DNA from: Pelagicoccus enzymogenes
GTDB taxonomy: Bacteria > Verrucomicrobiota > Verrucomicrobiia > Opitutales > Opitutaceae
Direction: 5' to 3'
DNA length: 64,000 bases
Assembly (NCBI RefSeq): GCF_014803405.1
Contig: NZ_JACYFG010000038.1
Coordinates: 62,001 to 126,000, forward strand
Both the position numbers and the translations under genes were made by a program. The notes below the pieces were generated by a model, which worked only from the letters and a program-made list of their open reading frames with translations, did no database searches and was not told where the DNA came from. Of this stretch, positions 1 to 64,000 are shown one piece after another (position 1 is the stretch's first letter; each line of letters starts with the position of its first letter).

Positions 1-2333
<2,333 letters not shown>

Positions 2334-2337
<4 letters not shown>

Positions 2338-3893
2338 AACCCTCCCTCTCCATTTTACTCGCCACCGCATTGCTCAGCGGCTGCGCTTCCGTCTCCCAAA
2401 CGCCTCCACTCGATCCTGTAAGCGTCACGCCAAGAGACGAGGACCGAAGCGTCACGCCCTACATCGAGTGGAACCCACGCCCTCTTGCCCGCTCCGGCGA
2501 CCAGCTAACCCTCTCCGTAGAAGAAGCCATCTTCACCGCTCTCGAGCGAAACCGCGAGCTGCGTATCCAAACCCTGGAGCCCGTCAAAGCAGGCGCTTTC
2601 GAGCTCATCGAACGCGGCCAGTTCCGCCCCGAGCTCTACGGCGTACTGCAGGCCGGCGAAGAGGAAGTCTCGGAAAATTCCCGAGCCACCGGCGAACAAT
2701 TCAGCGTTACTGGACGCGATGCTGGCGGCGAAATCGGCATCCGCCAGAGCCTCGCCACCGGCACCGACATCGAGTTGTCCATCGAGCAAGACCGCTCCAT
2801 TTCCAGCCGTACCCCCGAACAGCAAGAAGCCCGCCTCGGCCTCAGCGTCACCCAGTCCCTGCTGCGCGGCTTCGGTCCCGCCGTTAACCTCGCCTCCATA
2901 CGTCAGGCTCAACTGGATACGCTCGCCAGCCAATACGAACTTCGCGGATACACCGAAGCCTTCGTAGCAGAAGTCGAGTCCGCCTACTGGCAATACGTGC
3001 TCGCTCGCGAAGAAATCGCTATCTTCGAAAGCTCGCTCGAGTTGGCCCGCCGCGAACGCGACGAAATCGAGGGCCGCATCGAAGTCGGCGCCCTCTCCCA
3101 AACCGACGGCGCCCTCTCCCGCGGCGAAGTCGCCCGCCGCGAAAGCGCCCTCATCGACGCAAGGGCCTACCTGGACGAGCAACGCTTCCGCCTCGTCCGT
3201 CTGCTCAACGCCAACCTAGACGGCTCCCTCGACTTCCAAATCCTGGCCACCAGCCAACCGGACGTCGACCACGAGCCACTGCACGAAATCGAAGCCCGCA
3301 TCGAGCTCGCCCTCCAAAAACGGCCCGACCTCAACGAAGCCCGGCTCCGACTCGCCCAAGACCGCCTGCAAACCGCCGTCACCAAAAACGGACTACTGCC
3401 GCGACTCGACCTTTTCGTTACCCTCGGCAAAACCGGCTACGCGGATACCTTCCTCGACTCCTTCGAAAACATCCAAGAGGACAGCTACGACGTGACCGCC
3501 GGCCTGCGCTTCAACCAGTTTCTCGGCAACGCAGCGGCCCGCGGACGCGATATGCTAGCCCGGGCCAATCGAGCCCAAGCAGCCGACGCCGTGCTCAACC
3601 ACGAGCAAATCGTCCGTCTCGACGTGCGCCTCGCCGCCAACGAAGTCGAGCGGGCTCGCCAACAAATCGAAGCCACCGCCCAAATCCGCATCCACCTCGA
3701 GGAAACCGTACAAGGAGAGGTCGAACGCCTAGAAGTCGGCTCCACCACTGCCCTGCAAGTTGCCGAAGCCCGCCGCGACCTGCTCGCCAGCCGTATCCAA
3801 GAAGTGGAAGCGCTCATCTCCTATCGCCTCGCATTGATTGACCTTTACCTCGCTGAAGGCAGCCTACTCGAGCGACGCGGCATTTCCCTTTAA
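2334..3893 (+). CDS. TolC-like outer membrane efflux lipoprotein
   Basis: 519 residues. It begins with a lipoprotein signal peptide (LLATALLSGC), so the mature protein is probably acylated at Cys18. The rest is the long, Ala/Glu/Arg-rich helical pattern of two repeated outer membrane efflux protein (OEP) domains, as in OprM/TolC, which form the trimeric exit duct for RND pumps. The ATG at 2334 overlaps the stop of the RND permease by 4 nt, so the two are translationally coupled and should work together; the adaptor is presumably upstream of the window. A much longer open frame begins at 798, but it runs through the permease gene in another frame and is discarded in favour of the signal-peptide start. 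Confidence 0.92.
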
Positions 3894-3938
3894 ACCCCGC
3901 GTCCTCTTCATTAACCCGTCCTAAACCCCATCACCACC

Positions 3939-4928
3939 ATGCCCCACAAGCTCCTCCGCAGCTCATTGCTCCCCCTCGCAACCTCATTCCTCTTGCTGCT
4001 CTCCTCCTGCGCCGACAGCGAGAAAAGCTTCGTAAGCATCGTCGACCAAGACGGACGCTACGACTTCGCCACCTCGGACGGCAAAACGCTGCTCAGCTAC
4101 CAACACGCCGTCTACCCCGCCCCCGAAGGCGTCGATCCCGCCTTCGCCCGCAGCGGCTTTATCCATCCCGTGAATACGCTCGCCGGACAACTGCTCACTC
4201 GCATCCAGCCCGACGATCACTACCACCACTACGGAATTTGGAACCCCTGGACCCACACCTCTTTCCGAGGCAAGGAAGTCGACTTCTGGAACTTGAAGAA
4301 GAAACAAGGCACCGTCCGCTTCGCCGGACTCGAACAGCTCAGCCAAGGCCCAGAGTTCGCCGCCATCACCGTCTTGCACGAACACGTCGCCTTCAACGAG
4401 GACGGGAGCGAAACCATCGCCCTGCTGGAAAACCAACGCATCCAAGTGAGCGCCTCCGAGCGCCCAGACCGCTACTACCTGGACATCAGCAGCAGCTACC
4501 AGTGCGGAACCGACGAGCCCTTCACCATCGTGGAATACCGCTACGGCGGGATGTGCTGGCGCGGCCCCGCTTCCTGGAACCACGAAAACAGCAGCATCCT
4601 CACCTCCGAAGGCATCACTCGCGAAGGCGCCGACGGCAGCCGGGCCCGCTGGGTTCTCGGCCAAGGACCGCTCGACGGCAAAACCGCCGGCATCGCCATT
4701 CTGTCCCATCCTAGCAACTACAATTCCCCCACTCCCTTGCGCGTCTGGGAAAAGGCCAACCACTACGGCGAAACCTTCATCAACATGGCTCCCACCAAAA
4801 CCCAAGATTGGCGGATGGAACCTGGAGAAACCTACACCTTGCGCTACCGCATGATCGTCTATTCGGGCGAAATCACCGCAGCGGCGATCGACGCGGAGTG
4901 GGAAACCTTCGCCTCCGAGGCCCCCTAG
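3939..4928 (+). CDS. DUF6807 (PmoA-like) family lipoprotein
   Basis: 329 residues with an N-terminal signal peptide ending in a lipobox-like LLLLLSSC, so it is exported and likely anchored in a membrane. The body matches what I recall of the DUF6807/PmoA family: FIHPVNTLAGQ, DDHYHHYGIWNPW, DFWN and a conserved SWNHENS / NYNSPTPLRVW pattern, giving a beta-rich fold with conserved His and Asp residues. The family is common in Verrucomicrobiota, Planctomycetota and Bacteroidota, often near sugar-related genes; its activity is not established. It lies 45 nt after the efflux operon and could be cotranscribed, but no functional link is evident. Confidence 0.8.
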   Translation: MPHKLLRSSLLPLATSFLLLLSSCADSEKSFVSIVDQDGRYDFATSDGKTLLSYQHAVYPAPEGVDPAFARSGFIHPVNTLAGQLLTRIQPDDHYHHYGIWNPWTHTSFRGKEVDFWNLKKKQGTVRFAGLEQLSQGPEFAAITVLHEHVAFNEDGSETIALLENQRIQVSASERPDRYYLDISSSYQCGTDEPFTIVEYRYGGMCWRGPASWNHENSSILTSEGITREGADGSRARWVLGQGPLDGKTAGIAILSHPSNYNSPTPLRVWEKANHYGETFINMAPTKTQDWRMEPGETYTLRYRMIVYSGEITAAAIDAEWETFASEAP

Positions 4929-5051
4929 AGCCAGCGAGAGCAAGCGCTGAGGCAAAAAACCCAGCGCATAAGCCTTTCTTCGCTATCGACTTGAACCTGC
5001 GAGTCCCTAAAAAGAAAGCCTAACTCTTGCTCTAGCTCGCTGACTCTTTCG

Positions 5052-5612
5052 ATGAACCTCTTTCCGCGTGGAATAAAGGCCGCCTGCATTTTCGCTTGCC
5101 TCATCACAGGCTTGCTCGGGTCGCGAACCCATGCGGAGCCGATCGAGCAAGATACCGTGGAGGCCGCCATGACACTCCAGCTGCTCGGCTTCACCGAATG
5201 GCCGGACTCCGGCGATAGAGACGACCAGGCCCCTCGAACCATCGGGATCATGAACTCCAGCGCCAGCTACCTCGCCTTCGAGGCCTTGCTCAACGATCCG
5301 CGATTCAAGGGCCGTTTCGTCATCGTCCCCGTCAACGGCCAAACCCCAAACGAGGAGCTCTTCCGCTGCGACGTCCTATTCTTCAGCGACCCCGACCCCA
5401 TCGAAATCCCTCGCCTGCTCAAACGAATCGAAAAGCGCCCCATCGTCCTGATCGGCACCTTCGAGGGATTCCTCGAACAAGGCGGACTCGTTAACCTCGT
5501 CAAGAAACAGCGACGCCTCGGATTCGAGGTCCACTTGGACAACTCGAAACGCCACGGCATCGAATTCCGCGCCAAGCTCCTGCGACTCGCCAGCAGGATC
5601 GTGCAAGAATGA
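5052..5612 (+). CDS. YfiR/DUF4154 family periplasmic protein
   Basis: 186 residues. A signal peptide (about residues 1-28, ending near THA) precedes a DUF4154/YfiR domain. Family hallmarks seen are the C-terminal GGLVNLVKKQRRLGFEVHLD stretch followed by GIEFRAKLLRLA, equivalent to the family's GG-I-F-N-x-A...SSKLLRLA ending. In Pseudomonas, YfiR is a periplasmic repressor of a membrane diguanylate cyclase; in many other bacteria the gene precedes a CHASE8 sensor kinase. That arrangement holds here: the stop overlaps the start of the next gene (ATGA at 5609). I infer that it gates the downstream kinase from the periplasm. There is no diguanylate cyclase in this operon. Confidence 0.85.
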   Translation: MNLFPRGIKAACIFACLITGLLGSRTHAEPIEQDTVEAAMTLQLLGFTEWPDSGDRDDQAPRTIGIMNSSASYLAFEALLNDPRFKGRFVIVPVNGQTPNEELFRCDVLFFSDPDPIEIPRLLKRIEKRPIVLIGTFEGFLEQGGLVNLVKKQRRLGFEVHLDNSKRHGIEFRAKLLRLASRIVQE

Positions 5613-7522
5613 GCTCCCCCGAATCAGGCAACGTTAGCCCGCTGTTCCGCTACTACCAAAGCCTCTCCATCCGCAAGAAGCTGGTGGCGCTCATCTCCGC
5701 GGTCGCAGGATTCGTCACCATCGCATCCATGCTCACCTCCTTCGTCATCGAGCTGACCTCCTTCCGCATGCGCCTGCTCGAGGAGTACGAAAGGACCGCC
5801 CGCATGACCGCGAGCAACTTGGAGACATCCATCAGCTTCCGCGACGAGTACGACGCCCACGACATGATCTCCGTCCTCTCCCAGAGAGAGCAGATCGTTT
5901 GCGCCGTCGTATACCTGACCGATGGATCCGTGCTCGCCCAGTTCCAGCGACAGGACAGCAACGAGAAACCCACCAGCCTCGTCTCTATGGAGGAGGATAC
6001 GCGGATCTCCGGAAACTACATCACCGTCAACCAACCCATCTCCCCCAAGGGAACCTTGGACGGCTACCTCGTTTTCAAGGCGGAACTCGGCGAACTGAAA
6101 GACTTCATCTTCGCCCGCTGCCTGATCTTCTTTTCCCTCATCGTCGCCTCCCTCGGAACTGCCATCATCCTCGCGAAACAGCTGGGCAGCCACGTCTCGA
6201 AGCCCATCATCGAACTCGCGAACACCGCCGAGCGCATTACCAAAGACCACGACTTCTCCACCCGCCAACCACGCCTGAGCGAAGACGAAACCGGACAGCT
6301 AGTCGACGCCTTCAACGAAATGATGGCGGAAATCGAAAACCGCTCCGACGAGCTCGTGCAGGCTCGCGACAAGGCCGAGGCCTCCAGCAAAGCGAAAGAC
6401 GACTTCCTCTCCGTCATCAGCCACGAGCTGCGCACACCGCTAAATCCAATTATTGGATACGTTGAAATCTTGCTCCGCAAAGCGAAAGAAGCGGAAGACC
6501 GCAAGCAACTGGGCCTAGTGCGCCAGTACGCCGAGCACCTACAAAGCCTCATCGACCGGGTCATCGACTACAGCCGCTTCGAGCGCGGCGCCGTCAGCCT
6601 TAACCTCGACCCCGTCAACTACCAGCGCCTCTGCCAAAACGTGGTAAACCTCATGCAGCAGCAAGCGGACGAGAAAGGCATCGCCCTAAGCTACTCCCAC
6701 ACCTTCGAAAACGAGGAGATCCAGAAATACACAACGATCTCCACCGATAGGGTTAAGCTGCAGCAGGTCCTGCTCAACCTCGTGGCCAACGCCCTTAAGT
6801 TTACGAACAACGGTAGCATAGAAATCCGCAGCCACTTGCGACCCTGCGACCAGCAACAAGCATGCCTGCGTATCGAAGTTCAGGATACTGGAATCGGCAT
6901 CGATGAAGCGAACCGAGAACATGTTTTCCGCCCCTTCTCGCAAATCGACGTCAGCCTCACCCGACAGTACAGTGGAATGGGCCTCGGGCTCGCGATCACG
7001 CAAAAGATCGTCAACGCAATGGGTGGCCGAATCGACTTCGAGAGCAAACAGTCGGTGGGCTCCACCTTCTGGCTGGAAATTCCCGTGACCTTCACCGAGG
7101 GCAACGAGCCAGATCCGGAGTCCGCAGAGGGGCTCAAGACCATCGACTCCAAGCAATCCTGCAAAGTGCTCCTCGTGGACGACCAAGCGGTGAACCTCGA
7201 ACTCGGCGAATTCATGCTCAGCAACAGCGGTCACCAGGTCACCTGCGCCCGCAGCGGAGAGGAAGCCATCGAACTGGCCCGAAAGCAGCGATTCGACCTG
7301 ATCATTCTCGACATCAAAATGCCCAAGATGAACGGCTACGAAACCGCTCGAGCCTTGCGCAAGCAAGAGCCAGCAGGACAACGTACCCCCATCATCGCCA
7401 TGACCGCCCACGTCAACTCGCGCGGCATCGAGCAATGCACCGAGGCGGGAATGGACGACTCCCTGCCCAAGCCATTCAACACAGATCGACTCAACGAAAT
7501 CATCCGCAAGTGGCTCGCTTAG
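5609..7522 (+). CDS. CHASE8-like sensor hybrid histidine kinase with C-terminal receiver
   Basis: 637 residues. Order: cytoplasmic start, TM (about 28-50), a periplasmic CHASE8-like region (about 50-165, with SFRDEYDAHDMISVLSQ), a second TM (about 170-190), HAMP, HisKA with phospho-acceptor His in SVISHELRTPLNPI, HATPase_c (NLVANALKFT, DTGIGI, GMGLGLAI), and a receiver domain with phospho-acceptor Asp in LIILDIKMPKMNGYE. A membrane-bound sensor that can pass phosphate internally. It is translationally coupled to the YfiR-like gene, which probably supplies the periplasmic input. No dedicated output gene lies in the operon, so the receiver may signal through a distant phosphotransfer protein. 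Confidence 0.9.
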   Translation: MSSPESGNVSPLFRYYQSLSIRKKLVALISAVAGFVTIASMLTSFVIELTSFRMRLLEEYERTARMTASNLETSISFRDEYDAHDMISVLSQREQIVCAVVYLTDGSVLAQFQRQDSNEKPTSLVSMEEDTRISGNYITVNQPISPKGTLDGYLVFKAELGELKDFIFARCLIFFSLIVASLGTAIILAKQLGSHVSKPIIELANTAERITKDHDFSTRQPRLSEDETGQLVDAFNEMMAEIENRSDELVQARDKAEASSKAKDDFLSVISHELRTPLNPIIGYVEILLRKAKEAEDRKQLGLVRQYAEHLQSLIDRVIDYSRFERGAVSLNLDPVNYQRLCQNVVNLMQQQADEKGIALSYSHTFENEEIQKYTTISTDRVKLQQVLLNLVANALKFTNNGSIEIRSHLRPCDQQQACLRIEVQDTGIGIDEANREHVFRPFSQIDVSLTRQYSGMGLGLAITQKIVNAMGGRIDFESKQSVGSTFWLEIPVTFTEGNEPDPESAEGLKTIDSKQSCKVLLVDDQAVNLELGEFMLSNSGHQVTCARSGEEAIELARKQRFDLIILDIKMPKMNGYETARALRKQEPAGQRTPIIAMTAHVNSRGIEQCTEAGMDDSLPKPFNTDRLNEIIRKWLA

Positions 7523-7685
7523 GCAGCGCTTTTCTTCTCAGACGCCGCCGCAAAAGCGCTCCCCATTTCATCGGTACCCTCATCAAAACGGCCGTCCGCG
7601 GGTAGGGAGCATGCGACACTCGCGCCTTGCGAGGACACGCGCTTGTCACGCGCCACCCAGCGTCACCCAAAAACGAAAGGAGCCC
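7523..7685. other. Gap between convergent genes with a 9-bp inverted repeat
   Basis: This gap separates two convergent genes. AGCGCTTTT at 7525-7533 is mirrored by AAAAGCGCT at 7552-7560, a possible bidirectional transcription stop, although no clear T-run follows on either strand. The rest contains GC-rich intergenic sequence, including GCTTGTCACGCG, which recurs with one change near 52890. No ORF is supported. Confidence 0.35.
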
Positions 7686-9788
7686 CTAAAAGCGTATCCC
7701 AGCCTTAATCGTCAACCCACGCCCCGGACCGATATGCCCTCGGTTTAGCAACAGCCCGTTGATCGGATTGCTCGGGTAACGAATCTCCGTGTCGAAGACA
7801 TTGTTGAGGTGGAAATTCAAATAGAGTTTTTCCCAAACCTGCTCCCAACGAAGGTTGAAATCCATCACCACGTAGCTGTCTACCGGATCGCCAAAGTAGC
7901 CATCTTCGAACATCGGGGTCGCCTCTTCATCCACGTTGTAGAAAGACAGCATGTCATCCACATAGCGGCCGAGGACAGCAGCCGAGAAGTCGCCGCGCTT
8001 GTAGGACAGCTTGGCATGGCCGAGAAAATCCGGGGAGTAGCTCAAACGCCCCTCTGGAGTCTCCATCGACTCGGAGTGCTGCATCGTCACACCAAACTCG
8101 GCCCGCAGCCCCTCGGAAAAATCCTTGATCAACAAGACTTCCACCCCATCTGTATCCACTTTTCCACCACGCAGCAGGTCGGTATCGACCAAGCCCGACG
8201 GCTCGATTTCCAAGGCTTCGATCAGGAGATCGCTCAGCGAGTTGTGGAAGAGGCTGGCGCTGAGGTGGAGATTCTCCGAGGACCAGCTGTAGTTGATCTC
8301 GCTGGTGCGCGAGCGCTCGGACTCGAAACTCGGGTCGCTGAAATTCGGAATCTTCGTTGCGTCGCCAACCATAAACTTGAGCACTTGGGACTCGCTCGGC
8401 TGGTAGATGAGCGACACGCGCGGCGTACCGTTTTCAAAACCGCCCTTCGCGCCGCTTGGCAAAGGCGTTCCGGTGTCCACCGGCTCGTTGATGTAAACGA
8501 AGCGATCGAATCCGCTCATTTTCTCGATGCGGTACCCTGCCACCAAACTCCACGGCTCGCTCAACTGGTAGCTCACCTGCCCAAAGAGCGATCGGATATC
8601 CCGATCGTCGACCACCACCGATTCGTGAAGCAAACCCACCGCCGGCACGTGCGTGTACTCGTAGAAATTCTGCATCCGCTGCAGGTTCACCCCTCCCAGG
8701 ATGCGCAAGTCGTCGGAGGGCGAGTAGGTGAGCAAGGACTCCAGCTCCCAGTTGTCGAAGTCACGCGTGTTGACGCCCACGAAACCGGGAAACAGCGCGT
8801 CGTAGTTTTCCGCGCTGTAGAAAGAGGTATAGGTCAGGCGCGTATCCAAGCTGAAGGCGTCCCCCAGCGGCACATCCACGCCCGCCGATATGCGGGCTTC
8901 CTCGCTAGAGCGACGGTTTCCCTCGTCCACCGCAGGCAAGCCAGAATAAGACTCCACCTCCGCATCGTTCAGGCCTAGCTCGAAGTAGAATTGTTTCCAA
9001 GCCGCGGAGAGCTGGAAGTACTCAGACCGCTGCTCCAGACGCCCCGCCAAGGAGGTATTGTCCGGAGTCACCCCGTAACTGGAAAGCCAATCCCTGCGAT
9101 CCTCCCCCACCAGCTCCAGGAGGTCATGATCGTAGCCGTCGGTCTCCGAATAGCCCGCATTAACGATCACATGGTGGTCCTCGCCAAACTCAGACCAACG
9201 CCCCGCCGCCCGAGTCGTGCCGCGGGCTCCATAGGAAACGCTGAACTGGTCGTCGCTGTAAGATCCGTTGGTAATGATATTGATGGCTCCGAAAAAGGCT
9301 CCGTTGCCATAGATCACGCTGTTCGGACCTCGCGAGACCTCGATCCGGTCGATCGCCTCCACCGGCACTCCCAAGCCTTCCATGCGAGTCGCGAACAAAT
9401 CCTGCCGCATCTGCGGCACGCCGTTCACCAGAATCGCCACGCTGCTGTTTTGCATGCGCCCATTCCAGTAACCTCGGATGCCGAAATTGCCGCTTACCCC
9501 CGTATAGTTGTCGATGTTGTAGAAACCGGGGACGTTCTCGAACACCTCCGTCAAAGTCGTGTACCCGAAGGTTTCGATGTCCTCCCGGCCTATCAGGTAA
9601 ACGCTGGCAGGCGTATCCCGAATCGCCTCCGGGACCTTGCCCGGGGTCGTGACCTCCACCTTCATCAACTCGTCCAACGAAAGCGAAGCCACGTCCAAGC
9701 CCTCTCCCCAAAGCAAGCCGCTTCCGCTCAAGCCCAAGAGAGCGACGAGCCGCATCTTCGAAAACGTGCTTGGAGAGCTGACAATCAT
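7686..9788 (-). CDS. TonB-dependent outer membrane receptor
   Basis: 700 residues from the Met at 9788; a better signal-peptide start may be the Met at 9755 (MRLVALLGLSGSGLLWG). After the signal peptide comes SLDELMKVEVTTPGK, the N-terminal box typical of receptors encoded with DUF4154/YfiR proteins, then a plug domain (TPASVYLIGREDIETFGY, SRGPNSVIYGNGAFFGAINIIT) and a beta-barrel ending in GLTIKAGIRF with the expected terminal Phe. It imports a ligand across the outer membrane using TonB energy; the ligand is not evident. It lies convergent to the YfiR-kinase pair, and relatives are often encoded beside such pairs, so a regulatory link is plausible. I saw no cobalamin riboswitch upstream. 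Confidence 0.9.
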   Translation of the reverse strand: MIVSSPSTFSKMRLVALLGLSGSGLLWGEGLDVASLSLDELMKVEVTTPGKVPEAIRDTPASVYLIGREDIETFGYTTLTEVFENVPGFYNIDNYTGVSGNFGIRGYWNGRMQNSSVAILVNGVPQMRQDLFATRMEGLGVPVEAIDRIEVSRGPNSVIYGNGAFFGAINIITNGSYSDDQFSVSYGARGTTRAAGRWSEFGEDHHVIVNAGYSETDGYDHDLLELVGEDRRDWLSSYGVTPDNTSLAGRLEQRSEYFQLSAAWKQFYFELGLNDAEVESYSGLPAVDEGNRRSSEEARISAGVDVPLGDAFSLDTRLTYTSFYSAENYDALFPGFVGVNTRDFDNWELESLLTYSPSDDLRILGGVNLQRMQNFYEYTHVPAVGLLHESVVVDDRDIRSLFGQVSYQLSEPWSLVAGYRIEKMSGFDRFVYINEPVDTGTPLPSGAKGGFENGTPRVSLIYQPSESQVLKFMVGDATKIPNFSDPSFESERSRTSEINYSWSSENLHLSASLFHNSLSDLLIEALEIEPSGLVDTDLLRGGKVDTDGVEVLLIKDFSEGLRAEFGVTMQHSESMETPEGRLSYSPDFLGHAKLSYKRGDFSAAVLGRYVDDMLSFYNVDEEATPMFEDGYFGDPVDSYVVMDFNLRWEQVWEKLYLNFHLNNVFDTEIRYPSNPINGLLLNRGHIGPGRGLTIKAGIRF

Positions 9789-10122
9789 TCAGGAATGGAA
9801 GGGAGGATCGTGTAAGAGAAACGGCGAAACAACATCAGAACCAAAGCTGAAACCTTTTCAAGACCCAGCTACGATCCTGCAGTTGATGACTAAGTATCAG
9901 ACGCGCCCGCGTCCAATGTTAACGCGCAGGAAACGCCTCCGACGGCCTTCGCCACCCGCACAAGCCTAGCCACTAACCAAAAATTGCAACCTAATTAAGT
10001 ATAAACCCTCAGTTTTTATCCCAGAATTCGCCTCAGCTCGCCCTCCGGAAAACTCGACAGGCCAAGCCGCCTCGCCTATGCAAGGAGGCTGAGCTTTCTC
10101 CTAAATCCAACCCAAGACTGAA
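9789..10122. other. Divergent intergenic region, no gene seen
   Basis: 334 bp between the divergent TonB receptor and hydrolase genes; it must hold both promoters. An AT-richer stretch lies around 9978-10020. I looked for a cobalamin or TPP riboswitch and a Fur-like box on the receptor side and found nothing convincing. No ORF is supported. Confidence 0.4.
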
Positions 10123-11565
10123 ATGCTACCCATCGTCCTCATCCACGGCTACTCCTCCGAAGGTTCCGACAACACCGCCCAAGACATCTACGGTACCTTG
10201 CCGGCAGACCTCCGCGAGGAGTTCGGGGCGGAAACCCTCGACATCAACCTCTCCCGCTGGATCTCCCTCAGCGACGGGGTCGCCTTGGACGATGTCAGCT
10301 TCGCCATGGAACGCGCCCTCGCAGCCCACGCCGACACCCTGTCGGATGGCTTCCACGTCGTCATCCACAGCACCGGAGCCCTCGTGGTCAGAAACTGGAT
10401 CAAGCGCTTCAGCCCCAAGCCCTGCCCCATCCAAAACCTCGTCCACCTCGCCGGAGCCAACTTCGGCAGCGGACTCGCCCACATCGGCCGCGGACAGCTC
10501 GCCCGCTGGGCCCGTTTCTTCCAAGGCACCGGACGCGGCGTCAAAGTCCTCGACGAGCTTGAATTCGGAGCGACCAAGACCCTCGACCTGCACAGCCACT
10601 TCACCGAAACTGGCAACGACATGTACAAGGACTACCAAGTCCAGGAATACTGCATCATCGGCTCCCAGACCCTCTCCGCCATGCGACACATCCCCGTGCG
10701 CTACATCAAGGAAGACTCCTCCGACAACACCGTACGCACCTCCGCCGGAAACCTGAACTACAACTTCCTGCGCGTCTCCCCAACCGACGCCGCCTACTCC
10801 CTCAGCGTCGACGATCTCCAATCCCTCATCCAGCAACGGCAAGACGACGAGATCCTCGACACCAGCGACATCTACCGCTTCGACCTGAGCGACGTCGCCT
10901 CCGAACGCCAAGCCGTCCCCTTCGCCATCGCCTACGAAACCGCCCACTTCGGCGACGAGATCGGCATCGTCACCGGCTCCGAAAACCGCGACCAAATCGT
11001 CCCCCTCGTCAAACGCGCCATCGCCACACCGTATTCCCAAACCAACTACGCAGCAGCCGTACTCGCCTTCGAGGCAGCCCGGCAGAAGACCTTCCAGCGA
11101 GCCGCCAAGCTTCGCTCCAGCCCGCTCGAGTGGAACAAGCAAAGCCAGTACGAAGGGCACGCCCAACTCATCTTCCGCCTGCGAGACCAGTTCGGCGCCC
11201 CCGTCGAAGATTTCGACATCACCATCAAGTCCACTCCGCAAAATACCTCCAAGAACAAGCTGGAGCACATGATCGAGGACAAGCACCTCAACAAGAAAAC
11301 CAAAGGCATCATCACCTTCTACCTGCGCACCCAGAGCTTCAACAAGCGCTCCAAGAAATGGAACGAGCTGCTCGACAAAGTTACCACCGTGCACCTCGAA
11401 ATCACCGCTCACGAAGACAAGTCAGACGACATCGCCTTCGCGCCGCTCAGCATCAAGCTCACCCCGAGCAAGATCCAAGCCCTCATCCAAAGCTTCCGCA
11501 CCACCATCGTGGACGTCACCCTCCTGCGCCTCCCCACCACCAAGGTCTTCGAGCTCAGCAAGTAG
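10123..11565 (+). CDS. Alpha/beta-hydrolase (lipase/esterase-like) with C-terminal beta-rich domain
   Basis: 480 residues, no signal peptide. The N-terminal half is an alpha/beta hydrolase: VLIHGYSS at residues 4-11 gives the oxyanion loop, and HVVIHSTGALVVRNW carries the nucleophile Ser83. The elbow is I-H-S-T-G, so the usual first Gly of GxSxG is Ile, a tolerated but uncommon change. The N-terminal fold resembles lipase or PGAP1/phospholipase-like proteins. Residues from about 330 look like a separate beta-rich domain with many Lys/Thr, of unknown role. The gene stands alone, diverging from the TonB receptor and converging on the ADOP permease. Hydrolase assignment is firm; substrate is unknown. 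Confidence 0.75.
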   Translation: MLPIVLIHGYSSEGSDNTAQDIYGTLPADLREEFGAETLDINLSRWISLSDGVALDDVSFAMERALAAHADTLSDGFHVVIHSTGALVVRNWIKRFSPKPCPIQNLVHLAGANFGSGLAHIGRGQLARWARFFQGTGRGVKVLDELEFGATKTLDLHSHFTETGNDMYKDYQVQEYCIIGSQTLSAMRHIPVRYIKEDSSDNTVRTSAGNLNYNFLRVSPTDAAYSLSVDDLQSLIQQRQDDEILDTSDIYRFDLSDVASERQAVPFAIAYETAHFGDEIGIVTGSENRDQIVPLVKRAIATPYSQTNYAAAVLAFEAARQKTFQRAAKLRSSPLEWNKQSQYEGHAQLIFRLRDQFGAPVEDFDITIKSTPQNTSKNKLEHMIEDKHLNKKTKGIITFYLRTQSFNKRSKKWNELLDKVTTVHLEITAHEDKSDDIAFAPLSIKLTPSKIQALIQSFRTTIVDVTLLRLPTTKVFELSK

Positions 11566-11601
11566 AGCCTCGAAAAGTGTGAGCCGCAGGCGACAAATCC
11601 C

Positions 11602-14256
11602 CTACAACCTGACCTTGTTCGCCTTCACGCCGCGGCGGCCCGGCAAGTAGCTGGAGGCGGCATACACCAGCCCCAAGCCGAGCGTCAGGACCGCGTAGGT
11701 TTGCCAGTCGAACGGCTCCACCTCGTAAAGCCAAGCCGACAAGAGCCGACTCGCCTGGGACGCCAGCAAGACGCCCAAGCCCAATCCTACCGCTGCCAAC
11801 CTCAAGTCTTGCCCCACATGCTCGGCAACCACTCGCCCTTCCGTGGCGCCGACCGCCATACGGATCGCAAACTCCCGCAAGCGCTGGGAAACCCGAAACG
11901 ACGAGGCTCCATACACTCCGACGGCGCTCAAGACGAGGGCCACCAATCCCAAGCCCATGCACAACCACAACAGTCCCCTTCGTCCCGACAAGGACTGCGC
12001 GATAACCGCATCCAAACTTCCACTACGATAAAGCGGCATCCCCGCGTCCATGCGACTGACCTCGCTGCCTAGCAGCTTCAAGGCTGCGATTTCGCTTCCC
12101 TGCGTTTTCACGAAAACGCTAAACTCGTCCACCCAGCTTCCCTTGAGAGGCAGGTAAAGCATCGGCATTCCATCGTCGCCATCCAAAGCGGTCTGCTTAA
12201 CCGATTCCACAACCCCTACCACAACTAGCCAATTGTTCTGGTTTCGCGGACGCCGCCCCAAATTCAACCGCTTCCCGAGCGCGCTTTGCCCCGGATACAG
12301 CAAACGGGCAAAACGCTCGTCCACCAAGACCGGCGTTTGCCACCCGAAGGAATCGGTATCCAAAAAACCACGACCTTCCAGCAAAGAAATCCCGAGCGTT
12401 TTCAAGTGCCCATCCGAAACGTAGCTCACAAAGGTTCGCTGAGGCTTTTCGCCATCCGCAGCATCGCGCTTCACTACTAACTGGTCGGGAAAACCGAATG
12501 TAGGAATCGTTGAAGAAAGAGAAACAGACTCCACTTCCACACTCGCCTCCAGCCTTTGCAAAAGTTGCGCCTTGAAGGCTTCTTTCCGCTCGCCTTCTTC
12601 GTATTTCATATCCGTGAGATGAATACGCCCTGTAACCACTCCATTCGTCTCAAACCCGTAATCCTGATTCGTCACCAAATAGAAGCTCTTCACCAACAGG
12701 CCACCCCCAATCAAGAGAGCTAAAGTGAAGGCCGTTTGCCAAACCGCCAAGCCTGAGCCCAAAACCTTGGCCCTTCGGCCCGGCGTAGTTTGCTGCCCCG
12801 AGCGAGCGTTCTCCGCCTGCTTCGAAGCCGCGACCGCTCGCTGGCCGACCAAGGCGCCGAGAGCCAACATGCATACGAAAGCTAAACCTGCCCCATAGGC
12901 TACGGCTTCCACTCCGAGAGACACCGTTCCGCTTTCGCGAAACAATTCGCTCGAATACCCAGCTAGGAATTGAATACCCGCCATCGCAATTCCCAATGCC
13001 GCCAGCCACGACAAGCCCACCAGCAAAACCGTTTCCGCCACACATTGACGCACCAACCGTCCACCACGAGCGCCCAACACCCGACGCATCCAGTACTCCT
13101 CGCTCCGGGCATTCGCTTGAGCAAGCAAGAGGTTCGCCACGTTCACGCACCCGATGAGCAACACGAGCAAGGCCCCCGCATTGAGCAACAACAAGCGCGA
13201 ACTCGCCCAACTTGAGCGAACCTCCTGCACCGGAACCACCTCCCAAACAAGCCGCTCCCAGTCGTTGCTTTCTCGATACAAGGAACTCGCCCGTTCCTGA
13301 AACTGCCTTTCTAGACTCACCAGCCTCGACGCCGCCTTTTCAACGCTGACCCCATCCGCCAAACGCGCCCAGACCACCCCCGCGCTCTCGCTGCGAAGGC
13401 CTTCGTCAAACGGATCCGCCAAGGCTGCCGCGCGATCGACCTTGAGGAACAGTGAAACCTCGGGCACCACCCGCTCCGCTTCCTCCGGAGCGATTCCTAA
13501 GATCCGGTAAGGCCGTCCATCAACTTGCACCACCTTGCCTAAAACCGATTCGTCAGCGGCGTAAGCCGACTCCCAAAGCGATCGAGCCAACCACGCGGAA
13601 CCGTCGGGGGTGGCCGCCCCCAAAGCCTCTCCCCGCTCTACCGACACCCCCAAGGTTTGAAAAAAGGTGTCGCTCACCCGGAGGGCATTTCCGCGAAAGC
13701 CATTTCCTCCAATCTGCAAGTTGGACCACTTCCCACCGAAAAATGCTACCTGCTCAAAGAGGTCTCCCTGGGCCGCGTATTCGTTCTTCAACGACAGGTT
13801 TCCACCTCTCTTGCTCGAGCCATCGCCCCCTTCGCTCCGGTAAATCTCCACTAGCCGATCCGGCTCCTTGAACGGCAAGTCCCGCAAAACCATTTCTTGC
13901 AAGCTCGCGAAAAACGCCATGTTGGCGCCCAAGCACAAGGCCAACGTCACCAGCACGCTGGCCGCAAAGCCTGGACGGCGACCCAGCATACGCATTCCAA
14001 AGCACAGGTCTCGCCAACAGTCCCCAAACCAAGCCCACCCCAGTTCCTCGCGCAGTTCTTCCCGCACCGCGTTTCCGTTGCCAAAAGCGAGAACTGCCCG
14101 CCGCCGGGCGACCTGCGGATCCATCCCCTCCGCCACGTACTTTTCCGTTTCCATCTCGATATGGAAACGCATCTCCTCCTCGAAATCCCCCCGCGTCGCG
14201 CGATTCATCAGCGCCCCCCGCAACCGACGCATCCACTTTGCCGCAAAACTCATCAA
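11602..14256 (-). CDS. ADOP-type (MacB/FtsX-like) ABC transporter permease
   Basis: 884 residues. An N-terminal soluble prefix domain (about 1-75, EEEMRFHIEMETEKYVAEGMDPQVARRRAVLAFGN) precedes a duplicated MacB-periplasmic/FtsX module: TM near 95-115, a periplasmic core, three TMs around 370-480, a linker, then a second TM, core and three TMs ending near 870. This is the architecture called acidobacterial duplicated orphan permease, typical of Acidobacteria and Verrucomicrobia, usually encoded without its own ATPase and next to a PadR regulator, as here (7 nt gap). Probably lipoprotein export or peptide efflux with an ATPase encoded elsewhere; substrate unknown. Confidence 0.88.
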   Translation of the reverse strand: MMSFAAKWMRRLRGALMNRATRGDFEEEMRFHIEMETEKYVAEGMDPQVARRRAVLAFGNGNAVREELREELGWAWFGDCWRDLCFGMRMLGRRPGFAASVLVTLALCLGANMAFFASLQEMVLRDLPFKEPDRLVEIYRSEGGDGSSKRGGNLSLKNEYAAQGDLFEQVAFFGGKWSNLQIGGNGFRGNALRVSDTFFQTLGVSVERGEALGAATPDGSAWLARSLWESAYAADESVLGKVVQVDGRPYRILGIAPEEAERVVPEVSLFLKVDRAAALADPFDEGLRSESAGVVWARLADGVSVEKAASRLVSLERQFQERASSLYRESNDWERLVWEVVPVQEVRSSWASSRLLLLNAGALLVLLIGCVNVANLLLAQANARSEEYWMRRVLGARGGRLVRQCVAETVLLVGLSWLAALGIAMAGIQFLAGYSSELFRESGTVSLGVEAVAYGAGLAFVCMLALGALVGQRAVAASKQAENARSGQQTTPGRRAKVLGSGLAVWQTAFTLALLIGGGLLVKSFYLVTNQDYGFETNGVVTGRIHLTDMKYEEGERKEAFKAQLLQRLEASVEVESVSLSSTIPTFGFPDQLVVKRDAADGEKPQRTFVSYVSDGHLKTLGISLLEGRGFLDTDSFGWQTPVLVDERFARLLYPGQSALGKRLNLGRRPRNQNNWLVVVGVVESVKQTALDGDDGMPMLYLPLKGSWVDEFSVFVKTQGSEIAALKLLGSEVSRMDAGMPLYRSGSLDAVIAQSLSGRRGLLWLCMGLGLVALVLSAVGVYGASSFRVSQRLREFAIRMAVGATEGRVVAEHVGQDLRLAAVGLGLGVLLASQASRLLSAWLYEVEPFDWQTYAVLTLGLGLVYAASSYLPGRRGVKANKVRL

Positions 14257-14263
14257 ACCGGCC

Positions 14264-14596
14264 CTAAATGGTCTCCAAGATCAAGTTAACCACCCGCGAA
14301 TAACGTCGCCACTGCTCCGTCTCCTCCTCCAACCGCTTTCGGCCGGCAGCCGTGAGACGGTAGTACTTCGCCCGGCGACCGTTCTCCGTCACCCGCCACT
14401 CCGTTTCCAGAAAGCCTTGAGTGCCGAGTCGCACCAGCGCCGGATACAAAGATCCCTGGTTCACCATCAAAGCCTCCTCTCCGATTTGATTGATACGCTG
14501 CTGAATCCCCCAGCCATGACGCTCCTCGTCGCGCAAAGCTCTCAATATCAACAGGTCCAAGGTCCCCTGCAGCAGATTCTTGCTTCCTTTGTCCAT
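14264..14596 (-). CDS. PadR family transcriptional regulator
   Basis: 110 residues, the usual length for the short PadR subfamily. A winged helix-turn-helix with LLQGTLDLLILRAL at the start, HGWGIQQRINQ, QGSLYPALVRLGTQGFLETEW and GRRAKYYRLTAAGRKRLEEE, all strong PadR signatures. It is the first gene of a two-gene operon with the ADOP permease downstream. Two tandem inverted repeats lie immediately upstream of its start (14601-14649) and are the obvious operator, so it probably represses its own operon until an inducer binds. Confidence 0.93.
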   Translation of the reverse strand: MDKGSKNLLQGTLDLLILRALRDEERHGWGIQQRINQIGEEALMVNQGSLYPALVRLGTQGFLETEWRVTENGRRAKYYRLTAAGRKRLEEETEQWRRYSRVVNLILETI

Positions 14597-14600
14597 AGCT

Positions 14601-14649
14601 TCTCTAGATTGACTAGAGAAAAGAAGCGTTCCTCTAGATTGTCAAGAGA
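14601..14649. promoter_or_regulatory. Tandem PadR-type operator
   Basis: Two copies of an inverted repeat lie head to tail, 4 nt upstream of the padR start codon. Copy 1 is TCTCTAG-N5-CTAGAGA (14601-14619, perfect 7-bp arms). Copy 2 is CCTCTAG-N5-CAAGAGA (14631-14649, two mismatches). Both share the spacer ATTG, and their centres are 30 bp apart, about three helical turns, which suits cooperative binding of two dimers. Function is inferred from position. Confidence 0.65.
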
Positions 14650-14765
14650 AGAGCAGGACCAACTTCGTATGTCGACCTAATGGGTCGCTTCCGGCTCGCC
14701 TAATCCGGGGTCGGAGCCAAGGTTATAAAACATCCAACCGCCTTGTAAAACGCCGCTCTTCTGGC

Positions 14766-15404
14766 ATGTTACCAGCCCGCAAAAGCGCACCGCGCCCGAA
14801 TCCAGTGAAGACCTACCGATCCACCGTAAACGCCTATCTCCTCGCCTCCGCGCTCGTCGTGACTGCGACTTTGCTTGGCATGCTGCTGGAGCCGCTCAGG
14901 CCCTACCGGGACGCCCTCAGCAACACCCTCGGGCTCCCCCCCCAACTGCTCTGGATCCTCGTCGCCCCCGTCTCCCTCTCCCTCCTTTTCGCCCTCACCG
15001 TCCAACTGAAAAAGAAGCTCTGCGCCCCCGCTCAATCCCTCAGCGAGCAGTGCGCCCTCGGGGCCGTCGCCCCCGATACCGCCTACGGCCAGCTCAAGGA
15101 GCTTCGCATCATCCGCGATTTCGTTTGCCTCACCCAAGAGCGAGCCAACAACCGCGCCGACCAAATTTCCCGCATGGAGGAAGAGCTCCACACCGCCCGC
15201 AAGACCGTCGAACGGCACCTCCGCAAGATCGAGGAGCTGGAGGACCTCGTGCACAGCTACGGCCGGATTCGCAATGAGCTCAACTACGACCTCGGCCTCC
15301 TGCGCCAGGAGAACCGCAACCAAGTCCACCGCATAGCTGCTCTGGAACGCGAGCTCGCTAACCAGCAGACGCACGCCGACGTCCCCTACCAAGCCGGACA
15401 CTAG
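14766..15404 (+). CDS. Two-TM coiled-coil membrane protein (paralogue of the next gene)
   Basis: 212 residues. A short basic tail, TM1 about 24-43, a short periplasmic loop with EPLRPYRDALSNTLGLP, TM2 about 60-80, then a cytoplasmic region of which residues 115-200 form a long coiled coil. The layout looks like a sensor-kinase input and linker with no kinase domain attached. It aligns with the next gene over the TM region: both have P-L-x-P-Y-R before a Leu-Pro and a second TM, then an L-G-x-x-x motif after it. No known family recognised. Start at 14766 follows a 169-bp divergent region. Confidence 0.55.
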   Translation: MLPARKSAPRPNPVKTYRSTVNAYLLASALVVTATLLGMLLEPLRPYRDALSNTLGLPPQLLWILVAPVSLSLLFALTVQLKKKLCAPAQSLSEQCALGAVAPDTAYGQLKELRIIRDFVCLTQERANNRADQISRMEEELHTARKTVERHLRKIEELEDLVHSYGRIRNELNYDLGLLRQENRNQVHRIAALERELANQQTHADVPYQAGH

Positions 15405-15599
15405 GAGGAACTGTCGTCCAGTCCCCCTGTCTCACCTCGTTCCGAGGCAACAAGAGCCTGCTCAGCCGGTCGAACCCACCGACGCGTCGCTCCATTCCCC
15501 TAGGTTTGGATGCATACCGTCTTCCCGTTTGACCTTTACCTGCCGCAGATTTGCTCTAGCGACAGCTAACACGCGAACGTTCCAGCCACACAGCAGCAA

Positions 15600-16448
15600 G
15601 TGAAAACCTCCAAGTCCATTCTCGCGCGGCACGCGCTCCTCATCCAATCGCTCACGGTTCTGATCGTGGTGGCCATCGCCTTGCCGCCTCTCGATCCCTA
15701 CCGCCAGCAGCTGGCGGAGCTGAGCCAGCTGCCCGTCTCCGCATTCTGGATACCGCTGCTCGGACTGCTGCTGATTCTCAACGCCATGCTCTTCCGCCGC
15801 ATCGGCACCCACCTCGTCGACCCCTCCGAGGAACTGGTCAACCAAACGAAGCTCGGAACCGCCTCCATCGCCTTCAAGAAGAAGAGCAAGAACTTCGAGG
15901 AAGACCACCTCAAGCATTTCATAGAGAGCCAAGCCCTCCGCTCCGCCGATCTCGAAAACGAAGTCAGCCGCATGGAAGGCGAAATCGAACGCATCAGCGA
16001 ACTCTCCAAAGTCTCGCCCGAAGCGTACGAAGCCCTGCAAGCCGATCTCAAGGCGAGCAACGAGGCGAAGGAAAAGAGCGACTCCCAAGTCATCGCCGAG
16101 CAAAGCAACGTGGCCAAGCTCGAGAAAGAGCTGCTGCTCCTGCGCCGCGAGCTCAAGCAAGCCAACCGCGAGCTCGAAACCGCCCGCGAGGAAAGCGAGG
16201 CCCAACTCCTGCCCGACACCCAACGCGGCACCCTCTCTTCCATTCTCGTCGAGCGACTCAAAACGCCGCTCAGCCTCATCAACAACCTCGCTTGGCGCCT
16301 CGCCAAATCCTGGGCCGACACCCCGCCCGCCCAAGTGCGGGAAGGCCTGGAGGAAATCACCCGCCAATCCCAAGAACAGCTAGAGCTGCTCAAGCGCTAC
16401 CAGTCTGAGGAGGAAGAGGAAAACGAAAAGCAACGCGACGCCCAGTAG
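15600..16448 (+). CDS. Two-TM coiled-coil protein with degenerate HisKA-like C-terminus
   Basis: 282 residues with a GTG start. TM1 about 11-28, loop with PPLDPYRQQLAELSQLP, TM2 about 46-65, a coiled coil about 100-200, then a C-terminal helical hairpin. That hairpin reads LVERLKTPLSLINNL...VREGLEEITRQSQEQLELLKR, closely following a HisKA dimerisation domain (SHELRTPLxxI ... second helix), but the phospho-acceptor His position is Glu and no ATPase domain follows. It therefore looks like a pseudo-kinase dimerisation module, perhaps a partner or decoy for another kinase. Paralogue of the preceding gene. A strong terminator follows. Confidence 0.6.
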   Translation: MKTSKSILARHALLIQSLTVLIVVAIALPPLDPYRQQLAELSQLPVSAFWIPLLGLLLILNAMLFRRIGTHLVDPSEELVNQTKLGTASIAFKKKSKNFEEDHLKHFIESQALRSADLENEVSRMEGEIERISELSKVSPEAYEALQADLKASNEAKEKSDSQVIAEQSNVAKLEKELLLLRRELKQANRELETAREESEAQLLPDTQRGTLSSILVERLKTPLSLINNLAWRLAKSWADTPPAQVREGLEEITRQSQEQLELLKRYQSEEEEENEKQRDAQ

Positions 16449-16519
16449 CGCCCGCCGCCCCTACGGCCACGTGAGGCGAGCCGGACCCATCCGAGCGCAA
16501 CAAGCGCTCCAACGCCGAA

Positions 16520-16545
16520 GCCGACTTGACAGAAGTCGGCTTTTT
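16520..16545 (+). terminator. Rho-independent terminator
   Basis: GCCGACTT (16520-16527), loop GACAG, AAGTCGGC (16533-16540), then TTTTT. A perfect 8-bp GC-rich stem with a U-run, placed 71 nt after the pseudo-HisKA gene. Confidence 0.85.
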
Positions 16546-16594
16546 CGTGCCCCTCCCTCACCAGTTTTAATCCTTAAACCTTCATCCTCCGCAA

Positions 16595-17449
16595 ATGCCT
16601 TTCACCACCCTGCTCACCCATCCCGGTTCCGCCCACAAGGACGACCTGCTCGCCTGCTGCCTGCTGCTGGCCAAAAATCCCGTCGCCATCGAGCGACGCG
16701 AGCCCGCCCCAGACGACCTCGCCAATCCGGAGACAGCCGTCGTCGACGTGGGCGACCTCCATCAACCCGAGCTGGGCAATTTCGACCACCACCAGTTTCC
16801 CCGCGACACCCCGCCCACCTGCGCCCTCTCCCTTGTGCTGCAACACTACGGGCTCTACGAGGACGCCAAAGCGTTCTGCGAATGGCTGGAGCCGGCCGAA
16901 TGGTTCGACTGCCGCGGACCCAACCACACCGCCCAGTGGCTCGGCGTCGAGCGCGAGGTCATCGGCAAGCTCAACTCCCCCATCGACATGACCTTGCTGC
17001 GTCGCTTCGCCGCCTCGAACCTGCACCAGCCGGGCGAAGCGATTTGGGAAATGATGAAGCTGGTAGGCGAAGACCTCGTCAGCTACCTCACCAGCACCCG
17101 CGCCCGCATCGATTTCGTCGCCGCCCACGCCCAGATCTGGGACTGCGACGGCCTGAGCTTCCTCTTCCTCCCCCGCGTGGAGACCGACCTCGACGACCCT
17201 TCCGCCGGCATCGGCCACTTCCTGCGCGAAAAGGGAATCGAGCAAAGCGTGGCTGGCACCATCTACCCCGACCGCCGCAACACCGGCTACGGCATTTCCC
17301 GCTACAACGACCACCCCTCCCTCGACTACACCCAGATCGAAAACGAGCCGGACGTTCACTTCGCCCACAAAAGCGGTTTCGTGGCCAAAACCACCGCCAC
17401 CGATCCCGATCGCCTCAAGCTCCTAGCTGCCCGAGGCATAAAGCGCTGA
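16595..17449 (+). CDS. MYG1-like (UPF0160) DHH-fold hydrolase
   Basis: 284 residues. The N-terminus THPGSAHKDDLLACCLLL and the following AVVDVGD...FDHHQFP match the MYG1/UPF0160 family, a DHH-type metal-dependent phosphoesterase fold; the DHH triad is visible as DHH at about residues 64-66. Metal ligands would be His/Asp in HPGSAHKDD, the Asp of VVDVGD and DHH. The eukaryotic homologue is an RNA exonuclease, while bacterial relatives are uncharacterised. Near the C-terminus YPDRRNTGYGISRYNDHPSLDYT contains the substrate-binding-like Arg-rich turn. Stand-alone gene bracketed by terminators on both sides. Confidence 0.82.
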   Translation: MPFTTLLTHPGSAHKDDLLACCLLLAKNPVAIERREPAPDDLANPETAVVDVGDLHQPELGNFDHHQFPRDTPPTCALSLVLQHYGLYEDAKAFCEWLEPAEWFDCRGPNHTAQWLGVEREVIGKLNSPIDMTLLRRFAASNLHQPGEAIWEMMKLVGEDLVSYLTSTRARIDFVAAHAQIWDCDGLSFLFLPRVETDLDDPSAGIGHFLREKGIEQSVAGTIYPDRRNTGYGISRYNDHPSLDYTQIENEPDVHFAHKSGFVAKTTATDPDRLKLLAARGIKR

Positions 17450-17601
17450 AATGCGCTCCATTAGGACTGCTTAACAGCGCCCGCAAAAACCCACTTTTTT
17501 CCAAAAAAACCAAAAAAGTCTGAACAAATTCCGTTCTGCTTCGTCTTTCCTAGCAGATCATCGCTTAGCGAGATCTATTTGGGGTAACAAAGAAAACAAG
17601 T

Positions 17602-17635
17602 GGCGGATCGCTTAGGGGTAGGCGATCCGCCTTTT
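17602..17635 (+). terminator. Rho-independent terminator
   Basis: A 10-bp perfect stem GGCGGATCGC (17602-17611) with GCGATCCGCC (17622-17631), 10-nt loop, then TTTT. It lies 153 nt after the MYG1-like gene. Confidence 0.8.
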
Positions 17636-17858
17636 CTTTGCCCAGATGGGAAACGGCCCTGACCGGCGCCATCTAGACACATCAAGGTGGAACGGCCGCT
17701 CCGCGGGCGTATTCTCCCGAGATATCAAGGTGGGACGGCCAAAGACGCTTCGCTTTGTCGTCGCAGAAGTCCCTCGGTACCGCGGGCGGCGAACTCCGCT
17801 CGCTTCCAGGTGGCGCGGCTTCTCCGAAGACGCCGAGTGAATATCTTCGCCCCCAGCC
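17636..17858. repeat. Intergenic region with dispersed repeat copies
   Basis: The rest of the 409-bp gap before map holds no credible gene but carries repeat-like phrases: TCAAGGTGGAACGGCC (17690s), TCAAGGTGGGACGGCC (17720s) and, at 17808-17833, a 26-nt unit beginning AGGTGGCGCGGCTTC and ending GAAGACGC, identical to 56200-56225. The unit contains CTTC-TCC-GAAG, a small hairpin. These look like non-autonomous intergenic repeats. Confidence 0.6.
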
Positions 17859-18644
17859 CTACACCAGCGCCGGAGCCGTCTTGCCCTCGGGAACCGTCAA
17901 AATTTCCGGTCCCTTTTCGCCCACTAAAACCGTGTGCTCGAAGTGGGCGCTAGGGCTGCCGTCGGCGCTGAGGGCCGTCCAGCCATCTTCGCCCATGGCG
18001 ATCTTGTGCTTGCCCATGTTTACCATCGGCTCGATGCAGAGGACCATGCCGCGCTTCAAGCGTTGGTAGTCGTTGGGGCGACCGAAATTCGGGATCTGGG
18101 GCTCTTCGTGCAAGGTCTTGCCGACGCCATGACCCACGAAATCGCGGATCACGCTAAAGCCCGCGCGTTCCACCTTCTTCTGCACCGCGCTGGAAATCTT
18201 GCCGACCTTGTTGCCGGCCACCGCATTCTTGATGCCGTCGTACATGGACTCCTCCGTCACGTCCAGCAAGCGCTGCAGCTCGGGATCGACACGGCCCACC
18301 GGAATAGTCCGGCAGTTGTCGCCGATATAGCCGTTGTAGCGGGTGCAAACGTCCACGCTGATCACGTCGCCCTCCTTCAGCACGCGCTCCAAGGTCCCGA
18401 TGCCGTGCACCACCTCGTCGTTAACCGAAAGACAGGTCCAAGAGGGAAAGATGCGCGAGCCCACCTTGTACTGGTAGCAAGCGCTCTCGCAGCCGATTTC
18501 CTCCATGAAGCGGCGGCCCGCCTGATCCAGATCGTAAGTGTTCATGCCGGGCACCACCAAGGCGCACATGCGGTCCAGCACGGTGGCTGCAGCTTGGGCG
18601 GCTTCCTTGATTGCGTTGTATTGCTCTTCGTTGCGTACGATCAT
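17859..18644 (-). CDS. map: Type I methionine aminopeptidase
   Basis: 261 residues, the normal length for the bacterial enzyme, which removes the initiator Met from nascent proteins in the cytoplasm using two metal ions. The five metal ligands are all present in context: SVDVCTRYNGYIGDN (two Asp), FVGHGVGKTLHEEPQIPNF (His), CIEPMVN (Glu) and AHFEHTVLV (Glu). The substrate-pocket VNDEVVHGIG is intact. The start at 18644 gives the usual N-terminal helix. It lies on the same strand as rmuC but is separated by a 147-bp gap with a hairpin repeat. Confidence 0.97.
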   Translation of the reverse strand: MIVRNEEQYNAIKEAAQAAATVLDRMCALVVPGMNTYDLDQAGRRFMEEIGCESACYQYKVGSRIFPSWTCLSVNDEVVHGIGTLERVLKEGDVISVDVCTRYNGYIGDNCRTIPVGRVDPELQRLLDVTEESMYDGIKNAVAGNKVGKISSAVQKKVERAGFSVIRDFVGHGVGKTLHEEPQIPNFGRPNDYQRLKRGMVLCIEPMVNMGKHKIAMGEDGWTALSADGSPSAHFEHTVLVGEKGPEILTVPEGKTAPALV

Positions 18645-18717
18645 GGCTCAGTCTATCGAAACTTTGTTCTGCAATAGAGAATCGGTTTCAAGGACAAAAC
18701 CTGATGCCGCCAACGCT

Positions 18718-18741
18718 GGAGGGACGGCTTCCACGCCCTCC
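18718..18741. repeat. Dispersed intergenic hairpin, GGAGGGAC family
   Basis: 24-nt element GGAGGGAC-GG-CTTCCACG-CCCTCC. Same frame of conserved bases as 23301-23324 and 51363-51386, with different stem bases. It lies between rmuC and map. Confidence 0.6.
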
Positions 18742-18791
18742 GCCCCGGCAAAAATGAGACATCACAAGTCGAGCTCGCCTGGACAGCGCCG

Positions 18792-20150
18792 CTAAGCTTC
18801 GTCCTTCAACTGCCCTTCCTCCAGCACCTCCTCCGGCAGAGCCTTCTTGGCCTTGGCCCCCAGCTCCTTGAGCCGCTGCACTTGGTTGACCAAGTTTCCA
18901 CGTCCCGTCGCAAGCTTGTTCATCGCCGCCTCGTAGGCATCCCGACTGCGCCCGATCTGCTCGCCGATCTTCTGCATGTCCTCGAAAAAGCCTACGAACT
19001 TGTCGTAGAGCAGTCCGCTCTTTTCCGCGATATCGATGGCGTTGCGCGTCTGTTTCTCCTGTCTCCAAATATTGGCTACAGTACGCAGCGTCGCCAGCAA
19101 AGTCGACGGCGTCACGATCACCACGTTCTGACGAAAGGCGAAGTCGAAAAGCGTGTCGTCCGCTTGCATCGCCATCACGAAGGCCGGCTCCACCGGTACG
19201 AACATCAAGGTAAAGTCCGGAGACTCGATCCCCGGCAAGGCATCGTAGCGTTTCTTGCTCAACTCCTGCACGTGATTCTTCACGCTGAGCAAGTGCTCCT
19301 TCAAGGCCGCATCCCGCACCCGCTCGTCCTCTTCGTTCACGCAGCGTTCGTAAGCCACCAAGCTGACCTTCGCGTCGATGACCAAGTGCTTGCCTTCCGG
19401 CAAGTTCACCAACACGTCCGGCTGCTGGCGCCGGCCTTCCTCCGAAGTAAAGCTGGCCTGAGTTCGGTACTCCCGACCTGCCACCAGTCCTGATTTTTCC
19501 AATACAGTTTCCAGCACCAGCTCGCCCCAATTGCCTTGCGTCTTGGTCTGCCCCTTTAACGCCGTCGTCAAGTTCCGCGCCTCCGCGCTCATCTGCTGGT
19601 TCAGCTCGCCCAATGCCTTGAGCTGAGCCACCAGTTCCGCCCGATCCTTCACGCCCTGGTCGTGCGTCCGGTCCACCCGCGTCCGAAAGTCCGTAATCTT
19701 CTCCGCCAAGGGCAACAGCAGCTTGTCCAAGCTCTCCTTGTTGCGGGCTACGAACTTCTCCGAGTTCGCGTCCAGCACACGCGTCGCCAAGGACTCGAAT
19801 TCCGCAGTCAGCTTTTGCTGCAGCTCCGCCAGCTCCTTCTTCTGCTCCTCGATTCGCGTACCCATCGAACGAATACGCTCGTCCGCAGCAGCCAACTTCC
19901 CGCTCGCCGCTCGATGCTCCTCGCGCTGCTCCACGAGCTCGACCTTGGCCTCGCCCAAGGCCGCGTCCAAAACGCGGCAGCGCTCTTCCAAGACCGCGCT
20001 TTGCTGGCCGGCCGCCGCCAAACGCTCTTCCAGCTCCGCCCGTTCTTCTTCGGGCAAGCCCTTGGGCGTTCGCAAGCGATAAGCCTGTACCGCCCACCCA
20101 GCCGCAAAGCCGGCCACCAAAGCGATCAACCAAGCCCACTGCTCGATCAA
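18792..20150 (-). CDS. rmuC: RmuC-family DNA recombination protein
   Basis: 452 residues. An N-terminal membrane-anchor-like helix (WLIALVAGFAAGWAVQA), a long coiled coil (about 30-190), then the RmuC nuclease-like domain: GNWGELVLETVLEKSGLV, YRTQASF...QQPDVLVNLPEGKHLVIDAKVSL and FVPVEPAFVMA. The Asp/Asp-x-Lys pattern resembles the PD-(D/E)xK fold. RmuC limits recombination at inverted repeats in E. coli; its biochemistry is poorly known. The start overlaps the stop of the DtxR-like regulator by 4 nt, so the two genes are cotranscribed, with rmuC second. Confidence 0.94.
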   Translation of the reverse strand: MIEQWAWLIALVAGFAAGWAVQAYRLRTPKGLPEEERAELEERLAAAGQQSAVLEERCRVLDAALGEAKVELVEQREEHRAASGKLAAADERIRSMGTRIEEQKKELAELQQKLTAEFESLATRVLDANSEKFVARNKESLDKLLLPLAEKITDFRTRVDRTHDQGVKDRAELVAQLKALGELNQQMSAEARNLTTALKGQTKTQGNWGELVLETVLEKSGLVAGREYRTQASFTSEEGRRQQPDVLVNLPEGKHLVIDAKVSLVAYERCVNEEDERVRDAALKEHLLSVKNHVQELSKKRYDALPGIESPDFTLMFVPVEPAFVMAMQADDTLFDFAFRQNVVIVTPSTLLATLRTVANIWRQEKQTRNAIDIAEKSGLLYDKFVGFFEDMQKIGEQIGRSRDAYEAAMNKLATGRGNLVNQVQRLKELGAKAKKALPEEVLEEGQLKDEA

Positions 20151-20821
20151 GGGGCGACCTCCAACTCCACGCTGATCTTGCGGGCCGCCTCGAAACCGAG
20201 CTGACGCTTCGCTCCGTCGCTGAACTCCAGCGAGACCACCCCCGCCTGAGGATCGCGGCCCGAAACCAGCAAGCCCCTGCCGGGAGTCAGGCCATTGCTC
20301 TCCAAGTACTGCAGAAAACGGTCTTCCTGGTCCTCGATGCGACCCACCGTCACCCTCTGGCCCTCCTCGCAGTCGACCAGCGGCAACAAGTCGCGCTCGG
20401 CGATTACCCCGCTCTTGTCCGGGATCGGGTCCCCGTGCGGATCCAGCTCCGGATGCCCCAGCAACACGTCGATCCGCTCCAGCACCCGGTCCGAAATCAC
20501 GTGCTCCAAGGCCTCCGCCTCGTCGTGGATCTCGTGCCAGTCCATGCCCAAGACCTTCACCAGGAAAAGCTCGATCATGCGGTGCCGGCGCAAAACCAGC
20601 AGGGCCAGCTCCTTGCCCTGCTCCGTCAGCTGTACTCCCACTCGCGGAGTGTAGCCCACCAAGCCCGTCTTGGCCAAGGACTTGACCATGGTCGTGGCCG
20701 TCCCCGGAGTCACCTCCAGCGACGAGGAAAGCTCGCCCATGCTCACGTTCCCGCCCTCACCCTGCTCGAATTGCAGGGTGTAGATATTCTTGATGTAGTT
20801 CTCTACCGTACTGGTCGCCAT
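20147..20821 (-). CDS. DtxR/MntR-type metal-dependent transcriptional repressor
   Basis: 224 residues. An N-terminal winged helix (ENYIKNIYTLQFEQG, MGELSSSLEVTPGTATTMVKSLAKTGLVGYTPRVGVQLT), a dimerisation/metal-binding domain (RRHRMIELFLVKVLGMDWHEIHDEAEALEHVISDRVLERID, LGHPELDPHGDPIP) and a C-terminal FeoA/SH3-like domain (about 150-224). The metal ligands (Glu/His/Asp of EIHDEAEALEH) are those of manganese- or iron-responsive repressors; which metal cannot be told. First gene of an operon with rmuC. No metal-transport gene is adjacent, so its targets lie elsewhere. Confidence 0.93.
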   Translation of the reverse strand: MATSTVENYIKNIYTLQFEQGEGGNVSMGELSSSLEVTPGTATTMVKSLAKTGLVGYTPRVGVQLTEQGKELALLVLRRHRMIELFLVKVLGMDWHEIHDEAEALEHVISDRVLERIDVLLGHPELDPHGDPIPDKSGVIAERDLLPLVDCEEGQRVTVGRIEDQEDRFLQYLESNGLTPGRGLLVSGRDPQAGVVSLEFSDGAKRQLGFEAARKISVELEVAP

Positions 20822-21149
20822 GGTCTCAAAGGGGTTCGCCGCGCCTCCTCCTCGAGCGGCGCTTGAGAGCGCGCTCTGAGACAGTGCTCACGCTGGCGCT
20901 CAGAAACCGCGGCTCGATGCGAAAAGGGGCAAAAACTCCCTCCTATCGCTGACCCATCGCCTCCCGATTGCAAAGCCTTTTGTGACCGCCCGAAGCAAGT
21001 CGCAGCTCACAGCCCCACTCGCCCCCACGGCCCGCTCGCTCCCACGCCCCGTTCGTAAAACAAACGTTAATCCCGCGGCGGCTCGCACATATCCGCATAG
21101 AGTGATTCACTCACGAAGACCTTATCCGATAGACCGAGAATACAGTAGT
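20822..21149. other. Divergent intergenic region, nothing specific seen
   Basis: 328 bp between the divergent DtxR-like regulator and response regulator genes. It contains short GC-rich palindromic phrases (for example GAGAGCGCGCTCTGAGAC near 20865) but no recognisable MntR/DtxR box, RNA gene or ORF. Confidence 0.35.
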
Positions 21150-21761
21150 ATGAGCAGCCAATTCAAAGTCCACATTGTCGAAGACGACAAAACCACCCGC
21201 CGCCTCCTCGAAAACGTCACCAGCATGCTGGGATACGACATCAAATCCTACGAGAACGGCCAGCAAGCGTGGGACGCCTTTCAAGTGGAACGGCCGCACA
21301 TCGTCATCAGCGACTGGATGCTTCCCGAAATGGACGGGCTCGAGCTCTGCCGCAAGCTGCGCGAAAGCATGAAGGACAGCTACACCTACTTCGTCCTCAT
21401 CTCCGCCCAGAAGCGCTCCCGCCCCAACCTCGAGGCCGCCATCAACGCCGGCGTGGACGACTTCCTCAAGAAGCCCATCGGCTCCGACGAGATCTGGAAC
21501 CGCCTCCGCGTAGCCGAGCGCATCCTCAACTTCAACCAGCAGGTCAAACGCCTCGAAAGCCTCATCCCCATCTGCTGCTACTGCAAGAAGGTGCGCAACG
21601 ACGGCGACCTTTGGGAACAGATCGAGCAATACGTCAACGAGCGCACCGGGGCCGACTTCACCCACTCCATCTGCCCCAGCTGCATGGACACCCACGTCCG
21701 CCCGCAGATGGAATCCTACAAGCAGTCCCTCAAGGACAAAGCCCGCGCCACCGCCGAGTAA
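21150..21761 (+). CDS. Response regulator with C-terminal Cys-rich motif
   Basis: 203 residues from the ATG at 21150; an upstream extension of the frame is not supported. Receiver domain about 4-125: acidic pair in VHIVEDDKTTRR, phospho-acceptor Asp in IVISDWMLPEMDGLEL, Thr/Ser in VLISAQKR, Lys in FLKKPIG. A linker helix then leads to LIPICCYCKKVRNDGDLWEQ...DFTHSICPSCMD, a Cys-rich motif that in my recollection caps many PAS/REC proteins of environmental bacteria and may bind metal. There is no DNA-binding or enzymatic output, so it probably acts by protein contact. No cognate kinase adjoins it. Confidence 0.88.
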   Translation: MSSQFKVHIVEDDKTTRRLLENVTSMLGYDIKSYENGQQAWDAFQVERPHIVISDWMLPEMDGLELCRKLRESMKDSYTYFVLISAQKRSRPNLEAAINAGVDDFLKKPIGSDEIWNRLRVAERILNFNQQVKRLESLIPICCYCKKVRNDGDLWEQIEQYVNERTGADFTHSICPSCMDTHVRPQMESYKQSLKDKARATAE

Positions 21762-21766
21762 GGCCC

Positions 21767-21797
21767 AGGTAGGGCCCGCTGTCCCAGCGAGCCGCAA
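21767..21797. repeat. Dispersed intergenic hairpin, AGGTAGGGC family (copy 1)
   Basis: 31-nt element AGGTAGGGC-CCG-CTG-T-CCCAG-CGA-GCCGCAA. Stem GGCCCGCTG with CAGCGAGCC (one mismatch), tiny loop. It starts 5 nt after the response-regulator stop and pairs with a second copy at 21882-21912. Confidence 0.6.
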
Positions 21798-21881
21798 ACC
21801 GCCTCCCAAAGCAGCGAAGTCGAAAGACCTTCGACCCCATCCACACGTCCCGCCCCCCCGTGTCCGATGAGCACTGCCTCA

Positions 21882-21912
21882 AGGTAGGGCGGACTGGCCC
21901 AGTCCGCCGCAA
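21882..21912. repeat. Dispersed intergenic hairpin, AGGTAGGGC family (copy 2)
   Basis: 31-nt element AGGTAGGGC-GGA-CTG-G-CCCAG-TCC-GCCGCAA, same frame as copy 1. The variable arm bases change together (GGA/TCC), so the hairpin is conserved rather than the sequence. A run of 13 C follows at 21936-21948. Confidence 0.6.
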
Positions 21913-21986
21913 CGCGCGATCAAGCAACAAGCCCGCCCCCCCCCCCCCTTTTCCCGAGAAGAAGCAGACGAAGAGCGCCTTCTCCC

Positions 21987-22268
21987 TCAGCCCTTCACCC
22001 CCTCCAGCTCCACCCAAGTCGCGCCCCAGCCCCCGCCCGTCTGGTCGCACAAGCCGAAATCCTTCACGCAGGCGATCTTGCGCAGCTGGGCGTGCACCAG
22101 CTCCCGCAAAGCGCCCGAGCCCTTGCCGTGGATCACCCGCACCCGCGTGATCCCCTTCTCCAGGCAAAGCTCGAAATAGTCCGGCAGCAACTCCTTCACC
22201 TCCCCCGGGCGAAAGGTATGCAGGTCCAACTCGTCAGATATCGGGAACTCCACAGGCTCGTCTTCCAT
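21987..22268 (-). CDS. Smr domain protein
   Basis: 93 residues, a stand-alone Smr (MutS2 C-terminal) domain. Diagnostic pieces are ELDLHTFRPGEVKELLPDYFE and VRVIHGKGSGALRELVHAQL; the H-G-K-G-S-G loop and DLH motif are the presumed nucleic-acid-cleavage/binding residues of the family. It likely acts as a small nuclease or nucleic-acid-binding protein in the cytoplasm. Single-gene unit, divergent from the next gene, with a possible strong start just after its own weakly conserved leader. Confidence 0.88.
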   Translation of the reverse strand: MEDEPVEFPISDELDLHTFRPGEVKELLPDYFELCLEKGITRVRVIHGKGSGALRELVHAQLRKIACVKDFGLCDQTGGGWGATWVELEGVKG

Positions 22269-22341
22269 AATTTCGTTAAAACAACCCCTTTCCTCCTACG
22301 AATCCACTAAAACCGCTAGACTCCCCGTCGAATTAGAAGAT

Positions 22342-23088
22342 ATGACAGGAGGCAACTCCCTGCCATTCCCACCCATGTACCGACTCGCACCCAGCATCAG
22401 CGCCGCGCTCAGCCTCCTAGCCGCCCTAGGACTCGCTTGCCGCGCCTCCGCCCAGGAGCCCAAGAGCGACGAGCTCATCCCCCCCGTCGCCATCTACAAG
22501 GTCGACCCCTCCCACCCCAGCGAGCTCTACGACCGCGGCATCGAAGGCGAAGCCATCATCATCGCCAACGTCGACGTCTTCGGCACCGTCATCGACCCCG
22601 TCGTCGACCGGGCCACCCACGACGAGTTCGGCCTCGCCGCCCTGCTCGCCGCCTCCGAGTGGATCTTCGAGCCCGCCACCAAGAACGGCGTTCCCCAAGC
22701 CGTACGCGTCAAGATCCCCTTCACCTTCAAGATCGCCTTCGAGCACAAGCTCAACGTCGAGATGGGCCGCGAAGTCTTCAAAGAGATCGACGTTCCCGTC
22801 ACCCCCTCCTTCGAGCTCGAGCAAGCCCCCATGCCCAAGTTCATCCCCGCCTTCGACGAGTTCTACCCCGAGGCCTTCCTCAACACCGGCAAAAGCGCCG
22901 CCGTCAGCGTCGAGTTCATCGTCAATCCCGACGGCAACGTGATCAACCCCCGCATCGTCTCCATCTCCACCCCCGGCTTCGAGGAAGCCGCCATGCGCGC
23001 CGTGGCCCACATCCAGTACAACACCATCCGCGTCCAAGGCCAGCCCGTGCACGTCTCCATCATGATGCCCATCCAGTTCTCCCCCTAG
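22342..23088 (+). CDS. Periplasmic protein with two TonB C-terminal-like domains
   Basis: 248 residues. The start is uncertain: 22342, or the ATG at 22375, which directly begins a classical signal peptide (MYRLAPSISAALSLLAALGLACRASAQ). Two repeats follow, each with the TonB-C pattern: about 45-130 (DRGIEGEAIIIANVDVFGTV ... SEWIFEPATKNGVPQAVRVKIPFTF) and about 150-248 (TGKSAAVSVEFIVNPDGNV ... AVAHIQYNTIRVQGQPVHV). There is no TM anchor or Pro-rich linker as in real TonB, so it is probably an exported TonB-C-fold protein rather than an energy transducer. Stand-alone gene. Confidence 0.72.
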   Translation: MTGGNSLPFPPMYRLAPSISAALSLLAALGLACRASAQEPKSDELIPPVAIYKVDPSHPSELYDRGIEGEAIIIANVDVFGTVIDPVVDRATHDEFGLAALLAASEWIFEPATKNGVPQAVRVKIPFTFKIAFEHKLNVEMGREVFKEIDVPVTPSFELEQAPMPKFIPAFDEFYPEAFLNTGKSAAVSVEFIVNPDGNVINPRIVSISTPGFEEAAMRAVAHIQYNTIRVQGQPVHVSIMMPIQFSP

Positions 23089-23681
23089 CCGGAGAGAGAC
23101 CGCTGCCACGTCGCCCCCGAGCAGCAGGAAGCGACCTCGCCAACAACACCGAGCCAGCCGAACCCGCGCCGCAATCTCGGCCCCTCACCCATTCGCCCCA
23201 AGGCGGCACGCCCGTGGGCGCTTCGCTTCGGCGGCAAGCCGAGATACCGCGTGCGTTTCCCCCCAGTTCCAATGCCCCCTCGCGCGTCCAACACCGAACG
23301 GGAGGGACAGCTTCCACGCTGTCCGCGCTGCAGGAGCACCTCCCCGATTTCACGCAAAAGCAGCGAATATCGCCAGACCTCCGCCTCCAAGAACGCATTC
23401 CAGTCCGCCAAGTCTCCGCCTTCATCCCGGATCCGCCCTCCATCCACTTCTCCTTGAGCCCCCCTCGCTTTGCGCAGCTTTTTAAAGGAGCTAACACGAC
23501 GCAATCTTCAGTCTTTACGTATTTTCCTAAGCTAGATACACCTAAACCCAACACCCCCCAAAGCTCAGTCTAGCCCAATCCAGCCCAAGTAATCCCTAAA
23601 TAATAACCGATAATGTTGTCGCTTTTTCCGAAAACAAAAACCGGCAAATTTGTCGCTCAATAAGACTTTCGCAAAAAAGAG
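23089..23681. other. Noncoding junction from GC-rich backbone to AT-rich island
   Basis: 593 bp with no credible gene. The left part is GC-rich and holds one hairpin repeat (23301-23324). The right part, from about 23480, becomes AT-rich, with CTAAATAATAACC and two copies of TTGTCGCT (near 23615 and 23650) before the first island ORF. I see no integrase gene or clear attI site. Confidence 0.5.
23301..23324. repeat. Dispersed intergenic hairpin, GGAGGGAC family
   Basis: 24-nt element GGAGGGAC-AG-CTTCCACG-CT-GTCC. The stem GGACAGC/GCTGTCC is perfect around loop TTCCAC. Compare 18718-18741 and 51363-51386. Confidence 0.65.
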
Positions 23682-23954
23682 ATGACGACATTGAAGGCAA
23701 TGTACCTATTGATAGACTTGGCTCTCTTGGTTGCCAATGCCGCATTTGCATTCATGGCTGCAGGACAAGCAAAAGAAGGAATCAATTGCTTCGATAAGCG
23801 ATACCAATGGAATCCTCTAAACCTAGTGACTTTTCACCCTGAAGATCTGAATACAAAAGGAAAGAAATACAGAAAAATACATTTCGCATGCTTAGCAGGA
23901 TTTGCCCTTTGGACCATTGCTGGACTCATCCTGCATTCCTACATTTCAACTTAA
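23682..23954 (+). CDS. Small two-TM protein of the AT-rich island
   Basis: 90 residues, not recognised. TM segments about 6-27 (YLLIDLALLVANAAFAFMAA) and 66-87 (FACLAGFALWTIAGLILHSY) flank a polar loop with a DKRYQWNPLNLVTFHPED patch. Codon use is AT-rich, unlike the flanking genes. First ORF of what I read as a gene-cassette array; a palindromic element begins a few bases after its stop. Confidence 0.5.
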   Translation: MTTLKAMYLLIDLALLVANAAFAFMAAGQAKEGINCFDKRYQWNPLNLVTFHPEDLNTKGKKYRKIHFACLAGFALWTIAGLILHSYIST

Positions 23955-23960
23955 AAAAAT

Positions 23961-24090
23961 AGTGCGAACCAGGCATCGCACACAATGGCGGCAGACGCTC
24001 GCCTCTTTAGTAACGACCACATGAATACTAACCTCAACAGACTTGGAACATCAACCGAAGCCGCCATCGTTTGGATTTGACGTTACCCAG
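23961..24090. repeat. attC-like element 1
   Basis: It starts with AACCAGGCATCGCACACAA, the same 5' motif seen after four other ORFs of the island. The inner part ATGGCGGC (23985-23992) is answered by GCCGCCAT (24059-24066), so the region can fold into a long hairpin. GTTACCC near 24082 could be the recombination-type right end. Inferred to be the 3' end of an integron cassette. Confidence 0.5.
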
Positions 24091-24096
24091 AAAAAA

Positions 24097-25377
24097 ATGC
24101 CCACGAAACCAACAATCACTCAAATTGAAAACGCCTTTTCCCCGGCAAAAGAAATCGATGACCCCCAAAGGTTTGCTGGGCGAAAAAAGTTTGTTGAGGA
24201 CAGTTACTATGCATTGATATCCGAGGGAACGAACATCGCCGTAATCGGAAATCGCGGAATCGGTAAGACGTCTTTAGCTCGCCAGATAATAAACATTGCC
24301 ACCGGTAGAAATGAATTGCTCAAAAAGATAAAAATAGAAACGGATCAGGACTTAGATTTCCTTTCGATCTACTATACTTGCGGTAAGACGACGGAAACTC
24401 ACGAGCACTTGTTAGAAAGCCTATTAACCAATAGGACTTGCTTGCTCGATTGGATATATGACATCCCGAAAGCAAGAAGAGCTGCAGACAAATTTAAGCC
24501 GAAACTAAATGTCGGAGCTTTTTCGCTTGAAGGCGAAAAAGGCTCTGAAACGACTTACGAATCCTCTGTTTCAAATCACGGAGTAGAAACTGTCTTTACG
24601 AATGTCGTAAGCGCCATCACCGAACAGGGAATGACGAAGGATGGAGTTCTTTTTGTCATCGATGAATTCGATCAGATAAAGAACAAGCAGGGATTTGCAA
24701 CCTTCCTAAAGGCGTTGGCTACAAATGTTCCAAATGTGAAATTCTGCATAGTTGGAGTCGCTCACGATGTGCAGGAACTGATTGAAGAGCATGAGTCATC
24801 TGATCGATTGTTTGCTGGAGGGATTATAGATCTACCCTCAATGTCTGACGCCGAACTCGAGCAAATCATATCTGATGCCGAACAGAGTATTGATTCTTAC
24901 ATTCGTTTCGATCCCAATGCTAAAAAGGAGCTAGTTCGTCTGTCTCAAGGACACCCATACATGACGCACTTAATCGGGAAATATGTGCTACGTAATGCCT
25001 ATCGAGAAAGTGGACGAGACATTGGAGGACCTGATATTGCCAAGACGTTGAGAGCTATTGCCGAATCGGGTATCGACCCCATTCTGGAAAGCAGATACAA
25101 AAAAGCAGTAGCATCATCTCGCCAGAGGGAAATAGTATTGAGGGCACTTTCCGATGTTCAAAAGGACAGCGTTGAAATCCACACCGCAGATGCATACAAA
25201 AGAGCTCTAGATGAGGGGGTAGATAATCCTAGTCAATTCGTTGGGCATCTTGTTACAGAAGACTACGGTGCTGAAATCGTGAAAACACGAGAAAGATACT
25301 ACCGCTTCAGAGATTCTCTTTTTGCGGCATACGTCTCAGCAAGACCCAGAGTGTTCAAAAAGGAAAATTTAGGATAA
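24097..25377 (+). CDS. AAA/STAND-type P-loop ATPase (island gene)
   Basis: 426 residues from the ATG at 24097; an in-frame TTG at 24043 would add 18 residues lying inside the palindromic element and is unlikely. Walker A is IAVIGNRGIGKTSLA; Walker B is GVLFVIDEFDQIKNK; a sensor-1-like VKFCIVGVAHD follows, then helical and winged-helix-like C-terminal regions (QREIVLRALSDVQ...RYYRFRDSLFAAYV). This is the AAA_16/Orc-Cdc6-like layout of signalling or conflict ATPases without a fused effector. AT-rich composition. Its stop codon lies inside the start of the next attC-like element. Role unknown; defence is possible but unproven. Confidence 0.75.
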   Translation: MPTKPTITQIENAFSPAKEIDDPQRFAGRKKFVEDSYYALISEGTNIAVIGNRGIGKTSLARQIINIATGRNELLKKIKIETDQDLDFLSIYYTCGKTTETHEHLLESLLTNRTCLLDWIYDIPKARRAADKFKPKLNVGAFSLEGEKGSETTYESSVSNHGVETVFTNVVSAITEQGMTKDGVLFVIDEFDQIKNKQGFATFLKALATNVPNVKFCIVGVAHDVQELIEEHESSDRLFAGGIIDLPSMSDAELEQIISDAEQSIDSYIRFDPNAKKELVRLSQGHPYMTHLIGKYVLRNAYRESGRDIGGPDIAKTLRAIAESGIDPILESRYKKAVASSRQREIVLRALSDVQKDSVEIHTADAYKRALDEGVDNPSQFVGHLVTEDYGAEIVKTRERYYRFRDSLFAAYVSARPRVFKKENLG

Positions 25378-25446
25378 CCAGTCGGTGGATACAACCGTGC
25401 GGCCAGCGCTCCTCGCTGATCCTCGCACATCGCCTCAAAGTTAGCA
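25372..25446. repeat. attC-like element 2 (best-formed)
   Basis: 75 nt with integron attC logic: left box GGATAAC, 5-nt spacer, L'' GGTGGAT, then a nested hairpin (GTGCG..CAGCG / CGCTG..CGCAC), L' ATCGCC, 5-nt spacer, right box GTTAGCA. L'' and L' pair with one extra base on the left arm, as in attC sites. The ATPase stop codon sits in the left box. Confidence 0.65.
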
Positions 25447-25455
25447 GAAACTAAA

Positions 25456-25710
25456 ATGGATAAACAAGCGAAACAATGGGCCACCTTCCTTGAGTCACGT
25501 ATCAACAAGTTTAGGACTCTGAGAATCATTGTTGTCAGTCTAGTCATAGCAATCTACGGAATCTACGAATACTTTCAGAAGGATGACGCTTTGTACGTTT
25601 TGATTTCAGTCCTAGCCCTAGCTTACGGCTCTCAAGCGTTGGCGAGATATGGCTACATTCTCAAACTAAAAGAACTAGAACGAAAAGTTGAAGATGAGGA
25701 GCAAAGCTAG
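25456..25710 (+). CDS. Small membrane protein of the AT-rich island
   Basis: 84 residues, not recognised. Two hydrophobic segments, about 23-40 (TLRIIVVSLVIAIYGIYEY) and 46-66 (LYVLISVLALAYGSQALARYG), then a charged amphipathic tail (LKLKELERKVEDEEQS). It starts directly after GCAGAAACTAAA, a leader also found in front of the ORF at 26326. Single-ORF cassette by my reading. Confidence 0.5.
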   Translation: MDKQAKQWATFLESRINKFRTLRIIVVSLVIAIYGIYEYFQKDDALYVLISVLALAYGSQALARYGYILKLKELERKVEDEEQS

Positions 25711-25720
25711 AAGTTGAAAG

Positions 25721-25846
25721 ATTGTGCCAACAAGGCATCGCACACAATGTGCGGCAATCGCTCGCCTCTTTGAACCAGCCCCCCTGATAAACAACCTCCC
25801 CAGAACCTTTTACCACAGATCGGGCCTTGTCGCCTGAGCTCGAAGA
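25721..25846. repeat. attC-like element 3
   Basis: It begins CCAACAAGGCATCGCACACAA, nearly the same as element 1, followed by CGCTCGCCTCTTT, also shared with element 1. ACAAGGC (25730-25736) is answered by GCCTTGT (25824-25830) just before the next ORF, giving the outer arms of a long imperfect palindrome. Confidence 0.5.
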
Positions 25847-25847
25847 T

Positions 25848-26243
25848 ATGAATAAAACAATTACTGTTTTAGCGATTTACACATTGGCTATCACGGGCTG
25901 CAAAACAACTGATCGCCCAAAGAATGATGAGGGCTACGAGACTCCAAATCCCATGCTTAAAGATCGTCCCTCCGAGTTGAAAGACGTAGATATAAAGCCA
26001 ACAATCATTCGCACAGGCGATCCGAAATTACCAATAGAGTTCCAGGGCGAAATCAACGCTGTGGTTAGTCTCATCGTCACGAGAGAAGGCAGACCACTTA
26101 AACCACACATAGACAAAACCAATTACCCAGAATATAATTCTCTTGTTCTAGCATTCGTAGACACATTCGAATTCAACTCCGCAAAGCACGATGGAAACAG
26201 TGTAGCTGTCTGGGTGCCCGTCCCGATCATTTTAAGCAATTAA
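25848..26243 (+). CDS. Small lipoprotein with TonB-C-like region (island gene)
   Basis: 131 residues from the ATG at 25848; an upstream in-frame TTG lies in the repeat element. The N-terminus MNKTITVLAIYTLAITGC is a lipoprotein signal with Cys18 as likely acylation site. The C-terminal two thirds (PIEFQGEINAVVSLIVTREGRPLK ... LAFVDTFEFNSAKHDGNSVAVWVPVPI) follows the TonB-C beta-alpha-beta pattern seen in exported envelope proteins, although more weakly than in the gene at 22342. AT-rich composition. Function unknown. Confidence 0.55.
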   Translation: MNKTITVLAIYTLAITGCKTTDRPKNDEGYETPNPMLKDRPSELKDVDIKPTIIRTGDPKLPIEFQGEINAVVSLIVTREGRPLKPHIDKTNYPEYNSLVLAFVDTFEFNSAKHDGNSVAVWVPVPIILSN

Positions 26244-26246
26244 TCA

Positions 26247-26325
26247 TATCAAATCGAGCTATACAATTCACTACAGTCGCTCCGTACGTACGCTCAGGTA
26301 TCCACTCACCCTTGGCAGAAACTAA
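26247..26325. repeat. attC-like element 4
   Basis: The left side ATCAAATCGAGCTATACAA is mirrored by GGTATCCACTCACCCTTGG on the right (CAA/TTG, GAG/CTC and ATAC/GTAT pair, with small bulges). The centre has the palindrome CGTACGTACG. It ends in GGCAGAAACTAAA running into the next start codon, as element 2 does. Confidence 0.5.
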
Positions 26326-26619
26326 ATGAATAGATTTGCAGACTACTGGAACTGTTGGCGAAAAGGTATCGTCATCCTCATGGCTTCGTTTCTGGTGCTC
26401 TTTTTGGCCTTACTACCTTTTCAGTTAGTTTCGATCTTCTACGACGGTCCCAGGAGCGAAACAAAGGACAATATTGTAGCTGTAATCGCTGCATTAGCAT
26501 TGATCATCGGAGCTCCCATCTTGGCCTACAAGATTTTGTTCGAGTGGCTTGAGTGGACAACTCAACATTTGTTGAAAAAAGTTGGATACGTAAAAAAGAA
26601 CGATGATCAAACTGGTTAA
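26326..26619 (+). CDS. Small two-TM protein of the AT-rich island
   Basis: 97 residues, not recognised. TM segments about 13-35 (KGIVILMASFLVLFLALLPFQ) and 48-70 (NIVAVIAALALIIGAPILAYK), followed by a basic amphipathic C-terminus. Same size class, composition and placement as the other island membrane proteins: short leader, single ORF, palindromic element directly after the stop. Confidence 0.5.
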   Translation: MNRFADYWNCWRKGIVILMASFLVLFLALLPFQLVSIFYDGPRSETKDNIVAVIAALALIIGAPILAYKILFEWLEWTTQHLLKKVGYVKKNDDQTG

Positions 26620-26629
26620 ACAGAAAAGA

Positions 26630-26700
26630 CTATAACCACCAGACGATGCATACAATTTCGGTAAACGAGCACAAGCGCTCGCGTCTTTACTCGACCTAGA
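26630..26700. repeat. attC-like element 5
   Basis: It begins ATAACCACCAGACGATGCATACAA and ends GCGCTCGCGTCTTTACTCG. AGACG (26641-26645) pairs with CGTCT (26692-26696) and ACGAGC with GCTCG around the middle. The 5' motif matches elements 1-4, and the CGCTCGCGTCTTT tail matches elements 1 and 3. Confidence 0.5.
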
Positions 26701-26706
26701 AAAACA

Positions 26707-27207
26707 ATGGTAGACCCAAACGAGTTCAGCACGTTGTTGAAATCTGGAGATAAAGAACTCGTGAGTCATTCGATTTGCGACATCGCCGAAAGCATTTTCT
26801 AAGATCAAGGACCAGAAGCCATCCCATATCCCTTGAAAACGGTCTTTGCTGTAGAGACATTCTATGGTCAAGTAGCGAACGGCGGCATCGAACAGTATCT
26901 AACGAATGGACATGAGTCATTGGCAGTTTACACCGCTACAGCACTTGAGGAGGTTGGCCTCGAACTGCCTGCGAAGGTTTTGCGGGAGGTTCTAGAACTG
27001 TTCCCAGCAGATATTAGGGAATCAAATGAACCAAACTACTTAGACTACCTTGATGAAATAGAAGAGCAGAGAGGACCTGAATACATCGAAGAAAATATCG
27101 AACAAGAGTTTTGGAATTGGTACCACGACGGAAACAAAGAAGCCATCCGACGCAAACTACACGATTGGATCGTATCCAACGAAACAAAATTTATAAACCA
27201 ATGCTGA
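26707..27207 (+). pseudogene. DMP19-domain gene interrupted by an in-frame stop
   Basis: An ATG at 26707 opens a frame of 31 codons (MVDPNEFSTLLKSGDKELV...) that stops at a TAA at 26800-26802; the same frame then continues to 27207. The continuing part is DMP19/DUF4375-like: VFAVETFYGQVANGGIEQYLTNGHES ... ATALEEVGLELPAKVLREVLELFPADI, whose family consensus is ET-L-G-E-V-NNGGF-Q. Read through the stop, the N-terminal helices expected before the domain are restored, so one base change probably broke a full-length gene. The alternative is a shorter protein from the TTG at 26833. Last ORF of the AT-rich island. Confidence 0.6.
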
Positions 27208-27424
27208 CAAGAGCAGCTTCAGCATGCGATCCCTCTCTGGCACCAATGTTTCTACAATCTGCATCGCTGACTGAGGCGCCTTCCTCGCCGCACGCGTCCC
27301 GACACCGTCGGGGCAAGTTTGACCTTGCTGAATCGGGAGCAAACGAATCCTCTGGGAGCTCGGAGCTTGTTGGCTCCGCCCCGAAAAAACGAGATCACTT
27401 TCAGATTCGATAGTACCCAGTTAA
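27208..27424. other. Right edge of AT-rich island, no gene seen
   Basis: 217 bp in which composition returns to GC-rich. The hairpin CGGAGC-TTGTTG-GCTCCG lies near 27361, and GACACCGTCGGGGC lies near 27300. No attC-like 5' motif matching the other five could be found here. The promoter for the RND pump genes should lie in this gap. Confidence 0.4.
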
Positions 27425-28849
27425 ATGAAGTTCCTGCGTTACTTCCTGCCCATCGCGATCCTAGCCGCCTGCGGCTACTTTACTTGGCACCTGCTCTCCT
27501 CGCGGCCGGAACCGGCCAGATGGAACCGGCAACCCTTCGAACCGGAGGTAGAAGTATCCACCCTCGAACTACAGGACTACCAAATCGTCCTGCAATCCCA
27601 AGGCATCATCGAGGCCCGCACCCAGAGCGCCCTCATCCCCGAGGTTCGAGGCCGCATCCTGAGCGTTTCGCCGAGCTTTCGTCCAGGCGGCTTCTTCGAA
27701 AAGGGCGAACTGTTGGTGGAAATCGACCCTAGCGACTACGAAACCGAGCTAGTGGTCGCCGACGCCACCCTCGCCCAAATGGAGCTGCGCTACGCCGAGG
27801 AGAAGGTCCGGGCCGACCGAGCTGCCCTCGACTGGAAGCGGCTCGGCAACGAGGACGAGGCTCCCGAACTCGTGCTGCGTCTCCCCCAGATGCGCCAAGC
27901 GGAAGCCAACCTCGCCTCCGCCCAAGCTCGCGTGAAGGCGGCCCGCCTCAACCTCGAACGCACCAAGATCGTCGCCCCCTACGCCGGCCGCATCCTGGAG
28001 AAGCAGGTGGACGTCGGCCAATACGTCTCCCCCGGCAACCGGCTCGCCACCATCTACGCCATCGACTTCGCCGAAATCCGACTGCCCCTTTCCGAAGCCC
28101 AACTGGGTTTCATCGATCTGCCCGAGAGCTACCGCGACTCCGAGACCGATCCGAAAATCAACAAGGACGTCCGGCTGCGCGTCAAGATGGGCGACCAGCA
28201 GCACGACTGGAGCGGCAAGCTAGTGCGTGCCGAAGGAGCCTTCGACCAACGAAGCCGTCAGCTCTACGTCGTTGCCCAAATCCCCGACCCCTACGGCAGC
28301 ACCGCCGACGGGCGCCCGCCGCTCAAGGTCGGCAGCTTCGCCATCGCCCACATCCCCGGCAACCTGCTGCGGGACGTATTCGTTATTCCGCGACGCCTGC
28401 TTCGCGAGAGCAGTTACGTAATCCTCATCGACGGGGAGGACCGTCTGGTGCGCCGCCACGTTTCGCCCATCTGGGCGGACGAGGAGAACATCGTAGTGGG
28501 AGACGAGCTGAAGCCGGGCGAACGCCTTTGCCTGACCCCCGTCAAGTACGCGACCTCCGGCATGAAGGTCCGCATCAAGCTCGGCGCCGCCGAAGCCGAG
28601 GCCAAGGCCGAGCGCGACTACGCCAACTTCATCAAGCTCGTCGAGGGCCTGCCGCAAGACTTGGACCTGCCCATCCATCTCGAAATCCAAATCAAGGCCC
28701 TCAAGGCAGGGAAGGACAAGCACCAGTCTTCCGCCCTCACCGCCGAGCTCATCCGCTGGGCCAGGCAAAACGACATCGAGATTCCTAAAGGCATCGAACG
28801 CGGCGAGCCGGACCGCAAGGACAAGACCAAGGTCGCCAAGCAAGCCTAA
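27425..28849 (+). CDS. RND efflux periplasmic adaptor (membrane fusion protein)
   Basis: 474 residues. An N-terminal TM anchor (about 4-22) and the HlyD/AcrA fold: a lipoyl half (ALIPEVRGRILSVSPSFRPGGFFEKGELLVEIDPSDYE), an alpha-hairpin coiled coil (about 100-185), the second lipoyl half (LERTKIVAPYAGRILEKQVDVGQYVSPG), then beta-barrel and membrane-proximal domains. A C-terminal charged extension of about 90 residues (from about 385) is longer than usual. It bridges the permease to an outer membrane duct. The permease starts 12 nt downstream. No TolC-like gene is in this operon. Confidence 0.9.
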   Translation: MKFLRYFLPIAILAACGYFTWHLLSSRPEPARWNRQPFEPEVEVSTLELQDYQIVLQSQGIIEARTQSALIPEVRGRILSVSPSFRPGGFFEKGELLVEIDPSDYETELVVADATLAQMELRYAEEKVRADRAALDWKRLGNEDEAPELVLRLPQMRQAEANLASAQARVKAARLNLERTKIVAPYAGRILEKQVDVGQYVSPGNRLATIYAIDFAEIRLPLSEAQLGFIDLPESYRDSETDPKINKDVRLRVKMGDQQHDWSGKLVRAEGAFDQRSRQLYVVAQIPDPYGSTADGRPPLKVGSFAIAHIPGNLLRDVFVIPRRLLRESSYVILIDGEDRLVRRHVSPIWADEENIVVGDELKPGERLCLTPVKYATSGMKVRIKLGAAEAEAKAERDYANFIKLVEGLPQDLDLPIHLEIQIKALKAGKDKHQSSALTAELIRWARQNDIEIPKGIERGEPDRKDKTKVAKQA

Positions 28850-28861
28850 GCCGCTACGCCC

Positions 28862-31800
28862 ATGAAATCCGCAATCGCTTGGTTCACGCGCAACCCCGTC
28901 GCCGCCAACCTCCTCATGGCCAGCCTCATCATGGCTGGGGCCTACACCCTGCAGAACCGGATCCTCTTCCAGGAATGGCCCGACTACCCGAGCCGCGACA
29001 TTTCCGTGTCCGTCTCCTACCGCGGCTCCACCCCCGAAGAAATCGAGGAGAGCATCGTCTCCCGCATCGAGGAAGCGGTTTACGATATTCCCGGCGTGAA
29101 ACGCATGACCGGACGCGCCAGCGAGTCCTCCGGCAGCGTGAACATCGAGGTGGAGGACGGCTACGAAATCGAGCGCGTCTTCGACGAAGTGAAGAGCGCC
29201 GTGGACGGGATCACCACCTTTCCCACCGAAGCCCGCCCCCCGCGCGTGCGCCGCCCCCAGTGGCAGGAACGCGTCATCACGGTGGTCATCGCCGGCGACC
29301 TGAGCGAATGGGACATGAAGAAGCTCGCCGAGCAAGTACGCGAGGAAATCACCAACCTGCCAGGCGTATCCCTCGCTGACCTGCTAGCCGCCCGCCCCTA
29401 CGAAATCGGCGTGGAAGTATCGCCCGGCCGCTTGCAGCAATTCGACCTTACCCTCGAGCAAGTTTCCCGCGCCATCCGCTCGTCCTCCATCAACCTCTCC
29501 GCCGGCAACATCAAGGCGGACGGCGGGGACATCCGCCTGCGGGCCCAGAACCAGGCCTACGTGCAGGAGGACTTCGAAAACATCGTGCTGCGGGCCGACG
29601 ACGGAGGCAGCCGCCTGACCTTGCGCGACGTGGCAACCGTGACCGACGGCTTCGACGAAATCCCCATGGTCTCCCGCCACAACGGCGAACGGGCCATCGC
29701 CGTGAACGTCTACCGCACCGGCCAGCAAAGCGCCATCAAAGTCGGCAAGACGGTCCGCGCCTATATCGAGGAAGCCCAAAAACGCATGCCCGAGGGCATC
29801 ACCCTCAGCCACTGGAACGACGACTCGGAACGCATTATCCAGAGACTGGATACGCTGGTGGACAGCGCTTTGATGGGATTCGTGCTGGTGCTCTGCGTGC
29901 TCTCCCTTTTCCTCCGACCTCAGCTCGCCTTCTGGGTCAGCCTCGGCATTCCGGTCGCCTTCGCCGGCGCCTTCATCGTACTGCCGCTGCTCGGCGTCAC
30001 CATCAACCTGATCACCCTCTTCGCCTTCATCCTAGTGCTCGGCATCGTGGTCGACGACGCCATCGTGACCGGTGAAAACGTCTTTCGCCACATGCAGACG
30101 GGAGCCAGTCCGCTGGACGCCTCCATCAAGGGCACCCAAGAGGTTTCCATCCCGGTCACCTTCGGCATCCTCACCACCATCGTCGCCTTCTACCCGCTCT
30201 CGGTCATGTCCGGCTGGCGCGGCAACATGTTCGCCCAGATCCCGCTGGTGATCATCCCGGTGCTGCTCTTCTCCCTCGTCGAATCAAAGTTCGTCCTGCC
30301 CGCCCACTTGCGGCATTGCAAAAACATCGGCCAAGGCAAAGCCACTCGCGGCAACCTCAACTGGTTCCAGAAAATCCAACGCAAGGTGGCCGACTCCTTG
30401 GAGACATTCGTCAAGCGCGTCTACAGCCCTAGCCTGGACGTGCTGCTCCACCACCGCTACTCCACCCTCGCTGCCTTCATCGGCCTGCTGGCGATCTACG
30501 TGGGACTCATCGCCAGCGACTCCCTGCAGTACCGCTACTGGCCACGCATCCCCAACGACACCCTGCGGGCTAACCTGACGATGCCTACCGGCACCGCCTT
30601 CGAGACAACCCAAGCCCATATCGACCGCATCGAAGCGGAGGCCCTGCGACTGAAGGACGAGCTCAACGCAGCCAGCGACTACCCGATCATCACCGACGTT
30701 TTCGCCACCGCCGGCGGCCAGCCCTTCGGACGCGGCTGGGGCGGATCTCGGGCCGGAGTCGCAGAGCGAGGCGAGCTCGTAGTTGCCATGTCACTACGGG
30801 CTTCCAGCGAAAGCGAAATGGATACCGGAGACCTGTCCCGCATCCTTCGCCTGCGTATCGGAGAGATTCCTGGAGTGGAACGCTTTTCCCTCTCCTACTC
30901 TGGCGGCGGCGAGGCCCTCTCGGTCGACATCCGCAGCCGCGACTTCGCCAGCCTCGTCGAAGCCTCCAAGAAGCTGCAGGAACGGCTCAAGGAATTCGGC
31001 GGACTCTTCGACATCAGCGATTCCTTCGAGTCCGCCAAGGACGAGTTTCAAATCAAGCTCAAGCCGCAGGCGGAACAGCTGGGCCTCAGCGCCAGCCAGA
31101 TTGCCGGACAGATTCGCCAAGCCTTCTTCGGCATCGAGGCCCAACGCATCCCGCGCGGGCGAGACGACGTGCGGGTGATGGTTCGCTACCCGCTCGAGTA
31201 CCGCAAGTCCTTGGCCACTCTGGAAAACATGCTCATTCGGGCAGGCAACGTGGAAGTACCCTTCTCCTCCGTCGCCGAGCTGGTACCGGGCAAGAGCTTG
31301 CCCAGCATCTACCGCATCGACGGCAAACGGCAGATCACAGTTTCCGCGGACGCCAACCCGGTCGAGGTCGACCTGGAAAGCATTCTCGCCGAGCTGCGCG
31401 AAAGCATTATGCCGCAAATCGCAGCCGACTTCCCCGATCTCGAATACGAGCTCAGCGGCGATTCCCGCGACCAGTACGAAGCCGAAAAGGAGTTTCTCAA
31501 CGGCATCTGGTTCGTGCTCATCGGCATCTACATTCTCTTGGCGATCCCGCTGCGGAGCTACAGCCGCCCCATTGTAGTGATGTCGGCAATACCGTTCGGC
31601 ATCGTCGGCGCATTGATCGGCCACCAGCTGATGGGCTTCTACGATCAAAACCTGAACATCCTCTCCATGATGTCCTTCCTCGGCATGCTCGCGCTCTCCG
31701 GCGTGGTCGTGAACGACTCTCTCGTGATGGTCGACTACATCGGCAAAAAGCAGAAGGAAGGCACGCCCATCAAGGAAGCGGTCCGCCAGGCTGGAGCCCG

Positions 31801-32044
31801 ACGCTTCCGCCCGATCCTGCTCACTTCGCTGACCACCTTCTTCGGACTGGCCCCTCTGATGTTCGAGCAAAGCCGCCAATCCAAGTTCATGATCCCCATG
31901 GCCATCTCGCTCGGCTGGGGCGTCATCTTCGCCACCTTCATCACCCTTGCCCTCGTTCCCGTGATCACGCTGGTGTTCGACGACATCGCGAAGTTCTACC
32001 AGAAACTGTACGGCAAGCAGAACGACGACGAAGAGGAATCCTAA
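28862..32044 (+). CDS. RND efflux permease (AcrB superfamily)
   Basis: 1060 residues, full length. TM1 (AIAWFTRNPVAANLLMASLIM), a large periplasmic loop, then TM2-6 with the proton-relay pair in VLGIVVDDAIVTGENVF, a second periplasmic loop and TM7-12 with LSGVVVNDSLVMVDYIGKK and RRFRPILLTSLTTFFGLAPLM. The residues are those of the HAE1/CusA-like exporters of environmental bacteria. Cotranscribed with the adaptor upstream. The pump probably borrows a TolC-like protein; the one at 2334 is linked to another pump. Substrate unknown. Confidence 0.93.
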   Translation: MKSAIAWFTRNPVAANLLMASLIMAGAYTLQNRILFQEWPDYPSRDISVSVSYRGSTPEEIEESIVSRIEEAVYDIPGVKRMTGRASESSGSVNIEVEDGYEIERVFDEVKSAVDGITTFPTEARPPRVRRPQWQERVITVVIAGDLSEWDMKKLAEQVREEITNLPGVSLADLLAARPYEIGVEVSPGRLQQFDLTLEQVSRAIRSSSINLSAGNIKADGGDIRLRAQNQAYVQEDFENIVLRADDGGSRLTLRDVATVTDGFDEIPMVSRHNGERAIAVNVYRTGQQSAIKVGKTVRAYIEEAQKRMPEGITLSHWNDDSERIIQRLDTLVDSALMGFVLVLCVLSLFLRPQLAFWVSLGIPVAFAGAFIVLPLLGVTINLITLFAFILVLGIVVDDAIVTGENVFRHMQTGASPLDASIKGTQEVSIPVTFGILTTIVAFYPLSVMSGWRGNMFAQIPLVIIPVLLFSLVESKFVLPAHLRHCKNIGQGKATRGNLNWFQKIQRKVADSLETFVKRVYSPSLDVLLHHRYSTLAAFIGLLAIYVGLIASDSLQYRYWPRIPNDTLRANLTMPTGTAFETTQAHIDRIEAEALRLKDELNAASDYPIITDVFATAGGQPFGRGWGGSRAGVAERGELVVAMSLRASSESEMDTGDLSRILRLRIGEIPGVERFSLSYSGGGEALSVDIRSRDFASLVEASKKLQERLKEFGGLFDISDSFESAKDEFQIKLKPQAEQLGLSASQIAGQIRQAFFGIEAQRIPRGRDDVRVMVRYPLEYRKSLATLENMLIRAGNVEVPFSSVAELVPGKSLPSIYRIDGKRQITVSADANPVEVDLESILAELRESIMPQIAADFPDLEYELSGDSRDQYEAEKEFLNGIWFVLIGIYILLAIPLRSYSRPIVVMSAIPFGIVGALIGHQLMGFYDQNLNILSMMSFLGMLALSGVVVNDSLVMVDYIGKKQKEGTPIKEAVRQAGARRFRPILLTSLTTFFGLAPLMFEQSRQSKFMIPMAISLGWGVIFATFITLALVPVITLVFDDIAKFYQKLYGKQNDDEEES

Positions 32045-32057
32045 CTAAACATATTCA

Positions 32058-32141
32058 TTGTAGGAGCGAGCTCGCTCGCGATTTGCTCGGCCTAGAATCG
32101 CGGCGCAAGGCCGCTTCCCACAAAAACAGCGTTCCCTACAA
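32058..32141. repeat. Composite intergenic repeat (REP-like)
   Basis: An element bounded by TTGTAGG (32058-32064) and CCTACAA (32135-32141). Inside lie the palindrome GCGAGCTCGC (32066-32075) and a 25-nt block beginning ATCGCGGCGCAAGG at 32097 and ending CTTCCCAC at 32121, identical to 52970-52994. Its right end overlaps the stop codon of the receiver gene. Confidence 0.6.
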
Positions 32142-32567
32142 ATAGAAAGAAACCACCGCGCGGATCGCCTCCACCCATTTGTCATACGTATCCGGTTTCC
32201 TCACACAGGCATTTGCTCCCGCCCGATAGACAACTTCTGCATCTTCCAGGAGGTCGCTCGAGGAAAACACGACAATCGCCAACTCATCGAGCGGAATATC
32301 TTCGCGCAAGATACGCACCGCCGAGCAGCCGTCCAAGACGGGCATGTTGACATCCATCAGAACCAAATCCGGCAGCCGACCTTCCCGCTTCAAAGCGGTC
32401 AGCGTCTCCACCGCCTCTTTTCCATTGCGAGCCACCGCGCAACGAATCCGCGAGTCGATCGCCCCAAAGGCCTCCCGAAAGAGTACGATATCGTCGTCGC
32501 TATCGTCGGCTAGAAAAACGTGAAATCCCTCAGGAGCGAGGCTACCACCCATATTAAGCGTATCCAA
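32136..32567 (-). CDS. Single-domain response regulator (Rcp1-like)
   Basis: 143 residues, one receiver domain: acidic residues in VFLADDSDDDIVLF, phospho-acceptor Asp in LVLMDVNMPVLDGCSA, Ser in IVVFSSSD and Lys in ACVRKPDTYDKW. The spacing D-x-x-D-D and the long first loop are typical of Rcp1-type receivers that work with phytochrome-like or PAS kinases. It starts 7 nt after the stop of the large kinase (32575-36123), so it is cotranscribed with that kinase and is probably its partner. No output domain. Confidence 0.92.
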   Translation of the reverse strand: MDTLNMGGSLAPEGFHVFLADDSDDDIVLFREAFGAIDSRIRCAVARNGKEAVETLTALKREGRLPDLVLMDVNMPVLDGCSAVRILREDIPLDELAIVVFSSSDLLEDAEVVYRAGANACVRKPDTYDKWVEAIRAVVSFYL

Positions 32568-32574
32568 CTTACAA

Positions 32575-35500
32575 CTATCGCGAAAAGGTTATCGTAAACT
32601 TGGAACCCCCGCCGCTGCGCGGCTCGTACCAAGCGTCTCCGCCATGCTTGAGAGCAATCTGCTTGACGATGGCAAGCCCCGCTCCCGTTCCCTCAACGTC
32701 TCGCCCCACCGCTCGCTGGAAAAGCATGAAAATACGATCGAGACTTTCTTCCGGAACGCCCGGCCCCCGATCCCGTACCTCGATTCCGACAAAGCGGTCC
32801 GCATCGCTCACGAAAGGCGTGATTTCGATATCTGGAGCCTCGCCGGGATTAACGAACTTGAGCGCGTTGCTCACCAAATTGGAAAGCGCCTGCTTGGCGT
32901 AGGTGTAGTTGGCCTTGATGTTAGGCAGATCGCTTGAAACCACGACCTTGGCCCCCGTCTTCTGGATGGAGTCCTCCAAGCTTCTGAGTACGGACTGAAC
33001 CAGTTCCGACCCGGAAACCATTTCAGAATCCGTATCCATCTTGTTTATACGAGACAGGCTCAGCACATCGTCAAGCAAAGCGGTCATGCGAACCGCAGCC
33101 CTTTCGATGCGATCCAAAAAGTCCTGTCCCGAACCTTCAAGCTGGTCCCGATAACGTTCCCCGAGCAAGGCCGAGAAGCTTTGGATGGCTCGCAATGGCT
33201 CGCGCAGGTCATGGGAAACGACGTACAACAAAGTTTCCAGGTCGTTCTTCTTCTGCAGCACTTGCTGCTCGCTCCACTTGGTCTTGGTCTCATCCCAGAG
33301 GATGCCGCTGATCTGCCTCACCTCCCCATTCACGCCGCGATAGACCACCGCGCGGGTGGACAGGTAGCGAAACTCTCCATCGGAAGCGACGAAGCTCCAG
33401 GAGTCCTGAATGGCGGCATCGCTGCCATCCTTGGAGCCTGGCTCGCGGGATAGAAATCGCTCCACCGTGAAATCCACCTTCTTGAGAAATGCGTCTCGGT
33501 CCTGCTTGCTGCCACCCGCGAAGCCAAAGAAACGCTCCACCCGGGAATCGCACTCGAAGCTGCCCTTCGTCACGTCGAAGGTCCAAACCCCGAAGTCCGC
33601 GGCCTCGAGGGCCATCTGCAAGCGGCGACGGCTCTCGGCGACTTGAGTTTCCGCCTGCTTCAAGTCGGTGATGTCAATCAGGGCGATCACAGCGCCCGTC
33701 ACCTCATCCTTGCCTGTCCTGAAAGGAAGGATACGCACCAGCAGCAATACCCCCGCTTCCATGCGGGCCTCCGTTTCCATTCCCTTTCCTTCTTCGATCA
33801 CCCGCCTAGTGTCGCTGACCAAGCTTTTATAGCCGATGAGGTTGTGCGAAATGTGGTCGATCGGGCGACCGATATCGGTGGGCAACAGATTCAAGATGGC
33901 GTGAGCCGCTGGAGTGAATTTTCGGATACGCAGGTTCGCGTCGACGAAGACCGTGCCAATCTCGGTGCTGCTGAGAAAGTTGTTGATATCCTCGTTCAAG
34001 GAAACCAAGTCGCGGTTCTTGCTCTCATACTCGGAGTTGACCGAGAAGAGTTCCTGGTTCACCGAGTGCAGCTCCTCGTTGGTCGTCTGCAGCTCTTCGT
34101 TGGAAGTGAGCAGCTCCTCGTTGGCCAATTGCAAGTCGTGGTTGCTGGTCTCGAGTTGCCTCACCGTTTCGCTCAAACGCAACTTCATCAGACGCAGCTC
34201 GTCCCGCAACTCCGTTTCCGAATCAGGACCTTCCTTCCCCTTCAGAAAGCTTTCGTCGATCGGCTCAATCACCGATTCTGCCTCGCGGAACACCTGCTCG
34301 TCTCCGAAAATCGCCAAGACGCAATCTTCGAACTGACGAATGCCCCGCAATGGCTCCACCGAGAGGCTTAGCTGCTCCGCTTCCCCTGAAGGTCGAACGA
34401 TGGTGCAGCGGCAGGCCACCTTGGACTGCGAATGCAAGGCTCGAGAGCGCAGCTGATGCAGGGAGAGCTTAAGCTCTGGAAGCACCCGATCCTCGTAATA
34501 CAAGCTGACGCGTCCGGTCATCGGTCGCAGGTAGGCCTCGCAATCTCCGAAAGTGTGCAAAATCTCGCCCAAGTCGTCGATCACGATGCTGGGGGGCATG
34601 AAACGCTCCATGATAGCGTTGAGCCCACTGATTTGCGACGGCTCCGACAGGTTGCTCGTCGGAGCGAGGGAAAGCGAATCCACATTGAAGCGAGTAGCAG
34701 AGGTCGGCGAGAGAAGGGTCGGCGACAAAAAGGTGTCGCTTTTTTTCAGGAAGATCCGGGCTTGGTTGTCGAATGCCTCCAGCTGACCGTGGTAGCTGTT
34801 CGGGGTCTCGGTCAACCCAAGGCATAACAAGCCTTGCAGCTGCAGGGAAAAGAGCATCATCCCGATGGCCTTCTTTTGGGCTGCCGGCTTCAGATAGGAC
34901 ACAAGGTTCCGGCAGCAGACCAAGTCGAGACGGCTGAAGGGCGGATCGCGCAAAATGTCGTGCCGCGCGAATACGACTCGCCGCCTCAACTTGGGAGTCA
35001 CACTAAATCCTCGCTTGGTCCGGATGAAAAAACGGTCGATTCGCTCGCTGGAAAGGTCTTTCAGGGCAGCGTCCGGATAGAAGCCCTTCACGCTGTCTTT
35101 CAGCGAGGTCGTATGCACGTCGGTTGCGAATATCTTGAAGTTTGGCGACTCGATCCCCTGCTCCGCAGCGTGTTCCTCCATCAGCATCGCCAGCGAATAG
35201 GCTTCCTCGCCGGAAGCCGACCCCGCCACCCAAATGCGAATCTCGGAGCCGTCCGCATGCCGCTCGAACAGCCTGGGAATCACCTTCTCAACGAAAGCCT
35301 CAATCACCTCCGCGTCCTTGAAGAATCGCTGGCTGCCAACGATGAACTCCTGGTAGAGGGCCTTCGGCTCCTCCAAGTCGGAACGAGCCAGCTCCAGATA
35401 GTCAGCAAGCCCCTCTAGGTTCCTGCGACGCACGCGGTTGAAGACGCGACGCTTGAAGACTTCGCTCTTGTAGAGTGAGAAGTCCACCTTGACCTCCTCC

Positions 35501-36123
35501 GCCATCAGCTCGAAGAGGCTGCGCAGCTGGGCCTGTTCCCGCTTTTCCTCCTCGGATACGGAACTCTGGGCCATGCCGAAGTGCTCCCGCAAGGCTTCTT
35601 GCATGGAGACGACCGAGAGGACACGGTCCACCCAAGCCGAATCCTGACCCGCTAGCTCCTCTCGCTCCTCCTCCAAAACCAAGCCGCCGCAACGACGAAA
35701 CTGATTCAGGCTCGCCGACTCCAACAACGGCGTATCCGCGATCGACACCAAGGCCGCCCGATCAGCCTTCTGCGAAAAGGCCGTCAACATCAGGGCTAGG
35801 GTTCCGCGATTGCGCAGGTTGCTCCGGTTCGCCTCCACCGTGAGCTGCTCGCCAACCAGCGCGACCTTGGTGAAGCCGGGACACAGATAGATGGCGTTCG
35901 GCTCGAGCTTGAGCGTCGAATCGACGGCGTAAACCGGCAGCATGCTCACGCTTTTGAGCAACTCGTAGATGCGGATGGAATGCCGCAAGGGCAGGTCCGC
36001 GCAAACGAAGTAGCAAACGCCGGATTTGGGGTCCGCCTCGGCAAAAAAGCGTTCCAAGGACTCCGTGTTTTGGTAGCCGCAAGAGAGAACAACGTAACCG
36101 GAAATTCGAGTCGTTTCGGACAT
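32575..36123 (-). CDS. CheB-like (inactive)/CheR/PAS/histidine kinase fusion
   Basis: 1182 residues; start taken at the Met at 36123 because the upstream extension lacks family similarity. Order: degenerate CheB methylesterase fold (about 5-165), CheR N-terminal and SAM-binding domains (about 190-465; VAGSASGEEAYSLAM, DILRDPPFSRLDLVCCRNLVSYL), a linker domain, a coiled coil with repeated S-N-E-E-L units (about 640-705), PAS (STEIGTVFVDANLRIRKFTPAA), a second PAS, HisKA with His in VVSHDLREPL, and HATPase_c (NLVSNALKF, RDRGPGVP, GTGAGLAIV). The CheB region has lost Ser, His and Asp of the triad when laid beside its neighbour. Likely signals to the Rcp1-like receiver downstream. Confidence 0.9.
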   Translation of the reverse strand: MSETTRISGYVVLSCGYQNTESLERFFAEADPKSGVCYFVCADLPLRHSIRIYELLKSVSMLPVYAVDSTLKLEPNAIYLCPGFTKVALVGEQLTVEANRSNLRNRGTLALMLTAFSQKADRAALVSIADTPLLESASLNQFRRCGGLVLEEEREELAGQDSAWVDRVLSVVSMQEALREHFGMAQSSVSEEEKREQAQLRSLFELMAEEVKVDFSLYKSEVFKRRVFNRVRRRNLEGLADYLELARSDLEEPKALYQEFIVGSQRFFKDAEVIEAFVEKVIPRLFERHADGSEIRIWVAGSASGEEAYSLAMLMEEHAAEQGIESPNFKIFATDVHTTSLKDSVKGFYPDAALKDLSSERIDRFFIRTKRGFSVTPKLRRRVVFARHDILRDPPFSRLDLVCCRNLVSYLKPAAQKKAIGMMLFSLQLQGLLCLGLTETPNSYHGQLEAFDNQARIFLKKSDTFLSPTLLSPTSATRFNVDSLSLAPTSNLSEPSQISGLNAIMERFMPPSIVIDDLGEILHTFGDCEAYLRPMTGRVSLYYEDRVLPELKLSLHQLRSRALHSQSKVACRCTIVRPSGEAEQLSLSVEPLRGIRQFEDCVLAIFGDEQVFREAESVIEPIDESFLKGKEGPDSETELRDELRLMKLRLSETVRQLETSNHDLQLANEELLTSNEELQTTNEELHSVNQELFSVNSEYESKNRDLVSLNEDINNFLSSTEIGTVFVDANLRIRKFTPAAHAILNLLPTDIGRPIDHISHNLIGYKSLVSDTRRVIEEGKGMETEARMEAGVLLLVRILPFRTGKDEVTGAVIALIDITDLKQAETQVAESRRRLQMALEAADFGVWTFDVTKGSFECDSRVERFFGFAGGSKQDRDAFLKKVDFTVERFLSREPGSKDGSDAAIQDSWSFVASDGEFRYLSTRAVVYRGVNGEVRQISGILWDETKTKWSEQQVLQKKNDLETLLYVVSHDLREPLRAIQSFSALLGERYRDQLEGSGQDFLDRIERAAVRMTALLDDVLSLSRINKMDTDSEMVSGSELVQSVLRSLEDSIQKTGAKVVVSSDLPNIKANYTYAKQALSNLVSNALKFVNPGEAPDIEITPFVSDADRFVGIEVRDRGPGVPEESLDRIFMLFQRAVGRDVEGTGAGLAIVKQIALKHGGDAWYEPRSGGGSKFTITFSR

Positions 36124-36334
36124 TGGGATTCCTAATTTTGTCGACATGCAAACGGCGTGGAGCGGCCTGAGATCGCATCCTCTGCGGAGCACCCGCTCGT
36201 GCCCGCTCGCCAGGGGTTCGTGAAAAATCTTTTAGAAACGCATTTCCGTTGGGCAGCCCCTTGAAAAAACGGCCGATCGGAAGCATAAGAGACGAAGCGT
36301 TCCACCCAAGCCTTCGAGCAAGAGAAGAAAATCC

Positions 36335-36496
36335 ATGCAAGCTGACCAAAGAAAAATCCTGCAACAGTATCAACAAGCAGCCGAGCAACGGCAGCGACTT
36401 GCTGAAGTGAAGCAGCGCTTGCGCGACTTGAACGCGATTTTTGAATACGCGCCACGGAACGCGCAGCGGATCGACGGAAAACGCCGAGCCAGCTAA
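36335..36496 (+). CDS. Possible small helical protein
   Basis: 53 codons in the 411-bp gap between two minus-strand kinase genes. ATG at 36335, preceded by AGAGAAG at a plausible distance for ribosome binding; stop TAA at 36494. The product begins MQADQRKILQQYQQAAEQRQ and is rich in Gln, Arg and Ala, predicted fully helical with coiled-coil character and a basic tail. No family recognised. It lies opposite no other gene, so it is not a shadow of one, but coding status is unproven. Confidence 0.35.
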   Translation: MQADQRKILQQYQQAAEQRQRLAEVKQRLRDLNAIFEYAPRNAQRIDGKRRAS

Positions 36497-36534
36497 GCGC
36501 TACCCAGTCTCGCCTCGTTTGCTTCGGCACGCCG

Positions 36535-39500
36535 CTAGACATCTTCAGGTCGGGACGGAAGCGTAAAGGAAACGCAGGTACCGATACCTGGCGTGGAATC
36601 CAAGGAAATCGTTCCCTTGTGCTTGAGAGCGATGCGTCGGCACACCGCCAAGCCCACGCCCAATCCTTCCGGATGCTGCTCCGGCTTCTCCTGATAGAAA
36701 ATCTTGAAAACCGTATCCTGGTTCACCGGCTCGATCCCGCGGCCGTTGTCGCGCACGGAAACGAGGGTCTGACCGTCCTGAGCCTCCGCTTTGACCACAA
36801 TGCGGGGCGGTCCCGCTCCGACGAAGCAAAGGGCGTTGTCGATCAATTCGGAGAGCAGGTACACCACGAACCGGCGTTCGCCGTAGACAATCAAGTTGCA
36901 TGACTCGCTCACCACTTCCGCGCCCTTCTCCTCCAAGGCTACCGTCTTGGTGGCCAGGACTTCGTTCAAGGCGCTCTCCAAGGAAAACTCCTCGAAATCC
37001 GCGGCCCGCGTTTCGATACGGGTGTAGGTGAGTAGGCCGTTGATCATCTCCTTGAGCTTGAAGGCTCCGGAATGGGCAAACTCTAGGTACTCCTGCAACT
37101 CTTGGTCCTCCCCTTCCAAGCGCTTCTTCAAGAGGTCCAAGTAACCGCTGACGGCGCGGAGCGGCGTTTGCATGTCATGGGAAACTGCATACGCGAACTG
37201 CTCCAAGTCGAGCTTCGCGTTGCTGAGAGCATCCGTGCGCGACTTGAGCGCTGCTTCTGTCTCCTTGATCGCTGAAATGTCCACCAAAGTCAGCACCGCG
37301 CCCGCCGATTGCTCGCGGCCCGTCATGTAAGGATAGATACGCATCAGATGCCAATTGCCCGAACGGTCGCGCGCTTCCCTGATGATGGGCTCGCGGCTCT
37401 CGATAACCCGGTCGACCAATTGCGAAATGTTTTCGCTGTCCACCAGATTGAAGGTGATATGCTCGAACGGACGCCCAATGTCCATCGGCAGCAGATTGAA
37501 AACCGACGCGATGGCTGGAGTGAATTTTCGGATACGCCTTTCGCTGTCGATAAACACCGTTCCGATCTCCGTGCTTTGCAGCAGGTTGTCGATATCAGTA
37601 TTGAGCAGGATCAGCTCGTGGTTCTTCTTCTCGTATTCGGTGTTAACAGTGAAGAGCTCTTCGTTCACCGACTGCAACTCCTCGTTGGTGGACTGCAGCT
37701 CCTCGTTGGAAGCGAGCATCTCTTCATTGGTCGCCTGCAGCTCCTCGTTGGTGGTTTCCAACTCCTCGATCGTCGCCTGCAGGTTTTCTCGGGTGTACTG
37801 CAACTCCTTCTCCAAATCAAAGATACGACTGAGCGATTCGGCATCCGCATCGAAGCTCATCTCCGAAACGTCGTCCGGCGTCGTCTCTGCCCCTCGACGT
37901 TCCAGGAACTGGACCAGCAAGTACTGTTCGTCCCTCAGCGGCTTGACCGTAATGTCCAGCAAGACCCGCTCCTCAGCGTTCTCGTCGAGCGGCACGTTGT
38001 TCAAAGTGAAGGCGACCCGCTTGTTTTCCACCCGCTTGAGAGCGGTGCTGACCGCCAGGCGCAAGCTGCCTTCGATCATGTTCAACACGTCCAGCGAAGT
38101 CCTTCCCCGCGGAGTCCGAATATAGTTCGAGGCATCCCCGAAGATCTGGATCAACTCGTTCTTGGGCCCCACCAGCAAACTCGGCGGCATGTACTCGCCC
38201 AGCAGCGCATCGTAGACATGCAAGAGCTCCACGTCCTCCCTGCGCTGCCGCGATACGCCAAAGAGAGAACTGTTCTGCCGATTCCGTTCGCCGGAACGGG
38301 CGGCGATATCGACTTGCTCCGGCAGGTTGATCAGCGGGGCGATGCGCACGTCCTTGCGCTTCACATACATGTTCCAGGTGCGGCTGATGCTGTCGAACTC
38401 GCCCTCCAGATCGCCCAAGGTTTCGCTGGGGCCGAGAAAGAGAGTGCCTCCCACGTTGAGGGAAAACAGGAACATGGAGATCACCTTCTTCTGGGCTAGC
38501 GGCTGGAAGTAGATGAGCAGGTTGCGGCAGCTCACGAAGTCCATCTTGGTGAAAGGCGGATCCTTCAACAGGTTCTGCTCCGCGAATACGATCATCTTAC
38601 GCAGGTCCGCATTCACTTGGTAGGCCTCGCCGTGCACCTTGAAATGCCGCTCCAGGCGAGACTTGGAAATGAGCTCCAAGCTTTCCGGCGAATAGATTCC
38701 TGCAGCGGCAAAGGTTACCGACTCCGCATGCAGGTCAGTCGCGAAGATCTTCACGTCCAACTTCAAATTGAAGCGCTCGATGGCCTCCTGAAAGAGGATA
38801 GCGATCGAGTAGGCCTCCTCGCCGGTGGCGCAGGCCGGCACCCATATGCGCACTTGCTCGCCACTGGACTTGCCTCGCACGATCGAGGGTATGACCTTGT
38901 CCTCCAACAAGGCAAAGGCGTCCAGGTCGCGGAAGAATTTGGTAACGCCAATCAAGAGGTCTTGGTAGAGCAGGTGAACCTCCTGAGGCTTGCGATCCAT
39001 CACCGCGACGTACTGCTCGAGCGTATCCACCTTGTGATGCTGCATGCGCCGCTCGATACGCCGATTAACGGTCGTTGCCTTGTAGTAGGAAAAGTCAGTT
39101 TTGAATGCCGAACGCAAGCGCTGGAAAATTGCCAAGTACTGGTCCATCTGCGTCTTGGGCCCCGGGGCGGCCACAATTCCAGGGTCCGATACGGACCCCC
39201 CAATGTGCTCCAGCAGCACCTTCGGCATTTCCGTGGGCGACAAGACGAAGTCCACCAGGCCGGTGTCGGTCGCGCTGCGCGGCATGCCGTTGAACTTGGC
39301 GGACTCCTCGTCCTGAGCGATCACCAGCCCTCCCGCGTCATGCACGTCCACGATGCCGCGCGAGCCGTCCGACCCCGTGCCCGAGAGCACGATTGCGATC
39401 CCCTTGGCCCCGATGTCCTTGGCCATGGAGGTGAAAAACACGTCGATCGGCAAACTCAGGGAACCACGCGTCTCCTTGTCCTTGAGATAGAGGCAGCGAT

Positions 39501-39759
39501 CCGACATCTCCATCTCCTTCTTGGGCGGAATCAAGTAAACCGAGTCCGCCTCCACCTCCACCTTGTCCTCCACCAGATGGATCGGCATGTCCGTGTGCCG
39601 CGAAAGCAGCTCGTCCATCACGCTCTTGAAATCGGGCGAGAGGTGCTGCACCACCACGAACGACAGCCCGGTACGCGAGGGCATTTCAGAGAAGAACTGA
39701 ACAAGGGCTTCCAAGCCACCCGCCGACGCTCCAATTCCAACGATATATTCTGGTTTCAT
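36535..39759 (-). CDS. CheB/CheR/PAS/histidine kinase fusion
   Basis: 1074 residues. Order: active-looking CheB methylesterase (about 1-190; Ser in GIGASAGGLEAL, His in VVQHLSPDF, Asp in SGTGSDGSRGI), CheR methyltransferase (about 215-480; VPACATGEEAYSIAI, NLLKDPPFTKMDFVSCRNLLIYF), a linker domain, a coiled coil with T/S-N-E-E-L-Q repeats (about 650-705), PAS (STEIGTVFIDSERRIRKFTPA), HisKA with His in AVSHDMQTPL and HATPase_c (ELIDNALCF, RDNGRGIE, GLGVGLAVC). Such fusions couple receptor-type methylation chemistry to a kinase and are soluble. Paralogue of the gene at 32575-36123, with 411 bp between them. No MCP gene is nearby. Confidence 0.93.
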   Translation of the reverse strand: MKPEYIVGIGASAGGLEALVQFFSEMPSRTGLSFVVVQHLSPDFKSVMDELLSRHTDMPIHLVEDKVEVEADSVYLIPPKKEMEMSDRCLYLKDKETRGSLSLPIDVFFTSMAKDIGAKGIAIVLSGTGSDGSRGIVDVHDAGGLVIAQDEESAKFNGMPRSATDTGLVDFVLSPTEMPKVLLEHIGGSVSDPGIVAAPGPKTQMDQYLAIFQRLRSAFKTDFSYYKATTVNRRIERRMQHHKVDTLEQYVAVMDRKPQEVHLLYQDLLIGVTKFFRDLDAFALLEDKVIPSIVRGKSSGEQVRIWVPACATGEEAYSIAILFQEAIERFNLKLDVKIFATDLHAESVTFAAAGIYSPESLELISKSRLERHFKVHGEAYQVNADLRKMIVFAEQNLLKDPPFTKMDFVSCRNLLIYFQPLAQKKVISMFLFSLNVGGTLFLGPSETLGDLEGEFDSISRTWNMYVKRKDVRIAPLINLPEQVDIAARSGERNRQNSSLFGVSRQRREDVELLHVYDALLGEYMPPSLLVGPKNELIQIFGDASNYIRTPRGRTSLDVLNMIEGSLRLAVSTALKRVENKRVAFTLNNVPLDENAEERVLLDITVKPLRDEQYLLVQFLERRGAETTPDDVSEMSFDADAESLSRIFDLEKELQYTRENLQATIEELETTNEELQATNEEMLASNEELQSTNEELQSVNEELFTVNTEYEKKNHELILLNTDIDNLLQSTEIGTVFIDSERRIRKFTPAIASVFNLLPMDIGRPFEHITFNLVDSENISQLVDRVIESREPIIREARDRSGNWHLMRIYPYMTGREQSAGAVLTLVDISAIKETEAALKSRTDALSNAKLDLEQFAYAVSHDMQTPLRAVSGYLDLLKKRLEGEDQELQEYLEFAHSGAFKLKEMINGLLTYTRIETRAADFEEFSLESALNEVLATKTVALEEKGAEVVSESCNLIVYGERRFVVYLLSELIDNALCFVGAGPPRIVVKAEAQDGQTLVSVRDNGRGIEPVNQDTVFKIFYQEKPEQHPEGLGVGLAVCRRIALKHKGTISLDSTPGIGTCVSFTLPSRPEDV

Positions 39760-39826
39760 TCAAAAACGTTAATCAGGCCGCAACCGTATCTGTTTCTTAG
39801 ATACATCAACAATTGCCGCAAAAAAT

Positions 39827-41722
39827 CTACGAAGTCGCCTTGCCGACATGCAAGACCGCAGCCTTCAGTTCATCAATTTTGAAGGGTTTGCTCAGGAAGG
39901 CCGCATCCTTTTCCTGCACCCATTTCGGATCGAGCACACCTGCCCCGTAGCCGCTCATTACCACGATGCGCAGCCCTTCGCGCAAGTAGACCGCCCGGTT
40001 CGCAAGCTCGATCCCACCCAAGAGCGGCATGTTGATGTCGGTCAACAAAACGTCGCAAGGCTGAGTGATGTCTTCCAAGTACTCCAGCGCGTTCAGGCCG
40101 TTTTCCGCGCAGCGGACCTCGCAACCGCAAGCCTCCAGCAAGCGAGCGATGCTGAAGCGAATGATCGGCTCATCATCCACCACCAGCACCGTGGTCGATT
40201 TCCCGATCGCCTCCTCCGGCTTCGCCGCCTCGGGCGCCGCCACCGGCTCCTCCTTCACGGGCGCCTCCAGTTGCTCCACGTTCTCGAGAATAATGCGAAA
40301 CTCGGAGCCGCGGCCCTCCTCGCTATCGAACTCGATCCAAGCGCCGTGCTCCCGCAGCAGGTTGCTCACCACCGACAAGCCCAGACCGCGACCCGCCTTG
40401 GTATCCTTGGTCGTGAAAAACGGCTCGAAAACCCTCAGCTGGTTCTCCGGCGAAATCCCGCATCCCTCGTCCCGCACGGAAATGCAAACGTGACGAGCCC
40501 CTTGGCGAGCGCGCGCCCGCTTCAGCTTGCTCGATTCCATCAAAACCGGGCGGATACGCACCCGCCCCCCATTGGGCATCGCGTCGCAGGCATTCGCCAC
40601 CAAGCCCGCCAGCACCTTGCTCAAGCTGCGTTCGGATATGCTGATGAAAGCGGGTTCCATATCCAAGACGAGATCCACCGAGTGCTCCAGTCCCACGATC
40701 GACTCCAGGTAAGGTTCCCAAGACCTCAGGAAGGACACGACTTCCACGGTAGTCTCCTCCGTGTTCGCTTGCTCCTCTTTCCCGTAAAAAGTCATCAGCT
40801 GCCTCACTAGGTTCGATCCACGCTCGCAGGCCATCTGCAAGTCCTCGATGTGAGCCGCCCAAACCGGATCCACCGTGCTGAGCGTTTCCAGAAAGTCCGC
40901 CTTGGTGCGGGTCATGGCCAAGAGGTTGTTGAACTCGTGGGCGACTCCAAAACAAACCCGGGCCACCGTCTCGAGCTTCTCCCCATCCGCAGCCCTTCGC
41001 TCCATGTCCTTGCGCTCCGTGACGTCCATCACCGTAACCAAGCGGACCGCCCGGCCTCGCCATTCGGACTCCGTGGCCCGCACCTCAAGCAACTTGTCGG
41101 CTCCGCTCGCGACTCCAAAGGAAACCTCGCTCATTCCCGAACGAGGAACCGGCAGCAAGCTGGAGGTACCCTGCAAGTCCTTGCTCTCGTATTCAAAAAT
41201 TTCACACGCTGCCTCGTTGCAGTGGACGATCCGGTTTGCCTCGTCCAAGACCAGCAGCCCGATCTGCTGCGTATCGAGCATGAAGTCCAGCTCCCGGGTC
41301 TTGTGTTCGAGCTCAGTCGTTCGAGCATGGCGCGCCACCGCGAAACGAATCGCCTTCTCCAGCTCCACCGAGTTGTAGCGCCCCTTGACCAGAAAGTCCT
41401 GGGCCCCCGACTTCAAGCAACTCAGCATCATCGCCTGGTCGTCGTTCCCCGTCAGCAAAACGATCGCCGCCGCGGGAAAGAGTTTCCGAGCCGCCTCCAA
41501 GGTCCGCGTCCCAAAGCTTGGCCCCAAGTCCAAGTCCAGTAAAACCACGTCGAAGCCACCGCCCACAGCCAAGGACTCGGCTGCCTCCAAGGACTCCGCC
41601 GTACGCAACTCTATGGGAAAGGAAAATTCCTTCACCCGCTCCGAAACCAGAAAACGATCATCGGAGCTATCGTCTACAAGCAAGACGCGGACGCGTTTGT
41701 CTAGAGCGGCAGAGAGGGACAC
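39827..41722 (-). CDS. Hybrid histidine kinase: REC-PAS-HisKA-HATPase-REC
   Basis: 631 residues, soluble. N-terminal receiver (LLVDDSSDDRFL, Asp in VVLLDLDLGPSFG), PAS about 155-240 (TQQIGLLVLDEANRIVHCNEAA), a HisKA of the FNNLL type (VCFGVAHEFNNLLAMTRTKADF), HATPase_c (LVANACDAMPNGG, RDEGCGISP, GRGLGLSVV), then a C-terminal receiver about 505-625 (VLVVDDEPIIRF, Asp in VLLTDINMPLLGGIEL). The two receivers at opposite ends suggest input by one phosphorelay and output to another. Divergent from the next kinase across a 139-bp promoter region, and on the same strand as the CheB/CheR kinase. Confidence 0.93.
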   Translation of the reverse strand: MSLSAALDKRVRVLLVDDSSDDRFLVSERVKEFSFPIELRTAESLEAAESLAVGGGFDVVLLDLDLGPSFGTRTLEAARKLFPAAAIVLLTGNDDQAMMLSCLKSGAQDFLVKGRYNSVELEKAIRFAVARHARTTELEHKTRELDFMLDTQQIGLLVLDEANRIVHCNEAACEIFEYESKDLQGTSSLLPVPRSGMSEVSFGVASGADKLLEVRATESEWRGRAVRLVTVMDVTERKDMERRAADGEKLETVARVCFGVAHEFNNLLAMTRTKADFLETLSTVDPVWAAHIEDLQMACERGSNLVRQLMTFYGKEEQANTEETTVEVVSFLRSWEPYLESIVGLEHSVDLVLDMEPAFISISERSLSKVLAGLVANACDAMPNGGRVRIRPVLMESSKLKRARARQGARHVCISVRDEGCGISPENQLRVFEPFFTTKDTKAGRGLGLSVVSNLLREHGAWIEFDSEEGRGSEFRIILENVEQLEAPVKEEPVAAPEAAKPEEAIGKSTTVLVVDDEPIIRFSIARLLEACGCEVRCAENGLNALEYLEDITQPCDVLLTDINMPLLGGIELANRAVYLREGLRIVVMSGYGAGVLDPKWVQEKDAAFLSKPFKIDELKAAVLHVGKATS

Positions 41723-41843
41723 GGCTTCAGCTTACAGTTTATCCGAGAATCGCAAACCCCTAAGTGAAATCTTATCTAATTCCTTAGAGGATTTGCATTT
41801 ATGAGTAATTACACTCTATTGGTAGCCGAACTCTAATTCGCAT

Positions 41844-41857
41844 GTTCGCGCGCGAAC
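41844..41857. promoter_or_regulatory. 14-bp perfect palindrome in a kinase leader
   Basis: GTTCGCGCGCGAAC lies 4 nt before the ATG at 41862, where a ribosome binding site would be expected and none is visible. It could be an operator or a translation-blocking hairpin. Function is inferred from position only. Confidence 0.4.
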
Positions 41858-41861
41858 GCTA

Positions 41862-43520
41862 ATGACGGATCCAACTCCATCCTCGAATCAACTAGAGCGA
41901 GCCTTGACCGTGCTCATCGTCGACGACAGCGAATCCGACGCGGAAATCGTCGCCTACACTCTGGAAAACAAGCAACTGCGCCGCAGCTACCGTACGCATC
42001 CGGCGAGAGACCTCGCCACCGCCCTGCAGCAACTCGAAGCCCGATCCTTCGACATCGTCCTGCTCGACCTCGGACTGCCCGACTCCCAAGGAATCGCCTC
42101 CGTCAAAAAAGTCCTCGAGAGCGCCCGCTGCCCCATCGTCGTGCTGAGCGGACAAGACGATGAAACAGTGGCCATCCAAGCCGTGCAATCCGGAGCCCAA
42201 GACTACCTGCTGAAAGACGAAATCACCGCCCGCTCCCTCGAGAAAGCAATACTGTATTCAATTGAAAGATACGCGCTGCAAACGGAGCTAAGCCTCTCGA
42301 AGGAAAAGGCCGAAGCCGCCAACCAAGCCAAAAGCGACTTCCTCGCCGTCATGAGCCACGAGTTCCGCACCCCCATGAACGGCATCATCGGCAACCTCAA
42401 CCTGATGCGCTCCCTGGACCTGCCGATCGAAGCCTGCGAACTGCTCTCGGACATGGAAATGTGCGCCAACAGCCAGATGGATCTCATCGACGACCTGCTC
42501 GACATATCCAGCATCGAGGCCAGCAAGCTACAAATCGAAGCCGAAGCCTTCGACCCCCATCAGCTCATCCGTTCAGCCGTCAAGATCGTGAGCTTCAGCG
42601 CCAAAAGCAAAGGGCTGGACCTGCTCACCTCCATCGATCCCAGCATTCCCCAATACTTCGTCGCGGACCAGCACCGCCTCCGCCAAATCCTCATCAACCT
42701 CCTCGGCAACGCCATAAAGTTCACCCACAAAGGAGAGATACGCCTGAAAGCGCAACGCTCCGCTCCCAACGAACTCTTCATCTCCGTGCACGACACCGGA
42801 GTAGGAATCGACCCCGACAAGACCCACACCATCTTTGACGCCTTCACCCAAGCGGACTCCTCCTACGACCGCCCCTACAAAGGCAGCGGACTTGGCCTCA
42901 CCATCTGCAAACGGCTCGTGGAAATTATGGGCGGAAAGATCGGAGTCGAGAGCACTCCGGGAGTCGGCTCCGTTTTCAGCTTCACCGTCGTCGACCACTC
43001 CCAGTCAAAAGGCAAGAGACCCCAGCAAGGAAAACTCAACCCCGTTCCCATCCCACACATCTCCGTCTTGCTCATCGAAGACGAACCCCTCAGCCGCAAC
43101 CTGATGGTCGCAACCCTCGAATCCCGCGGCATCACTCCACTGGTCGCCCAAGACGGCTTGGAAGGCATACAGCTCGCCCTCAACTACCACTGCGACCTTA
43201 TCCTCGTCGACTTGCGCATGCCCCTGCTTGACGGATACGAAACCACCCGCCGCATCCTCGCTAGCCTGCCCAGCTCACGCCCCCATCCTTACATCACCGC
43301 CCTCACCGCCTGCGACTCAGATCGCGACCGGCAAAAGTGCAAAGAGGTCGGCATGGACGACTTCATCCCCAAGCCCGTGCGCGACGAAGACCTAAATCGC
43401 GTCCTCTCCGCCGCCGCCCAACGCGCCCACGCCCCCCACGAGAAGCCAAGTCCCGACCGCTCCACTCACTCTCAAAAAGCTTCCAGCTCCCAATTCCGCT
43501 CCTGGCCCTCAAGCCACTAG
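41862..43520 (+). CDS. Hybrid histidine kinase: REC-HisKA-HATPase-REC
   Basis: 552 residues, soluble. Receiver 1 about 15-135 (LIVDDSESDAEIV, Asp in IVLLDLGLPDSQGI, Lys in YLLKDEI), HisKA (FLAVMSHEFRTPMNGIIGNL), HATPase_c (NLLGNAIKFTH, DTGVGIDPD, GSGLGLTIC), receiver 2 about 400-520 (LLIEDEPLSRNLM, Asp in LILVDLRMPLLDGYET, Lys in FIPKPVRDED), then a Ser/Pro-rich tail. Receiver 1 resembles the N-terminal receiver of the divergent kinase at 39827, which suggests a common input. No membrane or periplasmic sensor part is present. A bidirectional hairpin terminator follows (43542-43572). Confidence 0.93.
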   Translation: MTDPTPSSNQLERALTVLIVDDSESDAEIVAYTLENKQLRRSYRTHPARDLATALQQLEARSFDIVLLDLGLPDSQGIASVKKVLESARCPIVVLSGQDDETVAIQAVQSGAQDYLLKDEITARSLEKAILYSIERYALQTELSLSKEKAEAANQAKSDFLAVMSHEFRTPMNGIIGNLNLMRSLDLPIEACELLSDMEMCANSQMDLIDDLLDISSIEASKLQIEAEAFDPHQLIRSAVKIVSFSAKSKGLDLLTSIDPSIPQYFVADQHRLRQILINLLGNAIKFTHKGEIRLKAQRSAPNELFISVHDTGVGIDPDKTHTIFDAFTQADSSYDRPYKGSGLGLTICKRLVEIMGGKIGVESTPGVGSVFSFTVVDHSQSKGKRPQQGKLNPVPIPHISVLLIEDEPLSRNLMVATLESRGITPLVAQDGLEGIQLALNYHCDLILVDLRMPLLDGYETTRRILASLPSSRPHPYITALTACDSDRDRQKCKEVGMDDFIPKPVRDEDLNRVLSAAAQRAHAPHEKPSPDRSTHSQKASSSQFRSWPSSH

Positions 43521-43541
43521 AGCAGGCGACACAACTCCAAC

Positions 43542-43572
43542 AAAAAACCGCCACTCGCGGAGAGTGACGGTT
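43542..43572 (-). terminator. Orphan/bidirectional terminator
   Basis: Stem AACCGCCACTC (43546-43556) with GAGTGACGGTT (43562-43572), A-run on the left (43542-43547) and TTTT on the right. Copy of the tRNA terminator. It can also stop the kinase transcript that ends at 43520. Confidence 0.7.
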
Positions 43573-43581
43573 TTAAGAAAA

Positions 43582-43600
43582 TGGTACCCCGTAGGGGATT
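43582..43600 (-). pseudogene. tRNA-Glu 3' fragment
   Basis: 19 nt identical to the 3' end (CCA plus acceptor and start of the T arm) of the tRNA-Glu genes at 43763 and 44039; the rest of the tRNA is missing. It is part of the 79-bp direct repeat. Confidence 0.8.
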
Positions 43601-43722
43601 GGTTCGCTACGCTCAGGGCTGCGCCCCGACCTGAAGGTCGCCCCTCTCCGCTCGCAAGCTCGCTCCGTCGAACCCCTTCCACGGGCTTCTCATCCCCGAA
43701 CCGCAGGCGACACAACTCCAAC

Positions 43723-43753
43723 AAAAAACCGCCACTCGCGGAGAGTGACGGTT
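43723..43753 (-). terminator. Terminator of tRNA-Glu copy 1
   Basis: Minus-strand transcript forms AACCGUCACUC / GAGUGGCGGUU (43753-43743 with 43737-43727; a U-G wobble replaces the one mismatch) followed by a U-run (43728-43723), 10 nt after the tRNA CCA end. Confidence 0.85.
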
Positions 43754-43762
43754 TTAAGAAAA

Positions 43763-43840
43763 TGGTACCCCGTAGGGGATTCGAACCCCTGTCGCATGGA
43801 TGAAAACCATGTGTCCTAGGCCGGGCTAGACGAACGGGGC
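43763..43840 (-). tRNA. tRNA-Glu (anticodon TTC), copy 1
   Basis: 78 nt including an encoded CCA. Acceptor GCCCCGT pairs with ACGGGGT (first pair G-U). Anticodon stem CATGG / CCATG encloses TTTTCAT with anticodon TTC; T arm AGGGG-TTCGAAT-CCCCT is canonical. Own promoter (43859-43886) and terminator, so it is a monocistronic unit. Identical in sequence to copy 2. Confidence 0.97.
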
Positions 43841-43858
43841 GTTAGCCAAGAGTCGCGG

Positions 43859-43886
43859 AAGCTAGGACTAAGTCCCTCCCATGCAA
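43859..43886 (-). promoter_or_regulatory. Promoter of tRNA-Glu copy 1
   Basis: On the minus strand: TTGCAT, 16 nt, TAGCTT, placed about 20 nt before the tRNA 5' end. The same layout precedes copy 2 (TTGCGC-16-TACTTT), and CTCTTGGCTAAC is shared between -10 and the tRNA. Confidence 0.55.
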
Positions 43887-43998
43887 GCAAGTTTTACCAA
43901 AAAGTTCTCCTTTCCCCGAAACCGACACCTAGGCCCCCTTTCCATCAGATCCATCAAAACCAATCTGAGAAATCTGTGGTCCCCCTTCTTCGCCCAAC

Positions 43999-44029
43999 AA
44001 AAAACCGCCACTCGCGAAGAGTGACGGTT
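43999..44029 (-). terminator. Terminator of tRNA-Glu copy 2
   Basis: Same hairpin as at 43723-43753, with loop GCGAA instead of GCGGA, and an A-run at 43999-44004 (U-run in the transcript). Confidence 0.85.
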
Positions 44030-44038
44030 TTAAGAAAA

Positions 44039-44116
44039 TGGTACCCCGTAGGGGATTCGAACCCCTGTCGCATGGATGAAAACCATGTGTCCTAGGCCGG
44101 GCTAGACGAACGGGGC
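44039..44116 (-). tRNA. tRNA-Glu (anticodon TTC), copy 2
   Basis: 78 nt including CCA, the same sequence as copy 1 198 bp away. Anticodon loop TTTTCAT reads TTC. The first 12 nt upstream (GGCTCTTGGCTAAC region) are also nearly shared, so the whole promoter-tRNA-terminator cassette was duplicated. Confidence 0.97.
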
Positions 44117-44134
44117 GTTAGCCAAGAGCCGCCG

Positions 44135-44162
44135 AAAGTAGAAATCCGACTTCCCTGCGCAA
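44135..44162 (-). promoter_or_regulatory. Promoter of tRNA-Glu copy 2
   Basis: On the minus strand: TTGCGC, 16 nt, TACTTT, at the same distance from the tRNA as in copy 1. Although the spacers differ, position and box types agree. Confidence 0.55.
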
Positions 44163-44300
44163 GGCTTTTTTTCCAGAAAAACCTATCTATTTCCCAATCA
44201 ACAGCTTTCAAACTGTTCGAAACCGCCCTACCCGCTCTTGCCATCCCCCGAAACCGTCCCCACTCTCCTCCTCGTAGCCAACCTTCCCGCCTTCCTCCTT

Positions 44301-46127
44301 ATGGGCTTTCTCGACTTTTTCCGTCCTAAGATACGCCTCGCCATCGGCGACTGCTCCACCCGCACCCTTAGCCAGGCCGACAGCTTTCCGGTCAACCTGA
44401 GCGGTCGCAAGAGCGACGGAACCAAGTCCCCCCTCTGCCGCATCCACCACCTCGACGGCGACTTCTCCCTCGAACCGCTTTCCACCAACGTCCCCCTGAA
44501 ACTCGATGGCCAAACCGTCGCCCGCGAAACTCCCCTCAAAGCCAACCGCAACTACGGACTCGCCCTCGACACCCACCTCATCGTGATCCGCATCACCCGT
44601 CGGCCAGACCGCCTGGGCGACGGCTTTAGCGAGGGCAATTGGGACATCGCCCCTCGAGAAAACCCCGACGATCGCGAAACCCTCCCCCCTTCGCAACTCA
44701 GCGCTCAACGCCTCTCTCATCACGTCAAGCACACGGAGGACTACCTCGCCTTCCCCACCTACGGCGACACTTGCTTCCTCCTCTCGGACCTCGTCGCCAG
44801 CCTCGATCCCGACACCGCCAGCCAGTCCCAAAAACCGGAGCCCAGCCCCGCACAAGCTCCCCCGAACAAGGCTCCGCTTCCTCCTCGCCCCGCCCCCTCA
44901 AGCTCCCATGGAATGCAGCCCCGCCCGAACAGCGAAGCGCACGCCTGCCCCTACTGCTGGAAACCCTTCGCCCCTGGAGACGCCCTCAACATCGCCGTGC
45001 ACGAATCCCTCACCGGCGACCCCATCCTCGGCTCCCACGTAAAGCTTCGCTTCGCCGCCGAGCGCTTCAATTCCCTCGGGCAAGCCCTCGACTCCGAGGG
45101 CACCCCCTGCCCCGACCTCGCTTGCCCCCACTGCCGCGGACGCCTCCCGCCCTCCTTCTTTGCCCAACCCCAGCACATCCTCTCCCTCGTCGGCGCCCCC
45201 AGCTCCGGCAAATCCTACTACCTTTCCGTCCTTCTCCGCCAACTCCCAGAGGACCTCATCCGCCACTACTCCGCGAACCTCCAAGATGGCGACCCCTCCG
45301 GCAACGCCCAGCTCAACGAGATGAAGAACCGACTCTTCTCGGCCACCAACCCAGAGGACGCGTTTATCTCCAAAACCGACTTCGAAGGCGTCATGTACGA
45401 ACGCCTCTACCGCGACGGCAAACTCGTCCCCCTGCCGCGCCCCTTCGTCTACTACCTGCAAAACCTGGAAAACCCGGACCAGCGCGCATCCCTCGTCTTC
45501 TACGACAACGCCGGCGAACACTTCAAACCCGGCATCGCCCTCGACGATTCCCCCGGCGCCCTCCACGTGGCCGCTTCCGCCGGACTGCTGTTTCTCTTCG
45601 ACCCCTCCTCTTCGCCCCCCTTTCGCAAGCTCCTCCGCCGCAAGCGCGACCCGCAGCTCCGCACCGACGCTACCGACGAGCAAGACACCATTCTCTCCGA
45701 ATTGGGCGTGCGGGTGAAAAAGATGAGAGCACTCGAAAGTCACGAAAAAGTGGATACACCGCTCGCCATCCTCGTCGGAAAATTCGACCTCTGGCAAAGT
45801 CTGCTCCCACCCGACACGCTCCACCTTCCCGAGGACCGCCCGCTTACCAGCGAGGAAATCGCCCAAAACTCCCGCCACGTACGCAGCTTGCTCGCCCAAC
45901 TCTGCCCCACCATCGTAGCAAACGCCGAATCCATTTCCTCCAAAGTCACCTACTTCCCTCTCTCCTCCCTCGGCCACTCCCCCAAAGAAATTGCCGAAGG
46001 CCCTCTCGCCGGACGACTCGCCCCCAACCCCAAGCGACTTAACCCCGTCCTTCCCACCACGCCCGTCCTGTGGATTCTCTCCCAGCAAACACCTAATCCT
46101 TTGGAGGGAACGAGCCACCAAGCCTGA
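44301..46127 (+). CDS. FHA-like / zinc-ribbon / P-loop GTPase protein (DO-GTPase-like)
   Basis: 608 residues from the ATG at 44301; an upstream TTG frame adds nothing conserved. About 1-105 is FHA-like (CRIHHLDGDFSLEPLST...LKLDGQTV), then a Pro-rich linker, a split zinc ribbon (CPYC near 215, CPHC near 275), and a GTPase-type P-loop domain: Walker A VGAPSSGKSYY (about 297-307), a D-N-A-G-E switch (about 402-406) and a G-K-F-D specificity-like motif (493-496) in place of N-K-x-D. It matches my recollection of the GTPases paired with GAP1 proteins. First gene of a four-gene cluster whose second gene has a GAP1-N2-like domain. Probably a regulatory switch responding to phosphorylation. Confidence 0.72.
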   Translation: MGFLDFFRPKIRLAIGDCSTRTLSQADSFPVNLSGRKSDGTKSPLCRIHHLDGDFSLEPLSTNVPLKLDGQTVARETPLKANRNYGLALDTHLIVIRITRRPDRLGDGFSEGNWDIAPRENPDDRETLPPSQLSAQRLSHHVKHTEDYLAFPTYGDTCFLLSDLVASLDPDTASQSQKPEPSPAQAPPNKAPLPPRPAPSSSHGMQPRPNSEAHACPYCWKPFAPGDALNIAVHESLTGDPILGSHVKLRFAAERFNSLGQALDSEGTPCPDLACPHCRGRLPPSFFAQPQHILSLVGAPSSGKSYYLSVLLRQLPEDLIRHYSANLQDGDPSGNAQLNEMKNRLFSATNPEDAFISKTDFEGVMYERLYRDGKLVPLPRPFVYYLQNLENPDQRASLVFYDNAGEHFKPGIALDDSPGALHVAASAGLLFLFDPSSSPPFRKLLRRKRDPQLRTDATDEQDTILSELGVRVKKMRALESHEKVDTPLAILVGKFDLWQSLLPPDTLHLPEDRPLTSEEIAQNSRHVRSLLAQLCPTIVANAESISSKVTYFPLSSLGHSPKEIAEGPLAGRLAPNPKRLNPVLPTTPVLWILSQQTPNPLEGTSHQA

Positions 46128-46216
46128 GGCACGACCGACACCGATTCCGGCCCTAGCTTCGATCCGGTCCTAGCCATCCTCCGCCCTCCCACCGAACCTC
46201 CTTTTCACTCCTCCAA

Positions 46217-48355
46217 GTGAGCTTCCAATACATCCACACCAGCGCCAAACGCGGACTCGAACCCGGCAAGTCCGGCTTCTGCTGCGTGGCCCGCGATCGC
46301 AGCCTGCCGCCCGATCTCATCGCGGAGCTGGAAAGCCAAAGCCGCTACAGCGTCGACTCCCAAGGCACCCCCCCGCTTATCCTCCGCCACCGCATCGTCA
46401 CGCTACGCTCCGGAACCTACCACATCCTAAGCCGTATCCAGGAATCGGGCACCGACTACTCCAAACGCAACAACCACATCGCCCATCACCTAGCCTTCTC
46501 CCAAGACGACTTCCCCGGCCTCCCCAACCCCGCAGCCATCCTGCTGAACTGGCGCGGCTGGCGAGACAAATGGGTCGAGCCCCCACGCATCCTCGAGCCC
46601 TTCGAGACCTTCTACCTGCAAGACGTCGAATCCTTCTGGTCGACCCCGTCCCTCCCCGACTCCTTCAAAAACATCAGCCACAACGGACAACTCATTAGTC
46701 GCATATTCAAACTTTCAATCCACGAGGAACGCCTTCTGATCGAGCACCTGCGCCGTTCCCTAAACGACTTGCCAACCCCTCAACACTGGCAACACACCTT
46801 CACCAGTTGCCTGCTTCCCACCGACCAACCACACGACTACTCCTGGGCCGGCTACTTGCCCAGCCTTCCCCTCCCTTACGAACTGCCCACTGAAAACATC
46901 CCCCTGCTCGCGCCTCCCGCCGAACCAGAGCCGCCCCCAGAGCCCCCCAAGCCCTCCCAAAAAAAGACAACCAATCCGTCGAGCAAGGACACCATCGCGG
47001 AACAAGGCGAGACGACCTCCGAAGCTCCCTCCCCCGCCAAGCAAAAAAAATTCGCCGCGCCCGTCGTCGAGATCCCCAAGGAATACGACCACCGCAAACG
47101 CAAGCGCCCCAAGCGACGCTACGGCCAGCGCGAATTCACGCGGGCCATCAATATCGCAATCGCCGGCAGCGCCGTCATCTGCATCGCCCTCATCGTCTTT
47201 TTCGTGCAAACGCACCGCAGCAAGAACCTGGACCACTACACCTTGCCCAGCCCCAGCGATACCACACGGGCCTTGCAGGCACGCCAAAACGTGTGGAAGC
47301 AATTCGCCGACGCCGGCTATCCCCGAGCGGAACTCGAAAACGCTCGAGCCACGGCCCAATTCCTCGCCAAAGCCGGCGAGGACGCCCCCCTGCAATCCAT
47401 CGCCTTCCTCGAGCGCCTGCTCGACACCACAAGCGATCAGCCAAACCTCTACATACCCGTACCCAAACCCTTGATACAAAGCCAAGGCACGACCTACGAA
47501 CTTCCCCTCTCCACCGTCAGCTACCCCGCCCTTACCCGCCTCGCCCTGCTGCCCCAAGCGGTGGCCGCCCAGCTCGACTTCCCTCCGCTCGAGCAAACCT
47601 TGGCTCCGCTCTCCACCCTGCCGGCAGCTACATTCTCCCTGGAAGCCTTCTCCCAATCGCTCGACGCCTACCTCCTGCTCGCCGATACCCCCTACGACAA
47701 TCTGCCGCAAGCCACCCGCCAGGCCATGCAGTCCTACTTCGCCCAGGTGCGTGAGCTCCAAGACAACTCCCAGTTCGCCCCTTTCCTGGATTTTCCCGAA
47801 TCCATCGGCCTCGGCTCCGAATCCGCCTACATCGCCATCAATTCCGACGGCCTGCTCATTCCCGGCGCTCCCATGAGCCTCTCGCAATACCTGCGAGAGC
47901 TCTTTTCCTCCCTCGTCCAAAGCTCGAAAGACCAAGCCCTCCAATCCACCGCCTTCCAAACCGCCCTCGCAAACCTCCAGGCCAATACCCGATCCACCCC
48001 CTCCGAGACAGCCAACCAAATCAGCGCTGCCCTCGCCGAGCTCCCGCTGCAAAACCGCAGTCCCGAGGATCCCCTGCGAAAACTCCGGGCCCAGTGGCAA
48101 TACACCTTCACCCACCCCGACCTCATGGAGCAGACCATCATCGGCTATAACCTCGAAGCCCTCGAAGCCGCCAAGCTCCGCCTCGCCGAAACCCGCAGCC
48201 AGTTCAGCCAAGCCGACCTCGCCCTTCACCTCGCCAGCCGCGAGCGGGCCCAGCACGCAGCCACCCTCAAAGCCACCGCCAAAGAAGCAGTATCCAGCAA
48301 GGATTGGATTGTCATCAGCAAGCAATCCACCAAGGTTCCAAACTCCCTGCCATGA
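46217..48355 (+). CDS. GAP1-N2-like domain membrane protein
   Basis: 712 residues, GTG start. Residues 1-130 read FQYIHTSAKRGLEPGKSGFCCVARDRSLPPDLIAELES ... HILSRIQESGTDYSKRNNHIAHHLAF, which fits the N-terminal type-2 domain of GTPase-associated protein 1 (GAP1-N2). A Pro-rich acidic linker and a Lys/Arg cluster (about 290-308) precede one TM (about 311-333), so the N-terminus is cytoplasmic and about 375 helical residues lie outside. No GAP1 C-terminal domains are recognisable; the TM anchor is unusual for the family. It overlaps the next gene by ATGA and follows the GTPase by 89 nt, so the two should act together. Confidence 0.68.
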   Translation: MSFQYIHTSAKRGLEPGKSGFCCVARDRSLPPDLIAELESQSRYSVDSQGTPPLILRHRIVTLRSGTYHILSRIQESGTDYSKRNNHIAHHLAFSQDDFPGLPNPAAILLNWRGWRDKWVEPPRILEPFETFYLQDVESFWSTPSLPDSFKNISHNGQLISRIFKLSIHEERLLIEHLRRSLNDLPTPQHWQHTFTSCLLPTDQPHDYSWAGYLPSLPLPYELPTENIPLLAPPAEPEPPPEPPKPSQKKTTNPSSKDTIAEQGETTSEAPSPAKQKKFAAPVVEIPKEYDHRKRKRPKRRYGQREFTRAINIAIAGSAVICIALIVFFVQTHRSKNLDHYTLPSPSDTTRALQARQNVWKQFADAGYPRAELENARATAQFLAKAGEDAPLQSIAFLERLLDTTSDQPNLYIPVPKPLIQSQGTTYELPLSTVSYPALTRLALLPQAVAAQLDFPPLEQTLAPLSTLPAATFSLEAFSQSLDAYLLLADTPYDNLPQATRQAMQSYFAQVRELQDNSQFAPFLDFPESIGLGSESAYIAINSDGLLIPGAPMSLSQYLRELFSSLVQSSKDQALQSTAFQTALANLQANTRSTPSETANQISAALAELPLQNRSPEDPLRKLRAQWQYTFTHPDLMEQTIIGYNLEALEAAKLRLAETRSQFSQADLALHLASRERAQHAATLKATAKEAVSSKDWIVISKQSTKVPNSLP

Positions 48356-51300
48356 TCGCCTCCGCCTACCCAGAAGCCAACCGTCTCGCCTACCGCATCC
48401 GCACCGCCATAACCGGCGAATCCACCGGACTGGAAACCGCCAAGCTCGCATGGCAGCAAGCCGAAGCAGTCGACCGAGCCAACGCCGCTCTGAAGCAAGC
48501 AGCCCAACTTCTCGCCGAAGGAACCCTGCTCGACTGCCTGCTTCTCGAGAATCGCCACCCAAAACTTCTGGAGACCGCCCGCTCCCTCGACCACCTGATG
48601 GTCGAGGCCTGGAAACAACGCTGCGAAACCTACGCCTGGCGCCTCACCGCGCCCGTCGATACCGACACCGTATCCAAAATCCAAACCGCCATCGACGAGC
48701 AAGGCGACCTGAAGGACTGGCTCTTCAAGCAATACCGCACCGCCGTTCGCTCGAAAAAAGAAAGCGGCCGCGCTTACCAAATCATCGAGCTCATCGCCGA
48801 TCGCTTCCCCGAGGACGCCAACGCCCGAGAAGAAGTCGCCGCCAAAAGAGCCCAAATGGTGGAGCAAGCCGCCGCCGAGGTGAAGGACGCCACCGAACAG
48901 CTCATTCCCGCCGAAACTCCCCAAGCCGTCGCCCATCGCTATATGGCCCTCGGCCTGCCCCTTTCCGACAGCCACGACTCCACCTTAGCCAGCACCTTGG
49001 CGGAAGCCGCCGCCGAACACCTCAAGGCCCTCGCCGAAAAAGCGAGCGCCGTCGTCGACAAAGCCAAGGACCTCGAAGAGTCCGGCAACTGGCAGGAAGT
49101 CGAGCGAGCCTACCTCGCCTGCGACTATACCCTCGCCATCCACGAGGCCCGCGGCGAGCTGTCCCCAGATCTCCGCGACGCATTCGAACAGGTCGCCACG
49201 CGACTCTCCCGTATTCGAGCGAAATACGAATCCAGCATTTCAATACGCCTCGCCATCGCCGAAATCCGCAACGGCAAGGAAAACAAGGGCAAACCCGTCC
49301 CCATCGCCAACCGCGTCGCCAAGCTCAAGTCCCTCGAAAGCCAAGCCCTCAAAACGGGATCCCAAATCCCCGGAGACCTGCAGGAAGAGATCAAGGCCGC
49401 CTACGCCTTCGCCCGCCGCAAACGCGTCCCGCTCTACGGAGGCGCAGCTGCCGCCCTCGTGATCTTCGCCGGAGCCTCCTTCTTCTACCTTCAACAAAAG
49501 GAGCAAGAGGAAGCAGCAGCAGCCCAGCAGGCCGAAGCGCTCGCCGCCCTCCAAGCTACCGAGCAATCCAGCAACACCGCCCAAGTGCGCGAAGCGCTCG
49601 AAAGCTGGGAAAGCCAAATAGCCATCGCAGAACCCAACTCCAGCTTGGCTAACCAAGCCTCCATACTACGAGAGTGGCTAGAGCTGCAAGCGTCCTTGGA
49701 AGACGAATACAGCAAGGACGTCGCCGACTTGCAAAAGCTCGCCAGCAGCCCCGACTCCCTCGAAAACGCGCCCGCCATCGAAGTCCTCGCCAAGGACCTG
49801 CGCGAAGCGCGCGGAGACCTCGCTCCGGACCTCGGAAAGGAGGAAGACGCCAAACTTGCCGCCTTGCTCGCCGACTACCAAAAACGCCAGGCCGCCGCCC
49901 TGGAGCAAGACCGTCGCGAGCTCGCCCGCGTGGAACGCGAGCTGCGCATCGCCGCCAACAACGCCACCCAAGCAAAAAGCCGCTCCGAATTCGAACGCTT
50001 GCAAGGCGCCGCCGAATCCCGCGTGCAAACCCTCAACGCTCTGCTGCAGGAAGACTTCGCCGCTGATCGTCGTAGCCAGCTCGCTCCGTTCCTCAAAAGC
50101 GTCACCCAACAGCTCTCCGCCATCGAAACCAAATGGGCAGCCCTGGACAACGCGTGGCTCCAACTCGCCCAAACCAAGGAACTTAAGCCTTACCTCGCCC
50201 AACTCGAGCGTATCCACAGTTTCGATATCCTTCCCGCCGAACAGAAAGCAGCCCTCTCCCAAACCCTTCGCCTGAAAGACGCTTTCGCCAACCTGAAAAG
50301 CAGCCAAAGCATCTTCTCCAGCGCGGAAGCCGCAGCCGCATTTCCCGGAAACGAAAGCTACCTCGACACCAACGTGGAGCTCAGCGCCGAGGAACGCGCC
50401 TACCTCACCCGCCTGCAAGACCTCGATAGCTTCGCCAACATCTACCAATCGACAGTGCAGTACTTCGAGGGCGACGCCGATCCGCAAAGCGAATACCGCA
50501 TCTACCTCGTCGAGCCAATTTCCAAGTCCGACTCCGAGCAAACGGACTCCAGCGTGACCTTCACCTTTAGCGTACGCGGCTTCGACGAGTTTGGAAATCC
50601 CGAACCTGCGCCACGCCAAATCCAATTCATCAGCCGCGCGGACGGATCCTTCTGGGGCTTCTTCTACAAGCCTTCAACTCTGTCACCAGAATCCGAATAC
50701 TATCAACGCTCGATATCCAACACCTTGACCCACCTGCTAGGCGGAGCAAACCGGCTCGCCATCCTCGACCAGCTCGCCGACCTGGAAAAGCAAACGGACC
50801 TTAGCCCCGCTTTCCGCGTCTACTGGCAACAGCAATTCGTCAACTTCACCCAGCTGCACCCCTGGAAGTGGGGGCTCGCGCTTAGCCCCACCCTCAAGAA
50901 GCACGCAGCCCAACTGGAAAAGCTTCCCCGGAGCGAGGAAAACGAACGGCTCTGGCTCTCCATCATTGAACAAACCGTCCCTTCTCCCGATATCAGCATC
51001 CTTGCCAAGAAGGAGCTGGGCGAACTACCACGCAAAGAAATCACCGCCCTCTCCAAACTCTACCAAAACGCGGCCAACGGACAGTATCTGCTCGCTGGAT
51101 ACGTACTCGCGGACGGCAAGGTCGACCTCCTGCAAGGCACCGACTCCAATGCCGCCCTCTGGAGCGTCAACGCCCTCACCGGCAGCATCGATCGCATCCA
51201 GCCGGACCAGAAGCTCACCCCCTACGCCCCCGTGCTCGTCTACGCTCTCGCCGGTGGCGACACCCCTCAAAAGCAACTCGAAAAAGCCGCTTTCGCATCC

Positions 51301-51357
51301 GGCCTCAAGCTGCGGGAAGCCCCCTACGCCCAACTCCTTCCCGCCCTCTACCGGTAG
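48352..51357 (+). CDS. 1001-residue single-TM coiled-coil protein of the GTPase cluster
   Basis: 1001 residues from the ATG at 48352, which overlaps the GAP1-like stop. Residues 1-350 are helical, Ala/Glu/Arg-rich; a basic patch (RRKRVPLYGG) and one TM (about 361-382) set the N-terminus in the cytoplasm. The outer part is a long coiled coil (about 385-640) followed by a mixed region (about 700-1001, FTFSVRGFDEFGNPEPAPRQIQF, LLAGYVLADGKVDLLQGTD). It shares the cytosol-TM-periplasm layout with the GAP1-like partner, so the two may form one envelope complex. No family recognised. Confidence 0.6.
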   Translation: MIASAYPEANRLAYRIRTAITGESTGLETAKLAWQQAEAVDRANAALKQAAQLLAEGTLLDCLLLENRHPKLLETARSLDHLMVEAWKQRCETYAWRLTAPVDTDTVSKIQTAIDEQGDLKDWLFKQYRTAVRSKKESGRAYQIIELIADRFPEDANAREEVAAKRAQMVEQAAAEVKDATEQLIPAETPQAVAHRYMALGLPLSDSHDSTLASTLAEAAAEHLKALAEKASAVVDKAKDLEESGNWQEVERAYLACDYTLAIHEARGELSPDLRDAFEQVATRLSRIRAKYESSISIRLAIAEIRNGKENKGKPVPIANRVAKLKSLESQALKTGSQIPGDLQEEIKAAYAFARRKRVPLYGGAAAALVIFAGASFFYLQQKEQEEAAAAQQAEALAALQATEQSSNTAQVREALESWESQIAIAEPNSSLANQASILREWLELQASLEDEYSKDVADLQKLASSPDSLENAPAIEVLAKDLREARGDLAPDLGKEEDAKLAALLADYQKRQAAALEQDRRELARVERELRIAANNATQAKSRSEFERLQGAAESRVQTLNALLQEDFAADRRSQLAPFLKSVTQQLSAIETKWAALDNAWLQLAQTKELKPYLAQLERIHSFDILPAEQKAALSQTLRLKDAFANLKSSQSIFSSAEAAAAFPGNESYLDTNVELSAEERAYLTRLQDLDSFANIYQSTVQYFEGDADPQSEYRIYLVEPISKSDSEQTDSSVTFTFSVRGFDEFGNPEPAPRQIQFISRADGSFWGFFYKPSTLSPESEYYQRSISNTLTHLLGGANRLAILDQLADLEKQTDLSPAFRVYWQQQFVNFTQLHPWKWGLALSPTLKKHAAQLEKLPRSEENERLWLSIIEQTVPSPDISILAKKELGELPRKEITALSKLYQNAANGQYLLAGYVLADGKVDLLQGTDSNAALWSVNALTGSIDRIQPDQKLTPYAPVLVYALAGGDTPQKQLEKAAFASGLKLREAPYAQLLPALYR

Positions 51358-51362
51358 GAGCT

Positions 51363-51386
51363 GGAGGGACCGCTTCCACGCGGTCC
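51363..51386. repeat. Dispersed intergenic hairpin, GGAGGGAC family
   Basis: 24-nt element GGAGGGAC-CG-CTTCCACG-CG-GTCC with a perfect stem GGACCGC/GCGGTCC around TTCCAC. It begins 6 nt after the stop of the 1001-residue protein. Confidence 0.65.
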
Positions 51387-51455
51387 GAACCCCGATCCGT
51401 CGGAAGCGACCTTCCCAGGGGCACTCAGCTCGCCGAACGCGTACCGCGGCACGCC

Positions 51456-52127
51456 ATGCAAGATCCCCTCACCCTTTACTTCTACCACCGTTCCGGAAAG
51501 TGGAACGGAAAGCACGGCGAACGCTACACCGTCTTCGACTCCACAGGCGTCACTCTTGCGGAAGGCCTCGGCCGACAAAAAAGCTTGGTCCTGCAACTCG
51601 AAGTCGCCACTCCTGCCGGCCCGCTGCGCTTCAACAACCAACTCCGCAAAACCTTCGCCTTCAGCGGCAAGGTCGACGCCCTCCTTCCCGACGGTTCGCT
51701 TTCAGCAATCGTCACCCGCAGCCTCAAGGTTCTCGGAGCCGACGAGGAAGAGCTGCTGCGCCTGCAAGATCCCACCAGTTGGAAGGAAAACCTCGCCGAG
51801 TCGCTCGTCGACGCCCTCGGCAACGCTCTCCTTTCCGGCGGCGACACTCCCGGCGGAAGCGCTCGCCATCGCTACCTCCTTCTGCGCAACGATGCTCCCT
51901 GCGGCGCCTTGACCCGAGAGAAACTCCCTTTCTTCCCCCAAGCGCCCCGCGAGCCAGGCCCCCTTGGCAAACGCCTACGCAAACTGCTTCCCAAGCGCTG
52001 GACAGCGCCCCAAACGCCTCACGCCTGGAGCCTGAGAATCCAATCGCCTGACACCCTGCGGATCTCCGAGCCCGCCCTCCTCAATTCCTTGGCCACGCTT
52101 CTTGAGCTGATACGCTGGTCCCGATAG
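51456..52127 (+). CDS. 223-residue protein of the GTPase cluster, unknown
   Basis: No signal peptide or TM. The first 90 residues are beta-rich: LTLYFYHRSGKWNGKHGERYTVFDSTGVTLAEG ... TFAFSGKVDALLPDGSLSAIVTRS, loosely like the tubby/scramblase-type (LURP-one) fold, where strands alternate with a repeated D-x-x-G turn. The C-terminal part is basic (GKRLRKLLPKRW) and helical. I do not recognise a family. It follows the 1001-residue gene by 98 nt on the same strand, with one hairpin repeat between, so it is probably part of the same operon. Confidence 0.5.
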   Translation: MQDPLTLYFYHRSGKWNGKHGERYTVFDSTGVTLAEGLGRQKSLVLQLEVATPAGPLRFNNQLRKTFAFSGKVDALLPDGSLSAIVTRSLKVLGADEEELLRLQDPTSWKENLAESLVDALGNALLSGGDTPGGSARHRYLLLRNDAPCGALTREKLPFFPQAPREPGPLGKRLRKLLPKRWTAPQTPHAWSLRIQSPDTLRISEPALLNSLATLLELIRWSR

Positions 52128-52284
52128 CTTCCGCTCAAATTTCTACCCCGTTCAGGACCGATTTCGATCAAATGTATGAGCGAGATCGATACAAGGCGGC
52201 CAAGCTGTCAAAAAGTCGCGAAGCGGTCCCTATCAGCCCCTCCGGCGCGAGCGCTGCTGAAAAGACGTCCAACTCTTTTTTCCC

Positions 52285-52872
52285 ATGCAAGTGCTCGAAT
52301 CCCAGTCCCAATCCCTTTCCAAACGGCTCGAGTCCCTTATCGCAGAGATCGAACGTTCCGCCAAGATGGCGAAAATGGTTTCCATGAACGCCAGCGTCAT
52401 CGCCGTGCGCAGCCGCACCGACTCCAGCGAGGCCTTCGCCTTCGAAGCGGTCGCCTCCCAAATCATGGACATCAGCGAAGCCTCCCTCAACCGCATCGAA
52501 GGCCTGCGCGAAATCCTGCGCGAGATGGACAGCCTCACCTCCATCATCAACAAAGCGGGCCGCCAGCGCATGCTCTCCCAACGCTACATGAAGCTCGCCC
52601 TCACCGCCCGCCTCGCCGGCGACTCCCAAGCAAACGCGGACCAGCAAAAGTTAAGACAGCTCTTCGAGACCAGCTTGCGCGAGCTGCTGCAGTGCCCGCT
52701 CAATAGCCAGCAAGTCACCCAACAACTGCAGCACACCCAAACCTGCTGGGAATCCTTCTTGCAGAGCATCGAGCAAAACGATTTCGAAGCCGCCACCCAA
52801 AAGAACGAAATCGTGCTCACCGAGATGAACAAAGCCGTCGTCCTCTACGAAAAGCTCGTGCACGACAAGTAG
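52285..52872 (+). CDS. Soluble MCP-like / PilJ-like helical protein
   Basis: 195 residues, no TM. The N-terminal 75 residues resemble the tip of a methyl-accepting signalling domain (AKMVSMNASVIAVRSRTDSSEAFAFEAVASQIMDIS; compare N-A-x-I-E-A-A-R-A-G...F-A-V-V-A-x-E-I). Then INKAGRQRMLSQRYMKLALTARL matches the PilJ/type IV pilus transducer helix-bundle signature, with a C-terminal helical hairpin. A fusion of a trimmed MCP tip and a PilJ sensor bundle in one small soluble protein is odd. It may interact with the CheB/CheR kinases encoded at 32-40 kb, which lack a receptor in view. Confidence 0.6.
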   Translation: MQVLESQSQSLSKRLESLIAEIERSAKMAKMVSMNASVIAVRSRTDSSEAFAFEAVASQIMDISEASLNRIEGLREILREMDSLTSIINKAGRQRMLSQRYMKLALTARLAGDSQANADQQKLRQLFETSLRELLQCPLNSQQVTQQLQHTQTCWESFLQSIEQNDFEAATQKNEIVLTEMNKAVVLYEKLVHDK

Positions 52873-52934
52873 AGGCCGCGACCTGTGTGAGCGTGCTTGT
52901 CACGCGATTCTCACCGAACCACTGTTGGAGCCTT

Positions 52935-52994
52935 GTGGGAAATGGCCTTGCGCCACGATTCTCACCTTTATCGCGGCGCAAGGCCGCTTCCCAC
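52935..52994. repeat. Large intergenic inverted repeat
   Basis: 20-nt arms GTGGGAAATGGCCTTGCGCC (52935-52954) and its partner at 52975-52994 match at 18 of 20 positions around a 20-nt loop. The right arm plus 5 nt (25 nt in all) is identical to 32097-32121. A smaller hairpin, GTGAGCGTG-CTTGT-CACGC, precedes it near 52886. Confidence 0.8.
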
Positions 52995-53006
52995 GCCAAC
53001 AGAACC

Positions 53007-53516
53007 ATGCCATCCCCCACAATCCGCCCCGCCACCGACAGAGACGGCGCCGCTATCGCCGCCATCTACAACCACTACATTGCGAGCACCGTCGTCACCT
53101 TCGAGGAGCTCGCAGTCGACGCGACAGAGATGGCCGCTCGCATTGCCAAGGTCCAAGCCGCCCACCTCCCTTGGCTCGTCGCCGAGGAAGATGGCGAGGT
53201 GGTGGGATACGCCTACGCTGCGCCCTGGCATGTCCGCGCCGCCTACCGCCACTCCGTCGAAGTATCCGTCTACCTAGACCATCAGGCAACCGGCCGCGGT
53301 CTCGGCAGCCTGCTCTACGAAGCCCTCTTCCCCATCCTCAAATCCAAGAAAATCCACGTCGCCATCGGCGGCCTCACCCTACCCAACCCCGCAAGCGAAG
53401 CCCTCCACCAAAAGTTCGGCATGCAAAAGGTCGCCCACTACCACGAAGTCGGCCGCAAGTTCGGCCAATGGCTCGACGTCGGCTACTGGCAGACAAAAAT
53501 CTCGGAAGCCGAGTAG
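53007..53516 (+). CDS. GNAT N-acetyltransferase (phosphinothricin acetyltransferase-like)
   Basis: 169 residues from the ATG at 53007; the frame is open further upstream only through the repeat. TIRPATDRDGAAIAAIYNHYIASTVVTFEE is the classic PAT/bar-type opening. The acetyl-CoA loop is VYLDHQATGRGLGSLLYEAL (R/Q-x-x-G-x-G/A), and the end LTLPNPASEALHQKFGMQKVAHYHEVGRKFGQWLDVGYWQ fits the same subfamily. It transfers acetyl groups to a small amine, often an amino-acid analogue or methionine derivative; the real substrate is unknown. Stand-alone gene. Confidence 0.9.
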   Translation: MPSPTIRPATDRDGAAIAAIYNHYIASTVVTFEELAVDATEMAARIAKVQAAHLPWLVAEEDGEVVGYAYAAPWHVRAAYRHSVEVSVYLDHQATGRGLGSLLYEALFPILKSKKIHVAIGGLTLPNPASEALHQKFGMQKVAHYHEVGRKFGQWLDVGYWQTKISEAE

Positions 53517-53602
53517 GGCTGGCGTTTACGCCACGTCGCAAGTCCGAGAGAAGCCCCGTTTTAGGCTTCCGTATTTGTACCGTAATTGGTTTCAACATAC
53601 CA

Positions 53603-55267
53603 ATGACCCGTGTTCCCCTGCTCTCAACGCTCTTGTTTTCCATTGTCTTGACCTGCCTAGCCGAGGCAGACGATAGCGGCAGCAGGGACGCAGCCGACCG
53701 TTTCTGGGATGCCTGGAGCACGAAACTCGGGTTGAGAATAAGCGACCAAACCGTGTCAGAGCTCGCAGAACACTATCGAGGAGCTGGAATTCCTGAATCC
53801 GCCCAAAAGGAGATCGACGAGATCGAGCAAGCCGCCCGCGAACGAGTGGAAACCTACGACACATTCGCCCTCAAAAGCCTCCGAGAAAATCTCCCCATCG
53901 AGCATTTCGAAATACTTCATGCGCTCGCCAACCAGGGCTCACGGATAGCCGCGCTCCGCGGCCCCAATCCTTACGAAATCGAGCTCGACCGGCTGCCAAC
54001 CCGCGAGAAAAAACCAACCTTCCCAGGAGACTATTCCAATGAACAAGTCGAACGTACGTTGGAAGCCTACAAAGCAGTCCTAAAAACGGATCTCACCCCC
54101 GCGATGCAAAGCCTCTTCCATTACGTGGAAGATCGCTTCCATCCGGCCCTTCTAGAGGTATTCGATCAACACGACCCTACCGCCGTCTATTACGGAGCGG
54201 AAAAACCGATTCTCATCGACAACACCCTTACCTTGCTCACGCCACCCCTGAACCCAGTCCGTGAATACATGGAGGAAAACGGAATGGAGGAGAGCTCTCC
54301 ACTGAACATTGACACCAGCGACTTATTACCGCGAACAGGCGACAGCGTGACTGCGCTGGTCTCCCAAGGAAAACACACCGCAGACGAGCAGTGGCTCGTT
54401 CGGCTAACCGCAGTGGAAAAGAACGCAGCTGAAGAAGCGAGAAGCAGTTCCACAAGACCTATCACCCTCTATACTTCCACCGGAAGCTCCCATACCTTCG
54501 CGTCGGAACAGACCGCGATCGAAATCGAAATTATCGGCCCCTTCAAAGCGGGGAAAGCTAAACCCGAAAATCCCAAAGCCGCCAAAACCCGCGTCCTCGT
54601 GAAGAGAGACTACCTCGAACTCGGGCTTCACCGAGCCGTCGCCTTCCTCAATCGAGTCAACAGGGACTACCCAAACGAAGCGTTCAGCATAGCGACAGGT
54701 GGCAAAAACAGCTTCACCGCTGAATCGATCGCCTTAGCGCAAGAGCAGCTCGAGCCCTTCAAGATTACCCCCGCCGAGTACGAGGCCCTAGCCGCAATGC
54801 GATTGGCTCGCCGAGAGTTCTTCAGGATCGTTGCGTACAATCCTGAACTTAAGCCACTTCTCCTCAAGGTGGCCAAATGGCCATCCTTGATCGCGATCGC
54901 AACCAAGAGCATGTCTCCCAACTTCGAAGGAAAAGTGTCGATGATAGAGGAGGTCGAACTCAAGGACGTGATCAATACCCCAGTCTTGAGCTATCCGATG
55001 GAGCTCGCCGCCTACGACCAGCCGAGCCTACTGCTCCGTCTATTCGTCACCGATCCCCAACCCCCGCTGGTGAACACAGCTGGCATCTACGGACTCGTCG
55101 CAGGCCATCCGAAAAAGGCCAACCAGCGACTGGTCGTTCGAGTAATCGAAGCCAAGCGAGGTCCAGCTCACCAAGCGGAAATCGACATATCTGGCCACGC
55201 CTTCAAGCCCACTCCCCCCAACAAAATCCTTTCCAAGGAAGGGCCGCCCGCTACAGTCGCCCCATGA
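53603..55267 (+). CDS. Exported 554-residue protein of unknown function
   Basis: Starts at the ATG at 53603 with a signal peptide (MTRVPLLSTLLFSIVLTCLAEA). Longer upstream frames run through another gene and are rejected. The mature part is charged and mostly helical in its first 150 residues (DAADRFWDAWSTKLGLRISD...), then mixed with beta stretches (LLPRTGDSVTALVSQGKHTADEQWLVRLTAV, DLLRLFVTDPQPP near the end). No family recognised. The stop overlaps the purC start (ATGA), so the two are cotranscribed, although no metabolic link is evident. Confidence 0.65.
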   Translation: MTRVPLLSTLLFSIVLTCLAEADDSGSRDAADRFWDAWSTKLGLRISDQTVSELAEHYRGAGIPESAQKEIDEIEQAARERVETYDTFALKSLRENLPIEHFEILHALANQGSRIAALRGPNPYEIELDRLPTREKKPTFPGDYSNEQVERTLEAYKAVLKTDLTPAMQSLFHYVEDRFHPALLEVFDQHDPTAVYYGAEKPILIDNTLTLLTPPLNPVREYMEENGMEESSPLNIDTSDLLPRTGDSVTALVSQGKHTADEQWLVRLTAVEKNAAEEARSSSTRPITLYTSTGSSHTFASEQTAIEIEIIGPFKAGKAKPENPKAAKTRVLVKRDYLELGLHRAVAFLNRVNRDYPNEAFSIATGGKNSFTAESIALAQEQLEPFKITPAEYEALAAMRLARREFFRIVAYNPELKPLLLKVAKWPSLIAIATKSMSPNFEGKVSMIEEVELKDVINTPVLSYPMELAAYDQPSLLLRLFVTDPQPPLVNTAGIYGLVAGHPKKANQRLVVRVIEAKRGPAHQAEIDISGHAFKPTPPNKILSKEGPPATVAP

Positions 55268-56187
55268 TTTCCGGCGAAGACCTAAAAGCAGCCCTCCCAA
55301 CCGAGCCCGTACGCGACCTCATCGAACCTATCGACGCGCCCAAGATCGCCTCCGGCAAGGTTCGGGAAATCTATGACCTCGACGACTCCGTGCTGCTGGT
55401 AGCCACCGACCGCATCTCCGCCTTCGACGTCGTCCTGCCCGGCGGCATTCCCGGCCGCGGCCTCATCCTCACCCAGCTCAGCCACTTCTGGTTCGAGCAA
55501 ACCAAAGGAATCGCCCCCAACCACATCATTCCCAACGAGGAAGAAATCCTGCGCGACTCCCTCAAACTCTCCCGCGACTCCCAGCTTCGCTCCATGGCCG
55601 TTCGCAAGCTCAAGCCCCTCGAGATCGAGTGCGTAGTACGCGGCTACATCGCCGGATCCGGTTGGGAATCCTACAGGCAAAACCGCACCGTCTGCGGTAT
55701 CGAATTGCCCGCAGGCTTGCAGCTGGCATCCCAACTCCCCGAGCCCATTTTCACCCCGACCACCAAGGCCAGCGAAGGACACGACATGCCCGTCACGCCC
55801 GAGGAGGCCGCCAACATCGTCGGTCAAGACATCTTCGAGCAAGTTCGCGAAATCAGCCTCAAGCTCTACGACTTCGGCAGCAAGCTCGCTGCCAAGGCCG
55901 GTATCATCCTCGCGGATACAAAATTCGAGTTCGGCACCGACGAAGACGGCACCATCTATCTCATCGACGAAGTCCTCACCCCCGACTCCTCCCGCTACTG
56001 GGACGCCGCAGAGTACAAGGTCGGCAGCAGCCCCGCCAGCTTCGACAAGCAAATCATCCGCGACTACCTCGAAACCCTGAAGGACTGGAACAAGACCGCC
56101 CCCGGCCCCGAACTTCCTCCGGAAATCGTGGCCAAGGCCCAGTCCCGCTACCTCGAAGTCTACAGCAAGCTCGTCAGCGTCGTTTAA
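55264..56187 (+). CDS. purC: Phosphoribosylaminoimidazole-succinocarboxamide synthase
   Basis: 307 residues, the long bacterial SAICAR synthetase form. It ligates aspartate to CAIR with ATP in step 8 of purine synthesis. Family motifs: IASGKVREIYDLDDSVLLVATDRISAFDVVLPGGIPGRG, IECVVRGYIAGSGWESY, ILADTKFEFG and LIDEVLTPDSSRYW (catalytic Asp/Glu and Mg-binding residues). It shares a 4-nt overlap with the exported protein upstream. No other purine gene is in view. Confidence 0.97.
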   Translation: MISGEDLKAALPTEPVRDLIEPIDAPKIASGKVREIYDLDDSVLLVATDRISAFDVVLPGGIPGRGLILTQLSHFWFEQTKGIAPNHIIPNEEEILRDSLKLSRDSQLRSMAVRKLKPLEIECVVRGYIAGSGWESYRQNRTVCGIELPAGLQLASQLPEPIFTPTTKASEGHDMPVTPEEAANIVGQDIFEQVREISLKLYDFGSKLAAKAGIILADTKFEFGTDEDGTIYLIDEVLTPDSSRYWDAAEYKVGSSPASFDKQIIRDYLETLKDWNKTAPGPELPPEIVAKAQSRYLEVYSKLVSVV

Positions 56188-56199
56188 GTTTCATCTCCA

Positions 56200-56225
56200 A
56201 GGTGGCGCGGCTTCTCCGAAGACGC
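56200..56225. repeat. Dispersed 26-nt intergenic repeat
   Basis: Begins AGGTGGCGCGGCTTC and ends GAAGACGC; identical over 26 nt to 17808-17833. It lies 13 nt after the purC stop. Confidence 0.7.
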
Positions 56226-56270
56226 ATTCGGGAAACGCGCTACCCACGCCACGGCGCCACAAAAGTCCAA

Positions 56271-56351
56271 GACGTAGCGCCGAGCTTTAGCCGGCGACCT
56301 CACTGCACGATCTATTCCCTGTGGCCGCTGGCTAAAGCTCAGCGCTACGTC
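56271..56351. repeat. Long intergenic inverted repeat
   Basis: 26-nt arms at 56271-56296 and 56326-56351 match at 24 of 26 positions around a 29-nt loop (arm pieces: GACGTAGCGC, GAGCTTTAGCC). A cruciform or strong hairpin between the convergent purC and yecH-like genes, possibly a bidirectional stop or a REP/BIME-type element. Confidence 0.8.
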
Positions 56352-56380
56352 GCATGCGACATTCGACCCGTGACAGGACG

Positions 56381-56644
56381 CTAGTGGCTACAGCGGTCTC
56401 CGGGACGAAAAACGAACGCTTCCGGATTGCCGTAGAACTTTCCCTTCATCCAAAGGTGCTGCACGATATCGTAAGCGTCGAGCCCATGTCCGGAACAGGT
56501 GTGGAAAGTGGCGTCTTCGCCAAACGCCTCCACAATCTCAGCCGACAGGCTTTCGTTCGTATACGTTTTCCCAGTACGGATCATCATCTCAAGTATCTCG
56601 TGGGCGTGAATATCCGGCTTTCTCAGGTCTGTGAATTTGCTCAT
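56381..56644 (-). CDS. YecH-like (DUF2492) metal-binding protein
   Basis: 87 residues. HAHEILEMMIRTGKTYTNESLSAEIVEAFGEDATFHTCSGHGLDAYDIVQHLWMKGKF...RCSH is the DUF2492/YecH family pattern, with conserved His/Cys residues likely to bind metal. It is the last gene of the nap operon on the minus strand. Members often sit near nitrate, nitrite or NO metabolism genes, but the function is unproven. Confidence 0.8.
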   Translation of the reverse strand: MSKFTDLRKPDIHAHEILEMMIRTGKTYTNESLSAEIVEAFGEDATFHTCSGHGLDAYDIVQHLWMKGKFYGNPEAFVFRPGDRCSH

Positions 56645-56674
56645 CGTTTTCTTTGTAGTTTAATTTTAATACGT

Positions 56675-57001
56675 TTAGGAAAAATTTTGTTCGATACGCG
56701 TCATGCGAACCCCACCCTCGCGGACAATTAAAGTATCCCACCACTCCGCGCCTTGATATCCGTAACGGATCTGCAGCCCACGTGCTTGTCCGGAGCGGAG
56801 CAGGGACTTACCTTCCCGCAGCTCGACCGCTGTCGGGGCGACGTAGCCAGGCCCCTTTTTCGGGATCACTGCGAACACCTCCGCGCACTCCTGAAGGTCC
56901 AAAAAATATCTGTCTAGGGTTTCCTCGTCCAAGTCAGCTTGCTGCAGGTCTGGCAATTTAGGAGTTTCGTCTTCTGTATTCATTACGTCGTTACGTTCCA
57001 A
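56675..57001 (-). CDS. Nap-linked protein of unknown function
   Basis: 108 residues, or about 102 from the Met at 56983. Acidic start (TEDETPKLPDLQQADLDEETLDRYFLDLQECAEVF) and a compact C-terminal half (KGPGYVAPTAVELREGKSLLRSGQARGLQIRYGYQGAEWWDTLIV), with no Cys motif, signal peptide or TM. Not recognised. It lies 3 nt after the NapF-like gene and 30 nt before the YecH-like gene, so it belongs to the nap operon and may be an assembly or regulatory factor. Confidence 0.6.
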   Translation of the reverse strand: MERNDVMNTEDETPKLPDLQQADLDEETLDRYFLDLQECAEVFAVIPKKGPGYVAPTAVELREGKSLLRSGQARGLQIRYGYQGAEWWDTLIVREGGVRMTRIEQNFS

Positions 57002-57004
57002 TTT

Positions 57005-57331
57005 TCAATCAAGCAGGAGAATCGCATTCCGAGGAGCCGGACATAGATCGTGGCAAATGCCGCAGCCGGTGCAGGCATCCGCATCCACGCGCGGAATCCC
57101 CCGCTCCGTCACGATCGCCCCCTCTTCCGGACAACGTTCGGAGCAAACCGAGCAAAAGTTGTTTTGGTAAGCCAGACAGTAGCGCCCCTGAATCACGGCA
57201 GTCCGATACTTCGGCTCGGCGCTCGGGCGATCTCGGCCGCCCTCCGTCCGCTGCTCCGCATCCTCGCGAACGTGCTTGAGGAAGTTGCTGAAGAAGTCCC
57301 GGCGGGAAAACTGTCGCTTGCCGTCTGACAT
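57005..57331 (-). CDS. napF: NapF-like ferredoxin
   Basis: 108 residues. A Tat-like start (RQFSRRDFFSNFL) without a clear hydrophobic stretch, then FCSVCSERCPEEGAI and CTGCGICHDLCP, giving two [4Fe-4S]-type cysteine sets rather than the four of E. coli NapF. NapF proteins are cytoplasmic and thought to help mature NapA. It sits between napB and an unknown gene, with short gaps (14 nt and 3 nt), in the nap operon. The gene symbol rests on context; other short ferredoxin families are possible. Confidence 0.72.
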   Translation of the reverse strand: MSDGKRQFSRRDFFSNFLKHVREDAEQRTEGGRDRPSAEPKYRTAVIQGRYCLAYQNNFCSVCSERCPEEGAIVTERGIPRVDADACTGCGICHDLCPAPRNAILLLD

Positions 57332-57344
57332 AGGAAACCTGCAA

Positions 57345-58163
57345 CTACTCCGAAGCCTCCCCCTCGGACAAGCGCTCCCAAAACGGGAAGGGCGACTCTG
57401 AAAAATTCGTCTTATCGACCTCTAGGCCAGGCACATGGCACTGGTTGCAGCTTTGGCGCTCCGGATGGCTGGTGCGGATCGGACTGGTGCCCAACGGTCC
57501 ATGACAACTCATACAATTTTGCCGCATGTGCACATTGTGAGGAATGGTCGGCGGCGAATCCGGATACGCCTTCTTCCCTTGCAAGGCCTGATGGTAACCG
57601 CCGAATCGATTGCCCGTATGCAGGTCGAAGTCCGCAGTGTTCCATTGGCTACCCAAGCCCTTGGTGGATACATGGCATTGCGTGCAACTCGTATATTCAG
57701 GATGCGATATCGCCGGAGCTACCACGTCCCCAATTCGCAAGGCTTGACCATGGCACTGCAAACAGCTTTCGGCGGTGTGTTGGTCAATCGGATGCGGCAC
57801 GACAGGGGGAGCCCCATCGTAAGCCCGACGTCTCTCGCGGCGAAAACGCAGCTCCTCGACATCCGAAGTCACCATCGAATCAAAGGCATCGTTCGGAGCG
57901 AGATCGCTCAAGCGACTCTTCCAAGCCGCATTCGGACTGTAACCAGCCTTCCCGATTTCGGAATAGCTCGGAGCAGGGATCGCCGCCGAATGCGTATCCG
58001 TTTCTCCATGACTCTTTTCTGTCAATACAAGCTGGGCGCTCGATTCGCTCACCGTTTGGCGCAAGCCCATGAAGAAGCCGCTTACCGACACGGTGAACAC
58101 CGCGGCCACCAGCACGGTAGTCGCCGCCGTCGACTTGTTTCGTTTGGGGTTAGGGGCGTTCAT
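57345..58163 (-). CDS. napB: Four-haem NapB-type periplasmic cytochrome c
   Basis: 272 residues. An N-terminal membrane/signal segment (about 15-33), then YDGAPPVVPHPIDQHTAESCLQCHG and a SHP-x-x-T-S-CTQCHV tail, as in diheme NapB. The same pattern repeats: PPTIPHNVHMRQNCMSCHG and SHPERQSCNQCHVP. That makes four CxxCH haem sites with nearby His ligands and a clear internal duplication of the NapB unit; the family norm is two haems and about 150 residues. It delivers electrons to NapA, 3 nt upstream. The extra haems could extend the electron wire toward the quinol-oxidising module encoded divergently. Confidence 0.82.
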   Translation of the reverse strand: MNAPNPKRNKSTAATTVLVAAVFTVSVSGFFMGLRQTVSESSAQLVLTEKSHGETDTHSAAIPAPSYSEIGKAGYSPNAAWKSRLSDLAPNDAFDSMVTSDVEELRFRRERRRAYDGAPPVVPHPIDQHTAESCLQCHGQALRIGDVVAPAISHPEYTSCTQCHVSTKGLGSQWNTADFDLHTGNRFGGYHQALQGKKAYPDSPPTIPHNVHMRQNCMSCHGPLGTSPIRTSHPERQSCNQCHVPGLEVDKTNFSESPFPFWERLSEGEASE

Positions 58164-58166
58164 GGC

Positions 58167-60602
58167 TTAACGAATCGGGGAAGGGCTCCCAGCTCGAGAT
58201 CCTGCGGGACGTTTGTAGACCACCGCCGCGCACTTCTTGTAGTCGGGTTCTTTCGAGATAGGGTCGATGTCGCCGAGCGTGATCTCGTTGATGAGCAAGT
58301 TCTCGTCGAAGAAGGGAACGAAAACCGTTCCCTTCGGCGGGCGCCCGCGTCCATTAAGCCAGACCGGCAGCTCTATCTTGCCGCGACGCGTTTCAATCAC
58401 CGCCAAATCGCCATTGCCCAATCCCTGTGCTGCCGCGTCCTCGGGGTGCATTTCCACGTACGCGTGCGGCATGGCATTACGCAGCTGCGGTACGCGACGG
58501 GTCATGGTGCCAGAGTGCCAGTGCTCGAGCACGCGGCCGGTACAAAGCCAAAGCGGATACGCTTCGTCCGGCTCTTCCGTGGCCGGCTCGTAGGGACAAA
58601 ACCAAATGAGCGCCTTGTCGTCCTTGGTCACGGAATGGTAGAATTGCAGCTGCTTGCCCTTTTCCACGTAAGAGTCGCTGAACTCCATGAAGCGGAAGGG
58701 CGTTTCATGCCACTTGCCGTCCGCCTTCTTGACCACCGGCCAACGCAAGCCGCGAGCCTTCACGAGTTCGTCGTAGGGCGCTACGTCCTTGTGTTTCAAA
58801 TACGTCAGCTTGCGGTACTCCTCGAAGAGCTGCTTGTCGGCGTTGACCTCGTAATAGCGCTCCCATTCCCAAACAGGCACCTCCGCTCCGGACTCGTCCT
58901 GGATGCTAAAGATGAAATTGCCGTCCTTGTCCTTCATGCCGGGATGACCCATCTCGAAAAGCCGTCGCGCCACCGCGATCGTCATCCAACAATCGTCGCG
59001 GGCTTGGCCAGGAGGATTGACCATCTTGAACCACTGCTGGGTGCGTCGCTCGCTGTTTCCGTAAACCCCATTCTTCTCGACCCACATAGCCGCAGGCAAA
59101 ACGAGGTCCGCCAACTTGGTCGTAGCCGTCGGATAGACTTCCGAAACGATGAGGAACTTGTCCTTCAAGCCTGCCTTGTTCGTAAAGTGCTTCTTTAGGT
59201 GGGGCAAGGTATGTCCGGGATTCGTAACTTGTACCCAAACCGTGGATATGTCCCCGCCCTCTTCGGTCGGCGTGCAAAACTGCTCCCACATCTTCACCGT
59301 GTGGTAGCCGGGCTTGGGATTGATTCGCCCCGCTGGCATGTTCCAAACCTCCTCGCAGTCGCGGCGATGGCTTTCGTTGGCCACCACGCGACCGCCGGGC
59401 AGGGCGTGGGCCAGCGTGCCGACCTCGCGAGCCGTGCCACAAGCCGACGGTTGCCCAGTCAGGCTGGTCGGCGCGTCGCCAGGCTTGCCGAAATGTCCGC
59501 TCAGCAAATGAATGCCATGCAGCAAGCGGTTCATGTTCGTACCGCGGGTATGCTGGTTCACTCCCATGCACCAAAGGCTGGTGATGCGGATATCCTTGCG
59601 ACCGAAAAGCTCTCCGAGCAGCCGTATTTTATCTACGGGTACACCTGATAGCTGCGAAACGTACTCCGGGGTGTAAGGCTTCAAGAGCTCCGCATATTCC
59701 TCGAACGTGCTGGCTTGGCCAAAAAGCGACGCCTCCTCCGTATCCTTTCTGAAATTACAGAAACGCTCCACGAACTGCTTGTCGTAGGTTCCGTTTTCGA
59801 TGAGTAGATGGGCGATTCCGTTGGCGATCGCTAGGTCCGTCTGCGGTCGGAACTCCAGGTACTCGTCGCTGTATTCGCTCGTCCGCGTACGGCGCGTACC
59901 GATATCGATCAGCGTGACCTTTTCCCCCTTGGAGCGGCGGTCGATCACTCGCGAAAACAGCACCGGATGCATCTCCGCAGGATTGTTTCCCCACATGATC
60001 AGCACGTCGCACTCGTCGAGATCCGTGTAGCAGCCCGCAGGTTCGTCGACCCCGTGGGTGGACAAGTATCCCGTTACCGCCGACGCCATGCACAAGCGGG
60101 CGTTCGGGTCGATGTGGTTGTTGGACAGACCACCCTTGATAAACTTTTGGGCCGCGTATCCTTCGGGTATTGTCCATTGGCCGCTGCCGTAGATGGCGAA
60201 TTGCTCGGGCTTGTCGTAAATGCGCTTGGCAATCACGTCGATCGCCTCGTCCCAGGATATCGTCTCCAACTTTCCATTACGACGCAACTGCGGCTGGGTG
60301 AGCCGGTCCTTGCCATACAAAATGCCGCCAACATGGTAGCCCTTCACGCAAAGCAGGCCCTTGTTCACCTCGGCCAGCTGCTCGCCTTGGATAGCGACCA
60401 CCTTGTCGTCCTTCACGCCCACCCTTACATGGCAGCCCGTCCCGCAAAACCGGCAGGGTGCCTTGTCCCACTTCACCCCGTCCGCTCCTTGGGCAGCCTC
60501 CAGCTGCGTGTTTTCATACTTTCCGAAGGCACGTTGGTGAGCGGCGGCTACTGCCGCAGCCATAGCGGTTTGCTTCAAGAAGTGACGACGATCGATTGTC
60601 AT
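58167..60602 (-). CDS. napA: Periplasmic nitrate reductase, catalytic subunit NapA
   Basis: 811 residues, close to the family length. Tat signal (DRRHFLKQTAMAAAVAAAH), then the [4Fe-4S] motif CRFCGTGCHVRVGVKDDK...LLCVKG, a molybdopterin domain, and the Mo-ligand Cys in NARLCMASAVTGY. The middle IKDRG-free but conserved nitrate-reductase blocks (WGNNPAEMHPVLFSR, TRGTNMNRLLHGIHLLSGHFGKPGDAP) and the MGD-binding C-terminus (LWLCTGRVLEHWHSGTMTRR) are present. It reduces nitrate to nitrite in the periplasm. Preceded by napD, followed by the four-haem NapB. Confidence 0.97.
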   Translation of the reverse strand: MTIDRRHFLKQTAMAAAVAAAHQRAFGKYENTQLEAAQGADGVKWDKAPCRFCGTGCHVRVGVKDDKVVAIQGEQLAEVNKGLLCVKGYHVGGILYGKDRLTQPQLRRNGKLETISWDEAIDVIAKRIYDKPEQFAIYGSGQWTIPEGYAAQKFIKGGLSNNHIDPNARLCMASAVTGYLSTHGVDEPAGCYTDLDECDVLIMWGNNPAEMHPVLFSRVIDRRSKGEKVTLIDIGTRRTRTSEYSDEYLEFRPQTDLAIANGIAHLLIENGTYDKQFVERFCNFRKDTEEASLFGQASTFEEYAELLKPYTPEYVSQLSGVPVDKIRLLGELFGRKDIRITSLWCMGVNQHTRGTNMNRLLHGIHLLSGHFGKPGDAPTSLTGQPSACGTAREVGTLAHALPGGRVVANESHRRDCEEVWNMPAGRINPKPGYHTVKMWEQFCTPTEEGGDISTVWVQVTNPGHTLPHLKKHFTNKAGLKDKFLIVSEVYPTATTKLADLVLPAAMWVEKNGVYGNSERRTQQWFKMVNPPGQARDDCWMTIAVARRLFEMGHPGMKDKDGNFIFSIQDESGAEVPVWEWERYYEVNADKQLFEEYRKLTYLKHKDVAPYDELVKARGLRWPVVKKADGKWHETPFRFMEFSDSYVEKGKQLQFYHSVTKDDKALIWFCPYEPATEEPDEAYPLWLCTGRVLEHWHSGTMTRRVPQLRNAMPHAYVEMHPEDAAAQGLGNGDLAVIETRRGKIELPVWLNGRGRPPKGTVFVPFFDENLLINEITLGDIDPISKEPDYKKCAAVVYKRPAGSRAGSPSPIR

Positions 60603-60639
60603 GAGGGTACTTTTTTCGAGGGTTGGGGAAAATTGGGTT

Positions 60640-60903
60640 TCAGTCGGCGTCGGCGTCCGCGTCCGTCGCGCAGAAAACCACGTCGACGTTCGAGACGCCC
60701 GGCAGGGCTTCCAGCCAGCGATGCAATCCGCGTGCGTCCACGTCCTCGATCACGATCGGCAGGTAGTTTCCCTCCAGCGGCGCGGCCGAAATCGAGGGAT
60801 GCTCTAGAATTCTGGCATGCGCATGGGCCGACACCTCCGGTTCCTTCGAGAGGGTCACTATCAAACTCGTCAGGCGAGTGTTCCATGGGCGCTGCTTGCT
60901 CAT
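60640..60903 (-). CDS. napD: NapD-like chaperone for NapA
   Basis: 87 residues from the Met at 60903 (a longer frame from 60942 is possible). RLTSLIVTLSKEPEVSAHAHARILEHPSISAAPLEG...IVIEDVDARGLHRWLEALPGVSNVDVVF is the NapD ferredoxin-like fold: two beta-alpha-beta units, the second ending in a G-V-x-x-V-D-V strand. It binds the Tat signal of NapA and delays export until the cofactor is inserted. First gene of the minus-strand operon, 37 nt before napA. Confidence 0.85.
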   Translation of the reverse strand: MSKQRPWNTRLTSLIVTLSKEPEVSAHAHARILEHPSISAAPLEGNYLPIVIEDVDARGLHRWLEALPGVSNVDVVFCATDADADAD

Positions 60904-60947
60904 CTTGAAACACAACTTGAGGGCGCTTTTCGCTGAGTTCAATATTT

Positions 60948-60964
60948 AAATACCTTTTTATCTT
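60948..60964. promoter_or_regulatory. Shared motif in the nap divergent promoter region
   Basis: AAATACCTTTTTATCTT in the 96-bp gap between napD (minus) and the cytochrome gene (plus). The same 17-mer with one change (C at the ninth position) ends the window at 63984-64000, and both are preceded by TTTAAATA. A conserved regulatory site is the simplest explanation; the factor is unknown. Confidence 0.5.
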
Positions 60965-60999
60965 GAATATAAACACAAGGCTTTCCAATCTCGGCCAAG

Positions 61000-61668
61000 A
61001 TGAAACCCCGTCCCCTCCTGATTGCGGCAATACTCGGCTTCGCCGTCGTGCTCTGCCTGGCGTCCTGGTGGATCTACCAGAGATCCTTCGCCTCCTTCGA
61101 GGAAGCCGTCAGTCACCGCCAGGTCCAGATCGCGCTCGACACCGGCGAGGCCCATCCGGTCACCATCCAAGGCGCCCCCACGACCCCGACCGTGCTCGCC
61201 GATCTCTCCCAGAGCGGACGCGCCCCCACCGAAGTCGCCTGCACCACCTGCCACAGCACCCGCACGCCCCAACTCGCCCAGCGCGATTCCGTCCAGCTCG
61301 ACGAATTTCACCAAGGCTTGCAGAAGCAGCACGGCACGCTCTCCTGCCTCAGCTGCCACAACGCCGACAACTACGACACCCTGCGCCTCGCCGACGGAAC
61401 CCCCGTTGCCTTCGAAAATACCATGCAGCTCTGCGCCCAATGCCACGGACCTCAGTTCCGCGACTACACCAACGGTTCCCATGGCGGCATGAACGGCTAC
61501 TGGGACCTCAAGCGCGGCCCTCGCACCCGCAACGCCTGCAACGTCTGCCACGATCCCCACTCCCCCGCCTACCCGCAGCTCATCCCTGTCTTCCCGCCCA
61601 AAGACGTGCAGTTGCGCAAACAAAAGTACGGCGACTCCTACCCGGACCCCGACCAACACGCCCATTAA
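61000..61668 (+). CDS. Membrane-anchored tetrahaem cytochrome c
   Basis: 222 residues. N-terminal TM (about 5-24) with a short cytoplasmic tail, then four CxxCH sites (VACTTCHS, LSCLSCHN, LCAQCHG, ACNVCHD) in a mostly helical periplasmic part with conserved His. It is not NapC/NirT (no matching spacing or quinol-site signature). With the FeS and NrfD proteins downstream it forms a three-gene quinol-oxidising module like those of Nrf and Act/Alternative complex III types, which probably passes electrons to NapB. Divergent from napD across a short promoter region. Confidence 0.82.
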   Translation: MKPRPLLIAAILGFAVVLCLASWWIYQRSFASFEEAVSHRQVQIALDTGEAHPVTIQGAPTTPTVLADLSQSGRAPTEVACTTCHSTRTPQLAQRDSVQLDEFHQGLQKQHGTLSCLSCHNADNYDTLRLADGTPVAFENTMQLCAQCHGPQFRDYTNGSHGGMNGYWDLKRGPRTRNACNVCHDPHSPAYPQLIPVFPPKDVQLRKQKYGDSYPDPDQHAH

Positions 61669-61678
61669 CCGATCCGCC

Positions 61679-62599
61679 ATGACAGACGTGAAAAAGACTT
61701 CCGGCATCAGCCGCCGCACCGCCGTCAAAGGCATCGGCGCCACCCTTGGGGCCGCCGCCTTCGCCAAGGCTATCGCCCCGCTCACCAGCTGGGCCGCCAA
61801 CCAATCCATCGACGAGTTCCTGCAAAAGCACTACCAAGAGCTCACTCCCGCACAGATGCAGAAGGTCCTCAAGCGGCTGGAGGAGGACACCAAAAAAGAC
61901 TACGGAGCCGAGGTCACCATCACCGACCCCAAGCCTCAGCCGGGCGTCAAGTTCGGCTACGCCCTCAACCTCTCCATTTGCGTGGGCTGCCGCAAGTGCG
62001 CCCAAGCCTGCCACGTCGAAAACAACCATGACCGCAAGTCCGGCAATTCCTACATTCGGGTGCTGGAAATGAAGAAAGGCTCCCTCGACATCGAGCACGG
62101 CAAGGTCGACTACAAAGGCCCCGTCCCCAAGTCCGACTCCTTCTACATGCCGGTCCAGTGCCAGCAGTGCGACAACCCGCCTTGCGTAGACGTCTGCCCC
62201 GTCGAGGCCACCTGGAAGGAAAAGGACGGCATCGTCGCCGTAGACTACAACTGGTGCATCGGCTGCCGCTACTGCGAAGCCGCCTGCCCCTACCACGCCC
62301 GCCGCTTCAACTGGACCAAGCCAGAAATCCCCCAGGAAGAAATCACTCCCGTGCAAGGCTACCTCTCGAACCGAGTCCGTCCGCAAGGCGTCATGGAGAA
62401 ATGTACCTTCTGCATGCACAAGACCCGCAACGGGGAGCTCCCCGCCTGCCTTCAAGCCTGCCCCACCGGCGCCCGCGTCTTCGGCAACCTGCTCGACCCC
62501 GAGTCCGAGATCCGCTGGGTCCTGGAAAACAAGCGCGTCTTCGTGCTCAAGGAAGAGCTCGGCACCAAACCCAGCTTCTACTACTTCTTCGATGAATAA
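61679..62599 (+). CDS. Exported four-cluster [4Fe-4S] protein (NrfC/DmsB-like)
   Basis: 306 residues. A Tat signal (SRRTAVKGIGATLGAAAFA) puts it in the periplasm, unlike most NrfC. Four Cys sets follow: CVGCRKCAQACH, CQQCDNPPCVDVCP, CIGCRYCEAACPY and CTFCMHKTRNGELPACLQACP. It should relay electrons between the NrfD-type membrane protein, whose gene it overlaps by 8 nt, and the tetrahaem cytochrome encoded 10 nt upstream. Confidence 0.9.
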   Translation: MTDVKKTSGISRRTAVKGIGATLGAAAFAKAIAPLTSWAANQSIDEFLQKHYQELTPAQMQKVLKRLEEDTKKDYGAEVTITDPKPQPGVKFGYALNLSICVGCRKCAQACHVENNHDRKSGNSYIRVLEMKKGSLDIEHGKVDYKGPVPKSDSFYMPVQCQQCDNPPCVDVCPVEATWKEKDGIVAVDYNWCIGCRYCEAACPYHARRFNWTKPEIPQEEITPVQGYLSNRVRPQGVMEKCTFCMHKTRNGELPACLQACPTGARVFGNLLDPESEIRWVLENKRVFVLKEELGTKPSFYYFFDE

Positions 62600-63863
62600 G
62601 CCCGCCGCCACTCTTCCCCCACCCCACCTCAGCCATCTGAACAGCTACCCGCGCTTCATCTGGCGCATGATGGTTCTGGCCACCGAGGGCAATTGGCTTT
62701 TCTACGCCTGGATGATCGGTCTCTCCGCCGTCGCCCTCGTCGGGCTCAACGCCTGGGCCATCCAAGTCACCAACGGCATGGGCGTCACCAACATGTCCGA
62801 CCACGTCTCCTGGGGGCTCTACATCGCCAACTTCACCTTCATGGTCGGCCTCGCCGCGGGCGGGGTCATGATGGTCATCCCCGCCTATCTTTACCACGAC
62901 GACGACATGCACGACGTCGTCATCATCGGCGAGCTGCTCGCCATCGCCGCCATCGTCATGTGCATCGGCTTCGTGGTGGTCGACCTCGGCCGCCCTGACC
63001 GCGTCTGGCACATGCTGCCGGGCATCGGAAAATTCCACTTCCCCGTCTCCATGCTCACCTGGGACGTCATCGTGCTCAACGGCTACCTGCTCATCAACCT
63101 GCACATCTGCGGCTACTTGCTCTACCAACGCTACCGCGGCCGCCGTCCCAACCCCAAAATCTACGTGCCCGTGGTCTTCCTCTCCATCGGCTGGGCCATC
63201 TCCATCCACACCGTTACCGCCTTCCTCTACCAAGGCCTCGGCGGGCGCCCCTTCTGGAACACCGCCCTGCTCGCCCCACGCTTCCTCACCTCTGCCTTCG
63301 TCTCCGGCCCCGCCTTCATCATCCTCGCCCTCGAAGCCATCCGCTACCTCAGCAGCTACAAGGTAGGCGACGGGGCCATCCGCATCCTCGTAAACATCAT
63401 GCGGGTGACCATCCTCATAAACCTGCTGATGCTGGCCTCCGAGGTGTTCACCGAATTCTACACCGGCGGCTCCCACACCGCCGCCGCCCGCTACCTCTAT
63501 TTCGGCCTGCACGGCTTCGACGCACTCGTGCCCTGGATCTGGAGCTCCATCGTGCTCACCCTCCTCGCCGCCCTCCTGCTGCTCTGCCCCAAGGTCCACA
63601 AACACCCCGTCATGCTGGTCACCGCCTGCTGCTTCGCCTTCGCCGGCATCTGGATCGAAAAAGGCATGGGCCTCATCATTCCCGGCTTCATTCCCTCCAC
63701 CCTGCACGAAATCGTGGAGTACACGCCCAACGGTATCGAGTGGCGCATCTCCGCCGGCATCTGGGCCGCCGGACTGATGATCTACACCCTCGCCATCCGC
63801 GTGGCCATGCCGATCTTCTCTGGGGAAGTCTCCCTCAAGAAAGACATCGAGGACCACGCGTGA
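62592..63863 (+). CDS. NrfD-type membrane quinol oxidoreductase subunit
   Basis: 423 residues with about ten hydrophobic helices: FIWRMMVLATEGNWLFYAWMIGLSAVA, VSWGLYIANFTFMVGLAAGGVMMVI, GELLAIAAIVMCIGFVVVDLGRPDRVWH and IEKGMGLIIPGFIPSTLHEIVEYTP among them. The W-G-L-Y-I-A-x-F-T and D-L-G-R-P-D-R motifs are typical of the NrfD/PsrC family, which oxidises (mena)quinol in the inner membrane and can move protons. Starts inside the FeS gene, so the two are translationally coupled. No other electron acceptor than NapA is encoded in view. Confidence 0.92.
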   Translation: MNKPAATLPPPHLSHLNSYPRFIWRMMVLATEGNWLFYAWMIGLSAVALVGLNAWAIQVTNGMGVTNMSDHVSWGLYIANFTFMVGLAAGGVMMVIPAYLYHDDDMHDVVIIGELLAIAAIVMCIGFVVVDLGRPDRVWHMLPGIGKFHFPVSMLTWDVIVLNGYLLINLHICGYLLYQRYRGRRPNPKIYVPVVFLSIGWAISIHTVTAFLYQGLGGRPFWNTALLAPRFLTSAFVSGPAFIILALEAIRYLSSYKVGDGAIRILVNIMRVTILINLLMLASEVFTEFYTGGSHTAAARYLYFGLHGFDALVPWIWSSIVLTLLAALLLLCPKVHKHPVMLVTACCFAFAGIWIEKGMGLIIPGFIPSTLHEIVEYTPNGIEWRISAGIWAAGLMIYTLAIRVAMPIFSGEVSLKKDIEDHA

Positions 63864-63983
63864 ACGCCGCCGGGCCAGCGAACGAGAGGAGCAAGCTGCG
63901 GAGCGATAGAAAGGAAAGCCCAAATGGTCCCGCCCCGCCTCCCCAACCATCAAAACGCCACCCCCTTTCCTTATTGTTTAAAT

Positions 63984-64000
63984 AAATACCTCTTTATCTT
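63984..64000. promoter_or_regulatory. Second copy of the nap-region motif (window edge)
   Basis: AAATACCTCTTTATCTT, one mismatch from 60948-60964, preceded by TTTAAATA, 121 nt after the NrfD-like stop. It probably marks the promoter of the next gene outside the window, which would then be co-regulated with the nap locus. Confidence 0.4.

What the first reader, a model, noticed from the sequence alone, without database searches (positions are those of the whole stretch)
56675..63863. Nap system lacking NapC and NapGH, paired with a cytochrome/FeS/NrfD quinol module
The minus-strand operon encodes napD, napA, napB, napF, an unknown protein and a YecH-like protein but no quinol-oxidising NapC or NapGH. 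Divergently, three genes encode a tetrahaem cytochrome, a Tat-exported four-cluster FeS protein and NrfD. The simplest reading is a different membrane electron donor for periplasmic nitrate reduction, possibly energy-conserving if the NrfD moves protons.
Basis: partly seen in the sequence, partly recalled or inferred. Interest (0 to 1): 0.6.

Follow-up and report, generated by a model that had tools for sequence, protein, structure and literature searches.

The report
Nitrate reductase with unusual electron feed
This bacterium and many distant relatives carry a nitrate-respiring enzyme whose usual membrane electron supplier is missing and seems to be replaced by a different three-protein membrane module, so nitrate breathing in several understudied bacterial groups may be wired, and perhaps powered, differently from the textbook version.

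Summary
The window encodes a NapA-type operon (napD, napA, napB, napF, an unknown gene, yecH-like) and, divergently, a tetrahaem cytochrome, a 16-Cys Tat FeS protein (DsrO-like) and a DsrP/NrfD-family membrane protein. The genome's only NapC/NirT-family matches are NrfH beside NrfA and an ImcH-like protein; no NapH nears its cut-off. The module lies within 2.5 kb of napA in all 9 NapA-bearing genomes of 286 sampled in the class, follows napAB in 3 further diverged genomes of a 387-genome phylum sample, and is present in 39 of 41 related loci with 5 kb or more on both sides (Verrucomicrobiota, Planctomycetota, Myxococcota, Acidobacteriota, Sumerlaeota by record title), plus a Bacteroidota plasmid. 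Nap-only modules form one clade. New here: "NapB" is a tandem tetrahaem protein (82 of 84; 2 have six haem motifs), and a palindrome sits in the shared divergent promoter, often with an Rrf2 regulator gene beyond dsrP. Best reading: a dedicated quinol dehydrogenase replacing NapC/NapGH. Energy conservation is unproven; a QrcD-like proton route run backwards would cost energy. In an open-access library I found only a passing note, on two Planctomycetota MAGs.

The parts
56381..56644 (-). YecH-like gene (DUF2492), last gene of the nap operon; seen only in close relatives
   Evidence: PF10678 87.3 bits, TIGR03853 94.5 bits, over cut-offs; homologue in 4 of 80 related loci
56675..57001 (-). conserved Nap-linked protein of unknown function (start may be 56983)
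   Evidence: no family hit; homologue in 58 of 80 related NapA loci; confident alpha+beta model, no convincing fold match
57005..57331 (-). NapF-like ferredoxin-type protein, eight Cys
   Evidence: Fer4 families; napF model 27.6 bits, under cut-off
57345..58163 (-). NapB-like tetrahaem cytochrome: two tandem NapB units behind an N-terminal hydrophobic segment
   Evidence: PF03892 over cut-off; CxxCH at 134, 160, 217, 239; unit HMMs match each other and three dihaem NapBs
58167..60602 (-). NapA-type molybdoenzyme with twin-arginine leader
   Evidence: NCBIfam NapA best, under cut-off; best PDB hits are NapA; FeS and NARxCMASA motifs align with E. coli, Cupriavidus, Paracoccus NapA, about 46% identity
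60640..60903 (-). NapD-like chaperone (ORF open to 60942)
   Evidence: profile-profile match to a NapD alignment, 98%
60939..60966 (.). putative operator, imperfect inverted repeat of the type TCAAGA-N16-TCTTGA, in the shared divergent promoter
   Evidence: conserved in five related loci, the window included; scans
61000..61668 (+). tetrahaem cytochrome c (cyt4), N-terminal hydrophobic segment
   Evidence: CxxCH at 81, 116, 145, 180; four further His invariant in a 43-row alignment
61679..62599 (+). DsrO-like protein, 16 Cys in four groups, twin-arginine leader
   Evidence: NF045797 188 bits vs cut-off 200; Cys positions
62592..63863 (+). DsrP/NrfD-family membrane quinol-site subunit
   Evidence: PF03916 128 bits; NF045798 424 bits over cut-off 350; D131, S153, K357 invariant in 87 of 87 aligned

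Best explanation
This is a Nap-type nitrate respiration system whose quinol dehydrogenase is an NrfD-type module instead of NapC or NapGH. Proposed path: menaquinol is oxidised at the periplasm-side site of the DsrP-like protein; electrons pass through the FeS clusters of the DsrO-like protein, then the tetrahaem cyt4, then the tetrahaem NapB, then the FeS cluster and Mo centre of NapA, which reduces nitrate to nitrite. In this genome NrfHA would take nitrite on to ammonium. Both operons are probably switched together by an Rrf2-type regulator at one operator. Shown: gene content, absence of NapC/NapGH matches, linkage, clade structure, conserved residues, shared palindrome. Inferred: electron path, direction, quinone type, membrane anchoring, regulator-operator pairing, nitrate as substrate.
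For: Linkage: NapA in 9 of 286 class genomes, DsrP-like in 29 of 286; all 9 overlap, within 2.5 kb (hypergeometric 3e-10, ignoring relatedness). Three more diverged NapAs (50-52%) in a 387-genome phylum sample have napA-napB-cyt4-dsrO-dsrP in one orientation. Of 80 loci, 64 have all three genes and 71 at least one; 39 of 41 with 5 kb or more on both sides have all three. Module position and orientation vary (73 loci), so adjacency survives rearrangement. Plasmids: 209 records with NapA, one with a DsrP-like gene, and that one has both in one row of genes. Other donors: G241, G125 and G210 have no PF03264 match; 0 of 9 genomes have a NapH over cut-off. All nine short PF03264 proteins examined sit beside an NrfA match (G000, G056, G101, G234, G248; G370, G414; Adhaeretor, Archangium). 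Nap-only modules are one clade, SH-aLRT 100. Asp131, Ser153 and Lys357 are 87 of 87, aligned to HybB Asp109, Ser129, Arg329; roles from PMC8076601 (passages). Operator: 10 of 13 hits in 1.47 Mb lie in the 77 kb just upstream of napA; 8 of those 10 loci have the close Rrf2 homologue.
Against: No experiment; nitrate reduction by these NapAs is not shown. NapA scores under NCBI's NapA cut-offs. An alternative complex III (by gene make-up) could feed Nap through soluble cytochromes. L162 and L179 have NapA and tetrahaem NapB but no module nearby. Of the 20 class genomes with the module but no NapA, 7 have it beside a HAO-type octahaem gene and 8 have a gene with six or more CxxCH nearby, so the module type is not Nap-specific. 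In G125 napB was not found and cyt4 and dsrP frames are broken. Besides NrfH and ImcH-like proteins, PF03264 also matched three long frames (L087, L089 in G101; L088 in G234, under cut-off) that I did not identify. The 80 loci were chosen for similarity to this NapA. hhalign to single HybB or NrfD sequences had low probability (18%, 15%). The operator pattern was read off five of these loci and its arms and spacing fixed after a first scan, so the enrichment is partly circular.
Confidence: 0.85

Rival explanations
1. Nap is fed by the genome's alternative complex III (or a bc1-type complex) through soluble cytochromes, as QcrABC feeds Nap in Campylobacter jejuni; the module does something else.
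For: ACIII-type genes at G000:C5; C. jejuni precedent (PMC6195509, abstract).
Against: Does not explain module-napA linkage in 12 of 12 NapA genomes, the shared palindrome or the clade of Nap-only modules.
Confidence: 0.06
2. The module is a general quinol:cytochrome hub (CymA-like) that serves Nap and other periplasmic reductases.
For: Relatives of the module sit beside HAO-type octahaem genes or near multihaem genes; 5 loci have Nap and HAO-type genes round one module.
Against: Nap-only modules are a separate clade and share a promoter palindrome with napD; NrfA here has its own NrfH.
Confidence: 0.15
3. NrfH or the ImcH-like protein donates to Nap.
For: Both present in this genome.
Against: Three of nine NapA genomes have no PF03264 match; a 2025 review calls NrfH/NapC substitution unlikely (PMC12285233, section 8).
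Confidence: 0.03
4. The three genes are part of a DsrMKJOP sulfur complex, as public annotation names the Flammeovirga copy.
For: DsrP model over cut-off, DsrO near it; NCBI label.
Against: Tetrahaem, not trihaem, cytochrome; no dsrA over cut-off in 12 of 12 genomes; nap genes alongside.
Confidence: 0.02

Closest known systems
E. coli NrfBCD (multihaem cytochrome, FeS, NrfD) feeding NrfA
   Same: Architecture and presumed electron path
   Different: Feeds nitrite reductase; NrfB has five haems and NrfD eight predicted helices (PMC12285233, PMC8076601, passages); NrfC model far under cut-off here
DsrJOP half of DsrMKJOP
   Same: DsrP over curated cut-off, DsrO close; Lys in the mid-membrane position, as DsrP1 Lys329 (PMC8076601, passages)
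   Different: Four haems not three; no dsrA over cut-off; nap genes alongside
NapC, and NapGH of Wolinella
   Same: Role: menaquinol to periplasmic nitrate reductase
   Different: Different protein families (cyt4 is under the PF03264 cut-off)
QcrABC-driven Nap in Campylobacter jejuni (PMC6195509, abstract)
   Same: NapC-free Nap with a possibly energy-conserving donor
   Different: A Qcr (bc1-type) complex, not an NrfD-type module
NrfD clusters beside nap in two Planctomycetota MAGs, OFTM8 and OFTM33 (PMC10732223, section 10)
   Same: OFTM33 is our L119, so this is probably the same arrangement noticed earlier (their figure was not seen)
   Different: Authors grouped it with ACIII-like clusters and proposed respiratory electron transfer; the section has no survey of NapC, no NapB or operator analysis

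Membership tests
NapA periplasmic nitrate reductase | twin-arginine leader, N-terminal 4Fe-4S motif, NARxCMASA Cys motif | tested here: met
   alignment with E. coli, Cupriavidus, Paracoccus and Flammeovirga NapA; the Pfam TAT model itself is under its cut-off (18 vs 22.7 bits)
NapA periplasmic nitrate reductase | score over NCBIfam NapA cut-offs | tested here: not met
   881.9 vs 904 and 854.4 vs 930.55; still nearest of all models and of PDB chains. I therefore say NapA-type
NapA periplasmic nitrate reductase | nitrate reduction | not testable with these tools
   needs assay
NapB | two c haems | tested here: not met
   four CxxCH in 82 of 84, six in 2; two tandem NapB-like units
NrfD/PsrC family, DsrP branch | family profile over cut-off | tested here: met
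   PF03916 and NF045798
DsrMKJOP complex | trihaem DsrJ | tested here: not met
   cyt4 has four CxxCH
DsrMKJOP complex | DsrMK partners | not tested
   none recognised by eye in the ORF lists, but no DsrM or DsrK model was run; dsrA over cut-off in 0 of 12 genomes
DsrO | NCBIfam NF045797 cut-off | tested here: not met
   188 vs 200 bits
NrfBCD | NrfC equivalog and pentahaem NrfB | tested here: not met
   128.8 vs 377.6 bits; four haems
NapC/NirT quinol dehydrogenase | PF03264 over cut-off | tested here: not met
   cyt4 15.8 vs 24.1 bits
energy-transducing NrfD complex (ACIII/Qrc-like) | proton translocation | not testable with these tools
   conserved residues only

The most novel reading that the evidence does not exclude
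An energy-conserving quinol:nitrate oxidoreductase: the DsrP-like subunit pumps protons as menaquinol is oxidised, so periplasmic nitrate reduction, usually thought to waste the last energy step, directly builds proton-motive force in Planctomycetota, Verrucomicrobiota, Myxococcota and others, possibly as one supercomplex of anchored cyt4, anchored tetrahaem NapB and NapA.
Probability: 0.25. Interest if true: 0.8.

Novelty: new variant of a known kind. Interest (0 to 1): 0.62.

Why it matters
A 2025 review (PMC12285233, section 8) says that what replaces NapC in NrfH-containing nitrate respirers is poorly understood. This lineage gives a concrete, genetically testable answer for several phyla, including named strains (Pelagicoccus mobilis, Adhaeretor mobilis, Archangium, Flammeovirga kamogawensis). 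It also warns that searching for napC or napGH, or trusting the label 'DsrMKJOP subunit DsrP', can misread nitrate respiration in metagenomes.

Tried and rejected
DsrMKJOP, NrfBCD, NapC/NapGH and NrfH-donor readings were considered and rejected (see rivals and membership). Reverse flow (nitrite oxidation reducing menaquinone) is rejected on energetics only (+420 vs -75 mV, values from the PMC6195509 abstract). cyt4 model: pLDDT 79, pTM 0.57, no PDB match with E under 0.001; nothing learned. Unknown protein: pLDDT 88; Foldseek 0 matches with E under 0.001, best VIA Z 6.5: inconclusive. hhalign of the DsrP family against single HybB and NrfD sequences gave low probabilities (that script ended with an error after printing the alignments, and the rest was rerun), so residue equivalences rest on consistent alignment (HybB for all three, NrfD for Lys357), not on strong statistics. 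Operator: 17 other spacings gave 7 hits in all in the same upstream stretches, against 10 for spacing 16; but four of the ten loci (window, L100, L101, L103) supplied the pattern, L102 (10 of 12 arm bases) missed the threshold, and one search had shown most of the others before the arms were fixed. The shuffle test used a pattern that includes the window's own site, so it only says the site is not repeated by chance. A motif for NapB's anchor was found in only 22 of 84 and is not used. Paper searches: (open-access library only). Papers seen: passages of PMC12780646, PMC5317091, PMC11896075, PMC6303296, PMC8076601; passages and one section each of PMC10732223 and PMC12285233; abstract and outline of PMC6195509; all others as search listings only. 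Simon and Klotz 2013 recalled, not read. Rows dropped: 22 of 109 loci left out of the DsrO+DsrP tree because genes were missing, cut or short; the 43 cyt4 and 21 unknown-protein rows given to structure prediction were chosen by length from the larger sets listed.
Full report
OBSERVATION. The window's last 7.5 kb hold two divergent operons. Minus strand: napD, napA, napB, napF, a gene without any family, and a YecH-like gene. Plus strand: a tetrahaem cytochrome (cyt4), a twin-arginine protein with 16 Cys, and an NrfD-family membrane protein. Profiles place the last two nearest DsrO (188 bits, cut-off 200) and DsrP (424, cut-off 350). NapA is nearest to NapA models and NapA structures, under NCBI's cut-offs, with the motifs of canonical NapA. 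The window's assembly has 60 contigs and is 95.9% complete.

NO NAPC OR NAPGH. PF03264 finds two proteins in this genome: one directly before NrfA, hence NrfH, and one ImcH-like in a cluster with a seven-haem cytochrome, a 692-aa protein and a monohaem cytochrome. The NapH model gives nothing near its cut-off. The only other NrfD-family match belongs to what looks like an alternative complex III. Right of the module come an Rrf2 regulator and, over about 10 kb, no multihaem or molybdoenzyme reductase that I could see. In the nine class genomes with NapA, PF03264 gave 14 matches: five short ones, each beside an NrfA match; six ImcH-like ones (the window genome's own and five others); and three long frames that I did not identify (L087, L089 in G101; L088 in G234, under cut-off). 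G241, G125 and G210 gave none.

HOW GENERAL. In 286 genomes of the class, NapA occurs in 9 and the DsrP-like protein in 29; all 9 NapA genomes have it within 2.5 kb of napA. A 387-genome phylum sample gave 11 matching genomes: four already known, three new NapA types (50-52% identity) and four weak ones (36-39%) that I do not count as NapA; of those four I looked at one neighbourhood. The three new ones all have napA, tetrahaem napB, tetrahaem cyt4, dsrO, dsrP in that order and orientation. A pattern scan of one genome per species (84,980 species) gave 273 relatives of this NapA, of which the best 80 were kept. Of these 64 have all three module genes and 71 at least one. The seven partial ones are on contigs that end within 2.2 kb of napA on that side; of the nine with none, seven end within 0.8 kb upstream of napA. 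Of 41 loci with 5 kb or more on both sides, 39 have all three; L162 and L179 have none. E. coli NapH finds nothing in the 80; it does find a NapH-like gene in L196, so the query works. E. coli NapC finds three, each in a locus with an NrfA match. NapG-like matches with E below 1e-20 occur in 11 of 80. On plasmids, 209 records hold NapA (E up to 1e-100) and one a DsrP-like gene (E up to 1e-20): Flammeovirga kamogawensis p1, with napD-napA-cytochrome-cytochrome-FeS-NrfD in a row, both cytochromes with four CxxCH. Of three other plasmid nap loci looked at, two have a NapC/NirT-family gene after napB and one a protein labelled cytochrome c3. On the Adhaeretor mobilis chromosome and the Archangium lansinium contig the only PF03264 match is beside an NrfA match, and no NapH match is found.

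PHYLOGENY. In a DsrO+DsrP tree of 87 loci, the 64 Nap-only modules are one clade (SH-aLRT 100). The five modules with both nap and an octahaem gene are interleaved with those having the octahaem gene only (quick method, one distant outgroup). All 12 octahaem proteins are homologous, the other 11 being 65-83% identical to that of L054; the two run against Pfam match Multi-haem_cyto, the HAO-type family (PF13447; 'HAO-type' is recalled). The NapA tree sets the whole group apart from the four canonical NapAs used as outgroup; outgroups are few, and Flammeovirga is a long branch.

NAPB. Canonical NapB has two CxxCH in each of four checked. Here 82 of 84 uncut NapB-like frames have four and two (L114, L116) have six. 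In the 77 proteins tested, HMMs of the first and second halves each match the other half in every case, and both match E. coli, Cupriavidus and Paracoccus NapB (small target set). The protein is thus a tandem NapB. cyt4 has four CxxCH in 95 of 97 uncut frames, with four further invariant His in a 43-row alignment, which fits bis-His haems (inference).

COMMON CONTROL. The divergent promoter holds an inverted repeat of the type TCAAGA-N16-TCTTGA, whose core is nearly invariant in the window and four relatives. Over 89 loci and 1.47 Mb, 13 places match at 11 or 12 of 12 arm bases; 10 lie within 900 bp upstream of napA, 5% of the sequence. Four of the ten supplied the pattern, so the test is partly circular; six did not (L104, L108, L112, L171, L174, L175). 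Eight of the ten loci are among 13 that carry a close homologue of the Rrf2 protein (E under 1e-29), which in 12 of the 13 lies directly downstream of dsrP by coordinates. Of the other two, L112 has a weak homologue there and L104 is cut off before that point. That Rrf2 binds there is inferred. Its three Cys (95, 102, 108) recall the cluster-binding IscR/NsrR type (recalled).

MECHANISM. NrfD-family proteins hold a quinone site on the periplasmic side; an acidic or His residue on helix 2 and a Ser near the pocket are linked to quinone, a mid-membrane Arg (Lys in DsrP1) to proton gating (PMC8076601, passages). The aligned residues here, Asp131, Ser153 and Lys357, are 87 of 87. Quinol oxidation into the FeS chain is the natural direction with nitrate as acceptor. 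Energy: QrcABCD is electrogenic when it reduces menaquinone, taking protons from the cytoplasm (PMC6303296, passages). Run towards quinol oxidation the same channel would release protons inside and cost energy (my inference). Net conservation here therefore needs real pumping, as proposed for other members of the family, or else the step is electroneutral. The drop from menaquinol (-75 mV) to nitrate (+420 mV; PMC6195509 abstract) leaves room for pumping. This is open.

NOVELTY. Ten paper searches in an open-access library led me to one forerunner: PMC10732223, section 10, reports in two Planctomycetota MAGs an NrfD-containing cluster beside nap and suggests respiratory transfer. One of them (OFTM33) is our L119. 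In that library I found no report of the wide linkage, the missing NapC/NapGH, the tandem NapB or the operator. I rate it a new variant of a known kind: a Nap system with an NrfD-type donor.

Noticed in passing
L064-L070, and L053, L054, L141, L156, L169: cyt4-DsrO-DsrP modules next to a homologous octahaem HAO-type protein, 7 loci without and 5 with nap: candidate quinol-fed octahaem nitrite reductase, in 5 cases with nitrate reductase alongside.
   Followed up: partly
L056:4191-9082 (G000:C35): Cluster of a seven-haem cytochrome, a 692-aa protein that looks like an outer-membrane barrel, a monohaem cytochrome and an ImcH-like protein: perhaps extracellular electron transfer in this genome.
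   Followed up: no
L071-L076: Six DsrP-like proteins with an extra stretch of about 150 residues in the middle.
   Followed up: no
L114:2681-3586, L116:3196-3963: Hexahaem NapB, apparently three NapB units.
   Followed up: no
L183:8950-10167: Public annotation labels this nap-linked protein 'DsrMKJOP subunit DsrP'; the window's copy also passes that model's cut-off.
   Followed up: yes
L196:13886-18171 (G414): Second, distant molybdoenzyme (26% to E. coli NapA) beside NapG-like and NapH-like genes.
   Followed up: no
L162, L179: NapA with tetrahaem NapB but no module within the flanks; donor unknown.
   Followed up: partly
L003:8975-9002 (window 63975 to just past its end): A second partial copy of the operator (one arm and core) between dsrP and the Rrf2 gene, perhaps autoregulation.
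   Followed up: no
L051 (G125): napB not found, and cyt4 and dsrP frames broken: decay or assembly error.
   Followed up: no
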